From positions 62,001 to 126,000 of the forward strand of contig NZ_VLPL01000005.1 in assembly GCF_007558725.1 (NCBI RefSeq): DNA of 64,000 nucleotides, in the 5' to 3' direction. This stretch comes from Fluviicola chungangensis (GTDB taxonomy: Bacteria > Bacteroidota > Bacteroidia > Flavobacteriales_D > Crocinitomicaceae). Below are positions 1 to 64,000 of this stretch, piece by piece. Below the pieces are notes generated by a model. It was not told the DNA's origin, did no database searches, and was given only the letters and a program-made list of their open reading frames with translations. The translations under genes were made by a program, and so were the position numbers. Position 1 is the first letter of the stretch, and every line of letters begins with the position of its first letter.

Positions 1-233
1 GACCAAACATGGAAACCTTGTTTATCCAATTTCAATAAAAAGGCCTGGGAAGGAGCATCTTCAAAACTGGAAGAAGATCCCGTAATGATGTAACTGCTGT
101 CGGGCAACTGTGCCACACCTTCTGCCTTATCGTATCCGCTGCCGCCGAAAACATGGTAAAAAGCAATTTGTGCTTTGGACTCCAGCGAACAAATAAGCAC
201 AACCAAAACCAGGAAAAATCTTAAAATACCCAT
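1..233 (-). CDS. Secreted protein, N-terminal part, cut by the window edge
   Basis: Only the first 77 or so residues are inside the window. They begin with a hydrophobic signal peptide (MGILRFFLVLVVLICSLESKAQ split near KAQ). A segment reading FGGSGYDKAEGVAQLPDSS follows, then YIITGSSSS and FLLKLDKQGF. This GGSGYD...G..D..Y...G......FLLKLD pattern is the blade repeat of secreted beta-propeller-like proteins that often end in a T9SS sorting domain in Bacteroidota; the C-terminus is not visible here. The start overlaps the end of the upstream outer-membrane gene by 13 bases, so it is probably the last or next gene of the leftward cluster that begins with the thiolase. Its function is unknown. 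Confidence 0.7.
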   Translation of the reverse strand, partial: MGILRFFLVLVVLICSLESKAQIAFYHVFGGSGYDKAEGVAQLPDSSYIITGSSSSFEDAPSQAFLLKLDKQGFHVW

Positions 234-1450
234 GACAAACGAATTAATGCAGACTGACCATATCCTTTTTTAGATACCAGACCATACAGGTCATCCGTAC
301 CCAGTTGAATTCCTACTTTATTTCCATGATATCCCAACATCAATCCGCCGCGCACGATGGATGAGCCTCCGAAAGCAACGTTTGCAGATGCAGAAACACG
401 CGGTACAAACCGATAAAATAACCCTGCGAAGCCCGTTGGAACAATTCCAATGGTCGGATAAAAACGGATTCCGAAGAAACTCTGCAATTTTTTTGGTGAG
501 GTCAAATCAACCAATTTCATAATCTGAATGTAAGCGGGTACCATTACCCAGCGTTTCACTTCCTTCTTTTCTATATTCAATGAATCGAGCAGCGAGAAAT
601 TATCTCCAAAAAGGTTCCCGCTATTCTTGATCTGATCGAGGGTAAACCCACTGAAACGGTAAGTTGAATCCGGTGAATATTGACTTTGCGGTTCAAACAT
701 ATATGCCGCTCCGAGGTTTTGAACCGTGAACTGGAAAGTCGCGGAATCTTTCAGCCACGGAACTTTCAGGTAAAAATCAAAGTCAATTGCAAAACCAAGT
801 CCTTTGCTCCATGCTTTACCCGTTGAATAGGTCATGTCCCCGTTCAAACGAAGACTCACCGAATCCAGGTTTGCATCCTGAGAAAATTGTCCTTTCCTTA
901 TGTAGCCACCCAACTGATTTTGAACATTCACCACATTCAGTGTCAGGGAACTTCCTGTTTTTTTATGATAAAACCCAAAACCTGCCTTTTGAAATTGCAT
1001 TCCCGAGACACGTGTTCCGGTTAAATTGGCCGTATCCACTCCCAGGTAACTATTCCCGTAAAATGTCATTTTAAAGGCATCTTTCGTATAATTTACATTT
1101 CCCACAAGGTAATAACCTCCTTTTACCAACCAGGAATATTTACCTGATTTAAATAGATTGGAGGCACCGGAAACATAGGTTATTTCACCGGAACCAAAAG
1201 CTCCGATTCGGTTATTTGCGTGAGTAGACCTAAGAGTACGGTCTTTCATATCGGAATCGATATACCCCCCAAAAGCCAATGTATTCACAAACTCTTTTTT
1301 CATGGAAGTTCCGGTAATATCCAAATTCCCGCTTACCAACAACCGGTTACTTTGTAAAAGACTGTCTTTGAAAACAGGAAACGTTGATTGAGCAACCAGT
1401 AGATTACCTGTTGTAAAGAAAGCTATTAGCGTGTAAAGGAATTTCTTCAT
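221..1450 (-). CDS. Outer-membrane beta-barrel protein of unknown function (DUF5723-like)
   Basis: A 409-residue protein with a signal peptide ending near LLVAQ at residue 21. Alternating aromatic/polar strands run throughout and a terminal aromatic residue (LIRLSWVF) ends the protein, as expected for an outer-membrane barrel. The sequence resembles the large Bacteroidota family annotated DUF5723, whose members are usually 400-500 residues; this assignment is from memory of the pattern. Its ATG overlaps the stop codon of the upstream lipoprotein gene (TAATG), which implies translational coupling. The pair may form a surface lipoprotein/barrel unit. No substrate can be inferred. Confidence 0.65.
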   Translation of the reverse strand: MKKFLYTLIAFFTTGNLLVAQSTFPVFKDSLLQSNRLLVSGNLDITGTSMKKEFVNTLAFGGYIDSDMKDRTLRSTHANNRIGAFGSGEITYVSGASNLFKSGKYSWLVKGGYYLVGNVNYTKDAFKMTFYGNSYLGVDTANLTGTRVSGMQFQKAGFGFYHKKTGSSLTLNVVNVQNQLGGYIRKGQFSQDANLDSVSLRLNGDMTYSTGKAWSKGLGFAIDFDFYLKVPWLKDSATFQFTVQNLGAAYMFEPQSQYSPDSTYRFSGFTLDQIKNSGNLFGDNFSLLDSLNIEKKEVKRWVMVPAYIQIMKLVDLTSPKKLQSFFGIRFYPTIGIVPTGFAGLFYRFVPRVSASANVAFGGSSIVRGGLMLGYHGNKVGIQLGTDDLYGLVSKKGYGQSALIRLSWVF

Positions 1451-3030
1451 TACAGGTGATTTTCAATAGTTAAATTCGCACCGAGCTTAAACTTAAAAAA
1501 GGCGTTTGCAGGAATCGGTACCTGGATATTATTCCCGTTTGCGTCGTAAGTATTTAGTTTTAACTTGATCATACAGTATTTGACTTGGCCGATATCATCA
1601 CAAACCGTTTCGGAAACAGGAAAATAGACCACACTTTTCTTTTGCATGATTCCATTAACGAGCGATCCGAAAACACTCGATTCAATAGTACTCGTTCCGG
1701 AAACCACTGCTACTGTCTGATAATTTGCATCCAGCAGGTATAATTCCAGGTTTCCGTCAAAAGGAAAGGCGTTCATGGCATTGATCCAAATCTGACCGGA
1801 TTTCACGTTCGTTTTGTTGGAGTTGTTGACCAAGCTCAGTGCAAACGTATCCTGGAAAATCAAATCCGTTAATCCAATATTCAAAGGGAACATTCCATTC
1901 AATTTGACTCTCAGAGGATGCGTATCGTAAATTTCGTCCCAACCTCCCGAGACATTCCCCCATGGATTCATTTGAAGCTGGAAACTCAATTCGTTTTTCG
2001 ATCCGTGATTTTCAATATATTGTTCAAAATTGCTGTTTCCGGGCGTAAAACTCAAGGTCGTATTGCTTGGTACTATACTGTTTTCATTCGATCCGGTAGC
2101 TGCATTAATGGTATTCCAGGTCCCGATATTCGGATGGTTCAAAGAAACAGCATTCCCGTTTGCATTGATATTTTTAAGCGAATTGATCTTAAACTTTCCA
2201 TTTACTTTTAATCCGTTTTCAATGGCAAGATCAAAGGTCATTGCATCCACGTCAAGCAATCCGTCCGTCACATTGTTCATTGCATCGATATTGGCATACA
2301 CCGTATCAGAAACCAATTGATTTCCAAAATAACCACGTGCATAATCCAGCTGCACATCTTTCATCGAAAACCTGAATTTGATGACATCCGACGTCGTCAC
2401 ATTCACCGTTGGGCCAGTCGGATCGGAAGTAACCGTCAGTTTAGACTGAATCCGATTGTAAGAGGTTCCGAATTCTCCTGTAAGGTCCAATTCATAGCCG
2501 TTCAGATCCACAAACCCCGTAACAACGCCCGGACTGCTTTGTGTTCCGGCCGGAGCGATAAAATTTTGTGAGAGTGTTATTCCATTTTTTGTAACACCCG
2601 GCAATACTACATTAAAGATGGTTTTTGTCCCGATCGGATTGAATACTTTGAGTTCGATCCCACCGGCCTTCACCCGGATTTTTTTCAATTGTACCTCACC
2701 GATATTCAAAGCATGTTCCTCTATGTCACCGCTTGTAAAAGAGGTCCCGGGTGCTGCTGCGAAATTCAGAGCCATCGGAAACGTACTCTCCACCGTCGTA
2801 TCGGGTAATTCCACAAAGTCACTTAATTTAAATTCAAACAAAGAAGAATGGATATCCAATACATAATTACCGGCAACTACCGTCAACAGGGAGTCAGCAA
2901 CCAAATTAGACAGTGTGAGGCTATCGTGAACAAGTGGAACTTGCCAATCCGTATCCCAAACTGCTTTATCCCGCTTCTTGCAAGAAGCAAAAGCCAATCC
3001 GATACAAAGTACAAACAGGAGTTTTTTCAT
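1450..3030 (-). CDS. Large lipoprotein of unknown function
   Basis: A 526-residue protein starting MKKLLFVLCIGLAFASCKK, with lipobox FASC and Lys-Lys just after the lipidated Cys. An upstream in-frame ATG at 3048 would add six residues before the signal peptide, so 3030 is preferred. The body is beta-rich and Asn/Thr/Gly-rich, without Cys motifs or catalytic signatures that I recognise. It sits 38 bases downstream of the thiolase gene and overlaps the next barrel gene by one base of the stop/start (TAATG). The tight coupling with a barrel protein suggests an envelope complex, which is an inference. Confidence 0.7.
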   Translation of the reverse strand: MKKLLFVLCIGLAFASCKKRDKAVWDTDWQVPLVHDSLTLSNLVADSLLTVVAGNYVLDIHSSLFEFKLSDFVELPDTTVESTFPMALNFAAAPGTSFTSGDIEEHALNIGEVQLKKIRVKAGGIELKVFNPIGTKTIFNVVLPGVTKNGITLSQNFIAPAGTQSSPGVVTGFVDLNGYELDLTGEFGTSYNRIQSKLTVTSDPTGPTVNVTTSDVIKFRFSMKDVQLDYARGYFGNQLVSDTVYANIDAMNNVTDGLLDVDAMTFDLAIENGLKVNGKFKINSLKNINANGNAVSLNHPNIGTWNTINAATGSNENSIVPSNTTLSFTPGNSNFEQYIENHGSKNELSFQLQMNPWGNVSGGWDEIYDTHPLRVKLNGMFPLNIGLTDLIFQDTFALSLVNNSNKTNVKSGQIWINAMNAFPFDGNLELYLLDANYQTVAVVSGTSTIESSVFGSLVNGIMQKKSVVYFPVSETVCDDIGQVKYCMIKLKLNTYDANGNNIQVPIPANAFFKFKLGANLTIENHL

Positions 3031-3068
3031 GGTATGGTAGAGATACAAAAATACTACATTGGTTGGAA

Positions 3069-4280
3069 TTAAACGCGTTCAATTACAGTAGCGTAGCCTT
3101 GCCCTACTCCGATACACATGGTCACGAGTGCATATCTTCCGCCTGTTCGTTGTAACTGGTTCACCGCTGCAAGCAAAATACGCGATCCGGACATACCAAG
3201 AGGATGTCCCAGTGCAATTGCTCCTCCATTCGGGTTGATCCGTTCATCGCGATCGTCCAATCCCATGGTTCTTGTGCAAGCGAGTACCTGGGCGGCAAAT
3301 GCTTCATTTAATTCAAGTACGTCCATTTGATCCAGGGTTAATCCGGCTCTTTCCAATGCTTTCCTGGAAGCTTCTACCGGGCCGATTCCCATAATTCTGG
3401 GCTCCACACCGGATACAGCTGCTGAGACGATTCGAGCAAGCGGTTTTAAGTGATGATTCTTTAATCCCTGGTCGGATGCCAGCAAAAGTGCAGCAGCTCC
3501 ATCATTCAACCCAGATGCATTTCCTGCAGTCACAGATCCTTCTTTTTTAAAAGCGGGTTTTAATCCTCCCAAAGTTTCGATGGTTGTTCCGGGCCTCATA
3601 AATTCGTCTTTGTCAAAAACCAGCGGATCTTGTTTTTTACGCGGAATGGACAGGCCTGCAATTTCCTGTGCCAAAATTCCGGCATTTTGGGCAGCAAACG
3701 CTTTTTCCTGGGACCAGGCTGCAAATGCATCCTGATCTTCCCGGGATATCCGGTGCAATTCAGCCAGATTCTCAGCAGTCATTCCCATGGCGTCCGCTCC
3801 ATAAAGCTCTTCCATTTTCGGGTTAATGAATCTCCATCCGAAGGAAGAATCGTACAATTGCTGGTCTCTCCCGAATGGAGCTGAAGCTTTTGACAAAACC
3901 CACGGTCCTCTGGTCATATGCTCTACCCCTCCAGCAACGTAAATATCTCCTGCACCAACCTGAATCGCTCTTGCAGCGTTTACCGCAGCCGACATTCCGG
4001 ATGCACACAACCTGTTTACTGTCTCTCCGCCTACAGAAATCGGGTATCCTGCCAGGAGCAGAGCCATCCGGGCAACATTCCGGTTATCCTCCCCTGCCTG
4101 ATTTGCACAGCCCAAAATCACATCTTCAATTGCTGCCGGATCCAGGTCCGGTACTTTTTTCAACAATTCAACCAAAACATGTGCTGCTAAATCGTCTGCT
4201 CTGACCGGAGCCAAAGTCCCTCCAAAATTTCCAATGGCTGTTCTTACACCAGCCACGATATATGCGTTACTTGTCGTCAT
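3069..4280 (-). CDS. Acetyl-CoA acyltransferase (thiolase), 3-oxoadipyl-CoA thiolase-like
   Basis: A full-length thiolase of 403 residues. The acyl-accepting Cys is C92 in NRLCASGM. The C-terminal catalytic residues are visible as H359 in ALGHPLG and C389 in MCIGVGQG. The N-terminal half ([34 protein letters not shown]) is very close to the PcaF/PaaJ 3-oxoadipyl-CoA thiolase subfamily that ends the beta-ketoadipate and phenylacetate pathways. No other gene of those pathways is nearby, so the physiological substrate could instead be acetoacetyl-CoA or a beta-oxidation intermediate. It is the first gene of a leftward cluster and acts in the cytosol. Confidence 0.93.
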
Positions 4281-4442
4281 TAAGTTCTTAGTTTAACTTC
4301 AATTTATTTATTCCTTTACGAAATTACGCAATATTCTTTGTGATTCGGTTTCTGTTAAAAGGTTCTCTTCACTGTTGATAAATATTGACTTCGGAGGGGA
4401 AATATTTTATTAAATTCAACACCCTAAACCAAATTACAAGTT

Positions 4443-5540
4443 ATGAAAAAACCCATCTCGGTGATGGCTGGAATGCTATTCTGCAGTTTCATGTCTTTCT
4501 CACAAGTAGAAGATATGACTCCTTCAGAAATAAGGTACCGTGATTCAATTACCAAATTGAATCAAAGTAACGCAGCAATTGCAGCTAGTCAGGAAGCTTA
4601 CAACAAAGGGATTGAACTTTTCAATCAAAAGAAGTACAAAGAGGCAATTACTTCATTTAACAAATCAATTGCTTCCGATCCGAACTTTACGGCTGCCTAT
4701 TACAACAAAGGGGTTGCTGAAAACGAGGCTGAAATGTACCAGGATGCTGTGAATACATTTACGATCCTGATCGGAAAACAAAAAGGGTATTCGAAAGCGT
4801 ATTTCCAAAGAGGAAGAGGATACCAGGGACTTTTGGATTATTTAAAAGCCGAAAAAGATTATGAGGAGTCCATCAAACTGGACGCAAACAATCCGAAAGC
4901 ATACTACAACTACGGAACGTTAAAATTCTTGCAACAAGATTACAATGCTGCAATTAAATACTTTACCAAAAGTATCGAACTGGACCCTTCCAGTCCAATG
5001 GCCTACAACGATCGTGGCAGCTGCTACCGCATGCAGGAAAATTACCCGAAAGCCATTGAAGATTACGAAGCTGCGCTTCGCAAAAACCCGAATCTTGCGT
5101 TCGTATTGAATAATGTAGGAACTACCAAAAAGAAAATGAAGGATTATGCCGGAGCGCTGATTGCGTTTAACCGGGCTATTTCCGTAGATGTGAATTTCTT
5201 TTTAGCTTATAACAATCGCGGGGTAACCCTGTTGGAAAAAGGAAGTTTGGATGATGCGATCAAAGATTTTGAAAAAGCCCTGCAAATCAATCCCCAATAT
5301 GCCCCGGCTGCTTCCAACCTGTCCGGAATCTATTTCAAGCGAAAAGATTTCAAGAAAGCCGAAGATCTGGCAACCAAAGCGATTACCATTGACCCGAACT
5401 ATGCTTCTGCTTATGTAAACAGAGGGATGGCCCGCGAAATGCTTCGCAAAATGGAAGAAGCCTGCAGCGATTGGAAAAAAGCAAGCGATCTGGGATCGGC
5501 GGAAGGAAAAGTATGTCATTCAGGAAACTGCAGCAATTAA
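4443..5540 (+). CDS. Secreted tetratricopeptide-repeat protein
   Basis: A 365-residue protein with a signal peptide (cleavage near SFSQ, residue 21) and then about eight TPR units from residue 50 to 350. These show the usual A-Y-x-N-x-G/R-G signature (AAYYNKGVAENEA, KAYFQRGRGYQGL, MAYNDRGSCYR, LAYNNRGVTLLE, SAYVNRGMAREML). The C-terminus carries two Cys (CSDWKKASDLGSAEGKVC). TPR arrays are protein-binding scaffolds. It lies 10 bases before the PorE-like OmpA gene and probably shares its transcript, so a periplasmic scaffold for that protein or for the T9SS is plausible but not shown. Confidence 0.85.
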   Translation: MKKPISVMAGMLFCSFMSFSQVEDMTPSEIRYRDSITKLNQSNAAIAASQEAYNKGIELFNQKKYKEAITSFNKSIASDPNFTAAYYNKGVAENEAEMYQDAVNTFTILIGKQKGYSKAYFQRGRGYQGLLDYLKAEKDYEESIKLDANNPKAYYNYGTLKFLQQDYNAAIKYFTKSIELDPSSPMAYNDRGSCYRMQENYPKAIEDYEAALRKNPNLAFVLNNVGTTKKKMKDYAGALIAFNRAISVDVNFFLAYNNRGVTLLEKGSLDDAIKDFEKALQINPQYAPAASNLSGIYFKRKDFKKAEDLATKAITIDPNYASAYVNRGMAREMLRKMEEACSDWKKASDLGSAEGKVCHSGNCSN

Positions 5541-5550
5541 ACTCAAGACG

Positions 5551-7614
5551 ATGAAAAAATTATTGACACTAGTCGTTATTGGTTTAACGACGAATCTATT
5601 TGCTCAAAATGTAGATTTCAAATCTGCAAACTTTAAAGACGATAAAGAAGGTCTAAAAGCAGCAACCACTGCGATTGACAAAGGAGATGAGTTTTACAAG
5701 GTCGGAATGGAAGCGGTTTTTGCAGTCCAGGACTTCGGAACGAATTTCAAAAGCGCACTGATGGAGTATGAAAAAGCACAAAAATTCAACCCGAATAATG
5801 CTTTGCTCAACTACAAAATTGGCGTTTGCCATGCAAATTCCACCAATCCCGTTTTATCCATTCCTTACATTAAAACAGCTCAGAAACTGGACCCAAAGTG
5901 CGATCCGTTCCTCGATTTCTATTTAGGATACACGTCACAGTTGGAGGGGAAATACGACGAAGCTTCCAAATATTACACAGTGTTTGAAACCGAATACAAG
6001 AAAGCGGATAATTTCATGAAATTCGTAAACCAACGTAAAAAACAATGTGTTACGGCTAAGAAATTTGAGGCATCACCTGTTCGATGCTGGGTGGATAACG
6101 TTCCAACTTTGAACACTGAAAATGACGAAATCGCTCCATCTATTTCTACAGATGGTTCCGAAATGATCTTAAGCTCCAACAGGCCGAATAGTCACGAACC
6201 GAATGCACTGGGAATTTACGATTACGAGATCTATTCTTCTTCCCTTTTGGAAAACTGGTCCACTCCAACCAAACTTCAGGGCCCGATTAACTCGAACAAC
6301 GATGACATTTCAAACTGCCTGTCTTATGACGGTACCAAAATGTTATTACACAGAGATGCAGGCGGGCAAACAGACATTTTCGAATCCAAATTGAAAGGAA
6401 ACGAATGGTCAGACCCAAAAATCCTAAGTATTTTCATCAGTACCGACAAAAACAACGAACGTTATGCCTGTTACAATGAAGATGGATGGAAGATCTATTT
6501 CTGCAGGGACAATGACGTGCGCGAAACAGGTTCTGAAGTGATGTTCTCGGGAATGCAGAACAAGATGAAACAGGATTTCATGATTGCAACGATGTTGACG
6601 GGTGTAAACTCGAAATTCAACGACGGTCCTATTTATATCCACATTGATGGGGAAAGCATGTACATTGCATCCGAAGGACATGAAGGAATGGGAGGTTATG
6701 ATATTTTCCTTTCCAAAAAAGTACAGGGTCAGTGGACTACTCCTGTAAACATGGGATATCCGATCAATAGCCCGTATGACGATTTCTTCTTTGCTTCTAC
6801 TGCAAACGGGAAATTTGCTTACATTTCTTCCAACAGAGCCGGCGGAAAAGGTGGTTATGATATTTACAAAGTTACATTTTGGGGTCCCGAGAAAAAGCCG
6901 ATTTCCGAGACGGAAGATTATTTGCTTGCGAGTATTGTCATGCCAGTAAAGGATCACACGATTGAAAAATCAGTTGAGGTTAAGAAAAAGAGTTTAACGG
7001 TTTTTAAAGGGGTTACCATTGATGCGATCTCACGAAAAGCAGTTGAAGCTCAGATCGAAATCACCGATAATGCAACCGGAAAGGTGATTGAGACCTTCAC
7101 AACCAACTCTGCAACCGGAAAATTCATTATTACCCTGAACTCAGGTAAAAACTACGGGATTGCCGTAAAAGCTCCGGGATACCTGTTCCACTCCGAAAAT
7201 TTCGACATTCCGGAAGGATCGGCTGACAACCTGGTAAATAAGGTGATCGAATTGAAGAACATTGCCATCGGGTCAAAAATTGCGCTGCGCAACATCTTCT
7301 TTGATGTTAACAAAGCAACTCTGCGGTCCGAATCCAATGCAGAGTTGGAGCGATTGGTTCAGTTGATGAAGGATGTTCCGGGATTAAAGATCGAGATTTC
7401 AGGACATACGGACAATACCGGTTCAGCAACCCTCAACGAAACACTTTCCCAGCAGCGCGCAGAAGCTGTTGTGGCTTATTTGTCTCAAAAAGGTGTTTCT
7501 GCAAGCAGAATGACTGCTAAAGGTTACGGTTCTTCCAAACCGATTGCCTCCAATAACAACGAAGACGGAAAACAACAAAACCGTAGAACGGAATTTGAGA
7601 TTAAAGGGAATTAA
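5551..7614 (+). CDS. PorE-like envelope protein: TPR, propeller, CarboxypepD-like and OmpA domains
   Basis: A 687-residue protein with signal peptide MKKLLTLVVIGLTTNLFAQ. Domains in order are TPR-like helices (about residues 45-170), WD40-like/PD40 propeller blades (185-445; for example PSISTDGSEMILSSNRP, ANGKFAYISSNRAGG), a carboxypeptidase-regulatory-like beta-sandwich (480-570) and an OmpA peptidoglycan-binding domain (575-687). The OmpA motif IEISGHTDNTGSATLNETLS is followed by QRAEAVVAYL. This order matches PorE (PG1058) of Porphyromonas gingivalis, which links the T9SS to the cell wall; related paralogues are frequent in Flavobacteriia, so a T9SS role is an inference. A strong terminator follows at 7635-7679. 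Confidence 0.85.
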   Translation: MKKLLTLVVIGLTTNLFAQNVDFKSANFKDDKEGLKAATTAIDKGDEFYKVGMEAVFAVQDFGTNFKSALMEYEKAQKFNPNNALLNYKIGVCHANSTNPVLSIPYIKTAQKLDPKCDPFLDFYLGYTSQLEGKYDEASKYYTVFETEYKKADNFMKFVNQRKKQCVTAKKFEASPVRCWVDNVPTLNTENDEIAPSISTDGSEMILSSNRPNSHEPNALGIYDYEIYSSSLLENWSTPTKLQGPINSNNDDISNCLSYDGTKMLLHRDAGGQTDIFESKLKGNEWSDPKILSIFISTDKNNERYACYNEDGWKIYFCRDNDVRETGSEVMFSGMQNKMKQDFMIATMLTGVNSKFNDGPIYIHIDGESMYIASEGHEGMGGYDIFLSKKVQGQWTTPVNMGYPINSPYDDFFFASTANGKFAYISSNRAGGKGGYDIYKVTFWGPEKKPISETEDYLLASIVMPVKDHTIEKSVEVKKKSLTVFKGVTIDAISRKAVEAQIEITDNATGKVIETFTTNSATGKFIITLNSGKNYGIAVKAPGYLFHSENFDIPEGSADNLVNKVIELKNIAIGSKIALRNIFFDVNKATLRSESNAELERLVQLMKDVPGLKIEISGHTDNTGSATLNETLSQQRAEAVVAYLSQKGVSASRMTAKGYGSSKPIASNNNEDGKQQNRRTEFEIKGN

Positions 7615-7634
7615 CCCGCACATTTGGATTTATA

Positions 7635-7679
7635 AAAACAGTCGGCACGTGATGCGTCACGTGCCGACTGTTTTTTTTT
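7635..7679 (+). terminator. Strong intrinsic terminator after the PorE-like gene
   Basis: The arms AAAACAGTCGGCACGTGA (7635-7652) and TCACGTGCCGACTGTTTT (7657-7674) pair perfectly around a TGCG loop and run into a block of nine T. Because the left arm is preceded by A-rich sequence, the hairpin may also act on leftward transcripts. It overlaps the end of the DUF2079 remnant by five bases. Confidence 0.9.
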
Positions 7680-7771
7680 ATCAATAACACTTCATCATTG
7701 TCCACCAATTTAATCCACTCTTCAGATTGTTGGAAATTCCGGATTTCTACAAGAAATATCGAATGTCTTAA
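7670..7771 (-). pseudogene. Remnant of the 3' end of a DUF2079 gene
   Basis: Read leftward, this stretch codes for LRHSIFLVEIRNFQQSEE followed by WIKLVDNDEVLLIKKN. The intact DUF2079 protein ending at 9994 finishes LRDSIFQVEIRNFQQSKE, WIKLVDNDEVLLLKRKN. I count 28 of 32 residues identical and about 13 mismatches in 81 aligned bases. The match stops abruptly above 7771. The remnant has no start and only about 34 codons. It marks the left side of a segment holding two secreted-protein genes, while the intact copy marks the right side. It is either a diverged duplicate or a piece of a foreign homologue. The rest of 7772-7874 is AT-rich and shows nothing I recognise. Confidence 0.8.
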
Positions 7772-7874
7772 AAGAATAGAGACGTGATTAATGATGTCCT
7801 ATTCATTATTACAGATTAACTATTAGAACGTTCCTCAAACCGTAGTAATATTTAACTAATTTGAGTTACACTCT

Positions 7875-8900
7875 TTAATTATCGTTTGTAAGGATCATCT
7901 TTTTAGTATCAATTTCCTTATTATCTATGATTAAGGAATAAAAATACATTCCTGGTTTCAACTCACCTGAACGTAATACAATACTTACACTTCCTTTATC
8001 CGTAATTTTAATATTTCTGATTTGAGTACCTTGCATATCGTAAATATATAACTCAGATACCTTTGAATCGGAAGGGATTTCACACTTAATTGTAGTTGAT
8101 GCATTGAATGGATTCGGAGTGTTTTGATATAATTTAGCACTACTTTGTAACTGATTAGAATTATTATAGTTAGATGAATTGTTTTCCAATACACTAATTC
8201 GTTCATTTTGTGATTCAATTATTTTCTGTTGTGATTTGATTGACTCTACAAGAACAGGTACTAGCATATCATAGTTAACAGCTAAATATCCATTTTCATC
8301 CGCTTTTACTGCTTCAGGAAATACTTTAGCTAAATCTTGAGCAATAAATCCGAGGTTAGAGCCAGAATTAAAACTAAGCGATTTATACTCGTCCATTTTA
8401 AACTCATATGTACATCCCTGAAGTTGAAGAATTCTTTTCAGGGGATCTTTGATTTCAGCAATGTTTTTTTTGTATCGGAAGTCTGAATTTAACCAGAATC
8501 CACCAGAAGCAAATCCTGACCCTATAATAGTGAATGCATTAGCTCCATTGGAAAAACGTCCTTTTTCCGCGCCCCCGATTGTAAATGCCAAAACATTATT
8601 TGCCGGATGGAAAACACCAGTTTGATCATTTCCCCACCATGTAAAGTCCGGATTGGTCGCAGTTGAAAAAGTATTTAATCCACGGATCATTGGAGATGAA
8701 GTCGGAATACTTATTGTTTGGCTAAATACTGAATAACCACCAATACCAGATACAACTTGTAAACGGGCATTTGTCAGGGGGTTATTAACAGTTCCAATTG
8801 CCACACTTCCATTAGTAGCGACTTTAACCTGTGCAAAGGTGGTTGAATAAAGAACTATTGCACAAAGTGCAGATAGAGTAATGATAAGTGATTTTTTCAT
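7875..8900 (-). CDS. Secreted protein with S74 intramolecular chaperone domain and T9SS type A sorting signal
   Basis: A 341-residue protein. It has a signal peptide (to TTFAQ, residue 24) and a short passenger (25-138). A Peptidase_S74 chaperone-of-endosialidase domain starts at S139-D140-F-R-Y-K-K-N-I and continues to about residue 225 (LGFIAQDLAKVFPEAV, LAVNYDMLVPVLVESI). A coiled coil follows (225-245), then a type A sorting domain (260-341; LYQNTPNPFNASTTIKC, GMYFYSL). S74 domains normally sit at the C-terminus of phage tail fibres, help trimerisation and cut themselves off at the Ser. Here the dyad and Arg/Lys are present but a secretion signal follows. A possible partner is the GH16 gene 37 bases upstream. 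Confidence 0.85.
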   Translation of the reverse strand: MKKSLIITLSALCAIVLYSTTFAQVKVATNGSVAIGTVNNPLTNARLQVVSGIGGYSVFSQTISIPTSSPMIRGLNTFSTATNPDFTWWGNDQTGVFHPANNVLAFTIGGAEKGRFSNGANAFTIIGSGFASGGFWLNSDFRYKKNIAEIKDPLKRILQLQGCTYEFKMDEYKSLSFNSGSNLGFIAQDLAKVFPEAVKADENGYLAVNYDMLVPVLVESIKSQQKIIESQNERISVLENNSSNYNNSNQLQSSAKLYQNTPNPFNASTTIKCEIPSDSKVSELYIYDMQGTQIRNIKITDKGSVSIVLRSGELKPGMYFYSLIIDNKEIDTKKMILTNDN

Positions 8901-8937
8901 AAGTATGTAATTTGATTAAAAAAATGATCAGTGATGT

Positions 8938-9921
8938 TTAATAACAACCTGTTGGTAGAAGAAGAAGCTGTGCTCCAGATTCAACAATTAGGTCACCATT
9001 TATGGTAATTCCGTCCTGTGCTCTTAGTGTTACATTATTAGCTGAATATACAGTTGAAGTTCCATTTACTGTGATGGTCTTTTTAACGGAGTAATTGTTA
9101 TATGTACCTGAGTTTAGGTTAGTAATCACTTCATCCGTAGAACAATCCATTTTAAGGTCATAAACTTTTACATAGTCTGTTCGCATAAAACCAGGAATAG
9201 TTACTGTACTGTATCCCTGACGCATTCCTAACTGAACCAGCAACTTTAAGGCATGATCTGGTACAAGTGGATCGTATACTTCCCTGTAAGCAACACCATC
9301 AAGGTAAAATATGACCTTATTTGGTGTCCATTCGTATCCATAAGTATGAAAATTGGTAGCTAGTGAAGCTTGTGAAAATGAATTTAAAAATCCAGTTATT
9401 TCAGTACAACTTCCGTCTTTAATATGGAAGTTTGATGTTAACTGTTGAAAATCACAGAATACTTCAAAAAAATCAATCTCGTCTACCCATCCACCACTGC
9501 AAGTTCCTGGGCAATTACAATTATTAGAATTCCATACCCAAAATGCAGGCATGTATTTATCACCGTAACTATCAAGTTGGGTTCGGATTTCGAAGTAACC
9601 ATATTTAAAGGTTGATAACGATGAAATTACCCCAGATTTGTAGGCGACTAAAGGATAAGCAGGATCAGTGTAATTTAGGGCTTTAAAATTTAGAAATCCA
9701 CTATTTGCTGATACTTGGGAATCTAAATAGATACAATCGTCTCCAGACGAATAATTACCCCATCCAAAATTGGTCTGCCAAATACTTAAGTCCAATGAAT
9801 TGAAATTATCAATAAAGTAAGGTGTTGAATTCCAATTAAGATCATTTGTAGGAATTTGAGCACACAATGAAGAATGCAAGAAAAAAGCAAAAATGTGAAA
9901 TAGGTGTATTCTCAGCGACAT
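8938..9921 (-). CDS. Secreted glycoside hydrolase family 16 (glucanase-like)
   Basis: A 327-residue protein with a signal peptide (to SLCAQ, residue 22) and a GH16 beta-jelly-roll. The catalytic motif is E148-I-D150-F-F-E153, with E148 as nucleophile and E153 as acid/base. It is framed by ATPs typical of the family such as YGYFEIRTQL and MPAFWVW. GH16 enzymes cut beta-1,3- or beta-1,3/1,4-glucans, agar or carrageenan; the substrate cannot be told here. The last 60 residues (VTLRAQDGITINGDLIVESG) resemble the short coathanger-type stretch of T9SS cargo, but no complete sorting domain follows, so export beyond the periplasm is uncertain. Six Cys are visible in the catalytic part. Confidence 0.9.
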   Translation of the reverse strand: MSLRIHLFHIFAFFLHSSLCAQIPTNDLNWNSTPYFIDNFNSLDLSIWQTNFGWGNYSSGDDCIYLDSQVSANSGFLNFKALNYTDPAYPLVAYKSGVISSLSTFKYGYFEIRTQLDSYGDKYMPAFWVWNSNNCNCPGTCSGGWVDEIDFFEVFCDFQQLTSNFHIKDGSCTEITGFLNSFSQASLATNFHTYGYEWTPNKVIFYLDGVAYREVYDPLVPDHALKLLVQLGMRQGYSTVTIPGFMRTDYVKVYDLKMDCSTDEVITNLNSGTYNNYSVKKTITVNGTSTVYSANNVTLRAQDGITINGDLIVESGAQLLLLPTGCY

Positions 9922-9993
9922 AGCAATATTTTAAACCTAAATTAAAAAAAATAATTTAAATAGCAAATAACTCACGATATCACATCTACACCA

Positions 9994-11457
9994 TTAATTT
10001 TTTCTTTTAAGAAGAAGGACTTCATCGTTATCCACCAATTTGATCCATTCTTTGGATTGTTGGAAATTCCGGATTTCTACCTGGAAAATAGAATCCCTTA
10101 AAGGATATGGTGTGTCTTTTTTTGCCAGAATCACGTATTCAGCATCCTTTACGATTGGGTACATGTAACAAAAATCACGGTTTGCCAGGTGTGGAACCAA
10201 ATTCGACTGACTGGAAACTACCGCATCTTTCGGAATGAGCTTAAATGCTTCGTAAACCGGTTTCACGTTGTATTCTTTTTTATAGTGGTCCTTTGACAGG
10301 AAATTCAGGTTATTATTTGGAGCATACAGGTATTGATGGCTCAATCGTTTATTCGTCATAACCAGTGCCAAAACAACCAGAATCCCTCCTGCTACACTTT
10401 TAAATGACTCTTTTTTCAGTTTATCAACGACTTCAAAAACACCGATTGCCAAAATCGGTGTGAATTCAATACAATAATGAAATCCTGCTCCCCAGATTGC
10501 CATTGAATCGTGAAATAATTTTTGGAAAAATATCGGAATGAGCATCAGCAAATAAGCCGGACGGAAAAGCAGTAAAGCTATTCCCGAAAATAAAAGAAAT
10601 TTAAGTAGATCGGATTTGGTATTATCACCCATAGAATCTCCATTGAAATTAGAAACCATCAATTGGAACGAATCTACCGGGTGGACAATTAAATATGAGA
10701 TCGCTTCAGGCATTGTCGCTCCCAGAACACTGTAATCAAAGTGTGGATAAATGCCGTCCGCAGCAAGAGCCGGCATCACGAATTTCATCAGGATCACAAA
10801 ATAAAGCAGCGAGACAAATCCGTAAATAATGAAAAAGAAGCGCCATTTCCCTTCTTTCCAATTCAAGATGGAAAGCCCGAAGCAAACAAAAGCAATCCAC
10901 AAAGCGCTGTTTTCTTTCCCCAACCAAAGCAGCACCACAAAAAATGCCGCCCATTTCATTTTCCGTTCTTTGGTAAAAACGAACAGCCAGGGAACGAGCA
11001 TCGCTACCACCACACTGTCGTGAAAATCATATGATAAAGCAGTATAAACTCCAAAGAACGAGTAGAAAAACAGCATGGCATTCATTGCCAAAATTCTATT
11101 CTCCCTGAAATAACGATAAACTCCCAATCCTCCGAAAAGGATACTCACAATTTGAAAGATCAGCAAGGTATAGGAACCAAAAATCCACACAAAGGGAGAA
11201 TAAAGCATGAGGTAAAAATCAAAATGGTCCCCCATCAAATTTTGAGGCTCCATTTTAAAAACGCCGCTGTCGTTCCATTGAAAGTGCGAATAATCATACA
11301 AGGCATTCGAGTAAATCCCCAAATCAAGCGCATAAGTGCGGAATAAAAAGTGATTTACCAGCGAAACTAGTGAATAAATGATTGCAAATGCAAGTACGAT
11401 CAGATATTTTTCCGGTACTTGTTTAAAGGTGTTATATGTGCTATTCAATCGATTCAT
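9994..11457 (-). CDS. DUF2079 family polytopic membrane protein
   Basis: A 487-residue protein with roughly ten hydrophobic helices. The N-terminal region carries the family's conserved patch (TYALDLGIYSNALYDYSHF, then MGDHFDFYLMLYSPFVW). A second conserved patch lies in the middle (YDFHDSVVVAMLVPWLFVF). The C-terminal 110 residues form a soluble domain (VSSQSNLVPHLANRDFCYMYP). The topology is that of GT-C-fold glycosyltransferase relatives, but no activity is established for DUF2079. The last 34 codons have a diverged second copy at 7670-7771. The start ATG at 11457 is the only reasonable one. Confidence 0.85.
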   Translation of the reverse strand: MNRLNSTYNTFKQVPEKYLIVLAFAIIYSLVSLVNHFLFRTYALDLGIYSNALYDYSHFQWNDSGVFKMEPQNLMGDHFDFYLMLYSPFVWIFGSYTLLIFQIVSILFGGLGVYRYFRENRILAMNAMLFFYSFFGVYTALSYDFHDSVVVAMLVPWLFVFTKERKMKWAAFFVVLLWLGKENSALWIAFVCFGLSILNWKEGKWRFFFIIYGFVSLLYFVILMKFVMPALAADGIYPHFDYSVLGATMPEAISYLIVHPVDSFQLMVSNFNGDSMGDNTKSDLLKFLLFSGIALLLFRPAYLLMLIPIFFQKLFHDSMAIWGAGFHYCIEFTPILAIGVFEVVDKLKKESFKSVAGGILVVLALVMTNKRLSHQYLYAPNNNLNFLSKDHYKKEYNVKPVYEAFKLIPKDAVVSSQSNLVPHLANRDFCYMYPIVKDAEYVILAKKDTPYPLRDSIFQVEIRNFQQSKEWIKLVDNDEVLLLKRKN

Positions 11458-11523
11458 TCTGTGCGAATATACTTCAAATTGAACAAATCATAACCTAAAG
11501 AAAATGTATTAATTCGGAATTCC

Positions 11524-11916
11524 CTAATCCATCGGTGTACAAATCTCGATCAAAAAACCATCCAAATCACGCACATAGGCAACCATTTGCCCCCATGGTT
11601 TTTCTCTTGGCTCTTCCAGCAAAGTCCCCCCCGCTGCAATTGCTTTCTCTACCAATGCAGCTACATCAACAGTTGTAAAACCCAGTTCAATTCCGAATGG
11701 CTTGGTGTTTAAACTGCTCTCCTGGAAACCGTTTTTCAGGTTTGAATTTGCCAACGGAAGCGCCGCGAAAGACAAGGTAGTTGTTCCTGTATTTAATTCT
11801 GCATATTCATCACCGGGCGCAATGAAACGCACTTCAAACCCAAAGGTTTTAGAATAAAATTCGGCTGTTCGTTTCACATCCGAAACGTATAAAATAGTGT
11901 AAGCAAATTTGATCAT
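11524..11916 (-). CDS. VOC family protein (glyoxalase/bleomycin-resistance fold)
   Basis: A 130-residue single-domain protein with the paired beta-alpha-beta-beta-beta layout of the vicinal oxygen chelate fold. The first module is MIKFAYTILYVSDVKRTAEF; YSKTFGFEVRF follows directly and ends with ELNTGTTTLSF. The second module is PFGIELGFTTVDVAALV with ending VRDLDGFLIEIC. Metal-ligand positions could include E70-region (IELGF) and E126 (LIEIC), but the first-module ligand is not obvious. Members act as glyoxalases, dioxygenases or antibiotic-binding proteins; the substrate is unknown. Confidence 0.85.
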   Translation of the reverse strand: MIKFAYTILYVSDVKRTAEFYSKTFGFEVRFIAPGDEYAELNTGTTTLSFAALPLANSNLKNGFQESSLNTKPFGIELGFTTVDVAALVEKAIAAGGTLLEEPREKPWGQMVAYVRDLDGFLIEICTPMD

Positions 11917-11934
11917 CTATTAGCAATTTAAGGT

Positions 11935-12012
11935 TTAATATTACCACTTCTTCCCTTGAGGGGAGATTGAGAGGGGTGGCCATCCCTTGAATCCCACTTC
12001 AAAGGGGGAAAT
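11935..12012. repeat. Intergenic REP-like palindromic element
   Basis: Between the VOC and DUF2130 genes lies a block of C/G runs unlike the flanks. The pieces are CCCTTGAGGGGAGATTGAGA followed by GGGGTGG, and further on ACTTCAAAGGGGGAAATTT. CTTGAGGGG and CTTCAAAGGGGG form small inverted repeats. Similar CCCCTTTGAAGGGG-type intergenic elements recur in many Bacteroidota genomes as I recall. Only one copy is visible in this window, so calling it a repeat rests on outside knowledge. Confidence 0.4.
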
Positions 12013-12018
12013 TTTAAT

Positions 12019-13275
12019 TTAATCTTCGTCATCCGAATCAGGTGCGTCAGGCAGCTCCAATGCTCTTACTTCCTGCACTGCATTTCCGGCAATTCCTTTT
12101 ACGGAACCATACATATCGATCGTATTCACAATGACTTTTTCAATTTGTTTTTCCCGTTGTTTCCAGATGCGCTGCATGGACCGTTTTTCACTTTCCAGGT
12201 CTGCCTTCATTTGAGTAAATCCTTCCACAATTGCTTCAACCTGCATTCTGAATGTTGAACTGGTCAGAAAATCATAAAGCAGATGCATTTTATCACCTTT
12301 GTTTTCTTGTGCCACTAAAGTACTGCTGATCTGGACAATTGTTTCTCTCAAAACAGAGCACAATCCTTTGAATTCTTCGTAGGTACAAATCCAAATCCCG
12401 TCTTTCATTCCCATTCGCTGCATATCGGAGGGCATGACTTCTGTTACCAGTACACCGATATCCGCCCCTTTATCACGTATATCGGCTTTGAATTTTTCTA
12501 TCCAGGAAGGTGAGAAATCTTTTGCGCGTTTGGATTCATAATAGATTGTTCCACAATTTTGCTGGACGCGGGTATGCACCGTTTGAATGCAATCACCACC
12601 TCGCGCGCCCTTCCGGATTTCTTCAATGGTATCCATCGGAAAATTAGCCATCAACCATTCTTCAATTGCCAGTTCCTGTACTTCACCCTGCAATTGCATG
12701 GAGCCTTGCTCCTGCTTCCGTTTCATTTCCTCCGTCAGCTTTTTTTGGTCTTCCAATTGTTTCAGTAATTCCCTAACACGTAACTCATTACGTTCTTCTT
12801 CTGTTTTACGGATTTTCTCTTTTTCTTCCTGGAGCTGGGCATTCAGTTTTTTTTGAGATTCGGCTTCAACGGCCTCTTTGAGTTCATCTTTTTCCCGTTT
12901 CAACTTTTCAATTTCAGCCTTGGTCCGGTTCAATTCCTTGATCTGTTCGGATTTCTCGTTCAATTCCTTTTGAAGGTCAGCAAATTGTTCTCCCTGTTCC
13001 TGTATAATCTTGATTTTCAGCTTTTCTTCAATGTTTTTTCGCTCGTCTTTCAACTTCTGTTCAAAACGTTCCTGGAAAAGCTCATTTTCACGGCGTTTCT
13101 TCTCTTCAAATTCTTCCTTCTCACGCAACAAGGCATCTTGTTTTTTTGCGAATTCATTGCGTGTTTCATTCAACTCATTTTGGTACTTACGCTGAATTTG
13201 TTCTTCCAGCTGATGCGCCAAAATGTCATTAACATCGATGGGAGTGCCACAATTCGGGCAATTGATTTGATTCAT
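12019..13275 (-). CDS. DUF2130 coiled-coil protein with N-terminal zinc ribbon
   Basis: A 418-residue cytosolic protein. Residues 5-10 (CPNCGTP) form half of a zinc-ribbon-like motif. Residues 25-195 are an extremely charged Lys/Glu/Arg coiled coil. From about 200 to 400 comes the DUF2130 core (EWLMANFPMDTIEEIRKGAR, GGDCIQTVH, YYESKRAKDFSPSWIEKFK, GADIGVLVTEVMP). That core has features of the PD-(D/E)xK nuclease-like fold (D..., E-S-K), as suggested for DUF2130, but no activity is established. The C-terminus is acidic (DAPDSDDED). It appears monocistronic, with its start 110 bases from the divergent GlcD gene. Confidence 0.85.
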   Translation of the reverse strand: MNQINCPNCGTPIDVNDILAHQLEEQIQRKYQNELNETRNEFAKKQDALLREKEEFEEKKRRENELFQERFEQKLKDERKNIEEKLKIKIIQEQGEQFADLQKELNEKSEQIKELNRTKAEIEKLKREKDELKEAVEAESQKKLNAQLQEEKEKIRKTEEERNELRVRELLKQLEDQKKLTEEMKRKQEQGSMQLQGEVQELAIEEWLMANFPMDTIEEIRKGARGGDCIQTVHTRVQQNCGTIYYESKRAKDFSPSWIEKFKADIRDKGADIGVLVTEVMPSDMQRMGMKDGIWICTYEEFKGLCSVLRETIVQISSTLVAQENKGDKMHLLYDFLTSSTFRMQVEAIVEGFTQMKADLESEKRSMQRIWKQREKQIEKVIVNTIDMYGSVKGIAGNAVQEVRALELPDAPDSDDED

Positions 13276-13385
13276 AAACGGGAAAAATAGAACAAACTTA
13301 AAAATACTACCATTTTGACAAATAATTTCCTATTAGCGGCATCAAAAACAAAAAAACACACCTAATTCGCTACTTTTACTAAAAA

Positions 13386-14804
13386 ATGGGCACAATGACA
13401 GAAGGTTTAGAGGAAAAACACATTCATTTTTTTAAACAGTTGCTGAAAGGCCGCGTTCAAACCGGCACTGATATCGATTCAAAATATGCTTCAGACCATA
13501 CGGAAGATTTTGTGTTCTACCCTGCTGCTGTTTTAAAACCCGAAACCACGGAAGAAGTTTCTGCGATCATGAAGTACTGTTATGAGAACGAACTGATCGT
13601 AACTCCATCTGGTGCCCGAACCGGTTTAAGCGGCGGTGCATTGGCCAATTATGGAGGAGTTCTTCTGAGCCTGGAGCGCATGAACAAGATCATTCAAATT
13701 GATGAGAAAAACCACCAGGTAATTACGGAACCGGGTGTCGTGACCGAAGAACTTCAAAATGCAGTGAAGGCTGTCGGATTGTTTTATCCTCCTGATCCTG
13801 CATCCAAGGGTTCTTGTTTTATTGGCGGCAATATTGCTGAAAATTCGGGAGGACCGAAAGCTGTTAAATACGGTGTAACAAAAGATTGGGTCCTGAACCT
13901 GGAAGTGGTTTTGCCCAACGGAGACGTCCTTTGGACAGGAGCAAATGTGATCAAAAATGCGACCGGTTACAACCTCACACAGTTGGTTATCGGAAGCGAG
14001 GGCACTTTAGCTGTTGTTACAAAAATCGTTTTGCGACTCATTCCACACCCAACACACACTTTGCTTTTACTGGTTCCTTTCCGAAGCGGAGTTGAAGCAT
14101 GCGAAGCTGTAGGCAAAATTTTCATGTCCGGAATTATTCCAAGCGGACTCGAGTATATGGACCGCGACGCGATCCTGTTCACTGCTCCATACGTGGATGA
14201 TGCGCCTAAGCTGTTAAAAGACGATCACGATGCACATTTAATCATAGAGTTGGATGGATTTAATCCGGATGTATTGATGCAGGAATGTGAAAAAATCATG
14301 GAATTAGTAGCGCAATTCGATATTGATGAGGTCCTTTTTGCAGAAACAGATGCTCAAAAGGAAAGCCTTTGGCGTTTGCGCCGAAAGATCGGAGAATGCG
14401 TAAAAACACATTCCATTTATAAAGAGGAAGATACGGTTGTGCCGAGAAATGAATTGCCCCAATTGCTGAAAAAAGTCAAGGAACTGGAGAAGAAATACGG
14501 ATTCAAATCCGTTTGCTACGGACATGCCGGAGACGGTAATTTGCATGTAAATATTATCAAAGACAACCTGGATGATGATACCTGGAACAATCAGCTTCCA
14601 CATGCAATCCGGGAATTATTTACCGAGGTGGTCCGTTTGGGCGGAACTATTTCAGGAGAACATGGAATCGGCCTGGTACAAACTCCATATATGGACCTCG
14701 CTTTCAATGAGGTTGGACTTAACCTGATGCGTACAATTAAACAAGCCTTTGATCCTAAGAATTTATTAAATCCCGGGAAAATTTTACCAATCAAAACAAG
14801 ATGA
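13386..14804 (+). CDS. FAD-linked 2-hydroxyacid dehydrogenase (GlcD/LDHD family)
   Basis: A 472-residue cytosolic or peripheral membrane flavoenzyme. The PCMH-type FAD-binding domain fills residues 30-215 (VTPSGARTGLSGGAL, TEPGVVTEELQ, GGNIAENSGGPKAVKYGVT, GSEGTLAVVTKI). The C-terminal FAD oxidase domain spans 225-465 with the conserved metal/substrate region CYGHAGDGNLHVN and SGEHGIGLVQ. It probably oxidises D-lactate, glycolate or D-2-hydroxyglutarate, with electrons going to quinone or an electron-transfer protein; the sequence does not decide among them. An in-frame ATG at 13395 is an equally good start. The stop overlaps the WYL regulator start (ATGA), so the two are coupled. Confidence 0.92.
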   Translation: MGTMTEGLEEKHIHFFKQLLKGRVQTGTDIDSKYASDHTEDFVFYPAAVLKPETTEEVSAIMKYCYENELIVTPSGARTGLSGGALANYGGVLLSLERMNKIIQIDEKNHQVITEPGVVTEELQNAVKAVGLFYPPDPASKGSCFIGGNIAENSGGPKAVKYGVTKDWVLNLEVVLPNGDVLWTGANVIKNATGYNLTQLVIGSEGTLAVVTKIVLRLIPHPTHTLLLLVPFRSGVEACEAVGKIFMSGIIPSGLEYMDRDAILFTAPYVDDAPKLLKDDHDAHLIIELDGFNPDVLMQECEKIMELVAQFDIDEVLFAETDAQKESLWRLRRKIGECVKTHSIYKEEDTVVPRNELPQLLKKVKELEKKYGFKSVCYGHAGDGNLHVNIIKDNLDDDTWNNQLPHAIRELFTEVVRLGGTISGEHGIGLVQTPYMDLAFNEVGLNLMRTIKQAFDPKNLLNPGKILPIKTR

Positions 14805-15484
14805 ATCGCGTAGACCGTTTATTTGGGATCGTAACTTTGCTCCAATCCCGCAAATATGTGAGTGCCGAACGTATTTCTGAGAAATTTGAAATCAGTGTGC
14901 GGACGGTTTACAGGGATATTAAAGCAATTGGTGAAGCGGGAATACCGGTAAGCTTTGAACCGAATAGAGGTTATTTTATCATTCCGGGTTATTTTACTCC
15001 ACCGGTTTCCTTTACATTGGAAGAAGCAAATACCCTGCTTTTATCCCAATCCCTGATCGGAGGCTTCGGGGATCGTTCCGTTCAGGCTACATTTGAAAGT
15101 GCCATCACAAAGATCAGATCCGTTTTAAAGCAGGTTGATAAAGAAAAGGTAGCCATCCTGGATGAAAGTATTAAACTGCAACTTCCTGAAAGGCTTACTT
15201 TCGAATTTGAATATTTGGCACAAATCCAGCACGCAATAACCGAACAAACTCAAATTAAGATTACTTATCAAAGTTTAAAAGATGAACGCTTGGAAAGGAT
15301 TATTGAACCTATCGGTTTGGTTTTTTATGCATTTTCCTGGCATTTGATAGGCTATTGTCAACTTCGGAAAGATTACCGGGACTTTAAGGTTGAACGCATC
15401 GAGAAATTGTATAAAACAAGTTGTCCCTTTGAAGTTACACAGCATATTCCATTGAGCGCTTATAAATTACCGGTGAATTACTAA
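14801..15484 (+). CDS. YafY-type HTH/WYL transcriptional regulator
   Basis: A 227-residue protein. Residues 1-60 form a DeoR-like winged helix-turn-helix (NRVDRLFGIVTLLQSRKYVS, AERISEKFEISVRTVYRDIK). Residues 135-225 form a WYL ligand-binding domain (ITYQSLKDERLERIIEPIGL, WHLIGYCQLRKDYRDFKVER). In WYL regulators this domain senses nucleotides or nucleic-acid fragments. It is translationally coupled to the GlcD gene by ATGA. The DinB gene 180 bases downstream is a frequent companion of YafY regulators and may be its target. Confidence 0.9.
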   Translation: MNRVDRLFGIVTLLQSRKYVSAERISEKFEISVRTVYRDIKAIGEAGIPVSFEPNRGYFIIPGYFTPPVSFTLEEANTLLLSQSLIGGFGDRSVQATFESAITKIRSVLKQVDKEKVAILDESIKLQLPERLTFEFEYLAQIQHAITEQTQIKITYQSLKDERLERIIEPIGLVFYAFSWHLIGYCQLRKDYRDFKVERIEKLYKTSCPFEVTQHIPLSAYKLPVNY

Positions 15485-15664
15485 TTGAAAATGGAAATTC
15501 TAAAATTGACCAGCAAATAAGGTAAATCACATTTATGGATTTTTATAAAAGTACGGTTTTCGCTTCTTTTCAATTGGCTATTTAAAAAATTTTCAATTCC
15601 GGAAAAACGGACTGCCATAGGGTTGTCAGTGTCTCTCCTTTTCTTTGTATAAAAATTAAAAATC

Positions 15665-16162
15665 ATGACAAGAAAAGAGCAATTACAGGCACAGTTAGCT
15701 GCAGAAGCAGAAACTACAAGAAAATTTATCCAGGCGTTTCCTTTTGACAAAAAAGAGTACCAGGTACATGAAAAAAGCATGAAATTAGGAGATCTTTTTC
15801 TTCATGTGGTTGATCTTCCTTTGTGGGCTGAAATGGCCGTAACAACAAATGAATTGGATTTTGAAACGGCTCCTTACAGCCCGAAGCAATTGAATTCGGT
15901 CGAAGAGGCTATGGACTACTTCAACGAATGTGTTTCAAAAGGAATGACCGCATTGGAACAAGCCGCCGATTCCGTATTCGATGAAGAATGGACACTTCGT
16001 TCGGGTTCCAAAATTCATTTTGTAAGTACCAAGGAAGACGTGGTACGTGTTGCGCACAATCAAACGGTCCATCACAGAGCTCAATTAGGAGTAAACTACC
16101 GATTACTTGGGATACCGGTTCCACCTAGTTACGGTCCGACAGCTGATTATACCGATTTTTAA
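15665..16162 (+). CDS. DinB family protein (putative metal-dependent hydrolase/transferase)
   Basis: A 165-residue four-helix-bundle protein. Candidate metal-binding His lie in LGDLFLHVVDLPLW and in VVRVAHNQTVHHRAQLGVN. The C-terminal YRLLGIPVPPSYGPTADY is the classic DinB ending. DinB/YfiT proteins include bacillithiol- and mycothiol-dependent transferases, but many are uncharacterised. It follows the WYL regulator with 180 bases between them, which could hold its own promoter. Transcription probably ends at the hairpin at 16191-16237. Confidence 0.87.
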   Translation: MTRKEQLQAQLAAEAETTRKFIQAFPFDKKEYQVHEKSMKLGDLFLHVVDLPLWAEMAVTTNELDFETAPYSPKQLNSVEEAMDYFNECVSKGMTALEQAADSVFDEEWTLRSGSKIHFVSTKEDVVRVAHNQTVHHRAQLGVNYRLLGIPVPPSYGPTADYTDF

Positions 16163-16190
16163 TCAAATGGGAGCCTGAATAAATCTCTGA

Positions 16191-16237
16191 AAACAAACAG
16201 GGCGTTCCGACTAAGCCGGAACGCCCTGTTTGTTATT
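16191..16237. terminator. Bidirectional terminator between DinB and the SprB-repeat gene
   Basis: An 18-base stem, AACAAACAGGGCGTTCCG (16192-16209) with CGGAACGCCCTGTTTGTT (16217-16234), closes a 7-base loop. T-rich sequence follows on the right and A-rich sequence lies on the left. It lies between two converging genes and can serve both strands. Confidence 0.85.
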
Positions 16238-16312
16238 TTCAAATGTTTTGACGAAATCTTGTTTACGACCCACTAACGTTTGTCTGTATCAGATCGAAAG
16301 CAATGCTTTCTC

Positions 16313-19300
16313 TTATTTCAACATGTTAACGTGTCCTTCAAATTCGCGTGCTTTTTTATCTCCACCTCCTTTGGCAACAATTCTCCAGGTATAAACTCCT
16401 TCTTTTACGGTAACTCCATGATAAGTTCCGTCCCATCCGAATTCCACATCGTGAGATTCAAATAAAACTTCACCCCATCTGTTATAGATCGTAAATGTAT
16501 AGTCGTCTAAAGCCATTCCTGCAGGCATTACAGGTTTAAAGACATTGTTAAACTCATCTCCGTCCGGAGTAAATGTATTCGGCACGAATACCAGGAATTC
16601 TTCAACAAACAGGATTGGTTTACAAATATCATTGGTACATCCTTCAGGAGAAGTGACTGTCAGACAAACCTGGTAACTTCCTGCATCAATATCTCCGTAA
16701 TTGATTACCGGATTTTCAAGCGTGGATGTACCGAACGTACCAAAATCCCAATCATAAGACACCGCATTCACAGAGTTATCATTGAAATGTACGGTTGAAT
16801 TGATGGTTGTCGGCGGAACCGGGCTCCAGGTGAAATTTGCGATCGGATCAGGCACAACACAAACAAAATTTTGTAAAGTCGTATCCGTGATACATCCATC
16901 AGTCGTGGTAATCTGAACGCTTACATCGTAACATCCCACAGGTATATATTGATGCATTACGTTTGATGTTCCGGTTCCTGTTGAGCCATCACCGAAATCC
17001 CACTGTGCATCCGTAATAGAACCAACCGTTCCGACAGGGAAGTTAAACGTAGGAGTAAACGGTGAACATCCGAAAGCCGGGTCAACCAAAAATTCAGGGC
17101 TTGGCAATGCATAAATCTGAACTGTCACAGGCAGTGTATCGTATCTGTAACACTCATCGTGAGCGACCATCAAGACTGTTTCCGATCCGTTTGGAGTATA
17201 AGAATAAGAAGTGCCGGTTGCCAATGTGTCGTGCGCAATTGGTGTTAGCCATTCGTACGTATACCCCGGTAAACCATCTACTCCCGAACCTGTCATTGTA
17301 ACAGATTGCCCGGGACATGCCATTACCGGTGTTGTAACAGAAGCAACAAATACAGGTCTGACAGTCACATCCGCAGTTTCAACATTCGATGCACATCCGT
17401 TCTGATCGTATACCGTGCATGTAAATGTTGCCGGAGCAGTTAAGTTTACATTCAAATACTGAGTTGTATCTCCGGTATTCCAAACAAAATAATAAGGAGC
17501 TATTCCTCCGGTAGCACTTCCTGATAATGTACCGTAACCGTCATAACAAATCAACAATCCATCTTCAGGAATAACACCCTGAACCAATGGTTGTGGTTGT
17601 CCGACAGTAATTGTACCGGATTGAGTACATCCTGCAGCATCCTGAATTTGGATAGTATATGTATTGGCGCACAATCCGTTGAATGTATTCGAAGCCTGGA
17701 ATGTCGTTCCGTTATCCACGCTGTATCCAGTTGCTAAATTCGAATTAATCGTAATCGTACCATTACAATCGCCGTTACACAATGCATCCGTTGCACTTGT
17801 ACTTGTGATGACCAACAAAGGTGGTTCCGTTATACTAAAACTTTGAACAGCAGTACATCCATTATTGTCTGTAACAGTCAAGTCATAAGAAGCTGCACAC
17901 AATGCATTCGTTGTATTGGAACCTGTTGCTCCGTTAGACCATGCATAGCTATAAGGAGTCGTACCACCGGCAACAGTTGCGGTTGCATCACCATCACACA
18001 CTCCATGGCAACTTGCATCATTCGTTGCAATATTCTGAATAACCAATTGTGCAGGTTGAGTCACAATCACCGGAGTATTGATCGTACACCCGTTTGCATC
18101 TTTAACAACTGTATTGTAAGTACCTGAACTTAGGAATTGAACAGTTGTCTGATTGGAGAATGTAGCTCCGTTGTTTGTACTATAAGTATAAGGTGCTGTT
18201 CCTCCTGAACCACTGAATGCGATTTCTCCGGTATTGTTATTAAAACAAGTCAGCGCAGTTGGAGTGACGGTTGCTGCAAGCGGTGTTGGTTCAGTAACTG
18301 TAATTGGCTCCGTATCCGTACAACCGTTTGCGTCGGTAATCGTCAAGGTATATGCTCCGGCGCAAATATTAGTGATGAGTGAGGCAGCCTGAGGTGTTCC
18401 GATTGAATAGGTAATCGCACCGGTACCTCCTGAAACCGTTACTTGCAATTGTCCGTCGCAAGCAGCATTACAGGTTACATTTTGAACTGCCGCCCCGATA
18501 ATATTCGGTGAAGCCTGATTTGAAATGGAAACAGATGTACTTGCCTCACAGTTATTCGCATCATGAATGAATACATCGTATACTCCAGCAGGTAAACCGG
18601 TATAAGTTGAAGTAGCTGAATAAGTAACCGAGTTATCAATACTGTAAGTATATGCTCCGGTACCTCCGGCCCCAGTAATTGCCAATTGACCGTTTGAAGC
18701 AGCACATGTTTCATCCGTAGGAACTACGTTCAACGTTACAGCAGTCGGTTCACCGATTACCTGAACAGCCGTAATGAAACAATCATTATCATCTTTTATT
18801 TCAACATCTATGTTTCCAGCGCATAAGTTTTGAAGCGTCGAAGAAACGAAATAATTTAATCCGTTATCCGGACTGTATAAATATGGTGCAGTACCGCCGG
18901 AAGCGTTGACAACGATTTGTCCGTCACATGCATCAAAACACTGAGCGTTTGTCGGAGTATAGGTTGCCGTTAACTGAGCCGGCTGATTTACAGTTGCGGT
19001 ACCGGTAATCTGGCATCCTGCTGCATCCTGTGTAATCAGATCATATGTTCCTGCAGCCAAACTGAAGAATGATTCGATTGGAGAAAAAGTTGCTCCGTTA
19101 TCAATACTGTATTGATAAGCTCCAGTACCTCCGGTAGATCCGATCTGAATCCCTCCTGAATTGTCATTAAAACAAGTTAAATCAAAAACAGTGGTTGCCA
19201 TTGTTAATGGAGCAGCCTGGTTTAATGTAACCGTTGCGTTTACAATACAACCATTCACATCCGTAACAGCCAAATCATAGGTTCCGGAAGCCAATCCTGT

Positions 19301-22300
19301 AAAGGTTGTTCCTGCCTGGAAGGTAGCCCCATTATCAATACTGTATTGATATGCACCTGTTCCTCCGGTTACATTCGTGAATTCAATCTCACCGGTATTT
19401 CCCCCGTTACAGGTGATATGAGTAAGATTTGTATTAAATGCAATTTCTGCAGGCTCATCAACCATAAACGGAATGGTAAACACACAGTTACCGGCATCTG
19501 CAATCGTTACTACATGCGATCCAAAAGGCAAACTAGGGAAGAATCCACTAAACTGAGTCGCTCCGGAATTATCCAGTTCGTATGTAATCGGAAGTGCTCC
19601 ACTTACGTTCGTTACTTCGATGGTACCATCAGGAACCCCAAAGCAGTTCGCATCTGTTTGGATAAGAACGATCCCTTGCATTTCAACGTCATTAATACCA
19701 AAGAACACCGATTCTGAACATCCCAATTGGTCTACAGCAGTAATTTCATATGCCCCACCGTACAAGTTAGTGAACGTCCCGCTCGGTTGGAAAGGTCCTC
19801 CATTCATGGAATAGGTGAAGGGTCCGTTCGTTCCGTTTGCCTGTACCGTAATAGCACCATTATTAAATCCACAATTCGATTCAGTAACAACTGTCGTGTC
19901 AATTCCGAATCCCGGAGGATCAACCAAATTTTGTACAGAAGTAAACTGACATCCATGAGAATCCTGGATTAGGATGGTGTTATTACCTCCACAAGCGCCA
20001 GTTATTGTACTCGAAGCTTGCAATGGTCCTCCATTTAATGAATATTGATACCCAGGAGTACCTCCAGAAGGAGTTGCAGTGATCGTACCATCGCAGGCAC
20101 CGTTACAAATCGGATTTGTATTAATAAAAGTTCCCGATACAGGTGTGGGTTGTGTAATGGTTACATCGGAGTTTGTCAAACACCCGTTTGCATCTTTGAC
20201 AACCACATGAATAAGTCCAGCACATAATCCGGTCATCGGGTTTGCCAATGCATATGTAATTCCATTATTGGAAGAATACTGATAAGGAGCAGTACCTCCG
20301 GATGCATTCACCTGGATTTGTCCATCACAAACTGCGTTACAAGATGCCGCAGTCAGTGTAGTTGTAAATGTTAATTGCGGAGGGCTGGTAATAGTAAAAG
20401 GAATACTCGCAGAACAACCATTAACGTCTGTTACGGTAGCAGTATATGAACCGGCAGTTAAGTTTGTAAAGGTATTCGATGCCTGTCCCAGTCCTCCTAT
20501 TGAATAAGTGAATGGTGAAGATCCACCTGCAACGCCGATGATTACAGATCCGTTCACACCACCGAAACAACTCACGTTTGTTTGGTTTTGAATAGAAGCA
20601 ACCGGAGCGTTTGTTGCGGTAATGGTAATGGACAAGTTTTTTGTACATCCTTTCGAATCAGTAACAACCACATTGTGAACCCCTGCCGTTAACCCGTTAA
20701 ACGTTGCACTTGCCTGGCTAGCTCCTCCATCAATAGTATAAGTGTAAGCAGGTGTTCCGCCAGCAGGAGCAACTGTAACCGATCCATTATTCGAACCACA
20801 GGTTGCCGGAGTAATTGCACTTTGAGTTAAATTTAATATAGCCGGTTGCGTAATTGTTTGGTTCAATACGATCGTACAGCCGTTCGCATCCTTGATCGTA
20901 ATTGCATAAGCGCCATTGCACAATCCGGTAAACGTGGCACCTGCCTGGAATGCTCCGCCATTGAGACTATAAGTATACCCTGGAGTTCCCCCGGAAGGAG
21001 TCACTGTTATACTTCCGTTACATGAACCGTTACAACTCACATTTACAGCAGCAAGTGTACCGCCCAATGCTGTTGGTTGTGTAATGGAAACGTTTGCTGT
21101 CGCCACGCATCCCGAATTATCTGTCATCGTCACTGTATATGCTCCCGCGCCTAAGTTTGATGCTGTTTGTGTTGTTTGACCACCGGTCCAGGAATAAGTA
21201 TAAGGCGCCAGACCTACAGGAGTAGCTGTAGCAGAACCCGTTGTGGCCCCGTTGCATAGCACGTTCGATCCCGCAGCAGTGACACTACAACAGACCACTC
21301 CTGCACCAATGGTAAATGTTCCACTGGTCGTACAGCCGTTAGCACCGGTGACGGTATAATTGTAATTCCCATCCGGTAGATTCGTGAAGTTGGCCGTGGC
21401 CCCGGCCGTATTGGCCTCGACGACCGATCCTGTAGTCGGACCGGAAATATTGACGGTATACGGCCCCGCACCCGCCGGGTTATCAATAACTACAGAACCG
21501 TTATTATAATTCGCACAGGATTCTGCTGTTGGCGTTACTGTTGGCGGAGTTAAATTCGAGAAGTTAATCGTTACCGCATCATTCGCCGTAACGGTTGTTC
21601 CGTCACACCGGTTATAAGTAACTACAGAAGTATAAGTTGTAGTGGCTGTGGGACAGACATTGATGGTATTTCCCGTACCGATCTGAGTTGCTCCCTGGAA
21701 CCAGGCAACCGAATAATTCGGAGTACCTGTCGGCGTAAAACGCCATCCTTCAGGAGTAGTAACTGTCCAGGTTGAACCTGCATTTCTACCCGGAGCCGCT
21801 ATCCCTGCAGTACCGGCAGGATTTTGAATCCCTATAATTGCACGGCCGCCATTCCAACTGGAACAGAGGTCTTTCTGTTGTACATATATATCTACCACGT
21901 TGGTTGTTTCATACAACACCATCATGGATGTAGTGAACTTAGAAGTATTACATGAACCGGAGAAATGAGGTAGGTTATTGAAAGAAACCACAAAAATACG
22001 ACAAGGTGCCGTACCCAATAAGTACCATTTAACCGATCCACCATAGGATGGGTCAATATCATGGTACACTCCGAAAATATCTCCTGCACCCGTTAAAGCT
22101 GTACTAGGACAACTTGCAGTATACGACCATGGATTGAAAGATCCACCTGCCGTACCTCCACCAAACTGGATTGTACCATTCGAACCAACATTAATAGTTG
22201 TATAATTGGTTCCGTAATAACAAAAGTTAAATGGCAAAGTGATCGGATTCGACCAAACATCATCCGTTCCGACTGAAACCGCAGTACCCCCTGCCTGGTT

Positions 22301-22546
22301 ATAAGCAATAGGAGGTGTATGTGGAATAGAACTTACAGAATAGGTTGTCGTAGCACCCGTTGCAAAAGGAGTTGCCGTTAAGTTCGTACATGGCGTAGAA
22401 CAAGGCAACGTTTGATCCGGACCAGCATTAATTGCCGGACACCCAGGAAATTGAGCTAAGGATACTGTTGAAAAACCCAAAGTGAACAATAGCAGCGGTA
22501 GCGAGCTGCAGATTGATCTGAAAGCAGTAGTTATTTTCATAGTCAT
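16313..22546 (-). CDS. Giant SprB-repeat surface protein with T9SS type B sorting domain
   Basis: A 2077-residue exported adhesin-like protein. It has a signal peptide (to SLAQ, about residue 32) and an N-terminal beta domain (60-280; VGSNGTIQFGGG, DIFGVYHDIDPSYGG). About seventeen SprB-type repeats of roughly 75 residues follow (335-1650), each starting near a C-x-G-x-C-D/N-G motif and containing GGTxxYxYSxxxG and DxNGC. After these come an Ig-like segment, two PKD domains (QWDFGDGS, DWDFGTFG) and the gliding-motility C-terminal domain (1985-2077; VFVPNTFTPDGDEFNNVFKP, YNRWGEVLFES). SprB of Flavobacterium johnsoniae is the motile adhesin moved in gliding. It is 55 bases downstream of a PorP/SprF gene. 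ATG 22540 is an alternative start. Confidence 0.93.
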   Translation of the reverse strand: MTMKITTAFRSICSSLPLLLFTLGFSTVSLAQFPGCPAINAGPDQTLPCSTPCTNLTATPFATGATTTYSVSSIPHTPPIAYNQAGGTAVSVGTDDVWSNPITLPFNFCYYGTNYTTINVGSNGTIQFGGGTAGGSFNPWSYTASCPSTALTGAGDIFGVYHDIDPSYGGSVKWYLLGTAPCRIFVVSFNNLPHFSGSCNTSKFTTSMMVLYETTNVVDIYVQQKDLCSSWNGGRAIIGIQNPAGTAGIAAPGRNAGSTWTVTTPEGWRFTPTGTPNYSVAWFQGATQIGTGNTINVCPTATTTYTSVVTYNRCDGTTVTANDAVTINFSNLTPPTVTPTAESCANYNNGSVVIDNPAGAGPYTVNISGPTTGSVVEANTAGATANFTNLPDGNYNYTVTGANGCTTSGTFTIGAGVVCCSVTAAGSNVLCNGATTGSATATPVGLAPYTYSWTGGQTTQTASNLGAGAYTVTMTDNSGCVATANVSITQPTALGGTLAAVNVSCNGSCNGSITVTPSGGTPGYTYSLNGGAFQAGATFTGLCNGAYAITIKDANGCTIVLNQTITQPAILNLTQSAITPATCGSNNGSVTVAPAGGTPAYTYTIDGGASQASATFNGLTAGVHNVVVTDSKGCTKNLSITITATNAPVASIQNQTNVSCFGGVNGSVIIGVAGGSSPFTYSIGGLGQASNTFTNLTAGSYTATVTDVNGCSASIPFTITSPPQLTFTTTLTAASCNAVCDGQIQVNASGGTAPYQYSSNNGITYALANPMTGLCAGLIHVVVKDANGCLTNSDVTITQPTPVSGTFINTNPICNGACDGTITATPSGGTPGYQYSLNGGPLQASSTITGACGGNNTILIQDSHGCQFTSVQNLVDPPGFGIDTTVVTESNCGFNNGAITVQANGTNGPFTYSMNGGPFQPSGTFTNLYGGAYEITAVDQLGCSESVFFGINDVEMQGIVLIQTDANCFGVPDGTIEVTNVSGALPITYELDNSGATQFSGFFPSLPFGSHVVTIADAGNCVFTIPFMVDEPAEIAFNTNLTHITCNGGNTGEIEFTNVTGGTGAYQYSIDNGATFQAGTTFTGLASGTYDLAVTDVNGCIVNATVTLNQAAPLTMATTVFDLTCFNDNSGGIQIGSTGGTGAYQYSIDNGATFSPIESFFSLAAGTYDLITQDAAGCQITGTATVNQPAQLTATYTPTNAQCFDACDGQIVVNASGGTAPYLYSPDNGLNYFVSSTLQNLCAGNIDVEIKDDNDCFITAVQVIGEPTAVTLNVVPTDETCAASNGQLAITGAGGTGAYTYSIDNSVTYSATSTYTGLPAGVYDVFIHDANNCEASTSVSISNQASPNIIGAAVQNVTCNAACDGQLQVTVSGGTGAITYSIGTPQAASLITNICAGAYTLTITDANGCTDTEPITVTEPTPLAATVTPTALTCFNNNTGEIAFSGSGGTAPYTYSTNNGATFSNQTTVQFLSSGTYNTVVKDANGCTINTPVIVTQPAQLVIQNIATNDASCHGVCDGDATATVAGGTTPYSYAWSNGATGSNTTNALCAASYDLTVTDNNGCTAVQSFSITEPPLLVITSTSATDALCNGDCNGTITINSNLATGYSVDNGTTFQASNTFNGLCANTYTIQIQDAAGCTQSGTITVGQPQPLVQGVIPEDGLLICYDGYGTLSGSATGGIAPYYFVWNTGDTTQYLNVNLTAPATFTCTVYDQNGCASNVETADVTVRPVFVASVTTPVMACPGQSVTMTGSGVDGLPGYTYEWLTPIAHDTLATGTSYSYTPNGSETVLMVAHDECYRYDTLPVTVQIYALPSPEFLVDPAFGCSPFTPTFNFPVGTVGSITDAQWDFGDGSTGTGTSNVMHQYIPVGCYDVSVQITTTDGCITDTTLQNFVCVVPDPIANFTWSPVPPTTINSTVHFNDNSVNAVSYDWDFGTFGTSTLENPVINYGDIDAGSYQVCLTVTSPEGCTNDICKPILFVEEFLVFVPNTFTPDGDEFNNVFKPVMPAGMALDDYTFTIYNRWGEVLFESHDVEFGWDGTYHGVTVKEGVYTWRIVAKGGGDKKAREFEGHVNMLK
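17590..21545 (-). repeat. Tandem SprB repeat array (about 17 units) inside the giant gene
   Basis: Units are roughly 220-240 bases and code for about 75 residues. Two flavours are visible at the unit start: a two-Cys form (CNGSCNGS, CNAVCDGQ, CNGACDGT, CFDACDGQ, CNAACDGQ, CHGVCDGD, CNGDCNGT) and a one-Cys form (CFNDNSGG, CFNNNTGE, CNGGNTGE, CGSNNGS). Each unit also has a conserved DxNGC near its end. The array is coding throughout. Confidence 0.85.
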
Positions 22547-22601
22547 AGAGTTCTAGTTCAATGTATTGACTGTATTTTTTATAAAGGGTTGCCTAAAAAT
22601 G

Positions 22602-24020
22602 TTAATTTTTTATATAATTTAAAATCCAAACCTTTTGTTTTTTCTTCGATTTATAATCATTAAATGTCTTTGTGGCAAGTTCCTGATCCAATGAATACAG
22701 GATTACGACATAGAAATAATTATTCGATTCATTAATAACAAGGTATGAATTCGGATATTCATTTGCGTTTTTCGATAGCATCAAATCTGCATTTTGCCTG
22801 TTCGAGAAGACGCCCGTAATCACATAAAACCCATCAGGCGACTCACTCTTATCCAGGTTCACAAAATGATATCCTTTTGCTACCGGAATAACCTCAGGAG
22901 AAGTCATTTTAGGTTTAACCGTATCAAGTGGCACCGGAGGAACCACTTTCGCTAAATTTGCCAGGGAATCTTTTTCTTTCTGCAAACGATCCTTTTCCGC
23001 ACGTTCCTCCAGCAAACGCTTCAATTGATTCTCGAGTTCATCCTTCAATTTCTGAACAGAATCGCGCTGCCTGGCCGCCAGATCATCTACTACCCGTACT
23101 TCCTTTTCTACGATTTGAATCTCTTTTTCACGCTTACCTTTAAAGGAGAATCCTAAGAAAATTTCGTGATTCATCCCGGTATTGTAGGTTTTCAAAGAAC
23201 CGATCAACAATTCGTAACTGTACCCGACTCTTAAAAAATCGAATACACGAACCCCCGCATTAAACTGAACGGCATAATCGGATTTATAGGTCGCTGAAGC
23301 CCAAATCATGTTATTATAAATAGCCATCGCAGTCACATCATACTGAAACGGAATATTTGGCATGTATCTCAAAACAGCATTCGGACGAATAACAAATTTC
23401 TCATTGACATGAAAATCGTATTCCAGTGACATCATGTAATGCCGTTCCAGCTGGTAATACCCCCTACTCTTTTCACGGGCATATTTTACTTTTCCTCCAA
23501 TAATTTGCGGAACCGAAATACCGATTCGCAGATCTTTCCAATTGTAAAGCAATCCGACATTCATATCAAAAACAGGAGCTGTTGGTCTTAACCCGGTCAA
23601 ATACGGATCATTGATTTCCTGCGCATTGATTTGATTGTAATCGATCCGGTTATCCAAAACTCCGGCAGAAATACCAAACCGAATATTTTGCTGATCATTG
23701 ATTTTCAATTTGTAGCTATAGTTCAAACTGGACATCAATTGCTGCTGAATTCCCTGATTTTGATGAGCGACAATAAGTCCCAACCCCATATTTCCTTTTG
23801 CGATAGGACCTTCAACTGTCAGGTAATTGTTTACAGCAGTCGAACCAAATGATGAATAGCGTTGATTTCGAACAAAACTGGCATTTACATAATCGCTCGC
23901 CCCGGTAGAGGCCGGGTTATATACAAATGGATTGATCAAATAATGATTGTAGAAAGGAACTTGCTGTCCATATAAACTTCCCCAACACAAACAAATACAA
24001 AGCAGTAGTAATTTATTCAT
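22602..24020 (-). CDS. PorP/SprF-family T9SS outer-membrane protein fused to coiled coil and SPOR domain
   Basis: A 472-residue protein. It has a signal peptide (to LYGQ, residue 18). The PorP/SprF barrel (20-300) has the family opening QQVPFYNHYLINPFVYNPAS, with VGYSYELLIGSL and NHEIFLGFSFKGK near its end. A Glu/Lys/Arg coiled coil follows (300-365), then a proline-rich linker and a SPOR-like domain (385-472; DGFYVITGVFSNRQNADLML, YFYVVILYSLD). SprF is needed to secrete or anchor its cognate type B cargo; SPOR domains bind denuded peptidoglycan glycan strands. The usual family length is 300-350, so the C-terminal extension is distinctive. It overlaps the upstream type B cargo gene by eight bases. 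Confidence 0.9.
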   Translation of the reverse strand: MNKLLLLCICLCWGSLYGQQVPFYNHYLINPFVYNPASTGASDYVNASFVRNQRYSSFGSTAVNNYLTVEGPIAKGNMGLGLIVAHQNQGIQQQLMSSLNYSYKLKINDQQNIRFGISAGVLDNRIDYNQINAQEINDPYLTGLRPTAPVFDMNVGLLYNWKDLRIGISVPQIIGGKVKYAREKSRGYYQLERHYMMSLEYDFHVNEKFVIRPNAVLRYMPNIPFQYDVTAMAIYNNMIWASATYKSDYAVQFNAGVRVFDFLRVGYSYELLIGSLKTYNTGMNHEIFLGFSFKGKREKEIQIVEKEVRVVDDLAARQRDSVQKLKDELENQLKRLLEERAEKDRLQKEKDSLANLAKVVPPVPLDTVKPKMTSPEVIPVAKGYHFVNLDKSESPDGFYVITGVFSNRQNADLMLSKNANEYPNSYLVINESNNYFYVVILYSLDQELATKTFNDYKSKKKQKVWILNYIKN

Positions 24021-26277
24021 TTCCCAATAGTGTAATTGTTCCTTTATATTCCTCTTCTGTCCCCCCTTTCAGTACGACATAATAATAAGTTCCGTTCGGT
24101 AATCTGGAACCTTTAAAACTGCCATCCCAGTCATTTTTGTAATCCTCATTCTCGTAAAGCAATTTCCCGTACTGATTAAACACTTTAACAGCCGTCATCG
24201 GAAAAAACTCCACACCGGTAATGTTCCAGGTATCGTTCATATTATCATTATTCATGGTAATGACATTTCGAATATTAAACTGGATCGGATCCAAGACCTT
24301 TATAACAACGGTATCCCCGTCGATACATCCCGAAGTATCAATCACGTAATAGCCATAAGCGGTTGTTGTAGAAGGTGTAGCTACCGGATTTGTGATCGTG
24401 GAGTCAGAAAGGGTTGATCCCGGCATCCAAATTCCTGTTACGCCTCCTGAACCGTTTAAGGTAATTGTTTCTCCCAAATAGATTGCCGTATCAGCACCTG
24501 CATTTGCAATCGGAGCAGGCAACATCGTAATAACCGCCTGATTGGAAACCGTCGGAGGGCAAACACCATTTAAAGCTACAACCTGGAATTGCACATCTTG
24601 CATGATTGCAAACGTATTGTAATCTATCGTATCCGAATTCGGAACCGTCTGCCATGTTACACCATTATCTGTCGAAAACTGCCAGTATAACGAATCAGCA
24701 ACAGAGCCCACCAGGTGTAAATCCTCCGATGTACCCTCACAAATGCTTCCACTTTGGTTCAAAACTCCTACTACCGGAGCTGCATCCAATTTGATGATCG
24801 CAGTATCGGAATAGTAATCAGGACAGAAACCTCCCTCCAGCTGAGCCCGATAAATAGTGGTTAAACTTTGCCCTGTATAATCGAATGAAGTAGTCGTATT
24901 TGCGACCGGTATCCATGTATTTCCTCCATCCGTCGAAGTATCCCAGTTTAATACAGGAGTCGTTGCGCCGGTCATATTTAAAATTCCGGCTACCGAAGAG
25001 GCACAAATGGTATCGGAAGGACCTATTGTTGGATTCGGCGGCAATGCCTGAACATAAATAATCGCAGTATCCGAAATCACATCCGGACATTGTCCTCCTT
25101 CTGTAATCATTCGGTAAAAAGTCGTTTGAGTCAGATTTGTATACCCCAGGCTTCCGGTGGTATTTCCCAATCCGGTCCACGTCATACCATTGTCAATAGA
25201 AAACTCCCAATTCAGCACCGCACCGAATGTTCCGGTGGCATTAACAAAACCGGTTGCATTGGTAATGCATAAAGAATCACTTCCAGTTAAGACAGTTGGG
25301 GGATAAACCGGGTCTACATATATCATGGCAGTATCGGAGTAAGCATCCGCACAAATTGCACCGTCTACAAGCACACGGTAAATGGTTGTAGCGGTCAAAC
25401 CCGAATAATTGTAGGTCGTTGATGCGCTTGCCACAGTTGTCCAGGTACCGCCTCCATTCGTAGAATATTCCCATTGTATCGGAGGCTGATTATTTCCGGA
25501 AAGGGTTAATGTCCCGTTAGCCACATTTTCACACAAAGAATCTGAACCGGACAATGTTCCCGGAACAGGTGGCGTTTGAATCGAAACAGTAGCATACCCC
25601 GACGTATCGTCCGGGCAATATCCGCCATCAATCACCACATGATATTGTGTGTTCTGAGCCACATTGTTGTAAGCATAAGACGGAGTAGTTGTACTTGGTA
25701 TCGGAGTCCAGGTGGTACCTCCGTTTACAGATGACTCCCAAGTTGTAATGGTACCGTAGGACCACCCTGACAAAGAAAGGGTCCCAGCATTTGCGCCCTG
25801 ACAGACGGTAATATCGGATGTCACTGTTCCGGGAACGATCGGACAGTCATTTTGGACCGTCCAAAGTAAGGTATCATTCAGATGATTCACATCTCCGGCT
25901 CTTGAAACCCACACCTTCATTGTATGAGCACCGCATACCGACAAATCAGCTTTCACTGAAAAACTGAAATTCCAAGATGCTCCGGCAGTCAAATTCGAAG
26001 AAAGCGGCTGATTAATAATCGTTCCGCCATCCACACTGTAATATACCTGAATGGTATTGGACGGCATAATGACGCCCGAGTTATTATTAACCAATACGGT
26101 TACTGTTTCCAGATTGGACAGAGCACATCCCGAATTGGGAGAAAAATGATTTTGTAACCAAACATCTTGTGCTCTAGTTATAGAAGAAAATGTGGTAAGT
26201 AAAATCAACAGAAACGAGCATCGGAGAAACATAGGGTATAAGTGTTGATAAGCTATCGTATTTGAATTTTTTATCAT
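24013..26277 (-). CDS. Secreted Ig-like repeat protein with T9SS type B sorting domain
   Basis: A 754-residue protein. The plausible signal peptide begins at the internal MFLRCSFLLILLTTFSS (ATG at 26232), so the true start may be there rather than at 26277. An N-terminal CARDB-like domain spans about 35-140 (GCALSNLETVTVLVNNNSG). Five or six Ig-like repeats of about 85 residues lie at 150-620, each with SLC/SIC, a W-x-S/T-x-NGG-x-TW core and D-A-x-x-Y-SD. The C-terminal domain (660-754; NVITMNNDNMNDTWNI, VFNQYGKLLYEN, LPNGTYYYVV) is the type B gliding-motility-associated form. It is the first gene of the operon with the PorP/SprF-SPOR and SprB-repeat genes. Confidence 0.88.
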   Translation of the reverse strand: MIKNSNTIAYQHLYPMFLRCSFLLILLTTFSSITRAQDVWLQNHFSPNSGCALSNLETVTVLVNNNSGVIMPSNTIQVYYSVDGGTIINQPLSSNLTAGASWNFSFSVKADLSVCGAHTMKVWVSRAGDVNHLNDTLLWTVQNDCPIVPGTVTSDITVCQGANAGTLSLSGWSYGTITTWESSVNGGTTWTPIPSTTTPSYAYNNVAQNTQYHVVIDGGYCPDDTSGYATVSIQTPPVPGTLSGSDSLCENVANGTLTLSGNNQPPIQWEYSTNGGGTWTTVASASTTYNYSGLTATTIYRVLVDGAICADAYSDTAMIYVDPVYPPTVLTGSDSLCITNATGFVNATGTFGAVLNWEFSIDNGMTWTGLGNTTGSLGYTNLTQTTFYRMITEGGQCPDVISDTAIIYVQALPPNPTIGPSDTICASSVAGILNMTGATTPVLNWDTSTDGGNTWIPVANTTTSFDYTGQSLTTIYRAQLEGGFCPDYYSDTAIIKLDAAPVVGVLNQSGSICEGTSEDLHLVGSVADSLYWQFSTDNGVTWQTVPNSDTIDYNTFAIMQDVQFQVVALNGVCPPTVSNQAVITMLPAPIANAGADTAIYLGETITLNGSGGVTGIWMPGSTLSDSTITNPVATPSTTTAYGYYVIDTSGCIDGDTVVIKVLDPIQFNIRNVITMNNDNMNDTWNITGVEFFPMTAVKVFNQYGKLLYENEDYKNDWDGSFKGSRLPNGTYYYVVLKGGTEEEYKGTITLLGNE

Positions 26278-26423
26278 TAACTAAATCGAAATTAACAGTT
26301 TTTTACAATTATTCCAAATGGACATTGTTTACATTTACGCAGGAATGGGTGATTTGGTTTCCAAAAGCTGGATATAAACCAACAAAACCCCATTTTGGAT
26401 GTACAATATACATTTAATTATCA

Positions 26424-27116
26424 ATGAAATACCTTGCAAAATTCACAAAACAGCTTACTTTAACGGTTTTCTTAACAATTCTTACTCACCCTTTTGCACA
26501 ACGGCTTGAATTAGCACCTAAATCGTTTTTGGACTCTATTCAGAACAAACAAAATCAGCTTCTGGATGTGCGCACACCGGATGAGTATAAGCAGGGACAT
26601 ATTTCCGGCGCTTTTCAGGCAGACTGGAACAATTTTGATCAATTTAAGGAGCGGGTTTCCTCCCTTGACAAGCATAAACCGGTTTACGTTTATTGCCTAG
26701 CCGGGTCCAGAAGTACTGCAGCTCAAAAATGGTTGCTCAAGGAAGGGTTTGAGACCGTTTTCAATTTACAGGGAGGGATCAATGCCTGGAAGCTGGAAGA
26801 CCTTCCCCTGGAAGGAACAAAAGACGTCAAACAAGTAACTTTATCTGAATTTTTAACGTCACTTCCGAAAGATCGGACGGTCCTTGTTGATTTTGGTGCA
26901 GCGTGGTGCCCGCCCTGTAAAAAAATGAGTCCGATTGTTGATGAATTGTCAAAGGAATACCCGGTCACCTATGTCGACGGAGGCTCTCAAAACCAACTGG
27001 TTAAGGAATTGAACATTACCAGCTTCCCCACTTTCATAGCCTTTAAAAATGGGTTGGAAATTAAACGAATAACCGGTGTTTGTTCCAAAGAGGATTTGAA
27101 AAAGCTGCTGGATTAA
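26424..27116 (+). CDS. Exported rhodanese-thioredoxin fusion protein
   Basis: A 230-residue protein. A hydrophobic N-terminus (8-26, ending FAQ) suggests export to the periplasm. A rhodanese domain (30-130) carries the active-site loop C91-L-A-G-S-R and the LLDVRTPDEYKQGHI motif. A thioredoxin domain (135-230) has W161-C-P-P-C165 and cis-Pro in SFPTF. The first could carry a persulfide on Cys91 and the second could reduce or accept it, an inference from the fusion. A paralogue with the same architecture, but a lipoprotein, lies at 57040-57738 in the persulfide island. It is divergent from the type B adhesin operon with 146 bases between. Confidence 0.9.
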   Translation: MKYLAKFTKQLTLTVFLTILTHPFAQRLELAPKSFLDSIQNKQNQLLDVRTPDEYKQGHISGAFQADWNNFDQFKERVSSLDKHKPVYVYCLAGSRSTAAQKWLLKEGFETVFNLQGGINAWKLEDLPLEGTKDVKQVTLSEFLTSLPKDRTVLVDFGAAWCPPCKKMSPIVDELSKEYPVTYVDGGSQNQLVKELNITSFPTFIAFKNGLEIKRITGVCSKEDLKKLLD

Positions 27117-27218
27117 TTTTTTCAGGACTTAAACATTGAGTCAATGCTTTTTTATAATCTCATGATATCACGAATTCGAGTCCGCTTTTACAAAAAAAAT
27201 GCCCCTCTAAATCTCCAA

Positions 27219-27782
27219 CTACTCACTCAACAAACTGATTGCCGCTTCCCTATCGCTCCACAGTTCATCCAACGTGATATGGAACTGAGGATTCCGGTTT
27301 AACCATCCCTGCAAATAATGTTTGTGAATCATAATCTTCCAGTCACTTACCTGGTTCGGATCAATCCGTTGCTCACGTACTAGTTTAGGAGCAATTTTCT
27401 CCAGGCTATCAGATAGATCTGTAAAATCAAAACGCTCACCCTTCAACCGAAGATAGCAATGACACTCAGGAATGTTCTGATAAGCCTTATCCTTAAAAAA
27501 ATCGATCAGTTTTAAATGAGTCTCGCCATTCATGAGAAATATACCGGCGATCAACTCCACTTCGGGATAGCCGTTTTCCAAAGCTAAAGAAGCCAATAAG
27601 GCATGTTTGGAAGAACAAGTTCCCTTTTTTTCGGAAAGTACCAGGCCAAAATCTTCGCGGTTCGTATTCCGTCCGTAGGGAAGCTTTGCAACAAAATCAC
27701 ATGCATCTTTAAAGGAAGAAATCCCTGCTTCTCGAAAAGCGACAGAGTATGGATCGTTGGATGTGAGTTCGAAATCAATCAT
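27219..27782 (-). CDS. Transglutaminase-like fold protein of unknown function
   Basis: A 187-residue cytosolic protein. The order Cys-His-Asp fits a papain/transglutaminase-like core: Cys in EKKGTCSSKHALLASLALE, His in CHCYLRLKGE, and Asp in RFDFTDLSD. It is shorter than most transglutaminase-like proteins and lacks a signal peptide. No family name comes to mind. The hairpin-containing 137-base gap that follows separates it from ffh, which reads in the same direction but upstream of this gene. Confidence 0.6.
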   Translation of the reverse strand: MIDFELTSNDPYSVAFREAGISSFKDACDFVAKLPYGRNTNREDFGLVLSEKKGTCSSKHALLASLALENGYPEVELIAGIFLMNGETHLKLIDFFKDKAYQNIPECHCYLRLKGERFDFTDLSDSLEKIAPKLVREQRIDPNQVSDWKIMIHKHYLQGWLNRNPQFHITLDELWSDREAAISLLSE

Positions 27783-27897
27783 TATTGAGAATTGAAAATG
27801 TACAATTGAAAAGCTGGATTCGAGCTCGCTTTAAGATCTGCAATTCCGATCTTTTTATTCCGCTAATTATCTGAACTAAAATTCCATTTCCAATTGT

Positions 27898-27915
27898 AAC
27901 GCAATGTATTGCGTT
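27898..27915 (-). terminator. Small hairpin just after the ffh stop codon
   Basis: AACGCAA and TTGCGTT pair around TGTA, four bases beyond the ffh stop. The stem is short and no clear T-run follows on the leftward strand, so this is a weak terminator candidate. Confidence 0.35.
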
Positions 27916-27919
27916 CTTA

Positions 27920-29269
27920 CTACATCCCCGGCATTCCGCCGCGCATTCCTTTCATTTGTTTCATCATGCCCATCATGTTCTTCGGATTACTCATCATTTT
28001 CATCATCTTCTTGGTATCCTCGAACTGTTTGAGCAATTTATTCACCTCCTGGATGTTTGTCCCTGAACCGTTTGCAATCCGCGTTTTTCGCTGACCATTC
28101 ATCAAAGAAGGATTCGCACGTTCTTTCGGAGTCATGGAATAGATAATTGCTTCAATATGCTTGAATGCGTCATCCTGAATATCGACATCCTTCACAGCTT
28201 TTCCCATTCCAGGAATCATCCCCATCAGATCCTTGACATTTCCCATCTTTTTGATCTGCTGAATTTGCCCAAGGAAATCATTGAAATCAAACTGATCTTT
28301 CTGAATCCGCTTCTGAAGTTTTCGTGCCTCTTCTTCGTTAAATTGTTCCTGGGCGCGCTCCACTAATGAAACCACATCCCCCATTCCCAAAATACGGTCA
28401 GCCATCCGTTTCGGATAGAATACATCCAGGGCATCCATCTTCTCACCTGTACCAACAAACTTGATCGGTTTATCGACAACCGTTTTGATGGATAATGCTG
28501 CTCCACCCCGGGTATCTCCATCCAATTTGGTTAATACAACCCCATCAAAATTGATACGATCATTAAATGCTTTTGCAGTATTCACGGCATCCTGTCCGGT
28601 CATGGAATCCACTACAAATAAAGTCTCCGTCGGTTTGATTGCGTCCTTAACTCGTGCAATCTCATCCATCATCGCTTCATCGATCGCCAAACGACCTGCC
28701 GTATCGACGATCACCACATTAAAACCTTTGCTTCTGGCGTGGTTGATTGCTTCCGAAGCAATTTTAACCGGATCTTTTTCTTCTTTATTGGAGTAAACCT
28801 CAATTCCAAGCTGTTCTCCTAAAACATGTAACTGGTCTATTGCCGCAGGGCGATATACGTCACAGGCAACCAACAACGGTTTTTTATTCTTCTTTGTTTT
28901 CAGGTAATTCGCTAATTTCCCGGAGAAAGTGGTCTTACCTGAACCTTGAAGTCCGGACATCAATACAATTCCCGGAGTTCCCTGGATCTGGATCTCGCTT
29001 TCGTTACCACCCATTAATTCTACCAACTCTTCGTGGCAGATCTTAATCATCAACTGGCTTGGAGAAATAGCGTTCAACACATTTGCACCCATCGCCTTGT
29101 CTTTCACGCGAACCGTGAAATCTTTGGCGGTTTTAAAGTTCACATCGGCATCAAGCAAAGCCCTGCGAACTTCTTTCAATGTTTCCGCAACGTTAATTTC
29201 AGTAATTTGTCCTTGTCCTTTTAAAACTTTAAAGGCGCGTTCAAACTTATCAGTAAGATTATCAAACAT
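27920..29269 (-). CDS. ffh: Signal recognition particle protein Ffh
   Basis: A 449-residue SRP GTPase when started at MFDNLTDKFERAF (29269). The frame is open 27 codons further upstream, but that extension covers a promoter-like TATCTTTG and is not family-like. The N domain (1-85) is followed by the G domain (90-295), with P-loop GLQGSGKTTFSGKLA, DTAGR and TKLDGD. A Met-rich M domain (320-449) ends MMKQMKGMRGGMPGM. It binds 4.5S RNA and signal sequences and delivers ribosomes to FtsY and the Sec translocon. It is a universally conserved housekeeping gene, here apparently monocistronic. Confidence 0.97.
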   Translation of the reverse strand: MFDNLTDKFERAFKVLKGQGQITEINVAETLKEVRRALLDADVNFKTAKDFTVRVKDKAMGANVLNAISPSQLMIKICHEELVELMGGNESEIQIQGTPGIVLMSGLQGSGKTTFSGKLANYLKTKKNKKPLLVACDVYRPAAIDQLHVLGEQLGIEVYSNKEEKDPVKIASEAINHARSKGFNVVIVDTAGRLAIDEAMMDEIARVKDAIKPTETLFVVDSMTGQDAVNTAKAFNDRINFDGVVLTKLDGDTRGGAALSIKTVVDKPIKFVGTGEKMDALDVFYPKRMADRILGMGDVVSLVERAQEQFNEEEARKLQKRIQKDQFDFNDFLGQIQQIKKMGNVKDLMGMIPGMGKAVKDVDIQDDAFKHIEAIIYSMTPKERANPSLMNGQRKTRIANGSGTNIQEVNKLLKQFEDTKKMMKMMSNPKNMMGMMKQMKGMRGGMPGM

Positions 29270-29295
29270 GCTATTGAGCGATTTTTTTTCGATTA

Positions 29296-29303
29296 CAAAG
29301 ATA
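29296..29303 (-). promoter_or_regulatory. Promoter -7 element for ffh
   Basis: On the leftward strand the bases read TATCTTTG, an exact match to the Bacteroidota -7 consensus TAnnTTTG, 26 bases before the ATG at 29269. The -33 element is not clear. Its position supports the shorter ffh start. Confidence 0.6.
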
Positions 29304-29409
29304 CGACTAATTGAAAACGGATAATTGAAATTTGAAAAGGAATTGCACAATTTATCAAAAGATGCCTTTCATTCGAAAACTTTTCAGTCATTCATCTTCA
29401 TTTTTACAT

Positions 29410-30507
29410 TCAAAACCTAACTAAAGCACTGTAGCCCGTCAATCCCAAAGACTGAGTCATGACTCCCCCGATAAAGGTTGAATCATTCACAAAGGAGAGA
29501 CTTCCTGCCAATCGATAGCTGTTGACACATTGCGGATGATTTTTCAAATTCATGTAGGTCAAACGCTTTTTATTACCGCCATTGGCATCCATGATCCACC
29601 AATCGGCTCCCTGGAGTTGTCCGGGAAAAATATCACAGTATGCCCCGGTCATGTATACAATCTGTTGTCCGTTTGGTGTATAGGTTGGAGCTTGAGAAAA
29701 ACTTTCTTCCGTCAGCTTGCTTGTGTTTCCACTTGCAAGGTCAATCCGGTAAATAGGGGTTGCAACTAAATTATGTGATTCAAAAGTGCTGTAAATAAGG
29801 ATATCCGTTTTGGATGGACTAATGCTTTCCACCTCGCCTCCTGCGAGCTCATTTCCAGGTTGATATGTTCGGACATTGGAAAACACAGGCCCCTGGTTCC
29901 AGCTTACGTCTGCCACTTTGAACACATACGCTCCGGCAGCTAAATTCAAATCCAGGAAAACCGGTGCCTGAATACGTTCTGTCCATGCAAACATAGTCCC
30001 GTCGTTTGAAATCGCTCCATGAATAATTCCATGATTGTAATCGTTGGGAAAATTAGTCATTTGCCATGCCTGACTTCCATCGCGCTTGATGATCCACAAA
30101 TCCGTGTAAGCCCCGTAACCGGGTATTGCATCATCCGGAATACGTGTGTGGTCAGACTCCGTAGCGTAATCAGTTTTTTCAATATAGCAGTATAAATATT
30201 GTCCCGTCGGATCCCATTCTTCAGCCCACTGATGCCGGTTCGAAGCCCAGCCCGGATAGGTTAACTGAACCTCTCCGGTTCCATCGTAATTTGAAATGTA
30301 AATTTTGTACGTACCATCCGCATCGGGTTTATTGTACGCAACACTGTTCGTTGCCTGGTTGTAAATAACACCCATTGCATTATCCTTATACACTTCCATA
30401 GAGGCGTAATCCGTTCCGCTGTTATTCGGATCAACAGGTTTCTTTTTGCAGGCTCCCAGGATAAGACTTACACAGAATAGCACGGGAAAAATTGTAGTAG
30501 CTTTCAT
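29410..30507 (-). CDS. TolB-like propeller lipoprotein
   Basis: A 365-residue lipoprotein (MKATTIFPVLFCVSLILGAC with lipobox LGAC, then KKK). TolB/PD40-type blades follow: YKIYISNYDGTGEVQLTYPG, DLWIIKRDGSQAWQMTNFP, AISNDGTMFAWTERI, PTYTPNGQQIVYMTG and WWIMDANGGNKKRLTY. It belongs to the same fold as TolB but lacks the TolB N-domain. Partner and function are unknown. It is not coupled to ffh, which starts 140 bases away. Confidence 0.75.
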   Translation of the reverse strand: MKATTIFPVLFCVSLILGACKKKPVDPNNSGTDYASMEVYKDNAMGVIYNQATNSVAYNKPDADGTYKIYISNYDGTGEVQLTYPGWASNRHQWAEEWDPTGQYLYCYIEKTDYATESDHTRIPDDAIPGYGAYTDLWIIKRDGSQAWQMTNFPNDYNHGIIHGAISNDGTMFAWTERIQAPVFLDLNLAAGAYVFKVADVSWNQGPVFSNVRTYQPGNELAGGEVESISPSKTDILIYSTFESHNLVATPIYRIDLASGNTSKLTEESFSQAPTYTPNGQQIVYMTGAYCDIFPGQLQGADWWIMDANGGNKKRLTYMNLKNHPQCVNSYRLAGSLSFVNDSTFIGGVMTQSLGLTGYSALVRF

Positions 30508-30640
30508 TTTAACGGATTATGAATACCAATTTACGAATTATGAACTGAATATCTTTACACCGGTAAGACAAGCAAAGATATTATAAAGTTACAGCTGAAC
30601 CCAAAAAATCAGATTTTAACCCCATTTGTAAGCAAGTTTA

Positions 30641-32752
30641 CTAACTTGCTAAACCGGTCGTTTTAAGTCCCAGTTTAGAATTCTTTCTGCTATAAAGGAA
30701 ATAAATCACCAACCCTACGCACAGCCAAATGACAAATGCAATCCAGTTTCGTAACTCGATCTGGCTCATCATATACAAACAGGAAAGCAAGCCTAATAGT
30801 GGAATCAAAGAAAGATTTTTCCGGATGGTTACAATCGTAATAAACACAGTAAACAAGATGAATATCCAGGTAGGAATTTTATGCGCGAAGTGCGAAAATC
30901 CGCTGTTATACAATCTCTTCCCCGAAACATTAATGGTTTTCAAGGCTGATTCAATCGAAATTTCGGGTCCTTGTCCGAAATAGTTATACAGGTTCGAATC
31001 CATTAATTTAAACCCTTTTTCATCGTAACCTTCCAGGAAATTCACCAGGCGATCTTTTGTTTTTTGGTCTAATTCCGCAACTATTTTCGCCTTGGATGTA
31101 CTTTTTATTCCTTTTAGAGAAGTTTCCAAATCTATCTTAGGTGCCTGTTCGAAATAAGCCAATAAATCAGAGCCGACGCGCGATAATCCTGTCTGGTCTA
31201 TGGAAACAATATTTTCCTTCAGTTTAGCCGATTCAGCTTCCGATAAGTCCACGATCAAGTCCTTGGTTTCTTTCAATTCCGATTGATTGATAAGGAATCC
31301 CATCAGTTCGCTTTTGTATTGTACAAAACCAAAAACAATTCCTCCGACAACCAGGAAAGGCAGTACGTACTTCCCATTAATATATGGTGTTCTGAATTTA
31401 CCTCTCGGAATGTCGGTTTTATTCTGAAGAATTAAAACTCCTCCACAAACCAAAACAAAAGCAAATAAGGTACCGATACTGCATAAATCTGTCACCATTG
31501 TCAGGTTCATGAACAATGCCGGAACAGCCACCACAAAACCAACAACAACTGTTGCAAAGGAAGGGGTTTTATATTTTGGATGCACCTTTGAAAATTTCTT
31601 TGGTAACAGTCCGTCCCTGCTCATCGACATCCAAATACGCGGTTGTCCCATCTGGAAAACCAATAGAACCGAAGCCATAGCTATAACCGCTGATACAGCA
31701 ATGATTCCTGACATCCATTTCAGATCAATCTCCCGGAAAACAAAAGCCAGAGGATCTCCTACTGCCAACACTTTGTAATTTACCAACCCCGTAAGAATCA
31801 ATGAAATAATCACATATAAAATGGTACAAATAATAATTGCCCACATCATTCCGCGAGGAAGATCGCGTTGTGGATTTTCGCATTCTTCAGCCGTTGTGGA
31901 AATCGCATCAAAACCAATATAGGCAAAGAAAACAGCCGAAACTCCTTTTAGAATACCGGAAACGCCATTTGGTGCAAAAGGACTCCAATTTTCCGTATCG
32001 ACATAAAAAATACCGACCGCAATCACCAGCAAAATGATCGCCAATTTAATGACAACCATGAGGTTACTGGCATTCCTGCTTTCTTTCATTCCACGATATA
32101 CCAGCCAAGTTATCAATACAATAATGAATAAAGCCGGCAGATCGAAAATCAGGTGGAAGCCGAAAATGGTCGGTGAACTTGTCCAAGCAGTATGAGCAGC
32201 TTGCAATCCAGTATCCAGGTTCTCAAAGGTTTTTCCTCCCTGCATCAGGGCCAATGCTTCATTGTAACCATTGTGTGCCGTCAGGTAATCGGTTTGTATC
32301 CATTGGGGAAGGTGGATATTTATTCCTTCCAGCATTCCTGTGAAATAATCGCTCCAACTGATTGCAACGGTGATATTTCCAATGGCATATTCCATGATAA
32401 GCGCCCAACCAATGATCCAGGCAATGATCTCTCCGAATGCAACATACGAATAGGTATATGCAGATCCCGCAACAGGAACCATGGATGCAAACTCGGCATA
32501 AGCAAAAGCGGCAAAACCACAGGCAATGGCCGTAAAAATAAATAAGAAAATAACTGCCGGACCACCATTTGAACTGGCTTCTCCGATCGTTGAGAAGATT
32601 CCGGCACCAATAATCGCTGCAATACCGAAAGCAGCCAAATCCCTTACTTTTAAATGTTTTCCAAGTGACTCATGACCGTCTGATTGACCTTGTTGGGTAG
32701 ACGCCAGGATATCCTGTACAGTTTTTTTTCGGAAGAGAGAGTTTTGTTTCAT
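30641..32752 (-). CDS. APC-superfamily amino acid permease with a duplicated soluble insert
   Basis: A 703-residue transporter. The start is set at MKQNSLFRKKTV (32752), because the ATG seven codons upstream adds only a short odd tail. Helices 1-12 are in residues 40-480, with the APC signature AAFGIAAIIGAGIFSTIGEA, then FAAFAYAEFASMVPVAGSAY and FFAYIGFDAISTTAEE. It resembles the cationic amino acid transporter (YfnA/CAT) branch, usually 460-600 residues. Residues 485-620 are a hydrophilic insert made of two similar 57-residue units before the last helices. The substrate is unknown. Confidence 0.88.
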   Translation of the reverse strand: MKQNSLFRKKTVQDILASTQQGQSDGHESLGKHLKVRDLAAFGIAAIIGAGIFSTIGEASSNGGPAVIFLFIFTAIACGFAAFAYAEFASMVPVAGSAYTYSYVAFGEIIAWIIGWALIMEYAIGNITVAISWSDYFTGMLEGINIHLPQWIQTDYLTAHNGYNEALALMQGGKTFENLDTGLQAAHTAWTSSPTIFGFHLIFDLPALFIIVLITWLVYRGMKESRNASNLMVVIKLAIILLVIAVGIFYVDTENWSPFAPNGVSGILKGVSAVFFAYIGFDAISTTAEECENPQRDLPRGMMWAIIICTILYVIISLILTGLVNYKVLAVGDPLAFVFREIDLKWMSGIIAVSAVIAMASVLLVFQMGQPRIWMSMSRDGLLPKKFSKVHPKYKTPSFATVVVGFVVAVPALFMNLTMVTDLCSIGTLFAFVLVCGGVLILQNKTDIPRGKFRTPYINGKYVLPFLVVGGIVFGFVQYKSELMGFLINQSELKETKDLIVDLSEAESAKLKENIVSIDQTGLSRVGSDLLAYFEQAPKIDLETSLKGIKSTSKAKIVAELDQKTKDRLVNFLEGYDEKGFKLMDSNLYNYFGQGPEISIESALKTINVSGKRLYNSGFSHFAHKIPTWIFILFTVFITIVTIRKNLSLIPLLGLLSCLYMMSQIELRNWIAFVIWLCVGLVIYFLYSRKNSKLGLKTTGLAS

Positions 32753-33011
32753 AGTATTTCGCAAGGGAAGCAAAAATAAGAAGAAAAAGCATAGCTTTTG
32801 AAGGCAGAAGATTGCTTTTCCGTTAATGCGTCAGGGGAAGATGAAATTTGATAACCGGTAAGTAACCGTGTAACCATTGTTTTATTTACAGACACATTTG
32901 CAGCTTTCAAACAGGTCTTTTTCGCACCCAAATCGGATATTTCTTTGACCCGAAACTCCAATATGTTCACGGATTCATTACTTTTACAGCCAGTTACCTA
33001 AAAAACCGGTT

Positions 33012-35213
33012 ATGTTAAAACAAACATTCATTCTAACCTGCCTTTTATCAATCACTGTTTCAAGCGGATCATTAGCTCAGAATAAAACAGATTTCGATCA
33101 TTACCAAACACTGCTTTCACACGGTAGCATTCCGGAAGATTTCAGCCTTTCTACTTATCAAAAGGTTGATCGCGATATAAAAATCGACCGTCCGGAACTG
33201 TTGGTTTCTTTGAGAAAGAAATTTTACACCGGGATCCATTCCGCTATCGATGAAATCCTTCATTCGGAAGCATGTGCCTTCGGAGATCCTATTTCACTAT
33301 ATGTCAAGGACATTGCAAAAAACTTGTTGAAGGGCGACCGGGAAACGTTTAATGAATTGCGTTTTTATACCTTAAAATCGAATGAGACCAATGCATTTTC
33401 TACCGATCAGGGAATTATTTTCGTTACAACAGGTTTAATTTCCCAGGTAAGCTCTGAAGCTCAGATTGCCTATGTTTTGGCACACGAAATTGCACACTAC
33501 AAGCGCAAACATGTTTTGGAGCGTTTCAAGCAAAAGACCATACTAAAAAACGCTAATTATTATGAATTAAGCACTTACAGTAAGGAACGGGAACTGGAAG
33601 CAGATGCGGATGCCATTGAATTGTATAAAAAAGCCGGATATGACGAAGCATTGATCGAACCTACATTCGATGTATTGATGTACTCTTATCTTCCCTTTGA
33701 TGAAGTAAGGATTCCGGAGAACTTTTTTAATTCAACCGATTTTTACGTACCGGATTTTAAATTTCCAAAAGAACCGTTTGCAATAACCGCTGAAGAAAAT
33801 TACAACGACAGCAAAAGCTCACACCCGAACATTTCGAAGCGAAAAAAACAAGTACTGGAAATTCTTGAAAAAGGAAACGGCTGGACAGGTGTTCCGAATC
33901 TCTTGGGAACAGAACGTTTCAATGAAATCAGAACAATCGCCCGATTTGAATCTGTGAGAAACAGCATCCTGGCTCTGAATCTGACCAATGCCCTCTACTC
34001 TATTTTCGTTCTGGAAAAAGAGTTTCCACAGTCACACTACCTGACCAATATGAAGGCAAAAACCTGGCTGGCATTAGCACAGACAAAATCTGCAATGGTA
34101 TCCAAACCATTCGAATCAAAAATCCACAAAGAAGGCGAAATAGCAGTGCTTCACGCCATGTTGAAAAAAATGGATAAACTGGAACTTTCTTCCATTGCAC
34201 TCAGACAAATCTATGACCTGCGTGCTGCCAATGCTTCAGATCCGGAAATCCAGGCAATCTATGACCGAATGGTTGAAACGGCAGCAAATACAAAGCAATT
34301 TTCGCTGGAATCCTTCTCAAAATACGATTATCATCAGGCCATTCAGCGAAACAAGGCTTACAACGATTCAATCGCTAAAATTCCGGTTGACAGTTTAAAG
34401 GCAGAGACTGCGAAATCGACCGAATCCAAATATGACAAGATCAAGAAAAAGCGGTCTGTAGACGGAAATATCGATGCGCAGGTCTTTGACTCAACTGCAT
34501 ACTATTTGTACGGAATGAATGATATCATGTCTGACAGCAGTTTCGTGAAAGCATTTAAAGCAGCTCACAACAATTCGGTTGCACTGACAGACAGCAAGGA
34601 AAACAAATCAAAATTAATTCCTGCAATTCCCGATCTGAAAAGTAAATCCATAGCCCTGGTGGAACCAGATGTGGAAATCATGGAGTCATCAAAGAAAACC
34701 GTCAAATTGTCGGAATCCATTAAAGCCAATTCAACCGAGCTGATTTTAGAGGAAGCATCAAATAACGGCTACAACCTCAATACCGATAATGCGCCAAGCT
34801 ATCTGACTATCGAAGGAATCAATGCATTCATGTATCTTAAATCCGCATTGAGACAAAACGACGGTTATTCCAAAGTGAACTTCTTCCCGGTCGATTATTC
34901 CGAATTGCAAAACATGTCGAAAAAATACAATTCCGATGTGATTATGATCCCAACTATTTTCTATGTTGACAACAAGAAAAGTGCACCGATGGAAATAGCA
35001 AAACCGGTCATTGCAACCTGGTATGTGCCACCGATGGCTTTGATTCTTTTAACCGGAAAATTATTGGATGCCCAGAAAACACTCATCAATTTTATCGGAG
35101 TGGATTTGAAAAATGGTCATGCCGATTATTCGAATGTTTATATGATCAGTGGAAGACCAAGTAAAGTGGTCTTAGGATCCAAAATGTATGAAATTTTCAA
35201 ATCAACTAACTAA
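33012..35213 (+). CDS. Secreted M48 family metalloprotease
   Basis: A 733-residue protein with a signal peptide (to GSLAQ, residue 23). The zinc motif H158-E-I-A-H162 lies in VLAHEIAHYKRKH. The third ligand is probably E194 in E194-L-E-A-D198, the M48 ExxxD signature. The peptidase domain covers about 60-215. Residues 300-730 are a long extension with helical repeats and a C-terminal alpha/beta part (LTIEGINAFMYLKSAL, SDVIMIPTIFYVD) without a family I recognise. BepA-type periplasmic M48 peptidases also carry a helical extension and act in outer-membrane protein quality control; that role is an inference. It is six bases upstream of a barrel protein gene and probably co-transcribed. Confidence 0.85.
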   Translation: MLKQTFILTCLLSITVSSGSLAQNKTDFDHYQTLLSHGSIPEDFSLSTYQKVDRDIKIDRPELLVSLRKKFYTGIHSAIDEILHSEACAFGDPISLYVKDIAKNLLKGDRETFNELRFYTLKSNETNAFSTDQGIIFVTTGLISQVSSEAQIAYVLAHEIAHYKRKHVLERFKQKTILKNANYYELSTYSKERELEADADAIELYKKAGYDEALIEPTFDVLMYSYLPFDEVRIPENFFNSTDFYVPDFKFPKEPFAITAEENYNDSKSSHPNISKRKKQVLEILEKGNGWTGVPNLLGTERFNEIRTIARFESVRNSILALNLTNALYSIFVLEKEFPQSHYLTNMKAKTWLALAQTKSAMVSKPFESKIHKEGEIAVLHAMLKKMDKLELSSIALRQIYDLRAANASDPEIQAIYDRMVETAANTKQFSLESFSKYDYHQAIQRNKAYNDSIAKIPVDSLKAETAKSTESKYDKIKKKRSVDGNIDAQVFDSTAYYLYGMNDIMSDSSFVKAFKAAHNNSVALTDSKENKSKLIPAIPDLKSKSIALVEPDVEIMESSKKTVKLSESIKANSTELILEEASNNGYNLNTDNAPSYLTIEGINAFMYLKSALRQNDGYSKVNFFPVDYSELQNMSKKYNSDVIMIPTIFYVDNKKSAPMEIAKPVIATWYVPPMALILLTGKLLDAQKTLINFIGVDLKNGHADYSNVYMISGRPSKVVLGSKMYEIFKSTN

Positions 35214-35219
35214 GATCAC

Positions 35220-36110
35220 ATGTCAAGAATAATAGTCCTTTTCATCGCAGTATCTTTCATAAGTACTGTCAATTCGTTTGCTCAAACCGGTAAAAAAACT
35301 GATGTTTCCGCGAAGAAAAACCAAACTACCGGTTTCTACGGGAAACGTTTTACGCTCCAATTGGGCGCCGGGATCAACCACAACACGATTTTAAAATTGG
35401 GAAGCTACCAGGAAAGAAAGCTTAGAACAAACGCCTATTACAGCAACTATCGCAATCAGATCAAAGGGGATCAGTTCAATTATAATTTCTACGGAAGTTT
35501 GGGAATCGTTTTGAAAGAACGCACCGCTTTGTCGTTGGATTTCAACTACTATATGGGGAATAGCTTCCTGCAAAATATCGGTCGGAAAAACCTCTATGAT
35601 GAATTTGGTTACCTGTATGCAACGGTCGGAGGATACGATGCCCGCGTGAAATACAATACCATCCGCATTATGCCACGGATCGAGATCGGATCACGAGGTT
35701 CCAATATGCCGACAGGATTAGTAAACATCCTCGGTTTGGGAGTAGAACTTTCCAAATTGAAATCGGGAAACTACAAAGCTATTACAGCTTATGAGTCACT
35801 CAGTTATTACAACTACGAGTCCGATTCGGTTTCAATCAGCAACCAAAACTTAAAATTTGTCGATGAATTTGCAATCAACCTGACGTTGATGTACGGTTTG
35901 GAATACCGAGTGGCTATTTCCAAAAATATTGCCTGGAATTTTGGCGGGTATGCCCACATCAATATTCCGGTTCAGGCTGCAATTTCGGATTTCTTCGGTA
36001 CATTTGATTTCAGCGGTTCAAACAACGATGAAGAACAAAAAATCCAATTGTCCAAATACCGTTTTCAAAACCTATTCAGTGTGCGGACCGGTTTGGTAAT
36101 CATGTTGTAG
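35220..36110 (+). CDS. Outer-membrane beta-barrel protein, unknown
   Basis: A 296-residue protein with a signal peptide (to NSFAQ, residue 21). A barrel-like sequence follows: FTLQLGAGINHNTILKLG, FNYNFYGSLGIVLKERTALS, IRIMPRIEIGSRG, and ending VRTGLVIML. It starts six bases after the M48 protease stop. The pair may work together at the outer membrane. The family is not recognised. Confidence 0.65.
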   Translation: MSRIIVLFIAVSFISTVNSFAQTGKKTDVSAKKNQTTGFYGKRFTLQLGAGINHNTILKLGSYQERKLRTNAYYSNYRNQIKGDQFNYNFYGSLGIVLKERTALSLDFNYYMGNSFLQNIGRKNLYDEFGYLYATVGGYDARVKYNTIRIMPRIEIGSRGSNMPTGLVNILGLGVELSKLKSGNYKAITAYESLSYYNYESDSVSISNQNLKFVDEFAINLTLMYGLEYRVAISKNIAWNFGGYAHINIPVQAAISDFFGTFDFSGSNNDEEQKIQLSKYRFQNLFSVRTGLVIML

Positions 36111-36187
36111 AAAAATTAATTTTCCAACCTTTTTGTTAAATAAGTATTCATTAGGTAAACAAACGTTACCATTCAAATAAAAATCGA

Positions 36188-36217
36188 TTTGGTAAATCGT
36201 GTAAAATTGTAATTTTA
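36188..36217 (+). promoter_or_regulatory. Promoter of the small T9SS cargo gene
   Basis: TTTG (36188-36191) and TAATTTTA (36210-36217) are separated by 18 bases. This fits the Bacteroidota -33 TTTG / -7 TAnnTTTG arrangement, with one mismatch at the last base. The ATG follows 14 bases later. Confidence 0.5.
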
Positions 36218-36231
36218 GAAAAAAATAAACT

Positions 36232-37260
36232 ATGAAATTAAATTTACTCTTAGCTACTAGCTTAATTACAGGAGCTGCTTTCGGTCAGTTCACTCAATCA
36301 AACGAACCGGTAATGGGGTCAACCATGACTATGTTTCTTTTAGACTCCAATGCAGTAGATTATGCTGCCGTTACGGGAACAGGCGTTACTTGGGATTATA
36401 GCACAACTCCCGGTATCACAGGTGAAACTAAAGATGTTACCGTAGCACTTCCTTCAGCAACTACAAATGGAAGTGATTACACAAGTTCCACATGGGCAAT
36501 TGATATCGCGGGTTTCATGACTTCTTATTATACATCCAGTGCCAGTTCACGTATTTCTCAAGGATATGCTTTTGATGGTGGAAACGGTGCAGGTACAGTG
36601 AGAGTTGTTTTCGACGGTGGAGCTGACGATGCTTTAATCATGAACTACCCATACGACGTAACCAACTCTCTTACTGATGCATTTGCAGGAAATGCTATCA
36701 CAGATAATTTCGGAACATTGGCAACATCGGGAGGAATTACTACGATCGTTGACGGACAAGGGACTTTGAAATTAAATGCAGCTACCACTTTATCGAACGT
36801 AACACGTTTTAAATTAAGTGACCAGGCAACTGCAGTTATTCCGATCCCGGGGTTAGGAAACGTGATCATGGAAAGAACACAGTATGAGTACTATACTATG
36901 ACAAACCCTTACCTTCCTGTTTTGGTTCACTCCACTTTGGTAATTACATTAGCTGGCACACCAACTACACAGCATATTGTTATGAGCAGTGTTGCTCCGG
37001 ATGAATACCTGGCAGTTTCCGAAAACAACAAAGCAACATTCGGTTTATACCCGAACCCTGCTAACGAATCAGTAGTGATTTCAGGTTTGGCTGGAAACGA
37101 AACCATTGCGATCGTTGATATGGCAGGAAGAACAGTTTTGACTACTCAAAACAACGGAACTTCTCAGACATTGAATGTAGCTGATTTCCAGGCTGGAATC
37201 TACAACGTGGTTGTTACTGCTAACGGAATCAAATCAACAAAAAAATTGACTATCAACTAA
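36232..37260 (+). CDS. Small secreted protein with T9SS type A sorting domain
   Basis: A 342-residue protein. It has a signal peptide (to AAFGQ, residue 19), a Ser/Thr/Gly-rich beta-sandwich-like body (20-265) and a type A sorting domain (270-342; FGLYPNPANESVVISGL, VDMAGRTVLTT, FQAGIYNVVVTANG, STKKLTIN). The body has no catalytic motif that I recognise. Its own promoter and terminator flank it, so it is monocistronic. It is likely released or attached to the cell surface through the T9SS. Confidence 0.85.
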   Translation: MKLNLLLATSLITGAAFGQFTQSNEPVMGSTMTMFLLDSNAVDYAAVTGTGVTWDYSTTPGITGETKDVTVALPSATTNGSDYTSSTWAIDIAGFMTSYYTSSASSRISQGYAFDGGNGAGTVRVVFDGGADDALIMNYPYDVTNSLTDAFAGNAITDNFGTLATSGGITTIVDGQGTLKLNAATTLSNVTRFKLSDQATAVIPIPGLGNVIMERTQYEYYTMTNPYLPVLVHSTLVITLAGTPTTQHIVMSSVAPDEYLAVSENNKATFGLYPNPANESVVISGLAGNETIAIVDMAGRTVLTTQNNGTSQTLNVADFQAGIYNVVVTANGIKSTKKLTIN

Positions 37261-37280
37261 GAAATAGTCTTCAAATACTT

Positions 37281-37312
37281 TAAAAGCCTCGACGTTTCTC
37301 GTCGGGGCTTTT
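37281..37312 (+). terminator. Intrinsic terminator after the small T9SS cargo gene
   Basis: AAAAGCCTCGACG and CGTCGGGGCTTTT pair (one G-T pair) around TTTCT, followed by ATTTT. It lies about 20 bases after the stop. Confidence 0.8.
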
Positions 37313-37459
37313 ATTTTGGAGGCAACTTTCGTTTTCTTTTTTGCGTTTAATTGTATAAATTAGCTCTCAATAACTTGAGAGACAAGTACTATTACTGCAA
37401 TTGAGGTATTTGAGGTTTGAAATTTATTTCCATCCTTTGTATCGGCTACAAAACTACGA

Positions 37460-40400
37460 ATGAAGCAACTATTTCTTCTTATTGCTATTCCCTTGTTATT
37501 CCATACGGAAACGTATGCACAATGCGTTGCAAATGCCGGACCCGATTCAACCGTTTGCCTGGGTTCAACCGTTCAATTGGGCGGAACACCGGCGGGAACC
37601 GGAACTGGTACATTGTCCTATTCCTGGTCGCCATCAGTTGGACTTTCCTGCACCAATTGCCCAAATCCGGTACTAACTGCCAGCTCAAACCAAACTTATA
37701 CACTAACTGTCAGCTCATCACTGGGTTGCACCGATAATAGTTCCGTTACTATTACAGTTGCTCCGCCTCCAACAGCTTCTTTTACCATTACGGGAAATAA
37801 TAATTGTTCCGATATTCCGATCCAGTTTACAAACACCTCATCGGGAAGCGGGCTCACCTATTCCTGGAATTTCGGTGATCCGGGGTCTGGTGCTCAAAAT
37901 ACCAGTAACCTGATTAATCCCATTCATCAATACAATGCAGTTGGAGCCGGAACACAGAATTATACGGTTACACTGGTCGCTACCAATTCAAATGGATGCA
38001 CAGCAACTATTACTCAAACCGTAACAGTCAACGCACTTCCGAATCCTGCTTTAATTGACCCGATTGCCGGAATGCGTAATTGCGACGGATCCAATTTCCC
38101 GCTAACAGTTTTCGATGCGTCTTCCACGACTTCTGTTTCCAATTATTCAATCGATTGGGGAGACGGATCTCCCAATTTCAGCGCGGCAACTTTTCCAGGC
38201 GCAGGTGTTTCGCATACATACACTACTGCCGAAATTTTTTCATTGGTTTACACCATTACCGGAAATAATGGCTGTATCCAATCTGCTTCGTACAACATTG
38301 CGAACATTACCAACCCGGCTATCGGAGCAGCAAACCCAGGAGCAACAACCGGCTGCGGCCCGATCACCCTTTGTTTTCCACTAAGTAATTATTCGTCCAA
38401 TCACAATACCACTTTTTATGTCGTTGATTACGGTGACGGTTCTCCGAAAGACACACTTTCGCATCCACCACCTCCTACCATTTGTCATACCTATACAGGT
38501 TCTTCCTGCGGACAACCCGGAAACCAATTTGTATTCCGTATAAAAGCAATTAATTTATGCGACAGCAGTGAGGCTTCTATTTCACCAATCCGCGTTTATA
38601 CAGGTCCGGTGGCAAACTTCAATCTGGCAGCTCCCAACAATTGTGTCGGTGCTTCTGTATTGTTTTTAAACACCACTCAAGCCGGGTTCAACAGTGCATG
38701 CAGTTCCAGCACCTTATTTCAATGGGATTTCGGTGACGGACAAACACTCACGACAGCAACAGCAACAAATCCAACGCATGTTTATACCGCACCCGGAACC
38801 TATACAGTAACCCTCACAACCACAAACAGCTGTAATTCCAATGTCATTACACACACTGTTTGTATTGAAAATCCACCTGCTCCGTCATTTACCGTGACAC
38901 CTGCTTCGGCATGTATTCCATTCACTGCCCAGGTAACAGACGCATCCGATTTGGCAAATACCTGTAATGTAACCCGTGCCTGGACCGTCATTTTCAATGG
39001 AAGCCCCTGTTTACCTTCTTCAGGTGCCTTTTCTTTTGTTGGAGGAACCAACGCTTCTTCCGTTAACCCCCAGATCCAGTTCACACAACCCGGCAACTAT
39101 ACCATCCGTTTGACTTTAACGAACTCCTGTGGTTCATTCATTTCAAACCAGGCAATTGTTGCACAGGCTCCACCTCAGGTATCGATTAATTCCATTCCAA
39201 GTGTCTGTGCCGGTTTAAGTGTGAACCCCATAGCTGTTGTCAATGATTGTCTGGAACCTTCTGATACTTATAACTGGTCATTTACGGGAGGTTCTCCAAG
39301 TAGTGCAAGTACGCTTGTTCCGGGAACAGTTTCGTACCCTACTGCCGGAACTTTTCCGATTTCTTTGGCAGTCACCAATGCCTGCGGTACAACCACAGCG
39401 AATACATCGGTAGTGATCAAACCACTTCCTCCCGTATTAGATCCACAGGTGAATTCCCCACTTTGTGTGGGCGAAACTGCAAATTTCACTTCAAACGCCT
39501 CCCCTTCTACTACATATTCCTGGTCCGGACCGAATTCTTTTACCAGTAACCAGCAAAATTTCAACTTAACAAACGTGACCACGGCCCAAGGGGGAACTTA
39601 CACCTTATTCGGAACGATGAACGGTTGTACCGGACCAAGTGCATCTGTCACCTTGGTTGTAAACCCTATTCCGGTAATCACTGTTACTCCCCCAAATGCA
39701 ACAATCTGTAACGGTGAGTCCGTGTCTTTAACCGCTTCCGGTGCCACAACGTATACCTGGAATCCTTCCACCGGGCTATCTGCAACCAATGTGGCTACTG
39801 TGACAGCAAATCCAACAACTAATCAAATTTATACAATTGTCGGTTCCGATGGAACCTGTTCGGGTTCTACCACGGCCACGGTTACTGTAAACCCGTTACC
39901 GGTAGTCAATGCAGGACCAAACGTTACACTCTGTGATCAGCCCATTCCATTTACCTTAACTCCTACTCCGACCGGCGGAACCTGGACCGGGTCACAGGTT
40001 ACTTCAGGGGGAGTTTTCACACCGAATGGAACAGGAGTATTCCCATTGGTGTATTCTTTCATAAATGGTAACGGGTGTACGAATACCGATACAGTCCTGA
40101 TAACAGTAGTTGCTCCAACTCCAGCCTCTGCCGGTCCCGATTCTTCCGGGTGTTTCGGCGCCACAGCCATGACACTTACCGGAACACCTTCCGGGGGAAC
40201 CTGGAGCGGAACAAGTATAACTGCTGCGGGAGTATTTACTCCAAATGTGGTGGGTACTCATTCCCTGGTCTATACATTTGGAACGGGAACATGTTTATCT
40301 CGTGACACCATGTTACTGACAGTAAACCCTTTACCGGTTGTAGATGCAGGCCCCAACTTCGCGGTTTGTATCGATGCCGGTATTCAAACATTGAACGGAA

Positions 40401-43400
40401 CACCTCCGGGGGGAACATGGACAGGAACAGGAATTACTGATCCAGCCGGGGAGTTCACTCCTTCCGTTGCCGGAACCGGAAATAAAACACTGACCTATTC
40501 ATTTACCAATGGAAACGGTTGTACTGCAGCTGACAACTTAGTAATAACCGTAAATCCGCTTCCTATTGTCAACGCCGGTCCGGATACAACAGCTTGTGAC
40601 CAACCAAATCCGTTTCAATTAAGTTGTTCACCGGCCGGTGGAACCTGGGCAGGAGCAAATGTAAGCCCGACCGGTCAATTTACTCCTAATGGAACGGGAA
40701 CTTTTACATTGACCTATGCATTCACAGATGCAAACGGCTGTACCAATTCCGATTCACGGATCGTGACCATCATCAGTCCGACACAACCGGATGCGGGTCC
40801 TGATTTCGCAGTTTGTATTGACGCTCCGAATGTTACTTTATCTCCTACCCCAACCGGTGGAACCTGGAGCGGTTCGTTCACTACACCGGCAGGGATTTTT
40901 AATCCAACGATTGCCGGAAGTTTCGATTTAATATACACTTTAGGATCAGGAGCCTGCTTACTGCGCGATACACTTGTTGCTCTGGTGAATCCGCTGCCGG
41001 TGGTCAATGCAGAAAATGATTTTAGTCTTTGCATTGATGCCGGAATTCAAAATTTAACCGGTACTCCGCCCGGGGGAACCTGGACAGGTACCGGAATAAC
41101 GAACCCATCGGGAGAATTTACACCTTCTGCAGCAGGACCAGGGAACAAAACACTTACTTATTCATTTACCGATCCGAACGGATGTACTAATTCAGATAAC
41201 ACGATTATTACTGTAAATCCATTGCCTGTTGTAAATGCCGGGACTGACACAACGCTTTGTAACCAACCATTCCCGATCCAATTTACGGCAACTCCATCCG
41301 GAGGAACCTGGACGGGAGCAGGAATTACTTCTTCCGGTCTTTTCACACCCAATGCGACAGGCTCATTCAACCTGACTTATACTTTTAGTAATGCCAATGG
41401 TTGTACCAATTCCGATGTCCGGGTTGTTACGGTCGTTAATCCAACCCAGGCAGATGCAGGCCCGGACCTGGAAGCTTGTATCGATGCACCGGATGTACAG
41501 CTAAACGGAACTCCCGTTTCAGGAACATGGACCGGAAGCTTTGTCAATTCAAGCGGATTATTTAATCCGACCATTGCAGGAACTTTTCCATTAGTTATTT
41601 CCAACGGAGCTGGAAACTGCCTTACCCGCGACACCATGCTTTTCACCGTTCATTCTCTTCCTGTTGTAAGCGTAGGAACAGACGAGGAATTTTGTCCGAG
41701 CGAAAATGCTGTTAACTTTTCCGGAAGTCCTGCAAATGGTGTCTGGAGCGGAAACGGAATTACAGATGCAATCCTGGGAACATTTGATCCGGGAATAGCT
41801 CCTGTAGGTACCCATTCCATTGTTTATACTTATACCAACCCGGCAACCGGATGTATTAACCGGGATACTTTGCTGGCAATGGTCCATCCGATGCCGGTTG
41901 CGAACTTTACATACAATGCGATCACCTGTATCGGAACCAATGAGTTATTTACAAATACAAGTACCCTGGCCAGTCAAAACAACTGGAATTTCGGCGATGG
42001 AAATACAGCTGCTATTGTTAATCCAACTCACTCTTACTCCGCATCGGGATTCTTTGATGTGGAATTAGTCGTAACAACTTCATTCGGATGCCTGGATTCC
42101 GTTACACTTCAGATAGAAGTGCGGATTCCTCCAGTTGCAGACTTCAGTTTAACGCCGGATTCAGCGTGTGGGCCTATGGCGGTAAATTTCACGGACTTGT
42201 CATTGGGGCAAAGTCTGACCTATAATTGGGATTATGGAAACGGTCAATCAAGCACCGGTGCTATACCTGTTTCACAAACCTATCCGGCGAGCAGTACCAG
42301 TGATACCAGCTACACCATCACCCTGAGTTTGACCAATTTCTGCGGAAGCAGTGCCCATTCGGAACAAATTACGGTAATGCCTTCACCGACAGCTATTTTC
42401 GGAACATTGACGGATATCGGCTGCACTCCGCTCGACCTGGATATCGTAAACAACAGTTTTGGATTGCCTGACACCTACGAATGGAATTTCGGCGACGGTT
42501 CCACTTCAACTACTTCAGCCGCAACGCTTCAGCATACGTTCTACACAGGAACAGAAGATACTACATACACCATTCAGTTGATTGTAAGCAATGAATGCGG
42601 GTCGGATACTATCCAGCATCAAATTACAGTACTTCCGCCGCAGGTTAATGCCTTCTTTAACATTGACAATCCTTCCGGATGTGTGCCGCATACCATTAAC
42701 CTGACACAGTTTTCACAAGGGGCCAGTTTTTCTTCCTGGGATTTTGGAGATGGAAATATTTCCACTGCTTACAATCCTTCCCATACCTTTACGTTACCAG
42801 GAACCTATGTTGTATCTCTTTTTGCAGCAGGTTGCGGTTTTGACACCGCAACGACCATTGTAACCGTTCATCCGCTGCCACAAATCGATTTTACTTCATT
42901 GGATTCAGTTTGCCTGAACCAGGGACTTGTATTTACGAATTTGAGTTCGGGAATTGCTTCTGTAAACTGGGATTTCGGAGATGGAACAAGTTCCTCTTTA
43001 ACCAATCCTACTCACGCTTATTCCACTCCGGGTTATTATACCGTAACTCTTTCAGGGATCAGTCAGACTTACGGATGTACAACTCAAAAAACAAAAACAA
43101 TTAAAGTCAACCAGGGGCCGGATTCCCAATTTTCTCTCGGGCCAACTTCCGGTTGTGAAGATTTAACGGTTCAGTTGACCAACAACAGCGTAGGAATTGT
43201 AAACCAGGTTTGGGATTTCGGTGACGGCAATTCCTCCATCCAGAGCAATCCAAGTCATACCTTTACCAATCCGGGTTCTTATGCTGTTCAATTAATTGTA
43301 CTCGATGCTATCGGTTGTCCGGATACTGCCACACAGGTTGTTACGGTTTACCCGTTGCCAACAGTGGATTTCACTTACACTCCTGTGGATTCCTGCGTTC

Positions 43401-44416
43401 AGCCAACGGTCATCAACTTTACCAATCTGAGTGTGAATGCCGTGGGGTATACCTGGAATTTCGGAAATGGATTAACTTCTGTATTGACTGATCCCACTTC
43501 CACTTACCAGCAAACCGGAAGTTACACCGTCACCTTGGTCGGAACAACAGTTCATGGTTGTATCGACAGCATACAGAAAACGGTATCGTCGTATCAAATG
43601 CCTGTTGCTTCCTTTGTCTTGCCAACAGATTCCGTGTGTGTCGGGGAAGAAATTATATTGCAGGCAACTACGCAATTCACGAATAGCATTACCTGGTTCC
43701 TGGGTAACGGATCGGTTCTCAGTCAGAACCCTGCCGGAGCTTCTTTTGATGCAAGCGGAACTTACCCTGTAACCCTGATTGCTTACGGAAACGGCGGATG
43801 TAATGATACGGTTTATTCGACCACTTCCATTACTGTTCTTCCCCAACCGACTGCTGATTTCAGTTATATCAACGTGGAAGGCCCGGAACCGTTAAGCGGA
43901 ATCGTTGATTTTACGAACCTGAGCAGTTTGGCAGATGCTTATTCCTGGGAATTTGGAAACGGCACGACCTCTTCCGAAGAAAATCCGGAAATCCGTTACG
44001 AGGAAGACGGAGAATTCAGTATAACGCTGATCGCAAGTACCATTTATGGATGTGCGGATACTCTTGTGAAACCGATTACAGTGGATTTCTTTTACGGACT
44101 GTATATTCCCAACGCCATGAGCCCCGGACATACGGACTTTGAAGTAGCGAACTTCGTCCCGAAAGGAGTCAACATGAAAGAATTTGAGTTATTGATTTAC
44201 GACGACTGGGGAAATTTGATCTGGTCGACGACCGCGCTGGATGAAAACGGCAGACCGACAGAATATTGGGACGGAACTTATCGGGGTGAGCCGGTTCAGC
44301 AGGACGCTTATGTGTGGAAAGCCAGCGCAACGTTCAAAAATTCCAATGTATGGGAAGGAAAAGAATACCCGAAAGGCAGGGTCAAACGATCGGGAACCGT
44401 AACTGTAATACGCTAG
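37460..44416 (+). CDS. Giant PKD-repeat surface protein with T9SS type B sorting domain
   Basis: A 2318-residue exported protein with a signal peptide (to ETYAQ, residue 21). Residues 22-90 resemble a T9SS-cargo Ig unit (NAGPDSTVCLGSTVQLGG). PKD-like domains follow (95-720; WNFGDPGSG, WDFGDGQTL). At 813-1478 nine GGTWTG/GGTWSG units form a three-unit super-repeat. PKD domains resume at 1480-2215 (WNFGDGNTA, WDFGDGNIS, WDFGDGTSS, WDFGDGNSS, WEFGNGTTS). The type B C-terminal domain is 2218-2318 (LYIPNAMSPGHTDFEV, LLIYDDWGNLIWST, YWDGTYRGEPVQQDAYVWKA). No enzyme domain is seen. The PorP/SprF gene starts three bases later, so secretion through that partner is likely. Confidence 0.92.
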   Translation: MKQLFLLIAIPLLFHTETYAQCVANAGPDSTVCLGSTVQLGGTPAGTGTGTLSYSWSPSVGLSCTNCPNPVLTASSNQTYTLTVSSSLGCTDNSSVTITVAPPPTASFTITGNNNCSDIPIQFTNTSSGSGLTYSWNFGDPGSGAQNTSNLINPIHQYNAVGAGTQNYTVTLVATNSNGCTATITQTVTVNALPNPALIDPIAGMRNCDGSNFPLTVFDASSTTSVSNYSIDWGDGSPNFSAATFPGAGVSHTYTTAEIFSLVYTITGNNGCIQSASYNIANITNPAIGAANPGATTGCGPITLCFPLSNYSSNHNTTFYVVDYGDGSPKDTLSHPPPPTICHTYTGSSCGQPGNQFVFRIKAINLCDSSEASISPIRVYTGPVANFNLAAPNNCVGASVLFLNTTQAGFNSACSSSTLFQWDFGDGQTLTTATATNPTHVYTAPGTYTVTLTTTNSCNSNVITHTVCIENPPAPSFTVTPASACIPFTAQVTDASDLANTCNVTRAWTVIFNGSPCLPSSGAFSFVGGTNASSVNPQIQFTQPGNYTIRLTLTNSCGSFISNQAIVAQAPPQVSINSIPSVCAGLSVNPIAVVNDCLEPSDTYNWSFTGGSPSSASTLVPGTVSYPTAGTFPISLAVTNACGTTTANTSVVIKPLPPVLDPQVNSPLCVGETANFTSNASPSTTYSWSGPNSFTSNQQNFNLTNVTTAQGGTYTLFGTMNGCTGPSASVTLVVNPIPVITVTPPNATICNGESVSLTASGATTYTWNPSTGLSATNVATVTANPTTNQIYTIVGSDGTCSGSTTATVTVNPLPVVNAGPNVTLCDQPIPFTLTPTPTGGTWTGSQVTSGGVFTPNGTGVFPLVYSFINGNGCTNTDTVLITVVAPTPASAGPDSSGCFGATAMTLTGTPSGGTWSGTSITAAGVFTPNVVGTHSLVYTFGTGTCLSRDTMLLTVNPLPVVDAGPNFAVCIDAGIQTLNGTPPGGTWTGTGITDPAGEFTPSVAGTGNKTLTYSFTNGNGCTAADNLVITVNPLPIVNAGPDTTACDQPNPFQLSCSPAGGTWAGANVSPTGQFTPNGTGTFTLTYAFTDANGCTNSDSRIVTIISPTQPDAGPDFAVCIDAPNVTLSPTPTGGTWSGSFTTPAGIFNPTIAGSFDLIYTLGSGACLLRDTLVALVNPLPVVNAENDFSLCIDAGIQNLTGTPPGGTWTGTGITNPSGEFTPSAAGPGNKTLTYSFTDPNGCTNSDNTIITVNPLPVVNAGTDTTLCNQPFPIQFTATPSGGTWTGAGITSSGLFTPNATGSFNLTYTFSNANGCTNSDVRVVTVVNPTQADAGPDLEACIDAPDVQLNGTPVSGTWTGSFVNSSGLFNPTIAGTFPLVISNGAGNCLTRDTMLFTVHSLPVVSVGTDEEFCPSENAVNFSGSPANGVWSGNGITDAILGTFDPGIAPVGTHSIVYTYTNPATGCINRDTLLAMVHPMPVANFTYNAITCIGTNELFTNTSTLASQNNWNFGDGNTAAIVNPTHSYSASGFFDVELVVTTSFGCLDSVTLQIEVRIPPVADFSLTPDSACGPMAVNFTDLSLGQSLTYNWDYGNGQSSTGAIPVSQTYPASSTSDTSYTITLSLTNFCGSSAHSEQITVMPSPTAIFGTLTDIGCTPLDLDIVNNSFGLPDTYEWNFGDGSTSTTSAATLQHTFYTGTEDTTYTIQLIVSNECGSDTIQHQITVLPPQVNAFFNIDNPSGCVPHTINLTQFSQGASFSSWDFGDGNISTAYNPSHTFTLPGTYVVSLFAAGCGFDTATTIVTVHPLPQIDFTSLDSVCLNQGLVFTNLSSGIASVNWDFGDGTSSSLTNPTHAYSTPGYYTVTLSGISQTYGCTTQKTKTIKVNQGPDSQFSLGPTSGCEDLTVQLTNNSVGIVNQVWDFGDGNSSIQSNPSHTFTNPGSYAVQLIVLDAIGCPDTATQVVTVYPLPTVDFTYTPVDSCVQPTVINFTNLSVNAVGYTWNFGNGLTSVLTDPTSTYQQTGSYTVTLVGTTVHGCIDSIQKTVSSYQMPVASFVLPTDSVCVGEEIILQATTQFTNSITWFLGNGSVLSQNPAGASFDASGTYPVTLIAYGNGGCNDTVYSTTSITVLPQPTADFSYINVEGPEPLSGIVDFTNLSSLADAYSWEFGNGTTSSEENPEIRYEEDGEFSITLIASTIYGCADTLVKPITVDFFYGLYIPNAMSPGHTDFEVANFVPKGVNMKEFELLIYDDWGNLIWSTTALDENGRPTEYWDGTYRGEPVQQDAYVWKASATFKNSNVWEGKEYPKGRVKRSGTVTVIR
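39898..41895 (+). repeat. Higher-order Ig-like repeat (A-B-C)(A-B-C)(A-B-D) inside the giant gene
   Basis: Nine units of about 72-76 residues, each with GTWTG or a variant, fall into types. A has VVNAGPN...CDQP, B has DAGPD...TMLLTV with C-L-x-R-D-T, and C has CIDAGIQ with GTPPGGTWTGTGIT. Copies of A start near 39898, 40564 and 41227, giving a period close to 665 bases. The last triplet ends with a divergent unit D (GTDEEFCPSENAVNFSG). Confidence 0.8.
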
Positions 44417-44419
44417 AAA

Positions 44420-45466
44420 ATGAGAGTACTGATTTTATTCCTATTCGTCGTTGCTGCAGGAAGTGTGTATTCACAGGATCCCAACTTTTCACAGTTTTAC
44501 AACAACCCGATTTATTACAATCCTTCTATGACGGCAGTAAACAATGGAATTGCCATCAGATTGAATGCACGTTCTTTGTGGGGACCGATCCCGGGTAGGT
44601 TCAATACCTTTTCTTTTTCAGCCGAAGCACAAACAATGTACAAAATGGGATTGGGAATCATGGCCTATTCGGATGTGGGTGGTGAAGCGCTTTTGAGAAC
44701 GGCCGGTGGTTACCTGAATTATTCTTACAGACCCGTAGACACGAAAAACTTTATTCTCCAAGCCGGAGTAAGCGGTGGATTTGTGACCAAGAATATTGAT
44801 TGGTCGAAACTCACTTTCTCTGACCAACTGGATGAAACAATGGGGAAAATCAAAGAAAGCAGTTTTAACCGACCCAACTACAACAGTGTTTCCTACGCAG
44901 ATTTCAGTGCCGGGTTGGTTGCTCGCTTCAATGGTTCAACACGTAAGCAACGAAATTCGTTCAAACGTTTCAATGCAACACTGGGCGGTGCGATCCATCA
45001 CTTGTCACAACCCAAGGATGCTTTTCTTGCCGATAGTGATAGATTACCTTTTAAACTGGTATTCCATGCATCATCCAACATCCTTTTCAACGAGTTTGTG
45101 GTTTCGCCCGGGGTAGTTTATGAAATGCAGAATGAATTCAGAACATTTAGTGTGGGAAGTAATTTTATCAGTCAGCCCTTTATTATCGGTATTTGGTTCA
45201 GAAACAGAACGGCAGCTATGAATTTCAAGCAATACGATTCTTTTATTTTCACCCTGGGACTAAATCTGCGAACAAAATATGAAACACTTTGGCGTGTGAC
45301 TTACAATTTTGACATGACCATTTCCCGTCTGAAAACAAGCAGTTATGGCAGTCACGAACTTTCACTGCTATTCGAAATACCGAATAAGGTTTTGTTCTCG
45401 AAGAATGCAAACAGCAAGAGCATGCGCAGAAGGTATCAGTGTCCGAAGGAGTTTAGTGGATTTTAG
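44420..45466 (+). CDS. PorP/SprF-family T9SS outer-membrane protein
   Basis: A 348-residue protein of standard family length. It has a signal peptide (to SVYSQ, residue 19) and the family opening QDPNFSQFYNNPIYYNPSM. Barrel strands run to about 330 (FILQAGVSGGFVTKNIDWSK, PFKLVFHASSNILFNEFVVS, SHELSLLFEIPNK). A basic tail ends the protein. It starts three bases after the PKD giant, the usual cargo-SprF pairing, in which the SprF-like protein is needed to export or attach its type B partner. Unlike the paralogue at 22602-24020 it has no SPOR domain. Confidence 0.92.
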   Translation: MRVLILFLFVVAAGSVYSQDPNFSQFYNNPIYYNPSMTAVNNGIAIRLNARSLWGPIPGRFNTFSFSAEAQTMYKMGLGIMAYSDVGGEALLRTAGGYLNYSYRPVDTKNFILQAGVSGGFVTKNIDWSKLTFSDQLDETMGKIKESSFNRPNYNSVSYADFSAGLVARFNGSTRKQRNSFKRFNATLGGAIHHLSQPKDAFLADSDRLPFKLVFHASSNILFNEFVVSPGVVYEMQNEFRTFSVGSNFISQPFIIGIWFRNRTAAMNFKQYDSFIFTLGLNLRTKYETLWRVTYNFDMTISRLKTSSYGSHELSLLFEIPNKVLFSKNANSKSMRRRYQCPKEFSGF

Positions 45467-45516
45467 TTAATTCTATCACATTTTCATTAACCCAAAATCA
45501 TTTTCGCACGAACTCT

Positions 45517-47658
45517 TCAGCTTTGCTTTTTTTTTAAGTGTTTCCTTCGTTTCAGGTAAAGCACCCCGAAAAAGCCTGTCAACAAGCCGGCAATGAACCA
45601 AATCACCGTTTCTTCGTACCACGAAGCTTTCACTTTAAATGTGATTGCATCCGGGGTTGAATAACTTCCCGTTCCCGGATCAAAAAGCCGCAATTCCAAG
45701 CTATACGCTCCCGAATTCAGGTGCTCAAATGTCAACCTGGTTAAATTCAGAGAGGCATTGGACCAGCGAACCTGGTCTTTTTTATTGTTTCGCACCAAGC
45801 GGTATTGCAACTCGTAAGGGTGATTCCCCATCAACTCCACCAGCTCATAGGGAATAACCACTTCTGTATTTGCAGCTTCAAATGTATTGGAGTGATCCTT
45901 TTGATGATCGCCTGTAGGTTTGCCTAAAATGAAGGTAGGGAAATCCGTTTTCACCTTTTCCCATTTAAATTCGAACAAGCCAAATTGAGTTGCCACATAC
46001 ACTTTGTTGCCCACTACCACAAAATCCCTCAGGAACAGGTCGTTCATGCGGGAAAGCTCTTCCAGACGTTCCAGGTTCCCGGTTAAATTCGTTGTCCGGT
46101 AAAGTGTTTTATCCGAAAGAATGTAGAATTGGTCTTTGTAAATTTTCAATTTCGATATCGGCAGGTTGCTGCCGTTTTCCCGGAAGTTTACTTCATGAGT
46201 CACCTTCCCGTTCTTAATGGTAAAAATTTTGTTGGCAGAACTCAACACATACCAGCAGTTTTTGTGGAACAAGATCTCGGAAGGATCGATCGTTTCATTA
46301 AAGTAACTGATCGAGCGGTACTCCAGGGTGTTCAGATCGAGCGTAAACAATCCGTCCAGGTTGGAGAACAATACTTCATTGGTATCCGATTGCTGAAACA
46401 GTTTGACCGGGCTTTCCAGGATAATCTGCCGTTCTTTGTTTTTCGTCAACTTTTCACGCAGTTCTTTTTCGGTTTTCGCTTGTATGGTGAATAATCCTTT
46501 GGAAGAAACGATCAGGAAATAGTCATTTTTAAGCGGAATGAGTTCTTTCACAAACTCATCCGACAGGATAGCAGGGATGCGATACACTCCTCTTGTCTTC
46601 CACTCCTTTTGCGTAATTTCTTCCTTTTGAGACATATTACGCACCTTCTTTCCGAATTTATTCAGCACCATCATTTCTCCCGAATTGCTTCGTGCGATAA
46701 TCTCATCCCGGTAGCTGTCCAGGTAACTGAATTCAGTCGAATTCAATAATTTATACGATCCGGCTGGCATGCAGTACAAACCTTTCGATTTTGTTCCAAG
46801 CCAGATATTACTGTTCTTATCCTTGAACACCGCCGTTACATGCAGTCCGACAATGATGGATTTAACCCGCATGTCCCCGGCTTTCAAAACGATCAAACCG
46901 GTTTCTGAAAGCAGGTACACTTTTTCATCTATGCGTACCACTTTTTGAATGGAATGATTGAAAGCACCGATCAGTTTATTGAGATTTTTAAAACGCTTAT
47001 TGATGTATTGGAGCGAAATATGTGAATTCGGTTTTGCAGGAAAAATAATCAGGCCATTTTGTTCCCCTATCAGCCATCTTCCGGTCATTCCAGGCAATGT
47101 ACGCGCAACTTGTTCGTTAATATCCACCAGTTCATTGCTTGATAGCAGGGCAAAACGCCCTTTGTCGTTCTCGCAATAATCGATCAGTTCCGACTTTCCT
47201 TTTACATAGAACGGAATTTCAGTTTTGGAAACCAGGGAAAACGGATTCGTTTTGAAGAGGTAAACCGCATCGGGACATACAATTCTCAGATTTCCGTCTT
47301 TGGCCTTTTCCAGCTTGAGGATTTGCTGCCCGATCTGTGGTAAAGTAATCAAAGCCAATTCATTTCCTTTAATTTCGAATAGTTGTCCCGTTCTATTTAA
47401 CCCGATCAGCTTCTTACTCAACTTCACGAGCTGAATGATGTCTTTGGAATACAATTTAGCACTTGTAATTTGCTTTGACTGGAAACCATTGAAACTGAAA
47501 ACCCCTTTCTCCGATCCAATAACCAGGCGTCCGAATGCATCTTCTTCGATTGCCGTGATATGGTAATCTTTCAGCGAAGTTTCTACCGGGTAATAATACG
47601 ATTTTGTTTGAGCAAACAGAAGTGAAGTGAAGAGTAGAAAGATCGGAACTAGTTTCAT
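45517..47658 (-). CDS. Propeller sensor protein with one C-terminal membrane helix and no kinase
   Basis: A 713-residue protein. It has a signal peptide (to LLFAQ, residue 17). Two-component-regulator-propeller-like blades follow (20-590; ITAIEEDAFGRLVIGSEKGV, FKDKNSNIWLGTKSKGLYC). A Y_Y_Y-like beta domain lies at 600-680 (YELQYRLVRNNKKDQVRWSN, LEHLNSGAYSLELRLFD). One helix ends the protein (WFIAGLLTGFFGVLYL), followed by a 12-residue basic tail. Proteins of this kind normally continue into a histidine kinase, LuxR or GGDEF output; here nothing follows. A partner protein may supply the output. Its start overlaps the stop of the pseudouridine synthase gene (ATGA). Confidence 0.75.
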   Translation of the reverse strand: MKLVPIFLLFTSLLFAQTKSYYYPVETSLKDYHITAIEEDAFGRLVIGSEKGVFSFNGFQSKQITSAKLYSKDIIQLVKLSKKLIGLNRTGQLFEIKGNELALITLPQIGQQILKLEKAKDGNLRIVCPDAVYLFKTNPFSLVSKTEIPFYVKGKSELIDYCENDKGRFALLSSNELVDINEQVARTLPGMTGRWLIGEQNGLIIFPAKPNSHISLQYINKRFKNLNKLIGAFNHSIQKVVRIDEKVYLLSETGLIVLKAGDMRVKSIIVGLHVTAVFKDKNSNIWLGTKSKGLYCMPAGSYKLLNSTEFSYLDSYRDEIIARSNSGEMMVLNKFGKKVRNMSQKEEITQKEWKTRGVYRIPAILSDEFVKELIPLKNDYFLIVSSKGLFTIQAKTEKELREKLTKNKERQIILESPVKLFQQSDTNEVLFSNLDGLFTLDLNTLEYRSISYFNETIDPSEILFHKNCWYVLSSANKIFTIKNGKVTHEVNFRENGSNLPISKLKIYKDQFYILSDKTLYRTTNLTGNLERLEELSRMNDLFLRDFVVVGNKVYVATQFGLFEFKWEKVKTDFPTFILGKPTGDHQKDHSNTFEAANTEVVIPYELVELMGNHPYELQYRLVRNNKKDQVRWSNASLNLTRLTFEHLNSGAYSLELRLFDPGTGSYSTPDAITFKVKASWYEETVIWFIAGLLTGFFGVLYLKRRKHLKKKQS

Positions 47659-48362
47659 TTTTTCTGCTTTTGAATTTCGGTTTCAAACCATTGCCATAAC
47701 TTATCTTCTGGCACCGGGGCTGTTATTTTAACTGTTTCTTTGGTCGTCGGATGTTCGAATTCCAACTCCCTGGAATGCAAATATATCGAACCATCCGGAT
47801 TTGAACGTTTTGCACCGTATTTCAAATCGCCTTTGATGATACAACCGATGGCAGCCAATTGTGCCCGAATTTGGTGATGTCTTCCTGTTTCCAATTCCAC
47901 CTCCAGCAGGGTATAATTGTCGGAACTGAGTAATTGCCGGTATTTCAGGCGCGCTTCTTTCGAATCTTTACGCGCTTCACTGTATACGTAAGTTTTGTTT
48001 TGTTTTTCGTTGCGAACCAAGTGATGCTGCAGGGAACCGGATTTCTGTTTTGGTGCTTTTTCAACTACCGCCCAATACGCCTTCCGGGGATGTTTCTCTG
48101 CAAAAAGTTTGTTCATCCGTGTTAAGGCCTTGCTCGTACGTGCAAATGCAATGGCTCCTGAAACCGGGCGATCCAAGCGATGGATCAACCCACAAAACAC
48201 ATTGCCGGGTTTTTCAAATTTGTGACGAATGTATTCGCGCACTTTTTCCACCAAAGGGAAATCACCCGAACTATCTCCCTGCACATTTTCACCTGCATGC
48301 TTATTTATCACGACCAGGTGATTATCCTCATACAAAACGTCTTGCGGGCGGATTTGCTCCAT
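47655..48362 (-). CDS. RluA-family RNA pseudouridine synthase
   Basis: A 235-residue enzyme without an S4 domain. The catalytic Asp is D64 in H61-R-L-D-R-P-V-S-G. Other family blocks are LYEDNHLVVINKHAG near the N-terminus, LEVELETGRHHQIRAQLAAIG and LHSRELEFEHPTT. It isomerises uridines in rRNA or tRNA; the exact site cannot be told from the sequence. It starts three bases after panB ends and overlaps the downstream sensor gene by four bases, so panB, this gene and the sensor form one leftward operon. Confidence 0.92.
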   Translation of the reverse strand: MEQIRPQDVLYEDNHLVVINKHAGENVQGDSSGDFPLVEKVREYIRHKFEKPGNVFCGLIHRLDRPVSGAIAFARTSKALTRMNKLFAEKHPRKAYWAVVEKAPKQKSGSLQHHLVRNEKQNKTYVYSEARKDSKEARLKYRQLLSSDNYTLLEVELETGRHHQIRAQLAAIGCIIKGDLKYGAKRSNPDGSIYLHSRELEFEHPTTKETVKITAPVPEDKLWQWFETEIQKQKK

Positions 48363-48365
48363 CGG

Positions 48366-49181
48366 CTAATATTGTTCGTTTTGATTGGGGAAATCGCCGC
48401 TGCGCACATCATCGATGTAGTTCTTAACCGCTTCGGTCATTATTTCATACAGGTTTGCATATTTCCGCAGGAACCGCGGAGAGAATTCATTGTTGATGCC
48501 CAACATGTCATGGACCACGAGTACTTGTCCGTCGACCCCGTTTCCTGCCCCGATCCCGATGATCGGAATGGAAACCGATTTGGCTACTTTTTCTGCCAAT
48601 GCAGCCGGAATTTTCTCCAACACGATCGCAAAACATCCGGCTTCTTCCAAAGCCAATGCATCTTCAATCAGGCGCTGCGCTTCATTTTCTTCTTTGGCGC
48701 GAACCACGTACGTTCCGAATTTGTAAATGGATTGTGGTGTCAAACCCAAATGTCCCATCACCGGAATTCCGGCTGTCAGAATGCGTTTGATGGATTCGAT
48801 GATCTCAATCCCCCCTTCCAGTTTCACGGCATGTCCACCGGATTCTTTCATGATGCGAATGGCATTTGACAGCGCTTCTTTGGAATTTCCCTGGTAAGAA
48901 CCAAAAGGCATATCGACAACCACCAATGCTCTTTCTACTGCACGAACAACCGAGCCGGCATGGTAAATCATCTGGTCCAATGTAATGGGAAGTGTCGTTT
49001 CATGTCCGGCCATGACATTTGAAGCGGAATCCCCGACCAAAATGATATCAATTCCTGCAGAATCAATGATTCTTGCCATGGAAAAATCATAACCGGTCAA
49101 CATAGAGATCTTTGCTCCGGAATTTTTCATTTCTTGTAAAACATTCGTAGTGACGCGTTTTACATTTTTATGCACAGACAT
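48366..49181 (-). CDS. panB: 3-methyl-2-oxobutanoate hydroxymethyltransferase
   Basis: A 271-residue enzyme, close to the usual 260-275. It shows the family blocks [65 protein letters not shown] and [20 protein letters not shown]. It transfers a hydroxymethyl group from 5,10-methylene-tetrahydrofolate to 2-oxoisovalerate, giving ketopantoate, the first step to pantothenate and coenzyme A. The metal-binding Asp and Glu (GDS, KLEGG) are present. It is first in the operon with the pseudouridine synthase and sensor genes. Confidence 0.96.
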
Positions 49182-49207
49182 GAGCGATAATTTTATCTAA
49201 CAAATTT

Positions 49208-49306
49208 AGTTAATTGCGAATTATGAATTGCGAATTGCGAATTTAAAACCAACCGTAGTGGCGAAAAATTTTTCGCCACTACCCGATATCAATAATAAAT
49301 TCGTAA
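49208..49306. repeat. Palindromic intergenic element between DUF721 and panB genes
   Basis: A perfect 28-base palindrome (49255-49282; arms GTAGTGGCGAAAAA and TTTTTCGCCACTAC) is flanked on the left by a GAATTATGAATTGC / GAATTGCGAATT tandem and on the right by AATTCGTAATTATT. It may stop leftward recF-DUF721 transcripts. Its form matches the GTAG-GGCG type hairpins scattered through many Bacteroidota genomes as I recall. Only one copy is in the window. Confidence 0.6.
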
Positions 49307-49618
49307 TTATTCAAACCACACATCGTGAATAATCTGCTTACCGGCTGTTTCATTTACCCGCTGGATAATGATTTGCTTCCCATGCAGCAACTCATCCCGC
49401 ATCACGGAGGAATTCAATGCAATGATCAAAACTCCCTGGCGGATTTGAAGATTAGTAGTTCTTGTGGCTACTGCTTTCCCCATCATATCTTCCCATTTGT
49501 TCAGCACTTCAATTTCAACGAGTTTCCCCTTCAACTGGTAAGCTGTCATGAGTTTATCCACCAATTCCTTCATCGGTTGTGCATTTCCCGATCTCTTGCG
49601 TTCGTCCCACTCACTCAT
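49307..49618 (-). CDS. DUF721 protein (DciA-like)
   Basis: A 103-residue protein of the DUF721 family. Typical blocks are PMKELVDKLMTAYQLKGKL, LNKWEDMMGKAVATRTTNLQ and LIIALNSSVMRDELLHGKQ. DciA, a member of this family in other bacteria, loads the replicative helicase. Here the gene overlaps the recF stop by four bases (ATGA), the common recF-DUF721 arrangement in Bacteroidota, which supports a DNA replication or repair role. Confidence 0.88.
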   Translation of the reverse strand: MSEWDERKRSGNAQPMKELVDKLMTAYQLKGKLVEIEVLNKWEDMMGKAVATRTTNLQIRQGVLIIALNSSVMRDELLHGKQIIIQRVNETAGKQIIHDVWFE

Positions 49619-50709
49619 ACCAATTCGGAATTAAAAATGATCATATGCGGCTTTACCCGGATGGTGTCAAAAATAGCTGAAACCCGGTTTTCGTCTGTAT
49701 CCGTTACCAAAACCTGCCCAAAGGTATTTTTGGAAACCAATTCCATCAATTGCGCTACACGCAGGTTATCCAATTTATCAAAAATATCGTCCAACAACAA
49801 AATCGGCGTTTGCTTCAGGCGTTCTTTCAGCCAATCGAATTGTGCCAACCGCAAGGCAATCAGGAAACTTTTTTGTTGTCCCTGAGAACCGAAACGTTTA
49901 ATCGGCAATCCTTCCAGCAAAAAAGTGATGTCGTCTTTGTGAACCCCAACGGAAGTATACTGAACGCGCATGTCTTTCGGATACGCCTGTTCCAGCAAAA
50001 TCCTGAAATCCGTTTCGGAAAGTTTGGATTCATAATTCAGTGAAACAGCCTCCTGTTCCTGTGAGATCCACTTGTAATAATGCTGAAACAAGGGAATAAA
50101 AGCTTCGATGAATGAAACCCGTTTGTTGTGGATCGCTGTTCCGTACCGGATCAATTGTTCGTCCCAAATCTCAATGGATTCCCGCTCAAAGAAGCCGTTC
50201 TCGAATTGCAGTTTCAGCAAAGCATTCCGCTGATCCAGCACTTTGTTATAACGCTGAAGATCCGTCAGGTATTCGTGGTCGAACTGGGAAATAATCCCGT
50301 CCATCCATTTTCTGCGCACTTCACTTCCTTCCGAGATCAAATCCGTATCATACGGAGAAATCATGACTACCGGAAAGTACCCGATGTGATCTGCGAGGCG
50401 TTCGTATTCCTTCTTGTTTTTCTTAAACACCTTTTTTGAACCCGATTTCACACCGCAATACAAATTGAACGGCTGATCGTCCTTCATCCAGCATCCCTGG
50501 ATCACAAAAAACTGCTCGTTGAAGCGGATATTTTGCCGGTCGATCGGATTTAAATACGAACGACACATGCTCAGGTAATGGACCGCATCCAATACATTCG
50601 TTTTCCCGGACCCATTTTTCCCCACAATGCAATTCACACCGGATTCGAACTGGAATTCAGCTTCGCTGTGATTGCGGAAATTGACTAAAGAAAGGGATTC
50701 GACGAACAT
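49615..50709 (-). CDS. recF: DNA replication and repair protein RecF
   Basis: A 364-residue SMC-like ATPase. Key motifs are Walker A GKNGSGKTNVLDAVHYLS at about residue 31, the Q-loop region, signature RFGSQGQQKSFLIALRLAQ and Walker B PILLLDDIFDKLD. It binds gapped DNA and helps load RecA with RecO and RecR. It is co-transcribed with the DUF721 gene. An exact TAATTTTG -7 element lies four bases before the ATG, so the mRNA may be leaderless or nearly so. Confidence 0.96.
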   Translation of the reverse strand: MFVESLSLVNFRNHSEAEFQFESGVNCIVGKNGSGKTNVLDAVHYLSMCRSYLNPIDRQNIRFNEQFFVIQGCWMKDDQPFNLYCGVKSGSKKVFKKNKKEYERLADHIGYFPVVMISPYDTDLISEGSEVRRKWMDGIISQFDHEYLTDLQRYNKVLDQRNALLKLQFENGFFERESIEIWDEQLIRYGTAIHNKRVSFIEAFIPLFQHYYKWISQEQEAVSLNYESKLSETDFRILLEQAYPKDMRVQYTSVGVHKDDITFLLEGLPIKRFGSQGQQKSFLIALRLAQFDWLKERLKQTPILLLDDIFDKLDNLRVAQLMELVSKNTFGQVLVTDTDENRVSAIFDTIRVKPHMIIFNSELV

Positions 50710-50713
50710 GTTA

Positions 50714-50721
50714 CAAAATTA
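50714..50721 (-). promoter_or_regulatory. -7 element directly before recF
   Basis: On the leftward strand TAATTTTG matches the Bacteroidota -7 consensus TAnnTTTG exactly and ends four bases before the recF ATG. Confidence 0.5.
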
Positions 50722-50861
50722 CGTAATTGAACGTTGAAAAGTGAGAATTGAACAGGAAAAAGCAGCGTTAAGCTTACTTCCCAATTGAAAAGGCTGCCCA
50801 ACACAGTTGAAAGCGTATTTTAAATGCGTAATTTTCCGGATACAATTTCAATTTCAGACAC

Positions 50862-51347
50862 ATGAAACACCTGTTCATCTTTTGCTTTATTGCAATCAGT
50901 TGGCTCGCTCGGGCACAAGTTGAAAGCAATTCAATCCTTTATAAAACCATTCTTTCAAAGGACAGTTTACTATTTAACATCGGTTTCAACACCTGTGATA
51001 TTTCGCAATTTGAAGCATTGCTGAGCGAACAGTTTGAATTCTTCCACGATAAATCGGGGATTTCCGACCGCAAAAAATTCCTGAGTGATTTGAAAAACGG
51101 GTTGTGCAAATCGCCGGAAACCTACCAGTCTCGAAGGGAACTTATCACAGAAAAAACGCAGGTTTTCCCATTGTATGAAAACGGAGAACTGTATGGGGCA
51201 ATCCAATACGGAGAACACCGGTTTTACGAAAAGATGGAAGGCAAAGCGGAGCAATTTGCGAGTACCGCAAAATTCACCCATGTCTGGATTATTGAAAACG
51301 GAAAGTGGAAATTGAGATCCGGATTGAGTTACGATCACCAGAAATAA
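50862..51347 (+). CDS. Exported NTF2/DUF4440-like protein
   Basis: A 161-residue protein with a signal peptide (to LARAQ, residue 19). A single NTF2-like cone-fold domain follows: ISQFEALLSEQFEFFHDKSG, GAIQYGEHRFYE, TAKFTHVWIIENGKWKLRSG. DUF4440/SnoaL-like members bind small ligands or act as enzymes; nothing decides here. It is divergent from recF and six bases ahead of the SRPBCC gene, so the next genes are probably in the same transcript. Confidence 0.75.
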   Translation: MKHLFIFCFIAISWLARAQVESNSILYKTILSKDSLLFNIGFNTCDISQFEALLSEQFEFFHDKSGISDRKKFLSDLKNGLCKSPETYQSRRELITEKTQVFPLYENGELYGAIQYGEHRFYEKMEGKAEQFASTAKFTHVWIIENGKWKLRSGLSYDHQK

Positions 51348-51353
51348 TTACAA

Positions 51354-51809
51354 ATGCCGCATTACGAATTACCTGGTTATCCTAATCACATTGAAAAGAG
51401 CATTTTAATTGAGGCTTCACTTGAAACCGTTTGGAGCTATTTGACCGATCCGAAACGGATGAAAGAATGGATGGGCGATGAAGCAATGGAAATCGACATC
51501 ATCAGCGACTGGAAAATTGGAGGTTCGTTTGTTATCAGAGGCTTTCATCATGTGCCCTTTGAGAACCGGGGAACGATCCTACAGTTCGACCCGGAAAAAG
51601 TATTTCAATATGAATTCCTGAGCTCCTTGTCAAACCTGGAAGATTTGCCAGAGAATTATACCACCATTTCGTTCTGTTTAAAAGCGAAAGGAGACCAAAC
51701 CGAACTGCGTGTTGAGGCTAGCAACTTTCCCACTTTCGAAATTTACAAGCATTGGGAGTTTTATTGGAATGGGACGTTGGAAATTATCAAATGCAAAAGC
51801 GTAATATGA
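51354..51809 (+). CDS. SRPBCC / AHSA1-like domain protein
   Basis: A 151-residue cytosolic protein with the START-like helix-grip fold. The opening is EKSILIEASLETVWSYLTDP and WKIGGSFVIRG follows. The C-terminal helix is YKHWEFYWNGTLEIIK. These proteins bind hydrophobic ligands or, in Aha1, activate Hsp90; the bacterial single-domain forms are mostly uncharacterised. Its stop overlaps the next gene's start (ATGA at 51806). Confidence 0.87.
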   Translation: MPHYELPGYPNHIEKSILIEASLETVWSYLTDPKRMKEWMGDEAMEIDIISDWKIGGSFVIRGFHHVPFENRGTILQFDPEKVFQYEFLSSLSNLEDLPENYTTISFCLKAKGDQTELRVEASNFPTFEIYKHWEFYWNGTLEIIKCKSVI

Positions 51810-52435
51810 GATTTATTTTTTCAATTCAATTAATGATATTGGTTTTGTCGTCCTGCAAAAACGAACTACAAACTATCAGCGAAGATTTCCAGGCAATTTG
51901 TTTAGTCAGTAATGGCGCTGAAATCGAATTAGAAAATGGTGTTTATATGAGTCCTCCGACTATCCATTACGTTTTGTTTCTCTATCATGACACCATTTTC
52001 CAGGTAAGCATCGGACAAAAGAAATCGGTTTATTCCTACCTAAAAACTCGTAATCATGGAAAAGACAGCCTGGAGTCCCTTATGAAAGAATACAACGGAA
52101 CTTCTTTAAAAAAACAAGTGCAACTCATGAAAAAAATGCACTCCAATCTCAGCTCAGATTGCGGACCGCTGGGATATTTTCTATTTAGAAAGAACTACAA
52201 CCTGAACTTCGGAATCTTTCCGTACAGAGAATACACCGATTGGAATAGAAAATATGTATACAAAGAAATACCTCTAACTATCAACCAATTACCCAAAATC
52301 TATTCAACCATTTATCATACGCTGAATTCCAAACAGTGGGACTATTTCATGAGCAATGATTACTATTACAAGGATGTTCGGACCTATCGGAAAAATCAAT
52401 TTCTATTTGAACGGAGAGCTGATTCAAAACGATAA
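51806..52435 (+). CDS. Lipoprotein of unknown function
   Basis: A 209-residue lipoprotein when started at MRFIFSIQLMILVLSSCKN (lipobox LSSC). That start forms an ATGA overlap with the SRPBCC stop and is preferred over upstream in-frame Met codons. The mature part has no recognisable domain. It is rich in Tyr, Asn and Lys, with LKTRNHGKDSLESLMKEYNG in the middle. Nothing more can be said of its function. Confidence 0.6.
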   Translation: MRFIFSIQLMILVLSSCKNELQTISEDFQAICLVSNGAEIELENGVYMSPPTIHYVLFLYHDTIFQVSIGQKKSVYSYLKTRNHGKDSLESLMKEYNGTSLKKQVQLMKKMHSNLSSDCGPLGYFLFRKNYNLNFGIFPYREYTDWNRKYVYKEIPLTINQLPKIYSTIYHTLNSKQWDYFMSNDYYYKDVRTYRKNQFLFERRADSKR

Positions 52436-52463
52436 GTTATCTTTATAAAAACTCCAATCAACC

Positions 52464-52865
52464 ATGAATGAATTAGCCAGACAAGGCAGAAGCCAAACAA
52501 TTGCTATCTCAATCAGTGTCATACTTATTTCCATGTTTGTCATTGCATTCTACCACATTCCGCATGATTCAGTAGATCCGAAGAAATTCTTTCAGCAAAT
52601 TGTTCGGTTTGTGCTCACACTTGCCCTGCTTTATTTTTTGTTCCAGGGAAAAAACTGGGCACGAATCACCTTGTTTGTTTTGTTTTTACTTGCAATGATT
52701 AGTGGTTTTATTCTATTGTTCCTTCCTATTCCGCTTGCAGGAAAAGTTCCTTTTTTGGTAATGATTATCATTTATGGACTGGGAGCTTACAACCTGTACT
52801 TCTCCCGCTCTTTTAAAGCTTATTTTACTTATTTGAATTCAAAAAATGGCCAATCAATCAATTAA
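52464..52865 (+). CDS. Small four-helix membrane protein
   Basis: A 133-residue protein with four hydrophobic segments (ISISVILISMFVIAFYHI, FVLTLALLYFLFQ, ITLFVLFLLAMISGFILLFL, FLVMIIIYGLGAYNLYF). The pattern is common in small uncharacterised bacterial membrane proteins. The gap to the next gene (52866-53093) shows no coding frame with an ATG and no clear regulatory site. Confidence 0.6.
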   Translation: MNELARQGRSQTIAISISVILISMFVIAFYHIPHDSVDPKKFFQQIVRFVLTLALLYFLFQGKNWARITLFVLFLLAMISGFILLFLPIPLAGKVPFLVMIIIYGLGAYNLYFSRSFKAYFTYLNSKNGQSIN

Positions 52866-53093
52866 CAGACAAACCCGGGATACCTGTCAATTTGCAAATA
52901 GTATCTGCAGCGGTCAAACTTACCGGTGTATCAAAAGAAGAAAACCATTTCCAGGCAAACCCGCTTTCAGAAAAGATTAAGCGATCTAAATCATTTCAAC
53001 TGCACATTCCATTCATACCGGGATTTACATATTTTGGCTTCTCCGCTTTAGCTTTTAATTTCCAAACCACTACCTTCGTTAAAAATTCGAGTC

Positions 53094-53555
53094 ATGAAAT
53101 TCTTCCTGTTTATTACGCTTTTTGCTTCCTTCCTGTTCAGTTGCAACACCACCAAACCAGTTGCCCCCGACAATACGATCATCAGCATCACGCACGGGAC
53201 CAATTTTGGGCATTGCCGCGGGTATTGCCGAAAAGAAGTGGTTTTCTCAGAAGATCAAATCGTGTATTTTGAATCCAGTGTCGATTCGACGCGTAACCCG
53301 GTGAAAACGGAAAAATTTGATAACTCTTCCGCTAAATGGAAAAGCATTGCGGATAAAATTGACTGGAACACCTTCAAAAACCTGGAAGAAAGCTACGGTT
53401 GCCCGGATTGCGCGGATGGCGGTTCCGAATACATCGAGATCAAAACGACCAATGGCACGAAACGTGTAACCATTGAATTCAATAAAGAAAACCCGGAATT
53501 GGAACCCTTACTGACTGAATTGCGTACTCAGCGCAAAACCCTGCTCGGAAAGTAA
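53094..53555 (+). CDS. Lipoprotein, DUF6438-like
   Basis: A 153-residue lipoprotein (MKFFLFITLFASFLFSCNTT, lipobox LFSC). The mature part has the pattern FGHCRGYCRKEVVFSEDQIV, a second Cys pair in YGCPDCADGGSEYIEI, and ends with a polar helix. The Cys-x-x-x-Cys opening plus beta-strand order resembles DUF6438. The four Cys could form disulfides or bind a metal. It lies 51 bases before the Crp/Fnr regulator and reads the same way. Confidence 0.65.
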   Translation: MKFFLFITLFASFLFSCNTTKPVAPDNTIISITHGTNFGHCRGYCRKEVVFSEDQIVYFESSVDSTRNPVKTEKFDNSSAKWKSIADKIDWNTFKNLEESYGCPDCADGGSEYIEIKTTNGTKRVTIEFNKENPELEPLLTELRTQRKTLLGK

Positions 53556-53606
53556 TTTCGTGTGAAACCGCGATCTCTTAAGTCGATTGCTTTGAACTAT
53601 TTAATT

Positions 53607-54230
53607 ATGATGGAATCAAATACACTATCCGAATTCAAATCCTCTAAAGAACTCAGAGAGAAACTCACCGCTCTTGGTTTTGCAAAAACATTTGACGAGG
53701 GAGAGATCATCCTGAATGAGAATGCTTATATCAAAGCCATTCCGATCGTCACCAAGGGAAGCATCAAAGTGATGCGAACGGATGAAGACGGGAGGGAAAT
53801 TTTGCTTTATTATATCAAACCAGGCGAAAGCTGCATCATGTCTTTTTTAGGTGGAATCCATCACGACACCAGCAAGGTGAAGGCAATTGCCGAAGAAGAT
53901 TCGGAAATTTTATTCATCCCCATCGATAAGGTCGGTTTGCTGATTAAAGACTATCCGGAATGGCTTGACTTTATATTCCGCCTCTATCATAAACGCTTTG
54001 AAGAACTATTAGAAGTAGTCAATGCCGTTGCTTTTAAAAAAATGGACGAACGTCTTTTAAACCTGCTTCAAAAAAAAGGAGAACTCACGGGAAGTAAAGT
54101 GCTTTCCGTAACCCATGAGCAATTAGCCAACGAGTTAGGCACTGCTCGTGTAGTTGTTTCGAGACTGCTTAAACACATGGAAGATCAGGGCCTGGTTAAA
54201 TTAGGTCGAAATAAAGTTGCGCTTTTGTAA
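53607..54230 (+). CDS. Crp/Fnr-family transcriptional regulator
   Basis: A 207-residue regulator if started at the ATG at 53607; a GTG at 53562 would add 15 residues, but TTGCTTTG, a weak -7 element, falls inside that stretch. A cyclic-nucleotide-binding-like beta-barrel (30-120; AYIKAIPIVTKGSIKVMRTD, LLYYIKPGESCIMSFLGGI) is followed by a dimer helix and an HTH (155-207; VLSVTHEQLANELGTARVVV, SRLLKHMEDQGLVKLGR). No Fe-S Cys cluster is visible. One Cys (ESCIMS) could sense reactive sulfur, an inference. It precedes the persulfide genes and probably controls them through dyads at 54227 and 54690. Confidence 0.9.
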   Translation: MMESNTLSEFKSSKELREKLTALGFAKTFDEGEIILNENAYIKAIPIVTKGSIKVMRTDEDGREILLYYIKPGESCIMSFLGGIHHDTSKVKAIAEEDSEILFIPIDKVGLLIKDYPEWLDFIFRLYHKRFEELLEVVNAVAFKKMDERLLNLLQKKGELTGSKVLSVTHEQLANELGTARVVVSRLLKHMEDQGLVKLGRNKVALL

Positions 54231-54270
54231 CAAAGGTTGCTGTGCAGCAAGTTCCATTGTCTGACTTTTG
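54227..54270 (+). promoter_or_regulatory. Candidate Crp/Fnr operator and promoter before the TauE/SafE gene
   Basis: GTAACAAAGGTTGCTGT (54227-54243) is a GTAAC-N4-GTTGC dyad that overlaps the stop of the regulator gene. Exactly 36 bases after its first base lies GACTTTTG (54263-54270), close to TAnnTTTG. A second dyad, TTGCT-GTGC-AGCAA, overlaps it at 54237-54250 and has the 5-4-5 layout of Fnr boxes. The layout repeats at 54690-54733. An operator centre near -42 would fit class II activation. Confidence 0.55.
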
Positions 54271-54312
54271 TGGTGAAATATTTATTCGCTAACGAAATCA
54301 ACACCTGTTAAG

Positions 54313-54681
54313 ATGGAAATACAAAACGCACTGATATTGGGAACCATTGGTTTAGCCGCAGGATTACTAGGAGGTATGCTGGGTCTTGGCGGGGCAATCA
54401 TCATTATTCCCGCCTTAATGCTTTTTCTCGGTTATTCTCAGCAATTGGCACAAGGAACGGCATTGATCATGATGGTACTTCCGGTTGGAGCATTAGCAGC
54501 ATTCCAATATTATCAAAAGGGATTTGTTGACATCAAAGCCGCTTTAATCCTCGCAGGATTTTTCTTTGTTGGAGGTTATTTCGGCGCCAAGTTTGCCACA
54601 CAACTTCCACAGGAAATCCTGAAGAAAGTATTTGCCGTAATGCTCGTAGGAATTGCCCTCAAAATGTGGTTCCAAAAATAA
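54313..54681 (+). CDS. Half-size TauE/SafE-family sulfite/anion exporter
   Basis: A 122-residue protein with about four membrane helices. It carries one copy of the TauE/SafE signature (GLAAGLLGGMLGLGGAIIII at 15-34, ending PALMLFLGYSQQLAQGTAL). Full-length members have 240-270 residues and two such halves, so this one should work as a dimer. In persulfide clusters TauE-like proteins are thought to export sulfite or other small sulfur anions. It follows the Crp/Fnr gene and precedes the persulfide dioxygenase. Confidence 0.88.
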   Translation: MEIQNALILGTIGLAAGLLGGMLGLGGAIIIIPALMLFLGYSQQLAQGTALIMMVLPVGALAAFQYYQKGFVDIKAALILAGFFFVGGYFGAKFATQLPQEILKKVFAVMLVGIALKMWFQK

Positions 54682-54689
54682 TCCGGTAT

Positions 54690-54733
54690 GTAACAAAAGT
54701 CACTGTATCACTCAAAAGAAGCCGGTAATTTTG
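54690..54733 (+). promoter_or_regulatory. Candidate Crp/Fnr operator and promoter before the persulfide dioxygenase gene
   Basis: GTAACAAAAGTCACTGT (54690-54706) matches 14 of 17 bases of the copy at 54227. It starts exactly 36 bases before TAATTTTG (54726-54733), a perfect -7 element. The ATG follows 21 bases later. The same spacing at both sites argues for a shared regulator. Confidence 0.6.
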
Positions 54734-54754
54734 TACTATCAAACACCAAGAGAC

Positions 54755-56104
54755 ATGGAAATCAAACAATTCGAAGACAAAAACTTAGCACATTATTCTT
54801 ACGCAATTCTCAGCAATGGAGAAATCGCCCTGATCGATCCGGCAAGAAATCCACAACCTTATTACGACTTCGCCAAACAGCACGATGCAAAAATCACTGC
54901 GGTAATTGAAACACATCCCCACGCAGATTTTATAAGCAGTCATTTGGAAATTCATGAAGCAACTCATGCGAAAATTTACGTAAGCAAACTGCTTGGCGCC
55001 GAATACACCCATCAATCCTTTGATGATGGAGACACCATCAAACTGGGGCACAGCTTCTTAAAAGCACTCAATACACCTGGTCATTCACCGGATAGTATCA
55101 GTATCCTCGCAATCGATGAAAACGGAAAAGAACAAGCTGTTTTCACAGGAGATACTTTGTTTATAGGTGATTGCGGGCGTCCTGATTTAAGGGAACAGGC
55201 CGGAGCCATTACTTCACCGCGTACCGAATTAGCCAAGCAGATGTACCATTCACTTAGGGACAAACTTATCACACTGCCTGATTCCGTAATTGTTTACCCA
55301 GCACATGGAGCCGGAAGTTTATGCGGAAAAGGATTGAGCGAACAAAACAGCAGTACGATCGGTGCCGAAAAAAGGAGTAATTGGTGTTTACAGCCAATGA
55401 GTGAAGAAACATTTGTTGAAGCGTTGTTAGCTGATCAGCCATTTGTTCCGAAATACTTCCCTTTTGATGTCGGCATCAATAAAAAGGGGGCTGAATCCTT
55501 TCAAAAAAGTATTTCAAAAGTGCAACACAAAGAACCCGTTACTTGCCCTGATTGCGCAAGTACGCTCAATCCGGCTATTTTGATCATTGATACAAGGCCA
55601 CAAGAGCAATTCAAAAAAGCACACTTGAAAAATGCCATCCATTTAATGGACGATACCAAATTCGAAACATGGTTGGGAAGTATAGTCAATCCGGAAGAAC
55701 CTTTTTATCTCATCGCGGAAAACGAAACAGCATTGAATCAACTCATTGAGCGGGCTTCCAAAATCGGATATGAAACGCAAATTGCACTCGCTTTTGTATC
55801 GGACTATGGAAATGAAACTTCTCACACATTCGATACGGAATATTTCAAAAACCATCCGGATGAATACACCATAGTAGACGTACGAAATCCTTCCGAGGTG
55901 AAAACACGCCGCATTTTCGAACAGTCGCTTGCCATTCCATTGTATGAACTAAGGGAGCGCTGTCATGAAATTCCGACTGACAAACCCATTGTTGTGCATT
56001 GTGCCGCCGGATATCGCAGTGCCGCTGGAAGCAGTATCATCCAATCAAACATTCAGAATGCTTCACACGTAATTGACTTGGGTGAAGCAGTAAAAACTTT
56101 TTAA
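54755..56104 (+). CDS. CstB-like persulfide dioxygenase with pseudo-rhodanese and rhodanese domains
   Basis: A 449-residue protein started at MEIKQFEDKNLAHYSY (54755); codons upstream in frame cover the -7 element and are excluded. The metallo-beta-lactamase-fold persulfide dioxygenase (1-255) shows iron ligands H54 and H56 (with D58) in THPHADF, H110, D133 and H184, and C190 in HGAGSLCGKG. A rhodanese-like domain (260-355) lacks the active Cys but opens with C264-P-D-C267. An active rhodanese (360-449) has C416-A-A-G-Y-R. This order and length match CstB of Staphylococcus aureus, which oxidises persulfides and makes thiosulfate. Cytosolic. Confidence 0.92.
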   Translation: MEIKQFEDKNLAHYSYAILSNGEIALIDPARNPQPYYDFAKQHDAKITAVIETHPHADFISSHLEIHEATHAKIYVSKLLGAEYTHQSFDDGDTIKLGHSFLKALNTPGHSPDSISILAIDENGKEQAVFTGDTLFIGDCGRPDLREQAGAITSPRTELAKQMYHSLRDKLITLPDSVIVYPAHGAGSLCGKGLSEQNSSTIGAEKRSNWCLQPMSEETFVEALLADQPFVPKYFPFDVGINKKGAESFQKSISKVQHKEPVTCPDCASTLNPAILIIDTRPQEQFKKAHLKNAIHLMDDTKFETWLGSIVNPEEPFYLIAENETALNQLIERASKIGYETQIALAFVSDYGNETSHTFDTEYFKNHPDEYTIVDVRNPSEVKTRRIFEQSLAIPLYELRERCHEIPTDKPIVVHCAAGYRSAAGSSIIQSNIQNASHVIDLGEAVKTF

Positions 56105-56115
56105 AACAAAATCAC

Positions 56116-56394
56116 ATGAACATAGAACAACTAATCAAAGAAGGACAAGGCACTATTGTAGATGTCAGAACAATTGCAGAATTTAGAGGTGGAAATGTCG
56201 CAAATTCAATCAACATTCCTTTGCAGGAAATTGAGCACAGATTGGACGAGGTAAAAAACTTAAAACAACCCTTAATCCTTTGCTGTGCTTCCGGTGGAAG
56301 AAGTGGTCAGGCAACCCGGTTTTTATCACATCATGGAATCGAATGTTACAATGGCGGTTCCTGGTTAGATGTCAATTATTTTCAAACACGTTAA
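56116..56394 (+). CDS. Single-domain rhodanese
   Basis: A 92-residue cytosolic rhodanese. IVDVRTIAEFRGGNVANSIN is the N-terminal block. The active loop is C57-A-S-G-G-R-S, with an extra Cys just before (C56). It carries sulfane sulfur as a Cys persulfide, probably for the dioxygenase that ends 11 bases upstream. The next rhodanese gene starts four bases after its stop. Confidence 0.9.
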   Translation: MNIEQLIKEGQGTIVDVRTIAEFRGGNVANSINIPLQEIEHRLDEVKNLKQPLILCCASGGRSGQATRFLSHHGIECYNGGSWLDVNYFQTR

Positions 56395-56398
56395 ACAA

Positions 56399-56719
56399 AT
56401 GATGAATTCACTTAAACAATTGTTGGGCTTGGGACCCAAAACAGATTACGCTCAATTAGTAAAAGACGGTGCCATCATTTTGGATGTCCGAAGCAAAGGA
56501 GAATATGCCGGTGGACATATTAAAGGTTCGATCAACATCAGTTTGGATACTTTGGGAAGTCAATTGAGCAAACTCAAGGACAAAAACAAGCCCATTATCA
56601 CCTGTTGTGCCAGTGGAATGCGAAGTGCTTCTGCAAAAAACATACTGAAATCAAACGGTTATACACAGGTTCACAATGGCGGCGGATGGTATGGGTTACA
56701 AACTAAAATCCGTCAATAA
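56399..56719 (+). CDS. Single-domain rhodanese
   Basis: A 106-residue rhodanese if started at MMNSLKQLLGLGPKTDYAQL (56399), four bases after the upstream stop. An upstream in-frame Met would overlap that gene by 26 bases and is less likely. The blocks are IILDVRSKGEYAGGHIKGSI and active loop C69-C70-A-S-G-M-R-S. It is a paralogue of the preceding rhodanese with the same double Cys. An 81-base gap with a weak CTCGAT/ATCGAG hairpin (56747-56770) follows. Confidence 0.88.
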   Translation: MMNSLKQLLGLGPKTDYAQLVKDGAIILDVRSKGEYAGGHIKGSINISLDTLGSQLSKLKDKNKPIITCCASGMRSASAKNILKSNGYTQVHNGGGWYGLQTKIRQ

Positions 56720-56800
56720 CTTTAAATAAAGTAATACACTACCAAGCTCGATTTTTCTGACAGGATCGAGTTTGGTTTGATTTACTTGCCCATTTATTCT

Positions 56801-57028
56801 ATGAAAGAACGTATCTTAAAAAACTGGACATTTACAAGGGCTCTGTTCCTTATTTTGGGAATCATCATCATTACTCAGTCTGCTTTAAGACACGAATGGG
56901 TTGGTATTTTGTTTGGCAGTTATTTTGCCTCCATGGGACTATTTTCATTCGGATGTGCAAGTGGAAATTGTTACGGAGGAAACTGTGAAGTCAAGCCCGA
57001 AAAATCATCCGGCAAACCCCTCAACTAA
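56801..57028 (+). CDS. Small two-helix membrane protein with Cys-rich tail
   Basis: A 75-residue protein started at MKERILKNWTFTRALFLILG (56801). Two hydrophobic helices (10-30 and 33-50) are followed by a Cys-rich segment, G-C-A-S-G-N-C-Y-G-G-N-C, and a polar tail. The layout recalls the membrane part of YgaP-type rhodaneses (DUF2892), but with three Cys of its own. It sits between rhodanese genes, 11 bases before the rhodanese-thioredoxin lipoprotein. A sulfur relay across the membrane is a reasonable inference. The family is not recognised. Confidence 0.65.
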   Translation: MKERILKNWTFTRALFLILGIIIITQSALRHEWVGILFGSYFASMGLFSFGCASGNCYGGNCEVKPEKSSGKPLN

Positions 57029-57039
57029 TTAGAAGCAAC

Positions 57040-57738
57040 ATGAAAAAAATATACTCAATCTTCCTTTTGGTAACTGTTTTAGTCAGTTGCTCCAATGGAC
57101 AGCCTCAATTCACTCTTTCCGCAAAATCATTTGCAGAAAAAATACAAGAAACACCAAATAGGGTCATTATTGATGTTCGCACACCCGGAGAATTTTCAAG
57201 CGGACATCTTGAAAATGCACTGAATTATGATTGGAACGGCTCCGAATTCGACCAACAAATTGCTTCGTTAGATAAATCAAAACCTGTTTTTGTCTATTGC
57301 CTGAGTGGCGGAAGAAGTAGTGCTGCTGCGGATAAAATGAGATCTGCCGGTTTCAAAGAAGTGTATGAACTCAAAGGTGGAATCATGCAGTGGAGAAGCG
57401 AAAACCTTCCTGAAACAACAAACAATCAGGAGTCGTCTCCAGGGATGAGCGAACAAGCTTTCCAGGCTCTCCTGAATTCGGACAAACTGATTTTGATAGA
57501 TTTTTATGCCGATTGGTGTGTCCCATGCAAAAAAATGGAGCCTTATCTGAATGAAATTTCAACAGAGTTAAAAAATTCGGTCACGGTGATTCGGATCAAC
57601 GTGGAGGAAAATCAAGAGCTTTGCAAAACATTAGGAACAAGTGCCATCCCGGTATTGCAAGTTTACAAGGACAAAAAAATGACCTGGACAACGACGGGTC
57701 TGGTTGAAAAAGAAGAGGTAATGAAGCATTTGAAATAA
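57040..57738 (+). CDS. Lipoprotein rhodanese-thioredoxin fusion
   Basis: A 232-residue lipoprotein (lipobox VSC17). The rhodanese domain (28-128) has IIDVRTPGEFSSGHLENALN and active loop C87-L-S-G-G-R. The thioredoxin domain (133-232) has W159-C-V-P-C163 and cis-Pro in SAIPVLQ. The architecture is that of the protein at 26424-27116, but here lipid-anchored and with a WCVPC motif. It should face the periplasm and could take persulfide sulfur from outside the membrane for the cytosolic rhodaneses. It is the last gene of the island. Confidence 0.9.
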   Translation: MKKIYSIFLLVTVLVSCSNGQPQFTLSAKSFAEKIQETPNRVIIDVRTPGEFSSGHLENALNYDWNGSEFDQQIASLDKSKPVFVYCLSGGRSSAAADKMRSAGFKEVYELKGGIMQWRSENLPETTNNQESSPGMSEQAFQALLNSDKLILIDFYADWCVPCKKMEPYLNEISTELKNSVTVIRINVEENQELCKTLGTSAIPVLQVYKDKKMTWTTTGLVEKEEVMKHLK

Positions 57739-57863
57739 ACCGGCACTTTAACCGGATCCGGAAAAAAATAACTCAAACCAAATTCAAACTATTGATTTAG
57801 AAATTCATTGTATCGTCTTTGAACTTTTTTAACACCTGGTTGTAATGCATAAAAACAGCAACC

Positions 57864-58985
57864 ATGAAGACAATACTATCAAGCTTACTCATTTGCATCA
57901 GTTCTTTTTCTTTTGCTCAACCCATTCATCCGAGTGATGAATCACGTAAAATTCAAATCGCAATCCTGTTCGACACTTCAGGAAGTATGAATGGTTTGAT
58001 CGAACAAGCCAAGTCCACTATCTGGAAAATTGTCAATATGGCATCCAAAATGTCGGATAAAGGAAAAACCCCACAGCTGGAAATTGCGTTGTATGATTAT
58101 GGAAATGACGAGATCAAAACTCCGAATTGGGTCCGCAAACGCACCGACCTGATCGCCGATTTGGATTCCATTTCCGGACAACTTTTTTCACTCCGGACCA
58201 ATGGCGGATCGGAATACTGTGCGGCCGTTATCGAATCTTCGATCAATGACCTCAAATGGTCTCCCAATCCAACAGACCTTCGATTAATCTATATCGCAGG
58301 AAATGAGCCGTTCAACCAGGGACCGATCGATTATAAGAAAATCCTGAAAATTGCCGCAAGCAAAGACATTATCGTAAATACGATCTATTGCGGGCCATAC
58401 GATCAGGGAGTAAAAGAATTTTGGTACGACGGAGCTCAGCAAACCCAGGGATCGTATTTCAATATCAATTCCAACGAGGAAATCAGACACATTGATACGC
58501 CTTATGACAAAGAAATTATCTCTGTAAACGATTCATTGAATAAAACCTATGTCGGGTACGGAAGAGAAGGCAACTACCGTTCCAATAAACAAGCCGAAGA
58601 AGATCAGAATGCCAGTTTGAAAGGATATGCCGTAATGAGTGAACGCGCTGCAGCCAAATCGAAATCCAATTATAAAAATGCCAATTGGGATTTAGTTGAT
58701 GGAATAGACCAGGGAAATGTAAACCTGGACAGTATCCGGGTGGAAGATCTTCCGGCAGAACTGAAAGGAAAATCCAAAGAGGAACAAACGAAGTATATCG
58801 AACAGAAGAAAGCAGACCGGACACGTTATCAGAATCAGATCGGGGAGCTTTCCAAAAAACGGGAAGAATACATCGCTGAAGAAATGAAAAAAATCAACGA
58901 ATCGGATGCAAAAAAGGATCTTGGATCAGCAATCATTGAATCGTTAGTTGCTACCGCTCAAAAAACAGGATTCACGGTTGAATAA
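57864..58985 (+). CDS. Exported von Willebrand factor A domain protein
   Basis: A 373-residue protein with a signal peptide (to SFAQ, residue 19). A vWA domain (30-225) shows the metal-site motif D-T-S-G-S-M in IQIAILFDTSGSMNGLIEQA and, later, GGSEYCAAVIESSI and RLIYIAGNEPFNQGP. The C-terminal 140 residues are Lys/Glu/Asn-rich and coiled-coil-like (ERAAAKSKSNYKNANWDLVD, KGKSKEEQTKYIEQKKADR). vWA proteins bind partners through a divalent metal; the partner is unknown. It appears monocistronic, with a terminator at 58992-59020. Confidence 0.85.
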   Translation: MKTILSSLLICISSFSFAQPIHPSDESRKIQIAILFDTSGSMNGLIEQAKSTIWKIVNMASKMSDKGKTPQLEIALYDYGNDEIKTPNWVRKRTDLIADLDSISGQLFSLRTNGGSEYCAAVIESSINDLKWSPNPTDLRLIYIAGNEPFNQGPIDYKKILKIAASKDIIVNTIYCGPYDQGVKEFWYDGAQQTQGSYFNINSNEEIRHIDTPYDKEIISVNDSLNKTYVGYGREGNYRSNKQAEEDQNASLKGYAVMSERAAAKSKSNYKNANWDLVDGIDQGNVNLDSIRVEDLPAELKGKSKEEQTKYIEQKKADRTRYQNQIGELSKKREEYIAEEMKKINESDAKKDLGSAIIESLVATAQKTGFTVE

Positions 58986-58991
58986 AAGGAA

Positions 58992-59020
58992 GATCCTCCG
59001 AGTAGTATCGGGGGATTTTT
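58992..59020 (+). terminator. Intrinsic terminator after the vWA gene
   Basis: ATCCTCCGA (58993-59001) pairs with TCGGGGGAT (59008-59016), including one G-T pair, and is followed by five T. Confidence 0.75.
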
Positions 59021-59112
59021 GCTTTTCAGTGGATAAGTGCAAGATTATCCACCAGTTACCAGGGTAATTAATATTATCGGAATATTCTTTTCCCAATTAA
59101 CAGTCTCTTATC

Positions 59113-59120
59113 TATCTTTG
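59113..59120 (+). promoter_or_regulatory. Promoter -7 element for the DUF1905 gene
   Basis: TATCTTTG matches TAnnTTTG exactly and ends 17 bases before the ATG at 59138. A T-rich TTCTTTTCC about 25 bases upstream could be the -33 region. Confidence 0.65.
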
Positions 59121-59137
59121 CGCTTCCAAGAATACGT

Positions 59138-59647
59138 ATGATTGAATTCGAAACAGACATCAAAGCATTGGATTACCTCAACTATTGGTTCGTGGAAATT
59201 ACCCCGGATATCCTGGCACTACTTCCCGGCAGAAAAGAAAAAGGTGATTTTAATCAGCGTCTGATTATCACTCTGGATTCCAAAATTCAATGGCAGGCAG
59301 GAATCCTGGCTCTCGGCGAAGGAAGCGGGCTCATTACCGTCCAAAAAAATCGCTTGAAAAAAATCGGGAAAACCTTAGGCGACACCGTGACCGTTCAATT
59401 GGAAAAAGACGATTCCGAATTTGGTGTGCCGGTTGCAGAAGAAATAAAAGAATACTGGTCCCAGGTTCCCGAATCAAAAGACCGGTTCGATGCTTTGACT
59501 CCGGGTATGAAACGGTATATCCTGAATCATGTTAACTCTGCAAAATCAACCGAAAAAAGACTGGAACGCACCCATTTTCTCATGTCAAACCTCCTTTTAG
59601 CTCCTCAAGGAAAAGAAACATTTCGGTTCCTTCTTGGAAAGGATTAA
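59138..59647 (+). CDS. DUF1905 / YdeI-OmdA-like protein
   Basis: A 169-residue cytosolic protein. A DUF1905-like beta-barrel (residues 5-98) includes LNYWFVEITPDILALLPG, then RLIITLDSKIQWQAGILALG and TVTVQLEKDD. It is joined to a C-terminal OmdA-type helical part (100-169; FDALTPGMKRYILNHVNSAK, EKRLERTHFLM). The combination is typical of bacteriocin-protection YdeI/OmpD-associated proteins; the molecular function is not established. It has its own promoter, and the cysteine desulfurase starts 45 bases downstream. Confidence 0.85.
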   Translation: MIEFETDIKALDYLNYWFVEITPDILALLPGRKEKGDFNQRLIITLDSKIQWQAGILALGEGSGLITVQKNRLKKIGKTLGDTVTVQLEKDDSEFGVPVAEEIKEYWSQVPESKDRFDALTPGMKRYILNHVNSAKSTEKRLERTHFLMSNLLLAPQGKETFRFLLGKD

Positions 59648-59692
59648 TTCATTTCTTCTTCTGAATCTATTAAATTTGTAATAAAAAAGTCG

Positions 59693-60832
59693 ATGCGAGT
59701 ATATTTAGACAATGCTGCAACTACGCCACTGGCGAAAGAAGTTGCCGAAGCGATGATCCCTGTTTTACAAAATGAATTTGGAAATCCTTCTTCTACGCAT
59801 TTCTATGGCCGACAAACCAAAGCATTAATCGAAACTTCGAGGCGGTCAATTGCAAAGCAGTTAAATTGTTCTCCCAATGAGCTGATCTTTACTTCCGGAG
59901 GAACAGAAGCAGATAATATCGCATTGAACACCGCTGTTTATCAATTGGGGGTCAAACGCATTATTTCAACAACCATTGAACACCATGCCGTTTGTCATAC
60001 CATTGAGCATTTAGCCGAACGCGAAAACATAGAGGCCTGTTGGTTGAAAGTGGATTCCAAAGGAAATATTGATTTAAATGAATTGGAATCGTATTTGAAG
60101 GATGAAAAACCAACCCTGGTTTCATTAATGCATGCCAATAATGAAATCGGGACCTTAACTCCGATCGAAAAAGTAAGTGCATTGTGCAAAAAATACAATG
60201 CTTATTTTCATACGGACACGGTTCAGACTATGGGGCATTATGCTTTTGATCTGAATGCCCTGGGAATTGACTTTGTGACTTGTGCGGCGCATAAATTTCA
60301 CGGTCCGAAAGGAATCGGTTTCTTATATGCGAACAAGCGCATTAAAACAGATGTTCTGATTCATGGCGGAGCGCAGGAAAGAGGATTGCGCGGAGGAACA
60401 GAAAACGTATATGGAATCGTTGGACTTGCAAAAGCAATAGAACTGGCCTACAGCCATTTGGAAGAGCACCAGGCACATGTCCAGGGATTGAAATCCTATA
60501 TGATAAACCGACTGCAGTCAATCCTTCCGGGAGTTACCTTTCATGGTGAAATTGCTCCGGAAAAAAGCCTTTACACGGTTTTAAATGTGTGTTTGCCTCC
60601 GACAGAAAAATCCGGTATGTTATTGTTTACATTGGATTTAAAAGGTGTAGCCTGTTCAGGTGGCTCCGCTTGTTCTTCAGGAGCAGCAAAAGGTTCTCAC
60701 GTACTGGAGGGAATCCATGCAGACAATTCCCGCCCGAATGCACGCTTCTCCTTTTCGAGATATACTACCAAAGAAGAAATTGATTTCGCAATCGAACAAC
60801 TCGAGGCGATCTATGAAAAGGTGCTGGTTTAA
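59693..60832 (+). CDS. Cysteine desulfurase (IscS/NifS type)
   Basis: A 379-residue pyridoxal-phosphate enzyme. The opening is YLDNAATTPLAKEVAEAMIP. The cofactor region is FTSGGTEADNIALN and EHHAVCHT. The Schiff-base Lys is K201 in CAAHKFHGPKGIGF. The catalytic Cys is C327 in GGSACSSGAAKGSH, on a long mobile loop as in IscS-type enzymes. It converts cysteine to alanine and passes the sulfur as a persulfide to Fe-S scaffold or tRNA-thiolation proteins. No isc or suf partner is next to it. The persulfide island lies about 2 kb upstream, so a link is possible but not shown. Confidence 0.93.
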   Translation: MRVYLDNAATTPLAKEVAEAMIPVLQNEFGNPSSTHFYGRQTKALIETSRRSIAKQLNCSPNELIFTSGGTEADNIALNTAVYQLGVKRIISTTIEHHAVCHTIEHLAERENIEACWLKVDSKGNIDLNELESYLKDEKPTLVSLMHANNEIGTLTPIEKVSALCKKYNAYFHTDTVQTMGHYAFDLNALGIDFVTCAAHKFHGPKGIGFLYANKRIKTDVLIHGGAQERGLRGGTENVYGIVGLAKAIELAYSHLEEHQAHVQGLKSYMINRLQSILPGVTFHGEIAPEKSLYTVLNVCLPPTEKSGMLLFTLDLKGVACSGGSACSSGAAKGSHVLEGIHADNSRPNARFSFSRYTTKEEIDFAIEQLEAIYEKVLV

Positions 60833-60911
60833 ACCAAATTGAAAAAGTGTTATCTTACCATAAAATTTGCAACTTGTTCCAACACTCCGGAATTCACCAT
60901 TTTGAATTGAT

Positions 60912-62198
60912 ATGAAACACTTCTTACTCCTGCTGACTTTCCTCCTCGGCTTTTCAAGTTTAAAGGCACAAACGTATTTTCCTCCCCTAACGGGAACTAC
61001 CTGGTCCACAACCGATCCGGCAACCTTGGGCTGGTGCCAGGATTCCATCACGAAATTATACGATTGGCTGGAAGCATCCGACTCCAAAGCCTTCATCGTA
61101 TTGAAGGATGGAAAAATTGTTTTGGAGAAGTATTTCGGAACATTTACTGCGGATAGTTTTTATGTTTGGAATTCGGCCGGAAAGACTTTGACCGCTTATG
61201 CTGTCGGAATTGCACAACATGAAGGCTTCCTGGATATCAATGATCCGACAAGCGATTACCTGGGAACAGGTTGGACCAGCTTAACGCTTCCACAGGAAAG
61301 TGCGATTACGATCAGGCATCAACTGACTATGACAACGGGATTAGATGACGGTGTTCCTGACTTCTATTGTACAGACCCGGCTTGTCTGGTTTACAAAGCA
61401 GATCCTGGAACAAGATGGGCTTACCACAACGGACCGTATACCCTACTCGATTCTGTTATCGAATCTGCCACAGGAATGACACTGAATACCTGGGTGAATC
61501 AAAAAATTTCATCAAAAATCGGGTTAACCGGCTTGTATATTCAATCAGGATATAACAATGTGTTCGTTTCCAAAGCAAGGGGGATGGCACGATTCGGATT
61601 ACTGCTCTCACAAGACGGTTACTGGAACACAACGCCTGTTCTTCCGGATGTAACTTACTTGAATGAAATGCGGAACAGCAGTCAGAGTTTGAACAACTCT
61701 TACGGTTACCTGACCTGGCTCAATGGAAAAACTTCCTTTATGATTCCGCAATCCCAACTGATCTTCCCGGGAGAATTATGTCCAAATGCACCGCCAGATA
61801 TGTATGCAGCAGAAGGAAAAAACGGCCAGATCATTAACGTCGTACCATCTCAAGGCCTGGTTCTCGTAAGAATGGGAAGCAGCATGGGAAACAGCCTGGT
61901 TGGAACCCAATACAATGATACCATTTGGCAATACATGAACCGCTTAGCCTGCGTTGCCGGTATTTCCGATCAATCGTTGGAAACTATCCAAATTTCACCT
62001 AATCCGACAAATGGGTTAATTCTTATTTCCGAGCTAAAGGGACACGAAATATTTGAACTAAAAAACCAGCAGGGACAATCCGTTCCTTTTCAGCAAATTG
62101 GAAACGAGATCGCTTTGAAAAATTTGCAAGCAGGAGTTTATTTTCTCACAATCCGTAAAGAAAATCACACAAAAACTTTTCGCGTCATATGTAATTAG
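60912..62198 (+). CDS. Secreted beta-lactamase-family serine hydrolase with T9SS type A sorting domain
   Basis: A 428-residue protein. It has a signal peptide (to LKAQ, residue 20). The beta-lactamase/class C penicillin-binding fold (25-350) has the nucleophile motif S-A-G-K in YVWNSAGKTLTAYAVGIAQH and the YxN motif in RWAYHNGPYTLLDSVIESAT. A type A sorting domain closes it (355-428; ISPNPTNGLILISEL, NLQAGVYFLTI). Members hydrolyse peptides or esters; the substrate is unknown. Only the serine-hydrolase core and the export signal are seen, so a true beta-lactamase is not implied. Confidence 0.88.
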   Translation: MKHFLLLLTFLLGFSSLKAQTYFPPLTGTTWSTTDPATLGWCQDSITKLYDWLEASDSKAFIVLKDGKIVLEKYFGTFTADSFYVWNSAGKTLTAYAVGIAQHEGFLDINDPTSDYLGTGWTSLTLPQESAITIRHQLTMTTGLDDGVPDFYCTDPACLVYKADPGTRWAYHNGPYTLLDSVIESATGMTLNTWVNQKISSKIGLTGLYIQSGYNNVFVSKARGMARFGLLLSQDGYWNTTPVLPDVTYLNEMRNSSQSLNNSYGYLTWLNGKTSFMIPQSQLIFPGELCPNAPPDMYAAEGKNGQIINVVPSQGLVLVRMGSSMGNSLVGTQYNDTIWQYMNRLACVAGISDQSLETIQISPNPTNGLILISELKGHEIFELKNQQGQSVPFQQIGNEIALKNLQAGVYFLTIRKENHTKTFRVICN

Positions 62199-62223
62199 TG
62201 AAAAAATGCGCTAAATTTAGCCT

Positions 62224-63363
62224 ATGTCCGACACAAAAAGACATATTCTAATTATGAGCTCCTGGTTTCCGACACGCGTCGACCCGTATGCCGGAAATTT
62301 TGTAGAACGCTTTGCGCACTTGCTTTCAGACACCTATGAAGTAACCGTACTTCATACAATGGGCGACAAAAATTGCAGTTCCATTGAAGTCGATGATCAG
62401 CAAACCGATAACCTGCGCATCATCCGCATTTATCATCACATCTCCAAGAACCGTTTTATTCATTGGTGGCTTCAGCGAAAAGCACTGAGAAAAGGGTTGG
62501 GAATGCTGGATCACATTGATTTGATCTTTGCACATGTTTTTCTTCCTAGAGCTATGCAGTTCGCCCGGGTACAGCGGTATTTCCACGTGCCTCTGATTGT
62601 GATGGAACATGGATCGTATTACCGGAAAAAACTGATTAAAAGTTTTATTTCCCTGCACCAGCAGGTTATTAAACGCGGAAGCAGGCATACCAGTGAAATA
62701 GTTGCTGTTTCAAATGTATTGAGAACAGACATGAAACCGGTCTTTCCAACTACGAAGATCCAGGTTGTTCCCAATTTTGTAGACGAAGACCTGTTCACTT
62801 TAAGAGAAACCAATCCGGTTCACCGCACCAAGTTCATTCACATTTCAACACTGGATAAGAACACAAAGAATCCGGGTTTTCTCTTCGACGGATTTCTAAA
62901 TGCCTACCTGGAATCAGGAAAGAAGGTCAGTTTAACGGTTGTTTCCGATCAGGATACGGATGAATGGGAAAGATGGGCTAAATTAAACAGCTGCCGGGAA
63001 GCGATCAATTTCATTGGGCCGTGCGAATGGGAAGAAGTCAGCCAATTGTTAAGAGAACACGATGCCCTGATCCTGACATCCGAATATGAAACGTTCAGTA
63101 TTGTGATTGCTGAAGCCTGGTTAACTGGAACTCCCATTATTTCCACACCGGTGGGAATTGCTGCAAATATGACTGAAGCATTGGGCATTAGAATAGAACA
63201 CAACAACATCGCCGATCTGAAACATGCAATTTTGGATATGATGAATGGAAAGTTCCAATTCGATAAGGAATTCTTACGTGCCTTTGGGATGCAATTTTCC
63301 AAGGAAAGCGTTAAGAAACAATTGATCGAGTTATTCAACAAGCATTTCATTATTTACGAATAG
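62224..63363 (+). CDS. Glycosyltransferase family 4 protein
   Basis: A 379-residue GT-B enzyme. The N-terminal half has HILIMSSWFPTRVDPYAGNF, then VERFAHLLS, typical of GT4. The C-terminal donor-binding half has the E-x7-E motif in LTSEYETFSIVIAEAWLTGT and PIISTPVGIAANM. It probably transfers a sugar from a nucleotide donor to a lipid or surface polysaccharide precursor at the inner face of the membrane. No polysaccharide cluster surrounds it, so the acceptor is unknown. Confidence 0.9.
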   Translation: MSDTKRHILIMSSWFPTRVDPYAGNFVERFAHLLSDTYEVTVLHTMGDKNCSSIEVDDQQTDNLRIIRIYHHISKNRFIHWWLQRKALRKGLGMLDHIDLIFAHVFLPRAMQFARVQRYFHVPLIVMEHGSYYRKKLIKSFISLHQQVIKRGSRHTSEIVAVSNVLRTDMKPVFPTTKIQVVPNFVDEDLFTLRETNPVHRTKFIHISTLDKNTKNPGFLFDGFLNAYLESGKKVSLTVVSDQDTDEWERWAKLNSCREAINFIGPCEWEEVSQLLREHDALILTSEYETFSIVIAEAWLTGTPIISTPVGIAANMTEALGIRIEHNNIADLKHAILDMMNGKFQFDKEFLRAFGMQFSKESVKKQLIELFNKHFIIYE

Positions 63364-63408
63364 TTCAAACAGTTTAATCGTTGAATTTTTAAATTCTTAA
63401 ACTTTTTC

Positions 63409-63852
63409 ATGGACAAAAGAACACTCTTCCAACTCTTAACGGCCGGCATATCTGAGAAAATAACTTCCTTACAGGCAGATATTGCCGATTTGCAAAAGGG
63501 AATGACAGAAGACAGTAAAAGTTCAGCTGGAGACAAATTCGAAACGGCACGCGAAATGGCACAGCAGGAACTGGTAAAACTAAGCAAACAGTTAAACGAA
63601 CAGCACCGTTTGAAAAGTTTGCTCGCCAATCAACCGATTGAACATACACTCCAGGTTCAACCTGGATCACTTGTTCAGACCAATAAAGGATTGTTTCTAA
63701 TCGGAATTCCGATTGGGAATAATTTCTTTGAAGGCAAGAAACTGACCGGGATTGGTCTGGGTGCTCCTCTTGGTCAATTGTTACTGCACAAAAAGAAAGC
63801 AGACCAGGTTTTCTTTAATAATCAGCAATTCATCATCGAAGAAATCTATTGA
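63409..63852 (+). CDS. GreA/GreB-like C-terminal domain protein with coiled coil
   Basis: A 147-residue protein. Residues 1-75 are a helical coiled-coil-like stretch (LFQLLTAGISEKITSLQADI, SSAGDKFETAREMAQQELVK). Residues 80-147 resemble the FKBP-like C-terminal domain of Gre factors (VQPGSLVQTNKGLFLIGIPI, APLGQLLLHKKKADQVFFNN). Bacteroidota genomes often carry such a short relative, sometimes mislabelled as a 3-oxoacyl-ACP synthase. The acidic tip of true GreA is not obvious. It may bind RNA polymerase; this is an inference. The remaining 148 bases to the window end hold no gene with a convincing start. Confidence 0.65.
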   Translation: MDKRTLFQLLTAGISEKITSLQADIADLQKGMTEDSKSSAGDKFETAREMAQQELVKLSKQLNEQHRLKSLLANQPIEHTLQVQPGSLVQTNKGLFLIGIPIGNNFFEGKKLTGIGLGAPLGQLLLHKKKADQVFFNNQQFIIEEIY

Positions 63853-64000
63853 TGCAAGCACAAACATTTTTTACTGCTCCACCATAAAAAATCAATATTC
63901 AAACTACTTGTAATTCTCCTGTCATTGAATTCGGGATTCTGCTTTTCCCTGGATATCCCATACAGACACTATTTAAACAACCTATTCAAACGGAAATAGA

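Follow-up and report, generated by a model that had tools for sequence, protein, structure and literature searches.

Control of persulfide dioxygenase, rhodanese or transporter genes is known for CstR, SqrR/BigR, FisR, regulators of the MarR types, and OxyR. All of these belong to other protein families than the regulator described here; to our knowledge none of them is a Crp/Fnr protein, and we are not aware that the Crp/Fnr family is known for persulfide sensing. Within this family, the cyanobacterial nitrogen activator NtcA binds GTAN8TAC at about −41.5 in class II position, and at one of its promoters 22 nucleotides separate this operator from the −10 box (PMC3898017). For HcpR2 the operator GTAACnnnnGTTAC was reported (PMC1274295), and HcpR was described as a heme and NO sensor with Met68 (PMC12750200). 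PgRsp of P. gingivalis, a protein of 207 amino acids with Cys76, Met78, and His85, binds heme and was called redox-sensing; as its targets, the hmu operon, bcp, and its own gene were reported (PMC6955866). In searches of open-access papers, we found neither a Crp/Fnr regulon for persulfide genes nor any described persulfide-gene regulator in Bacteroidota, and the main text of a Flavobacterium transcript-start paper contains no mention of Crp, Fnr or GTAAC.

In this study, we analyzed a stretch of 64,000 nucleotides from Fluviicola chungangensis (the window), in which a Crp/Fnr-type gene adjoins genes for persulfide metabolism. Compared with NtcA, the recognition helix is alike (R-V-T-V-T-R in NtcA, R-V-V-V-S-R here), the left half and the spacing of the operator are matched, and the 22-bp gap is identical, whereas NtcA has nitrogen-gene targets, another effector, and comes from another phylum. 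The HcpR2 operator has a near match in the window and exact matches in some distant relatives (e.g., locus L060), a resemblance of the operator only; position 181 in CRP numbering is Pro in HcpR2 and Val here. PgRsp is similar in size (207 amino acids), in residues C76, M78, and H85, and in the template 3dv8, a likeness of length and residues; PgRsp may belong to this regulator group, but its reported targets are not sulfur genes. The operator type, the helix rule, and the class II geometry are features already known. An earlier sequence-only reading of the window had proposed a dedicated, sulfur-responsive Crp/Fnr circuit at this locus. We consider it probable that the regulator is a dedicated class II activator of the adjoining sulfur genes and that its signal is a reactive sulfur species.

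Materials and methods

Related loci were collected by two routes. With the persulfide-dioxygenase-like (MBL) gene, 77 loci were obtained from relatives; here, a site had to match at least six of the eight fixed bases with one half perfect, to carry TTTG at +40, and to lie within 200 bases upstream. With the regulator, 199 genomes of the order were searched, of which at least 136 gave a match at E ≤ 1e-20; from this search 29 loci (L088–L116) were taken, which together with 60 chosen regions made 89. The pooled set comprised the window, the 77 MBL loci, and these 89 (167 in total); the two collections may share species, and the rows are not all independent. Sites were counted in the 128 loci with exactly one helix type, while 39 were dropped because they had no homologue at E 1e-15 or because the helix was incomplete or mixed. 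For covariation, 91 regulators with a site were available, 69 of them with a clear A or G majority, and T helices were pooled with V helices. Also, 40 whole genomes including the host genome were scanned for GTAACAAARGTNRCTGT.

Results and discussion

Layout of the locus

The order of the genes is Crp/Fnr regulator, site 1, half-size TauE/SafE, site 2, MBL-rhodanese protein, two single rhodaneses, and a hairpin. The following features were assigned:

53607–54230, + strand: Crp/Fnr-family regulator, 207 amino acids (Pfam cNMP_binding 3.8e-13, HTH_Crp_2 8.2e-12)
54227–54240, + strand: operator 1, GTAAC-AAAG-GTTGC, overlapping the regulator stop codon; kept upstream of TauE in relatives
54241–54243, + strand: TGT at the −33 position of promoter 1; putative role, from position frequencies in relatives
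54263–54270, + strand: −7 element GACTTTTG of promoter 1, TAnnTTTG-type; predicted start at about 54275
54313–54681, + strand: half-size TauE/SafE-type membrane protein, 122 amino acids (Pfam TauE 1.5e-21)
54690–54703, + strand: operator 2, GTAAC-AAAA-GTCAC; kept upstream of the MBL gene in relatives
54704–54706, + strand: TGT at the −33 position of promoter 2; putative role, from position frequencies in relatives
54726–54733, + strand: −7 element TAATTTTG of promoter 2, TAnnTTTG-type; predicted start at about 54738
54755–56104, + strand: persulfide-dioxygenase-like (CstB-like) protein, 449 amino acids, MBL and rhodanese domains (Pfam Lactamase_B 5.7e-17; Rhodanese 5.8e-16, two stretches)
56116–56394, + strand: single-domain rhodanese (Pfam Rhodanese 2.8e-12)
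56402–56719, + strand: single-domain rhodanese (Pfam Rhodanese 5.3e-19)
56741–56776, + strand: 15-pair hairpin, from a search for terminator-like sites

The regulator gene runs from the ATG at 53607 to a TAA stop codon at 54228–54230, and operator 1 starts at 54227, the last base ahead of this stop. Both Pfam domains score above their cut-offs and the fold matches Crp structures, which places the protein in the Crp/Fnr superfamily. Its AlphaFold model has a pLDDT of 92.3 with an input of 94 sequences (70.9 with 4 sequences), and the best fold match is 3dv8. Identity with described members was tried and rejected for cAMP-type CRP (equivalog score 50.3 bits vs. 266), for NtcA (NCBIfam equivalog score 39.8 bits vs. 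244.95), and for HcpR, as hcp is missing: no match to Prismane (PF03063) was obtained in the host genome in a search that was positive in 5 of 14 control genomes.

The TauE/SafE protein is called half-size because its match spans positions 3–110 of the 237-position Pfam profile. The CstB-like gene begins with the ATG at 54755. Its product combines an MBL domain followed by rhodanese domains with similarity to solved structures, namely 3tp9 (5.5e-68), 3r2u (6.4e-55), which we take to be CstB of S. aureus, and the human persulfide dioxygenase ETHE1, 4chl (1.5e-17), and is thereby a putative CstB-like persulfide dioxygenase; with the NCBIfam Blh model it scores 45.9, far below the cut-off of 625. 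The hairpin is a possible operon end, although a weak indication of one because the region holds five terminator-like sites vs. 3.5 expected. Located 3′ of the hairpin (56801–57738) are genes for a small protein without Pfam match and for a rhodanese-thioredoxin fusion, which may lie outside the circuit or be reached by read-through, since no composite site precedes them. Further on, 57864–58985 encodes a protein of 373 amino acids without Pfam match, with a DTSGSM motif that by eye resembles those of von Willebrand factor A domains. No RNA element was matched by Rfam at gathering thresholds between 53000 and 58000.

Two operator-promoter modules

The two 17-mers described in the sequence-only reading are present at 54227 and 54690, and the TTTTG-type −7 elements that it placed 36 bases after the motif start are indeed found at 54263 and 54726, 22 bases past the 14-bp core. 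Both elements are of the type TAnnTTTG, the −7 consensus for Bacteroidota promoters (PMC7366714). The centre of the dyad would lie near −41.5, and the gap to the −7 element is the same 22 bp at both sites and fixed in relatives, as in class II activation. The transcript starts proposed earlier, 54276 and 54739, are near to what this geometry predicts, but centring at −41.5 gives about 54275 and 54738, one base off. Similarly, the proposed motif GTAAC-N4-GTYRC holds as a dyad, but T-GTAAC-N4-GTNRC-TGT describes close relatives better and GTRAC-N4-GTYAC distant ones. The frequencies of the TGT at the −33 position are T 0.75, G 0.92, and T 0.92 over 36 sites. A sigma-70 reading of the promoters was uninformative (8 sites vs. 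7.7 expected). Upstream of 53607 no site passing the composite rule was found that would indicate autoregulation of the regulator in the window, the plus-strand sites being those at 54227 and 54690 only.

The window on its own leaves the question undecided, because a likeness of 14 in 17 bases is common, the loose 17-mer count is ordinary, and another offset does as well as +40. Between 53001 and 58000, 56 pairs of 17-mers agree at 14 or more positions, this pair included, and many of these represent one match counted in several registers. When up to three mismatches are allowed, the degenerate 17-mer matches the window 3 times (1.26 expected), a number also reached in 14 of 100 shuffles; the third match, at 10165–10181 with two mismatches and without TTTG at +40, is probably due to chance. 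For the dyad with TTTG at +40, a first-order Markov null predicts 0.23 occurrences per 64 kb; the window has three, namely the two plus-strand sites and the reverse reading of site 2. Offset 55, however, likewise gives three composite matches, and several other offsets give one. A chance likeness of the two 17-mers, for which these window figures speak, is nevertheless contradicted by conservation and exact spacing in relatives and can be given practically no weight; it is the relatives that rule chance out, not the window.

In the host genome, strand-matches to the bare 14-mer GTAACN4GTNRC number 52, fewer than the 167 of its reversed control. Reading the surroundings of all 52 matches revealed TTTG at +40 at both window sites and at C16:235465 only, the latter within an open frame of 233 amino acids. 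A large regulon of exact dyads in this genome was therefore rejected, the dyad being rarer than the control and the two window sites being the only ones outside long frames with TTTG at +40. Weaker dyads (6–7 of the 8 fixed bases) with TTTG at +40 arose by chance near bare-dyad matches in L001, L128, and L133.

Conservation in relatives

Before a spacing rule was applied to the MBL loci, the best upstream dyad was repeatedly located 40 bases ahead of a TTTG; among Markov-shuffled upstream regions, 0.3% have a best dyad match of 9 of 10 bases and 6% one of 8 of 10. Under the rule, which places TTTG at exactly +40, 28 of the 77 MBL loci have an operator, and the other offsets from 30 to 55 give 0–2 loci each, except for 7 loci at offset 49. 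All 28 relatives with a site have A at +37, the second base of the −7 element; as this base lies outside the search rule, the TTTG is very likely the −7 element. The 128 pooled loci, searched over their whole length on both strands for at least seven of the eight fixed bases plus TTTG, contain 132 sites at +40, compared with 85 sites in total (mean 3.4) at 25 other offsets between 34 and 59. The scan of whole genomes for GTAACAAARGTNRCTGT yielded 11 matches, spread over 8 genomes, while the reversed pattern gave 2. TTTG at +40 accompanies 8 of the 11, two being the window's own, and all of these 8 are upstream of genes judged by sequence to be TauE-like, MBL or rhodanese genes. Two of the remaining three have no frame of at least 60 amino acids within 300 bases, and one lies upstream of a gene whose product is of another kind and looks secreted. 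Conservation of motif and spacing in orthologous loci, on which the sequence-only reading had staked its proposal in advance, was thus found (28 of 77 MBL loci, 132 sites, 8 of 11 scan matches). The circuit is patchy, because, of 14 genomes from the genus (host included), only 3 have an exact match.

The strict spacing also bears on the mode of action. Class II activation at Crp-type promoters needs a fixed spacing, while repression tolerates other positions. A repressor covering the −33 region, from which sulfur species would release it, would fit an operator abutting the −33 position, and in other families repression is common among persulfide regulators. However, the single 22-bp spacing to the −7 element in 28 of 77 loci and at 132 sites is what class II activation needs, so that we regard repression as quite improbable compared with activation.

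The occurrence of the site follows the regulator. If the regulator is at least 65% identical, 16 of 19 loci have a site upstream of the MBL gene, and 11 of the 13 MBL-fetched loci that hold TauE together with such a regulator have one upstream of TauE. In L010, L020, and L081, no site upstream of the MBL gene passes the rule despite a close regulator; L010 and L020 have degenerate forms by eye, and in L081 a site lies just 3′ of the regulator. The five Mucilaginibacter loci (regulator 57% identical) have no MBL-upstream site, a site being located at the regulator's stop codon instead. With distant regulators (30–46%), 5 of 16 loci have the MBL-upstream site and 11 do not. A GTAAC or GTGAC half-site coincides with the stop codon of the regulator in 22 of 40 MBL-fetched loci with a regulator (13 of 19 with close, 5 of 5 with 57% identical, and 4 of 16 with distant regulators), which may be plain space economy between regulator and first target. 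One record (L028) is labelled as a gammaproteobacterial MAG, yet its locus is Bacteroidota-like and resembles the Flavisolibacter locus L029, possibly due to mislabelling or mis-binning.

Among the 37 MBL loci without a regulator in the fetched stretch, 7 have the site. These could mean that another DNA-binding protein uses the dyad and that the Crp/Fnr gene is a bystander. However, all 7 genomes hold a homologue elsewhere (E ≤ 1e-20, 36–81% identity), one with an in-frame stop, compared with 6 of 24 for loci with neither a local regulator nor the MBL-upstream site (24 of 30 such loci). If 13 of 31 genomes have a homologue, all 7 would do so by chance with a probability of 6.5e-4 (calculated by hand and ignoring kinship; 11 of the 24 are Hymenobacter). 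Also, helix and operator covary (see below), and the two other Crp proteins of the host are only 24–27% identical and have unlike helices (ATETLIR and AKETVIR). A bystander role of the Crp/Fnr gene is hence very improbable.

Downstream genes

In the 89 regulator-fetched loci, 60 of 64 sites are followed by a frame of at least 60 amino acids starting 46–260 bases on. According to Pfam, with overlapping classes, these 60 genes include DUF983 (18), TauE (11), rhodanese (10), YgaP-like TM (9), Lactamase_B (6), Crp (4), thioredoxin (2), and sulfate permease (1). The commonest single family, DUF983, is not a known sulfur family. In L143 (216–684), a DUF983 gene is positioned just ahead of the regulator gene and overlaps its start, and the coordinates of similar frames, for example in L177, L184, and L193, suggest the same arrangement in several other loci. 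Together with the composite sites ahead of DUF983 genes, the overlap in L143 suggests a DUF983-regulator operon under its own control. In distant MBL loci, sites precede genes for full-size TauE (L060, L029), YeeE-type sulfur transport (L060, L062), SulP (L063), and rhodanese (L034). A fatty-acid-hydroxylase-like gene directly 5′ of the MBL gene bears a composite site in L060 (5027–5982) and L062 (5036–6020), from Mesonia and Salegentibacter; such a gene would not be expected in a sulfur regulon (assignment by Pfam for L060).

Recognition helix and operator

The recognition helix of the regulator reads R181-V-V-V-S-R186. Rodionov and colleagues linked residues 180 and 181 of Crp/Fnr superfamily proteins to bases of the operator (PMC1274295). 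In the homologues, R181 is followed by V (81), E (45) or T (2). The third base of the half-site is A 120, G 27, T 31, and C 6 times with V, and G 49, A 23, C 1, and T 1 times with E. By locus, helix and base agree (A with V, G with E) in 60 of 69 cases (Fisher 3.7e-7) and disagree in 9. On a quick tree built without the helix columns, 4–5 independent helix switches were counted, with the operator changing the same way in 3.2 and the opposite way in 0.1 (means); a sign test over these 4–5 switches was not significant. Two Litoribacter loci have GTGAC sites but no local regulator, and their genomes contain REV regulators; L017 and L019 (GTAAC sites) go with RVV regulators, and L011, with mixed sites, also has RVV. 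In L093 and L095, homologues at 69–70% with the helix VRVVITR have a GTGAC-N4-GTCAC site just 3′ of the regulator gene; since they break the simple V-to-A rule, neighboring helix residues may matter too. Taken together, exact spacing, co-occurrence with the regulator, and helix-operator covariation (from few switches) support well, at the level of sequence, the earlier proposal of a local Crp/Fnr circuit in class II position. Counted against the main reading were DUF983 as leading family, the 11 of 16 loci with distant regulators and 5 of 5 Mucilaginibacter loci without MBL-upstream site, and the 9 of 69 misfits in covariation.

A candidate sensing residue

The regulator has a sole cysteine, C76, which is invariant in 129 of 129 homologues (34–100% identity). 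Only seven residues are invariant (G51, Y68, C76, H170, R181, R186, K189), the same seven as in the 94-sequence alignment. Both other Crp proteins of the host have a gap at this position. In the predicted model, a helix (77–84) directly follows C76; the corresponding helix of CRP contacts cAMP. C76 is the leading candidate for the sensor, with sulfur sensing as the leading hypothesis and heme sensing as its rival. As C76 is also invariant where sites precede genes without known sulfur role, it may serve another signal.

The regulator also has M78 and H85. A heme-based redox or gas sensor like PgRsp could use the same operator and class II activation, with the sulfur genes as part of a redox response and no direct sensing of sulfur. 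Such a sensor would fit the equal length of PgRsp and the window protein, each with C76, M78, and H85 (PMC6955866), and 3dv8 as best template for both. However, the targets here are sulfur genes, and in PgRsp single Ala changes at Cys76, Met78 or His85 were reported to leave the heme spectrum unchanged, while heme had no effect on the DNA shift (PMC6955866). We therefore judge a heme sensor unlikely, although it is the strongest competitor of reactive sulfur as the signal. More tentatively, the Bacteroidota group of these Crp/Fnr proteins might form a new class of sulfane-sulfur sensor, an activator in which a persulfide on C76 sets the dimer for DNA binding.

Proposed mechanism and significance

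Operator, spacing, and the matching of regulator and operator are established from comparison of the loci; binding, activation, and transcript starts are predicted. The product of 53607–54230 would be dedicated to activating the sulfur genes that adjoin its own gene. Its dimer would bind the 5-4-5 dyad GTRAC-N4-GTNRC with the centre about 41.5 bases before the transcript start, compensate for the poor −33 element, and contact RNA polymerase in class II fashion. Thereby, two promoters would be switched on, one for the TauE/SafE-type transporter and one for the persulfide dioxygenase and two rhodaneses. The signal would be a reactive sulfur species (sulfide, persulfide or polysulfide); for the label sulfur-responsive, given in the earlier reading, it is the target genes that point this way. 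The least certain step is the reading of the signal, most likely via Cys76, which is invariant and sits where the effector-pocket helix starts.

Very probably, the two modules form a dedicated on-switch for the handling of reactive sulfur. The analysis yields a candidate regulator of persulfide genes for Bacteroidota, together with its operator, promoter geometry, a rule connecting helix residue and operator base, and a candidate cysteine, and the composite motif may be used to predict the regulon in other Bacteroidota.
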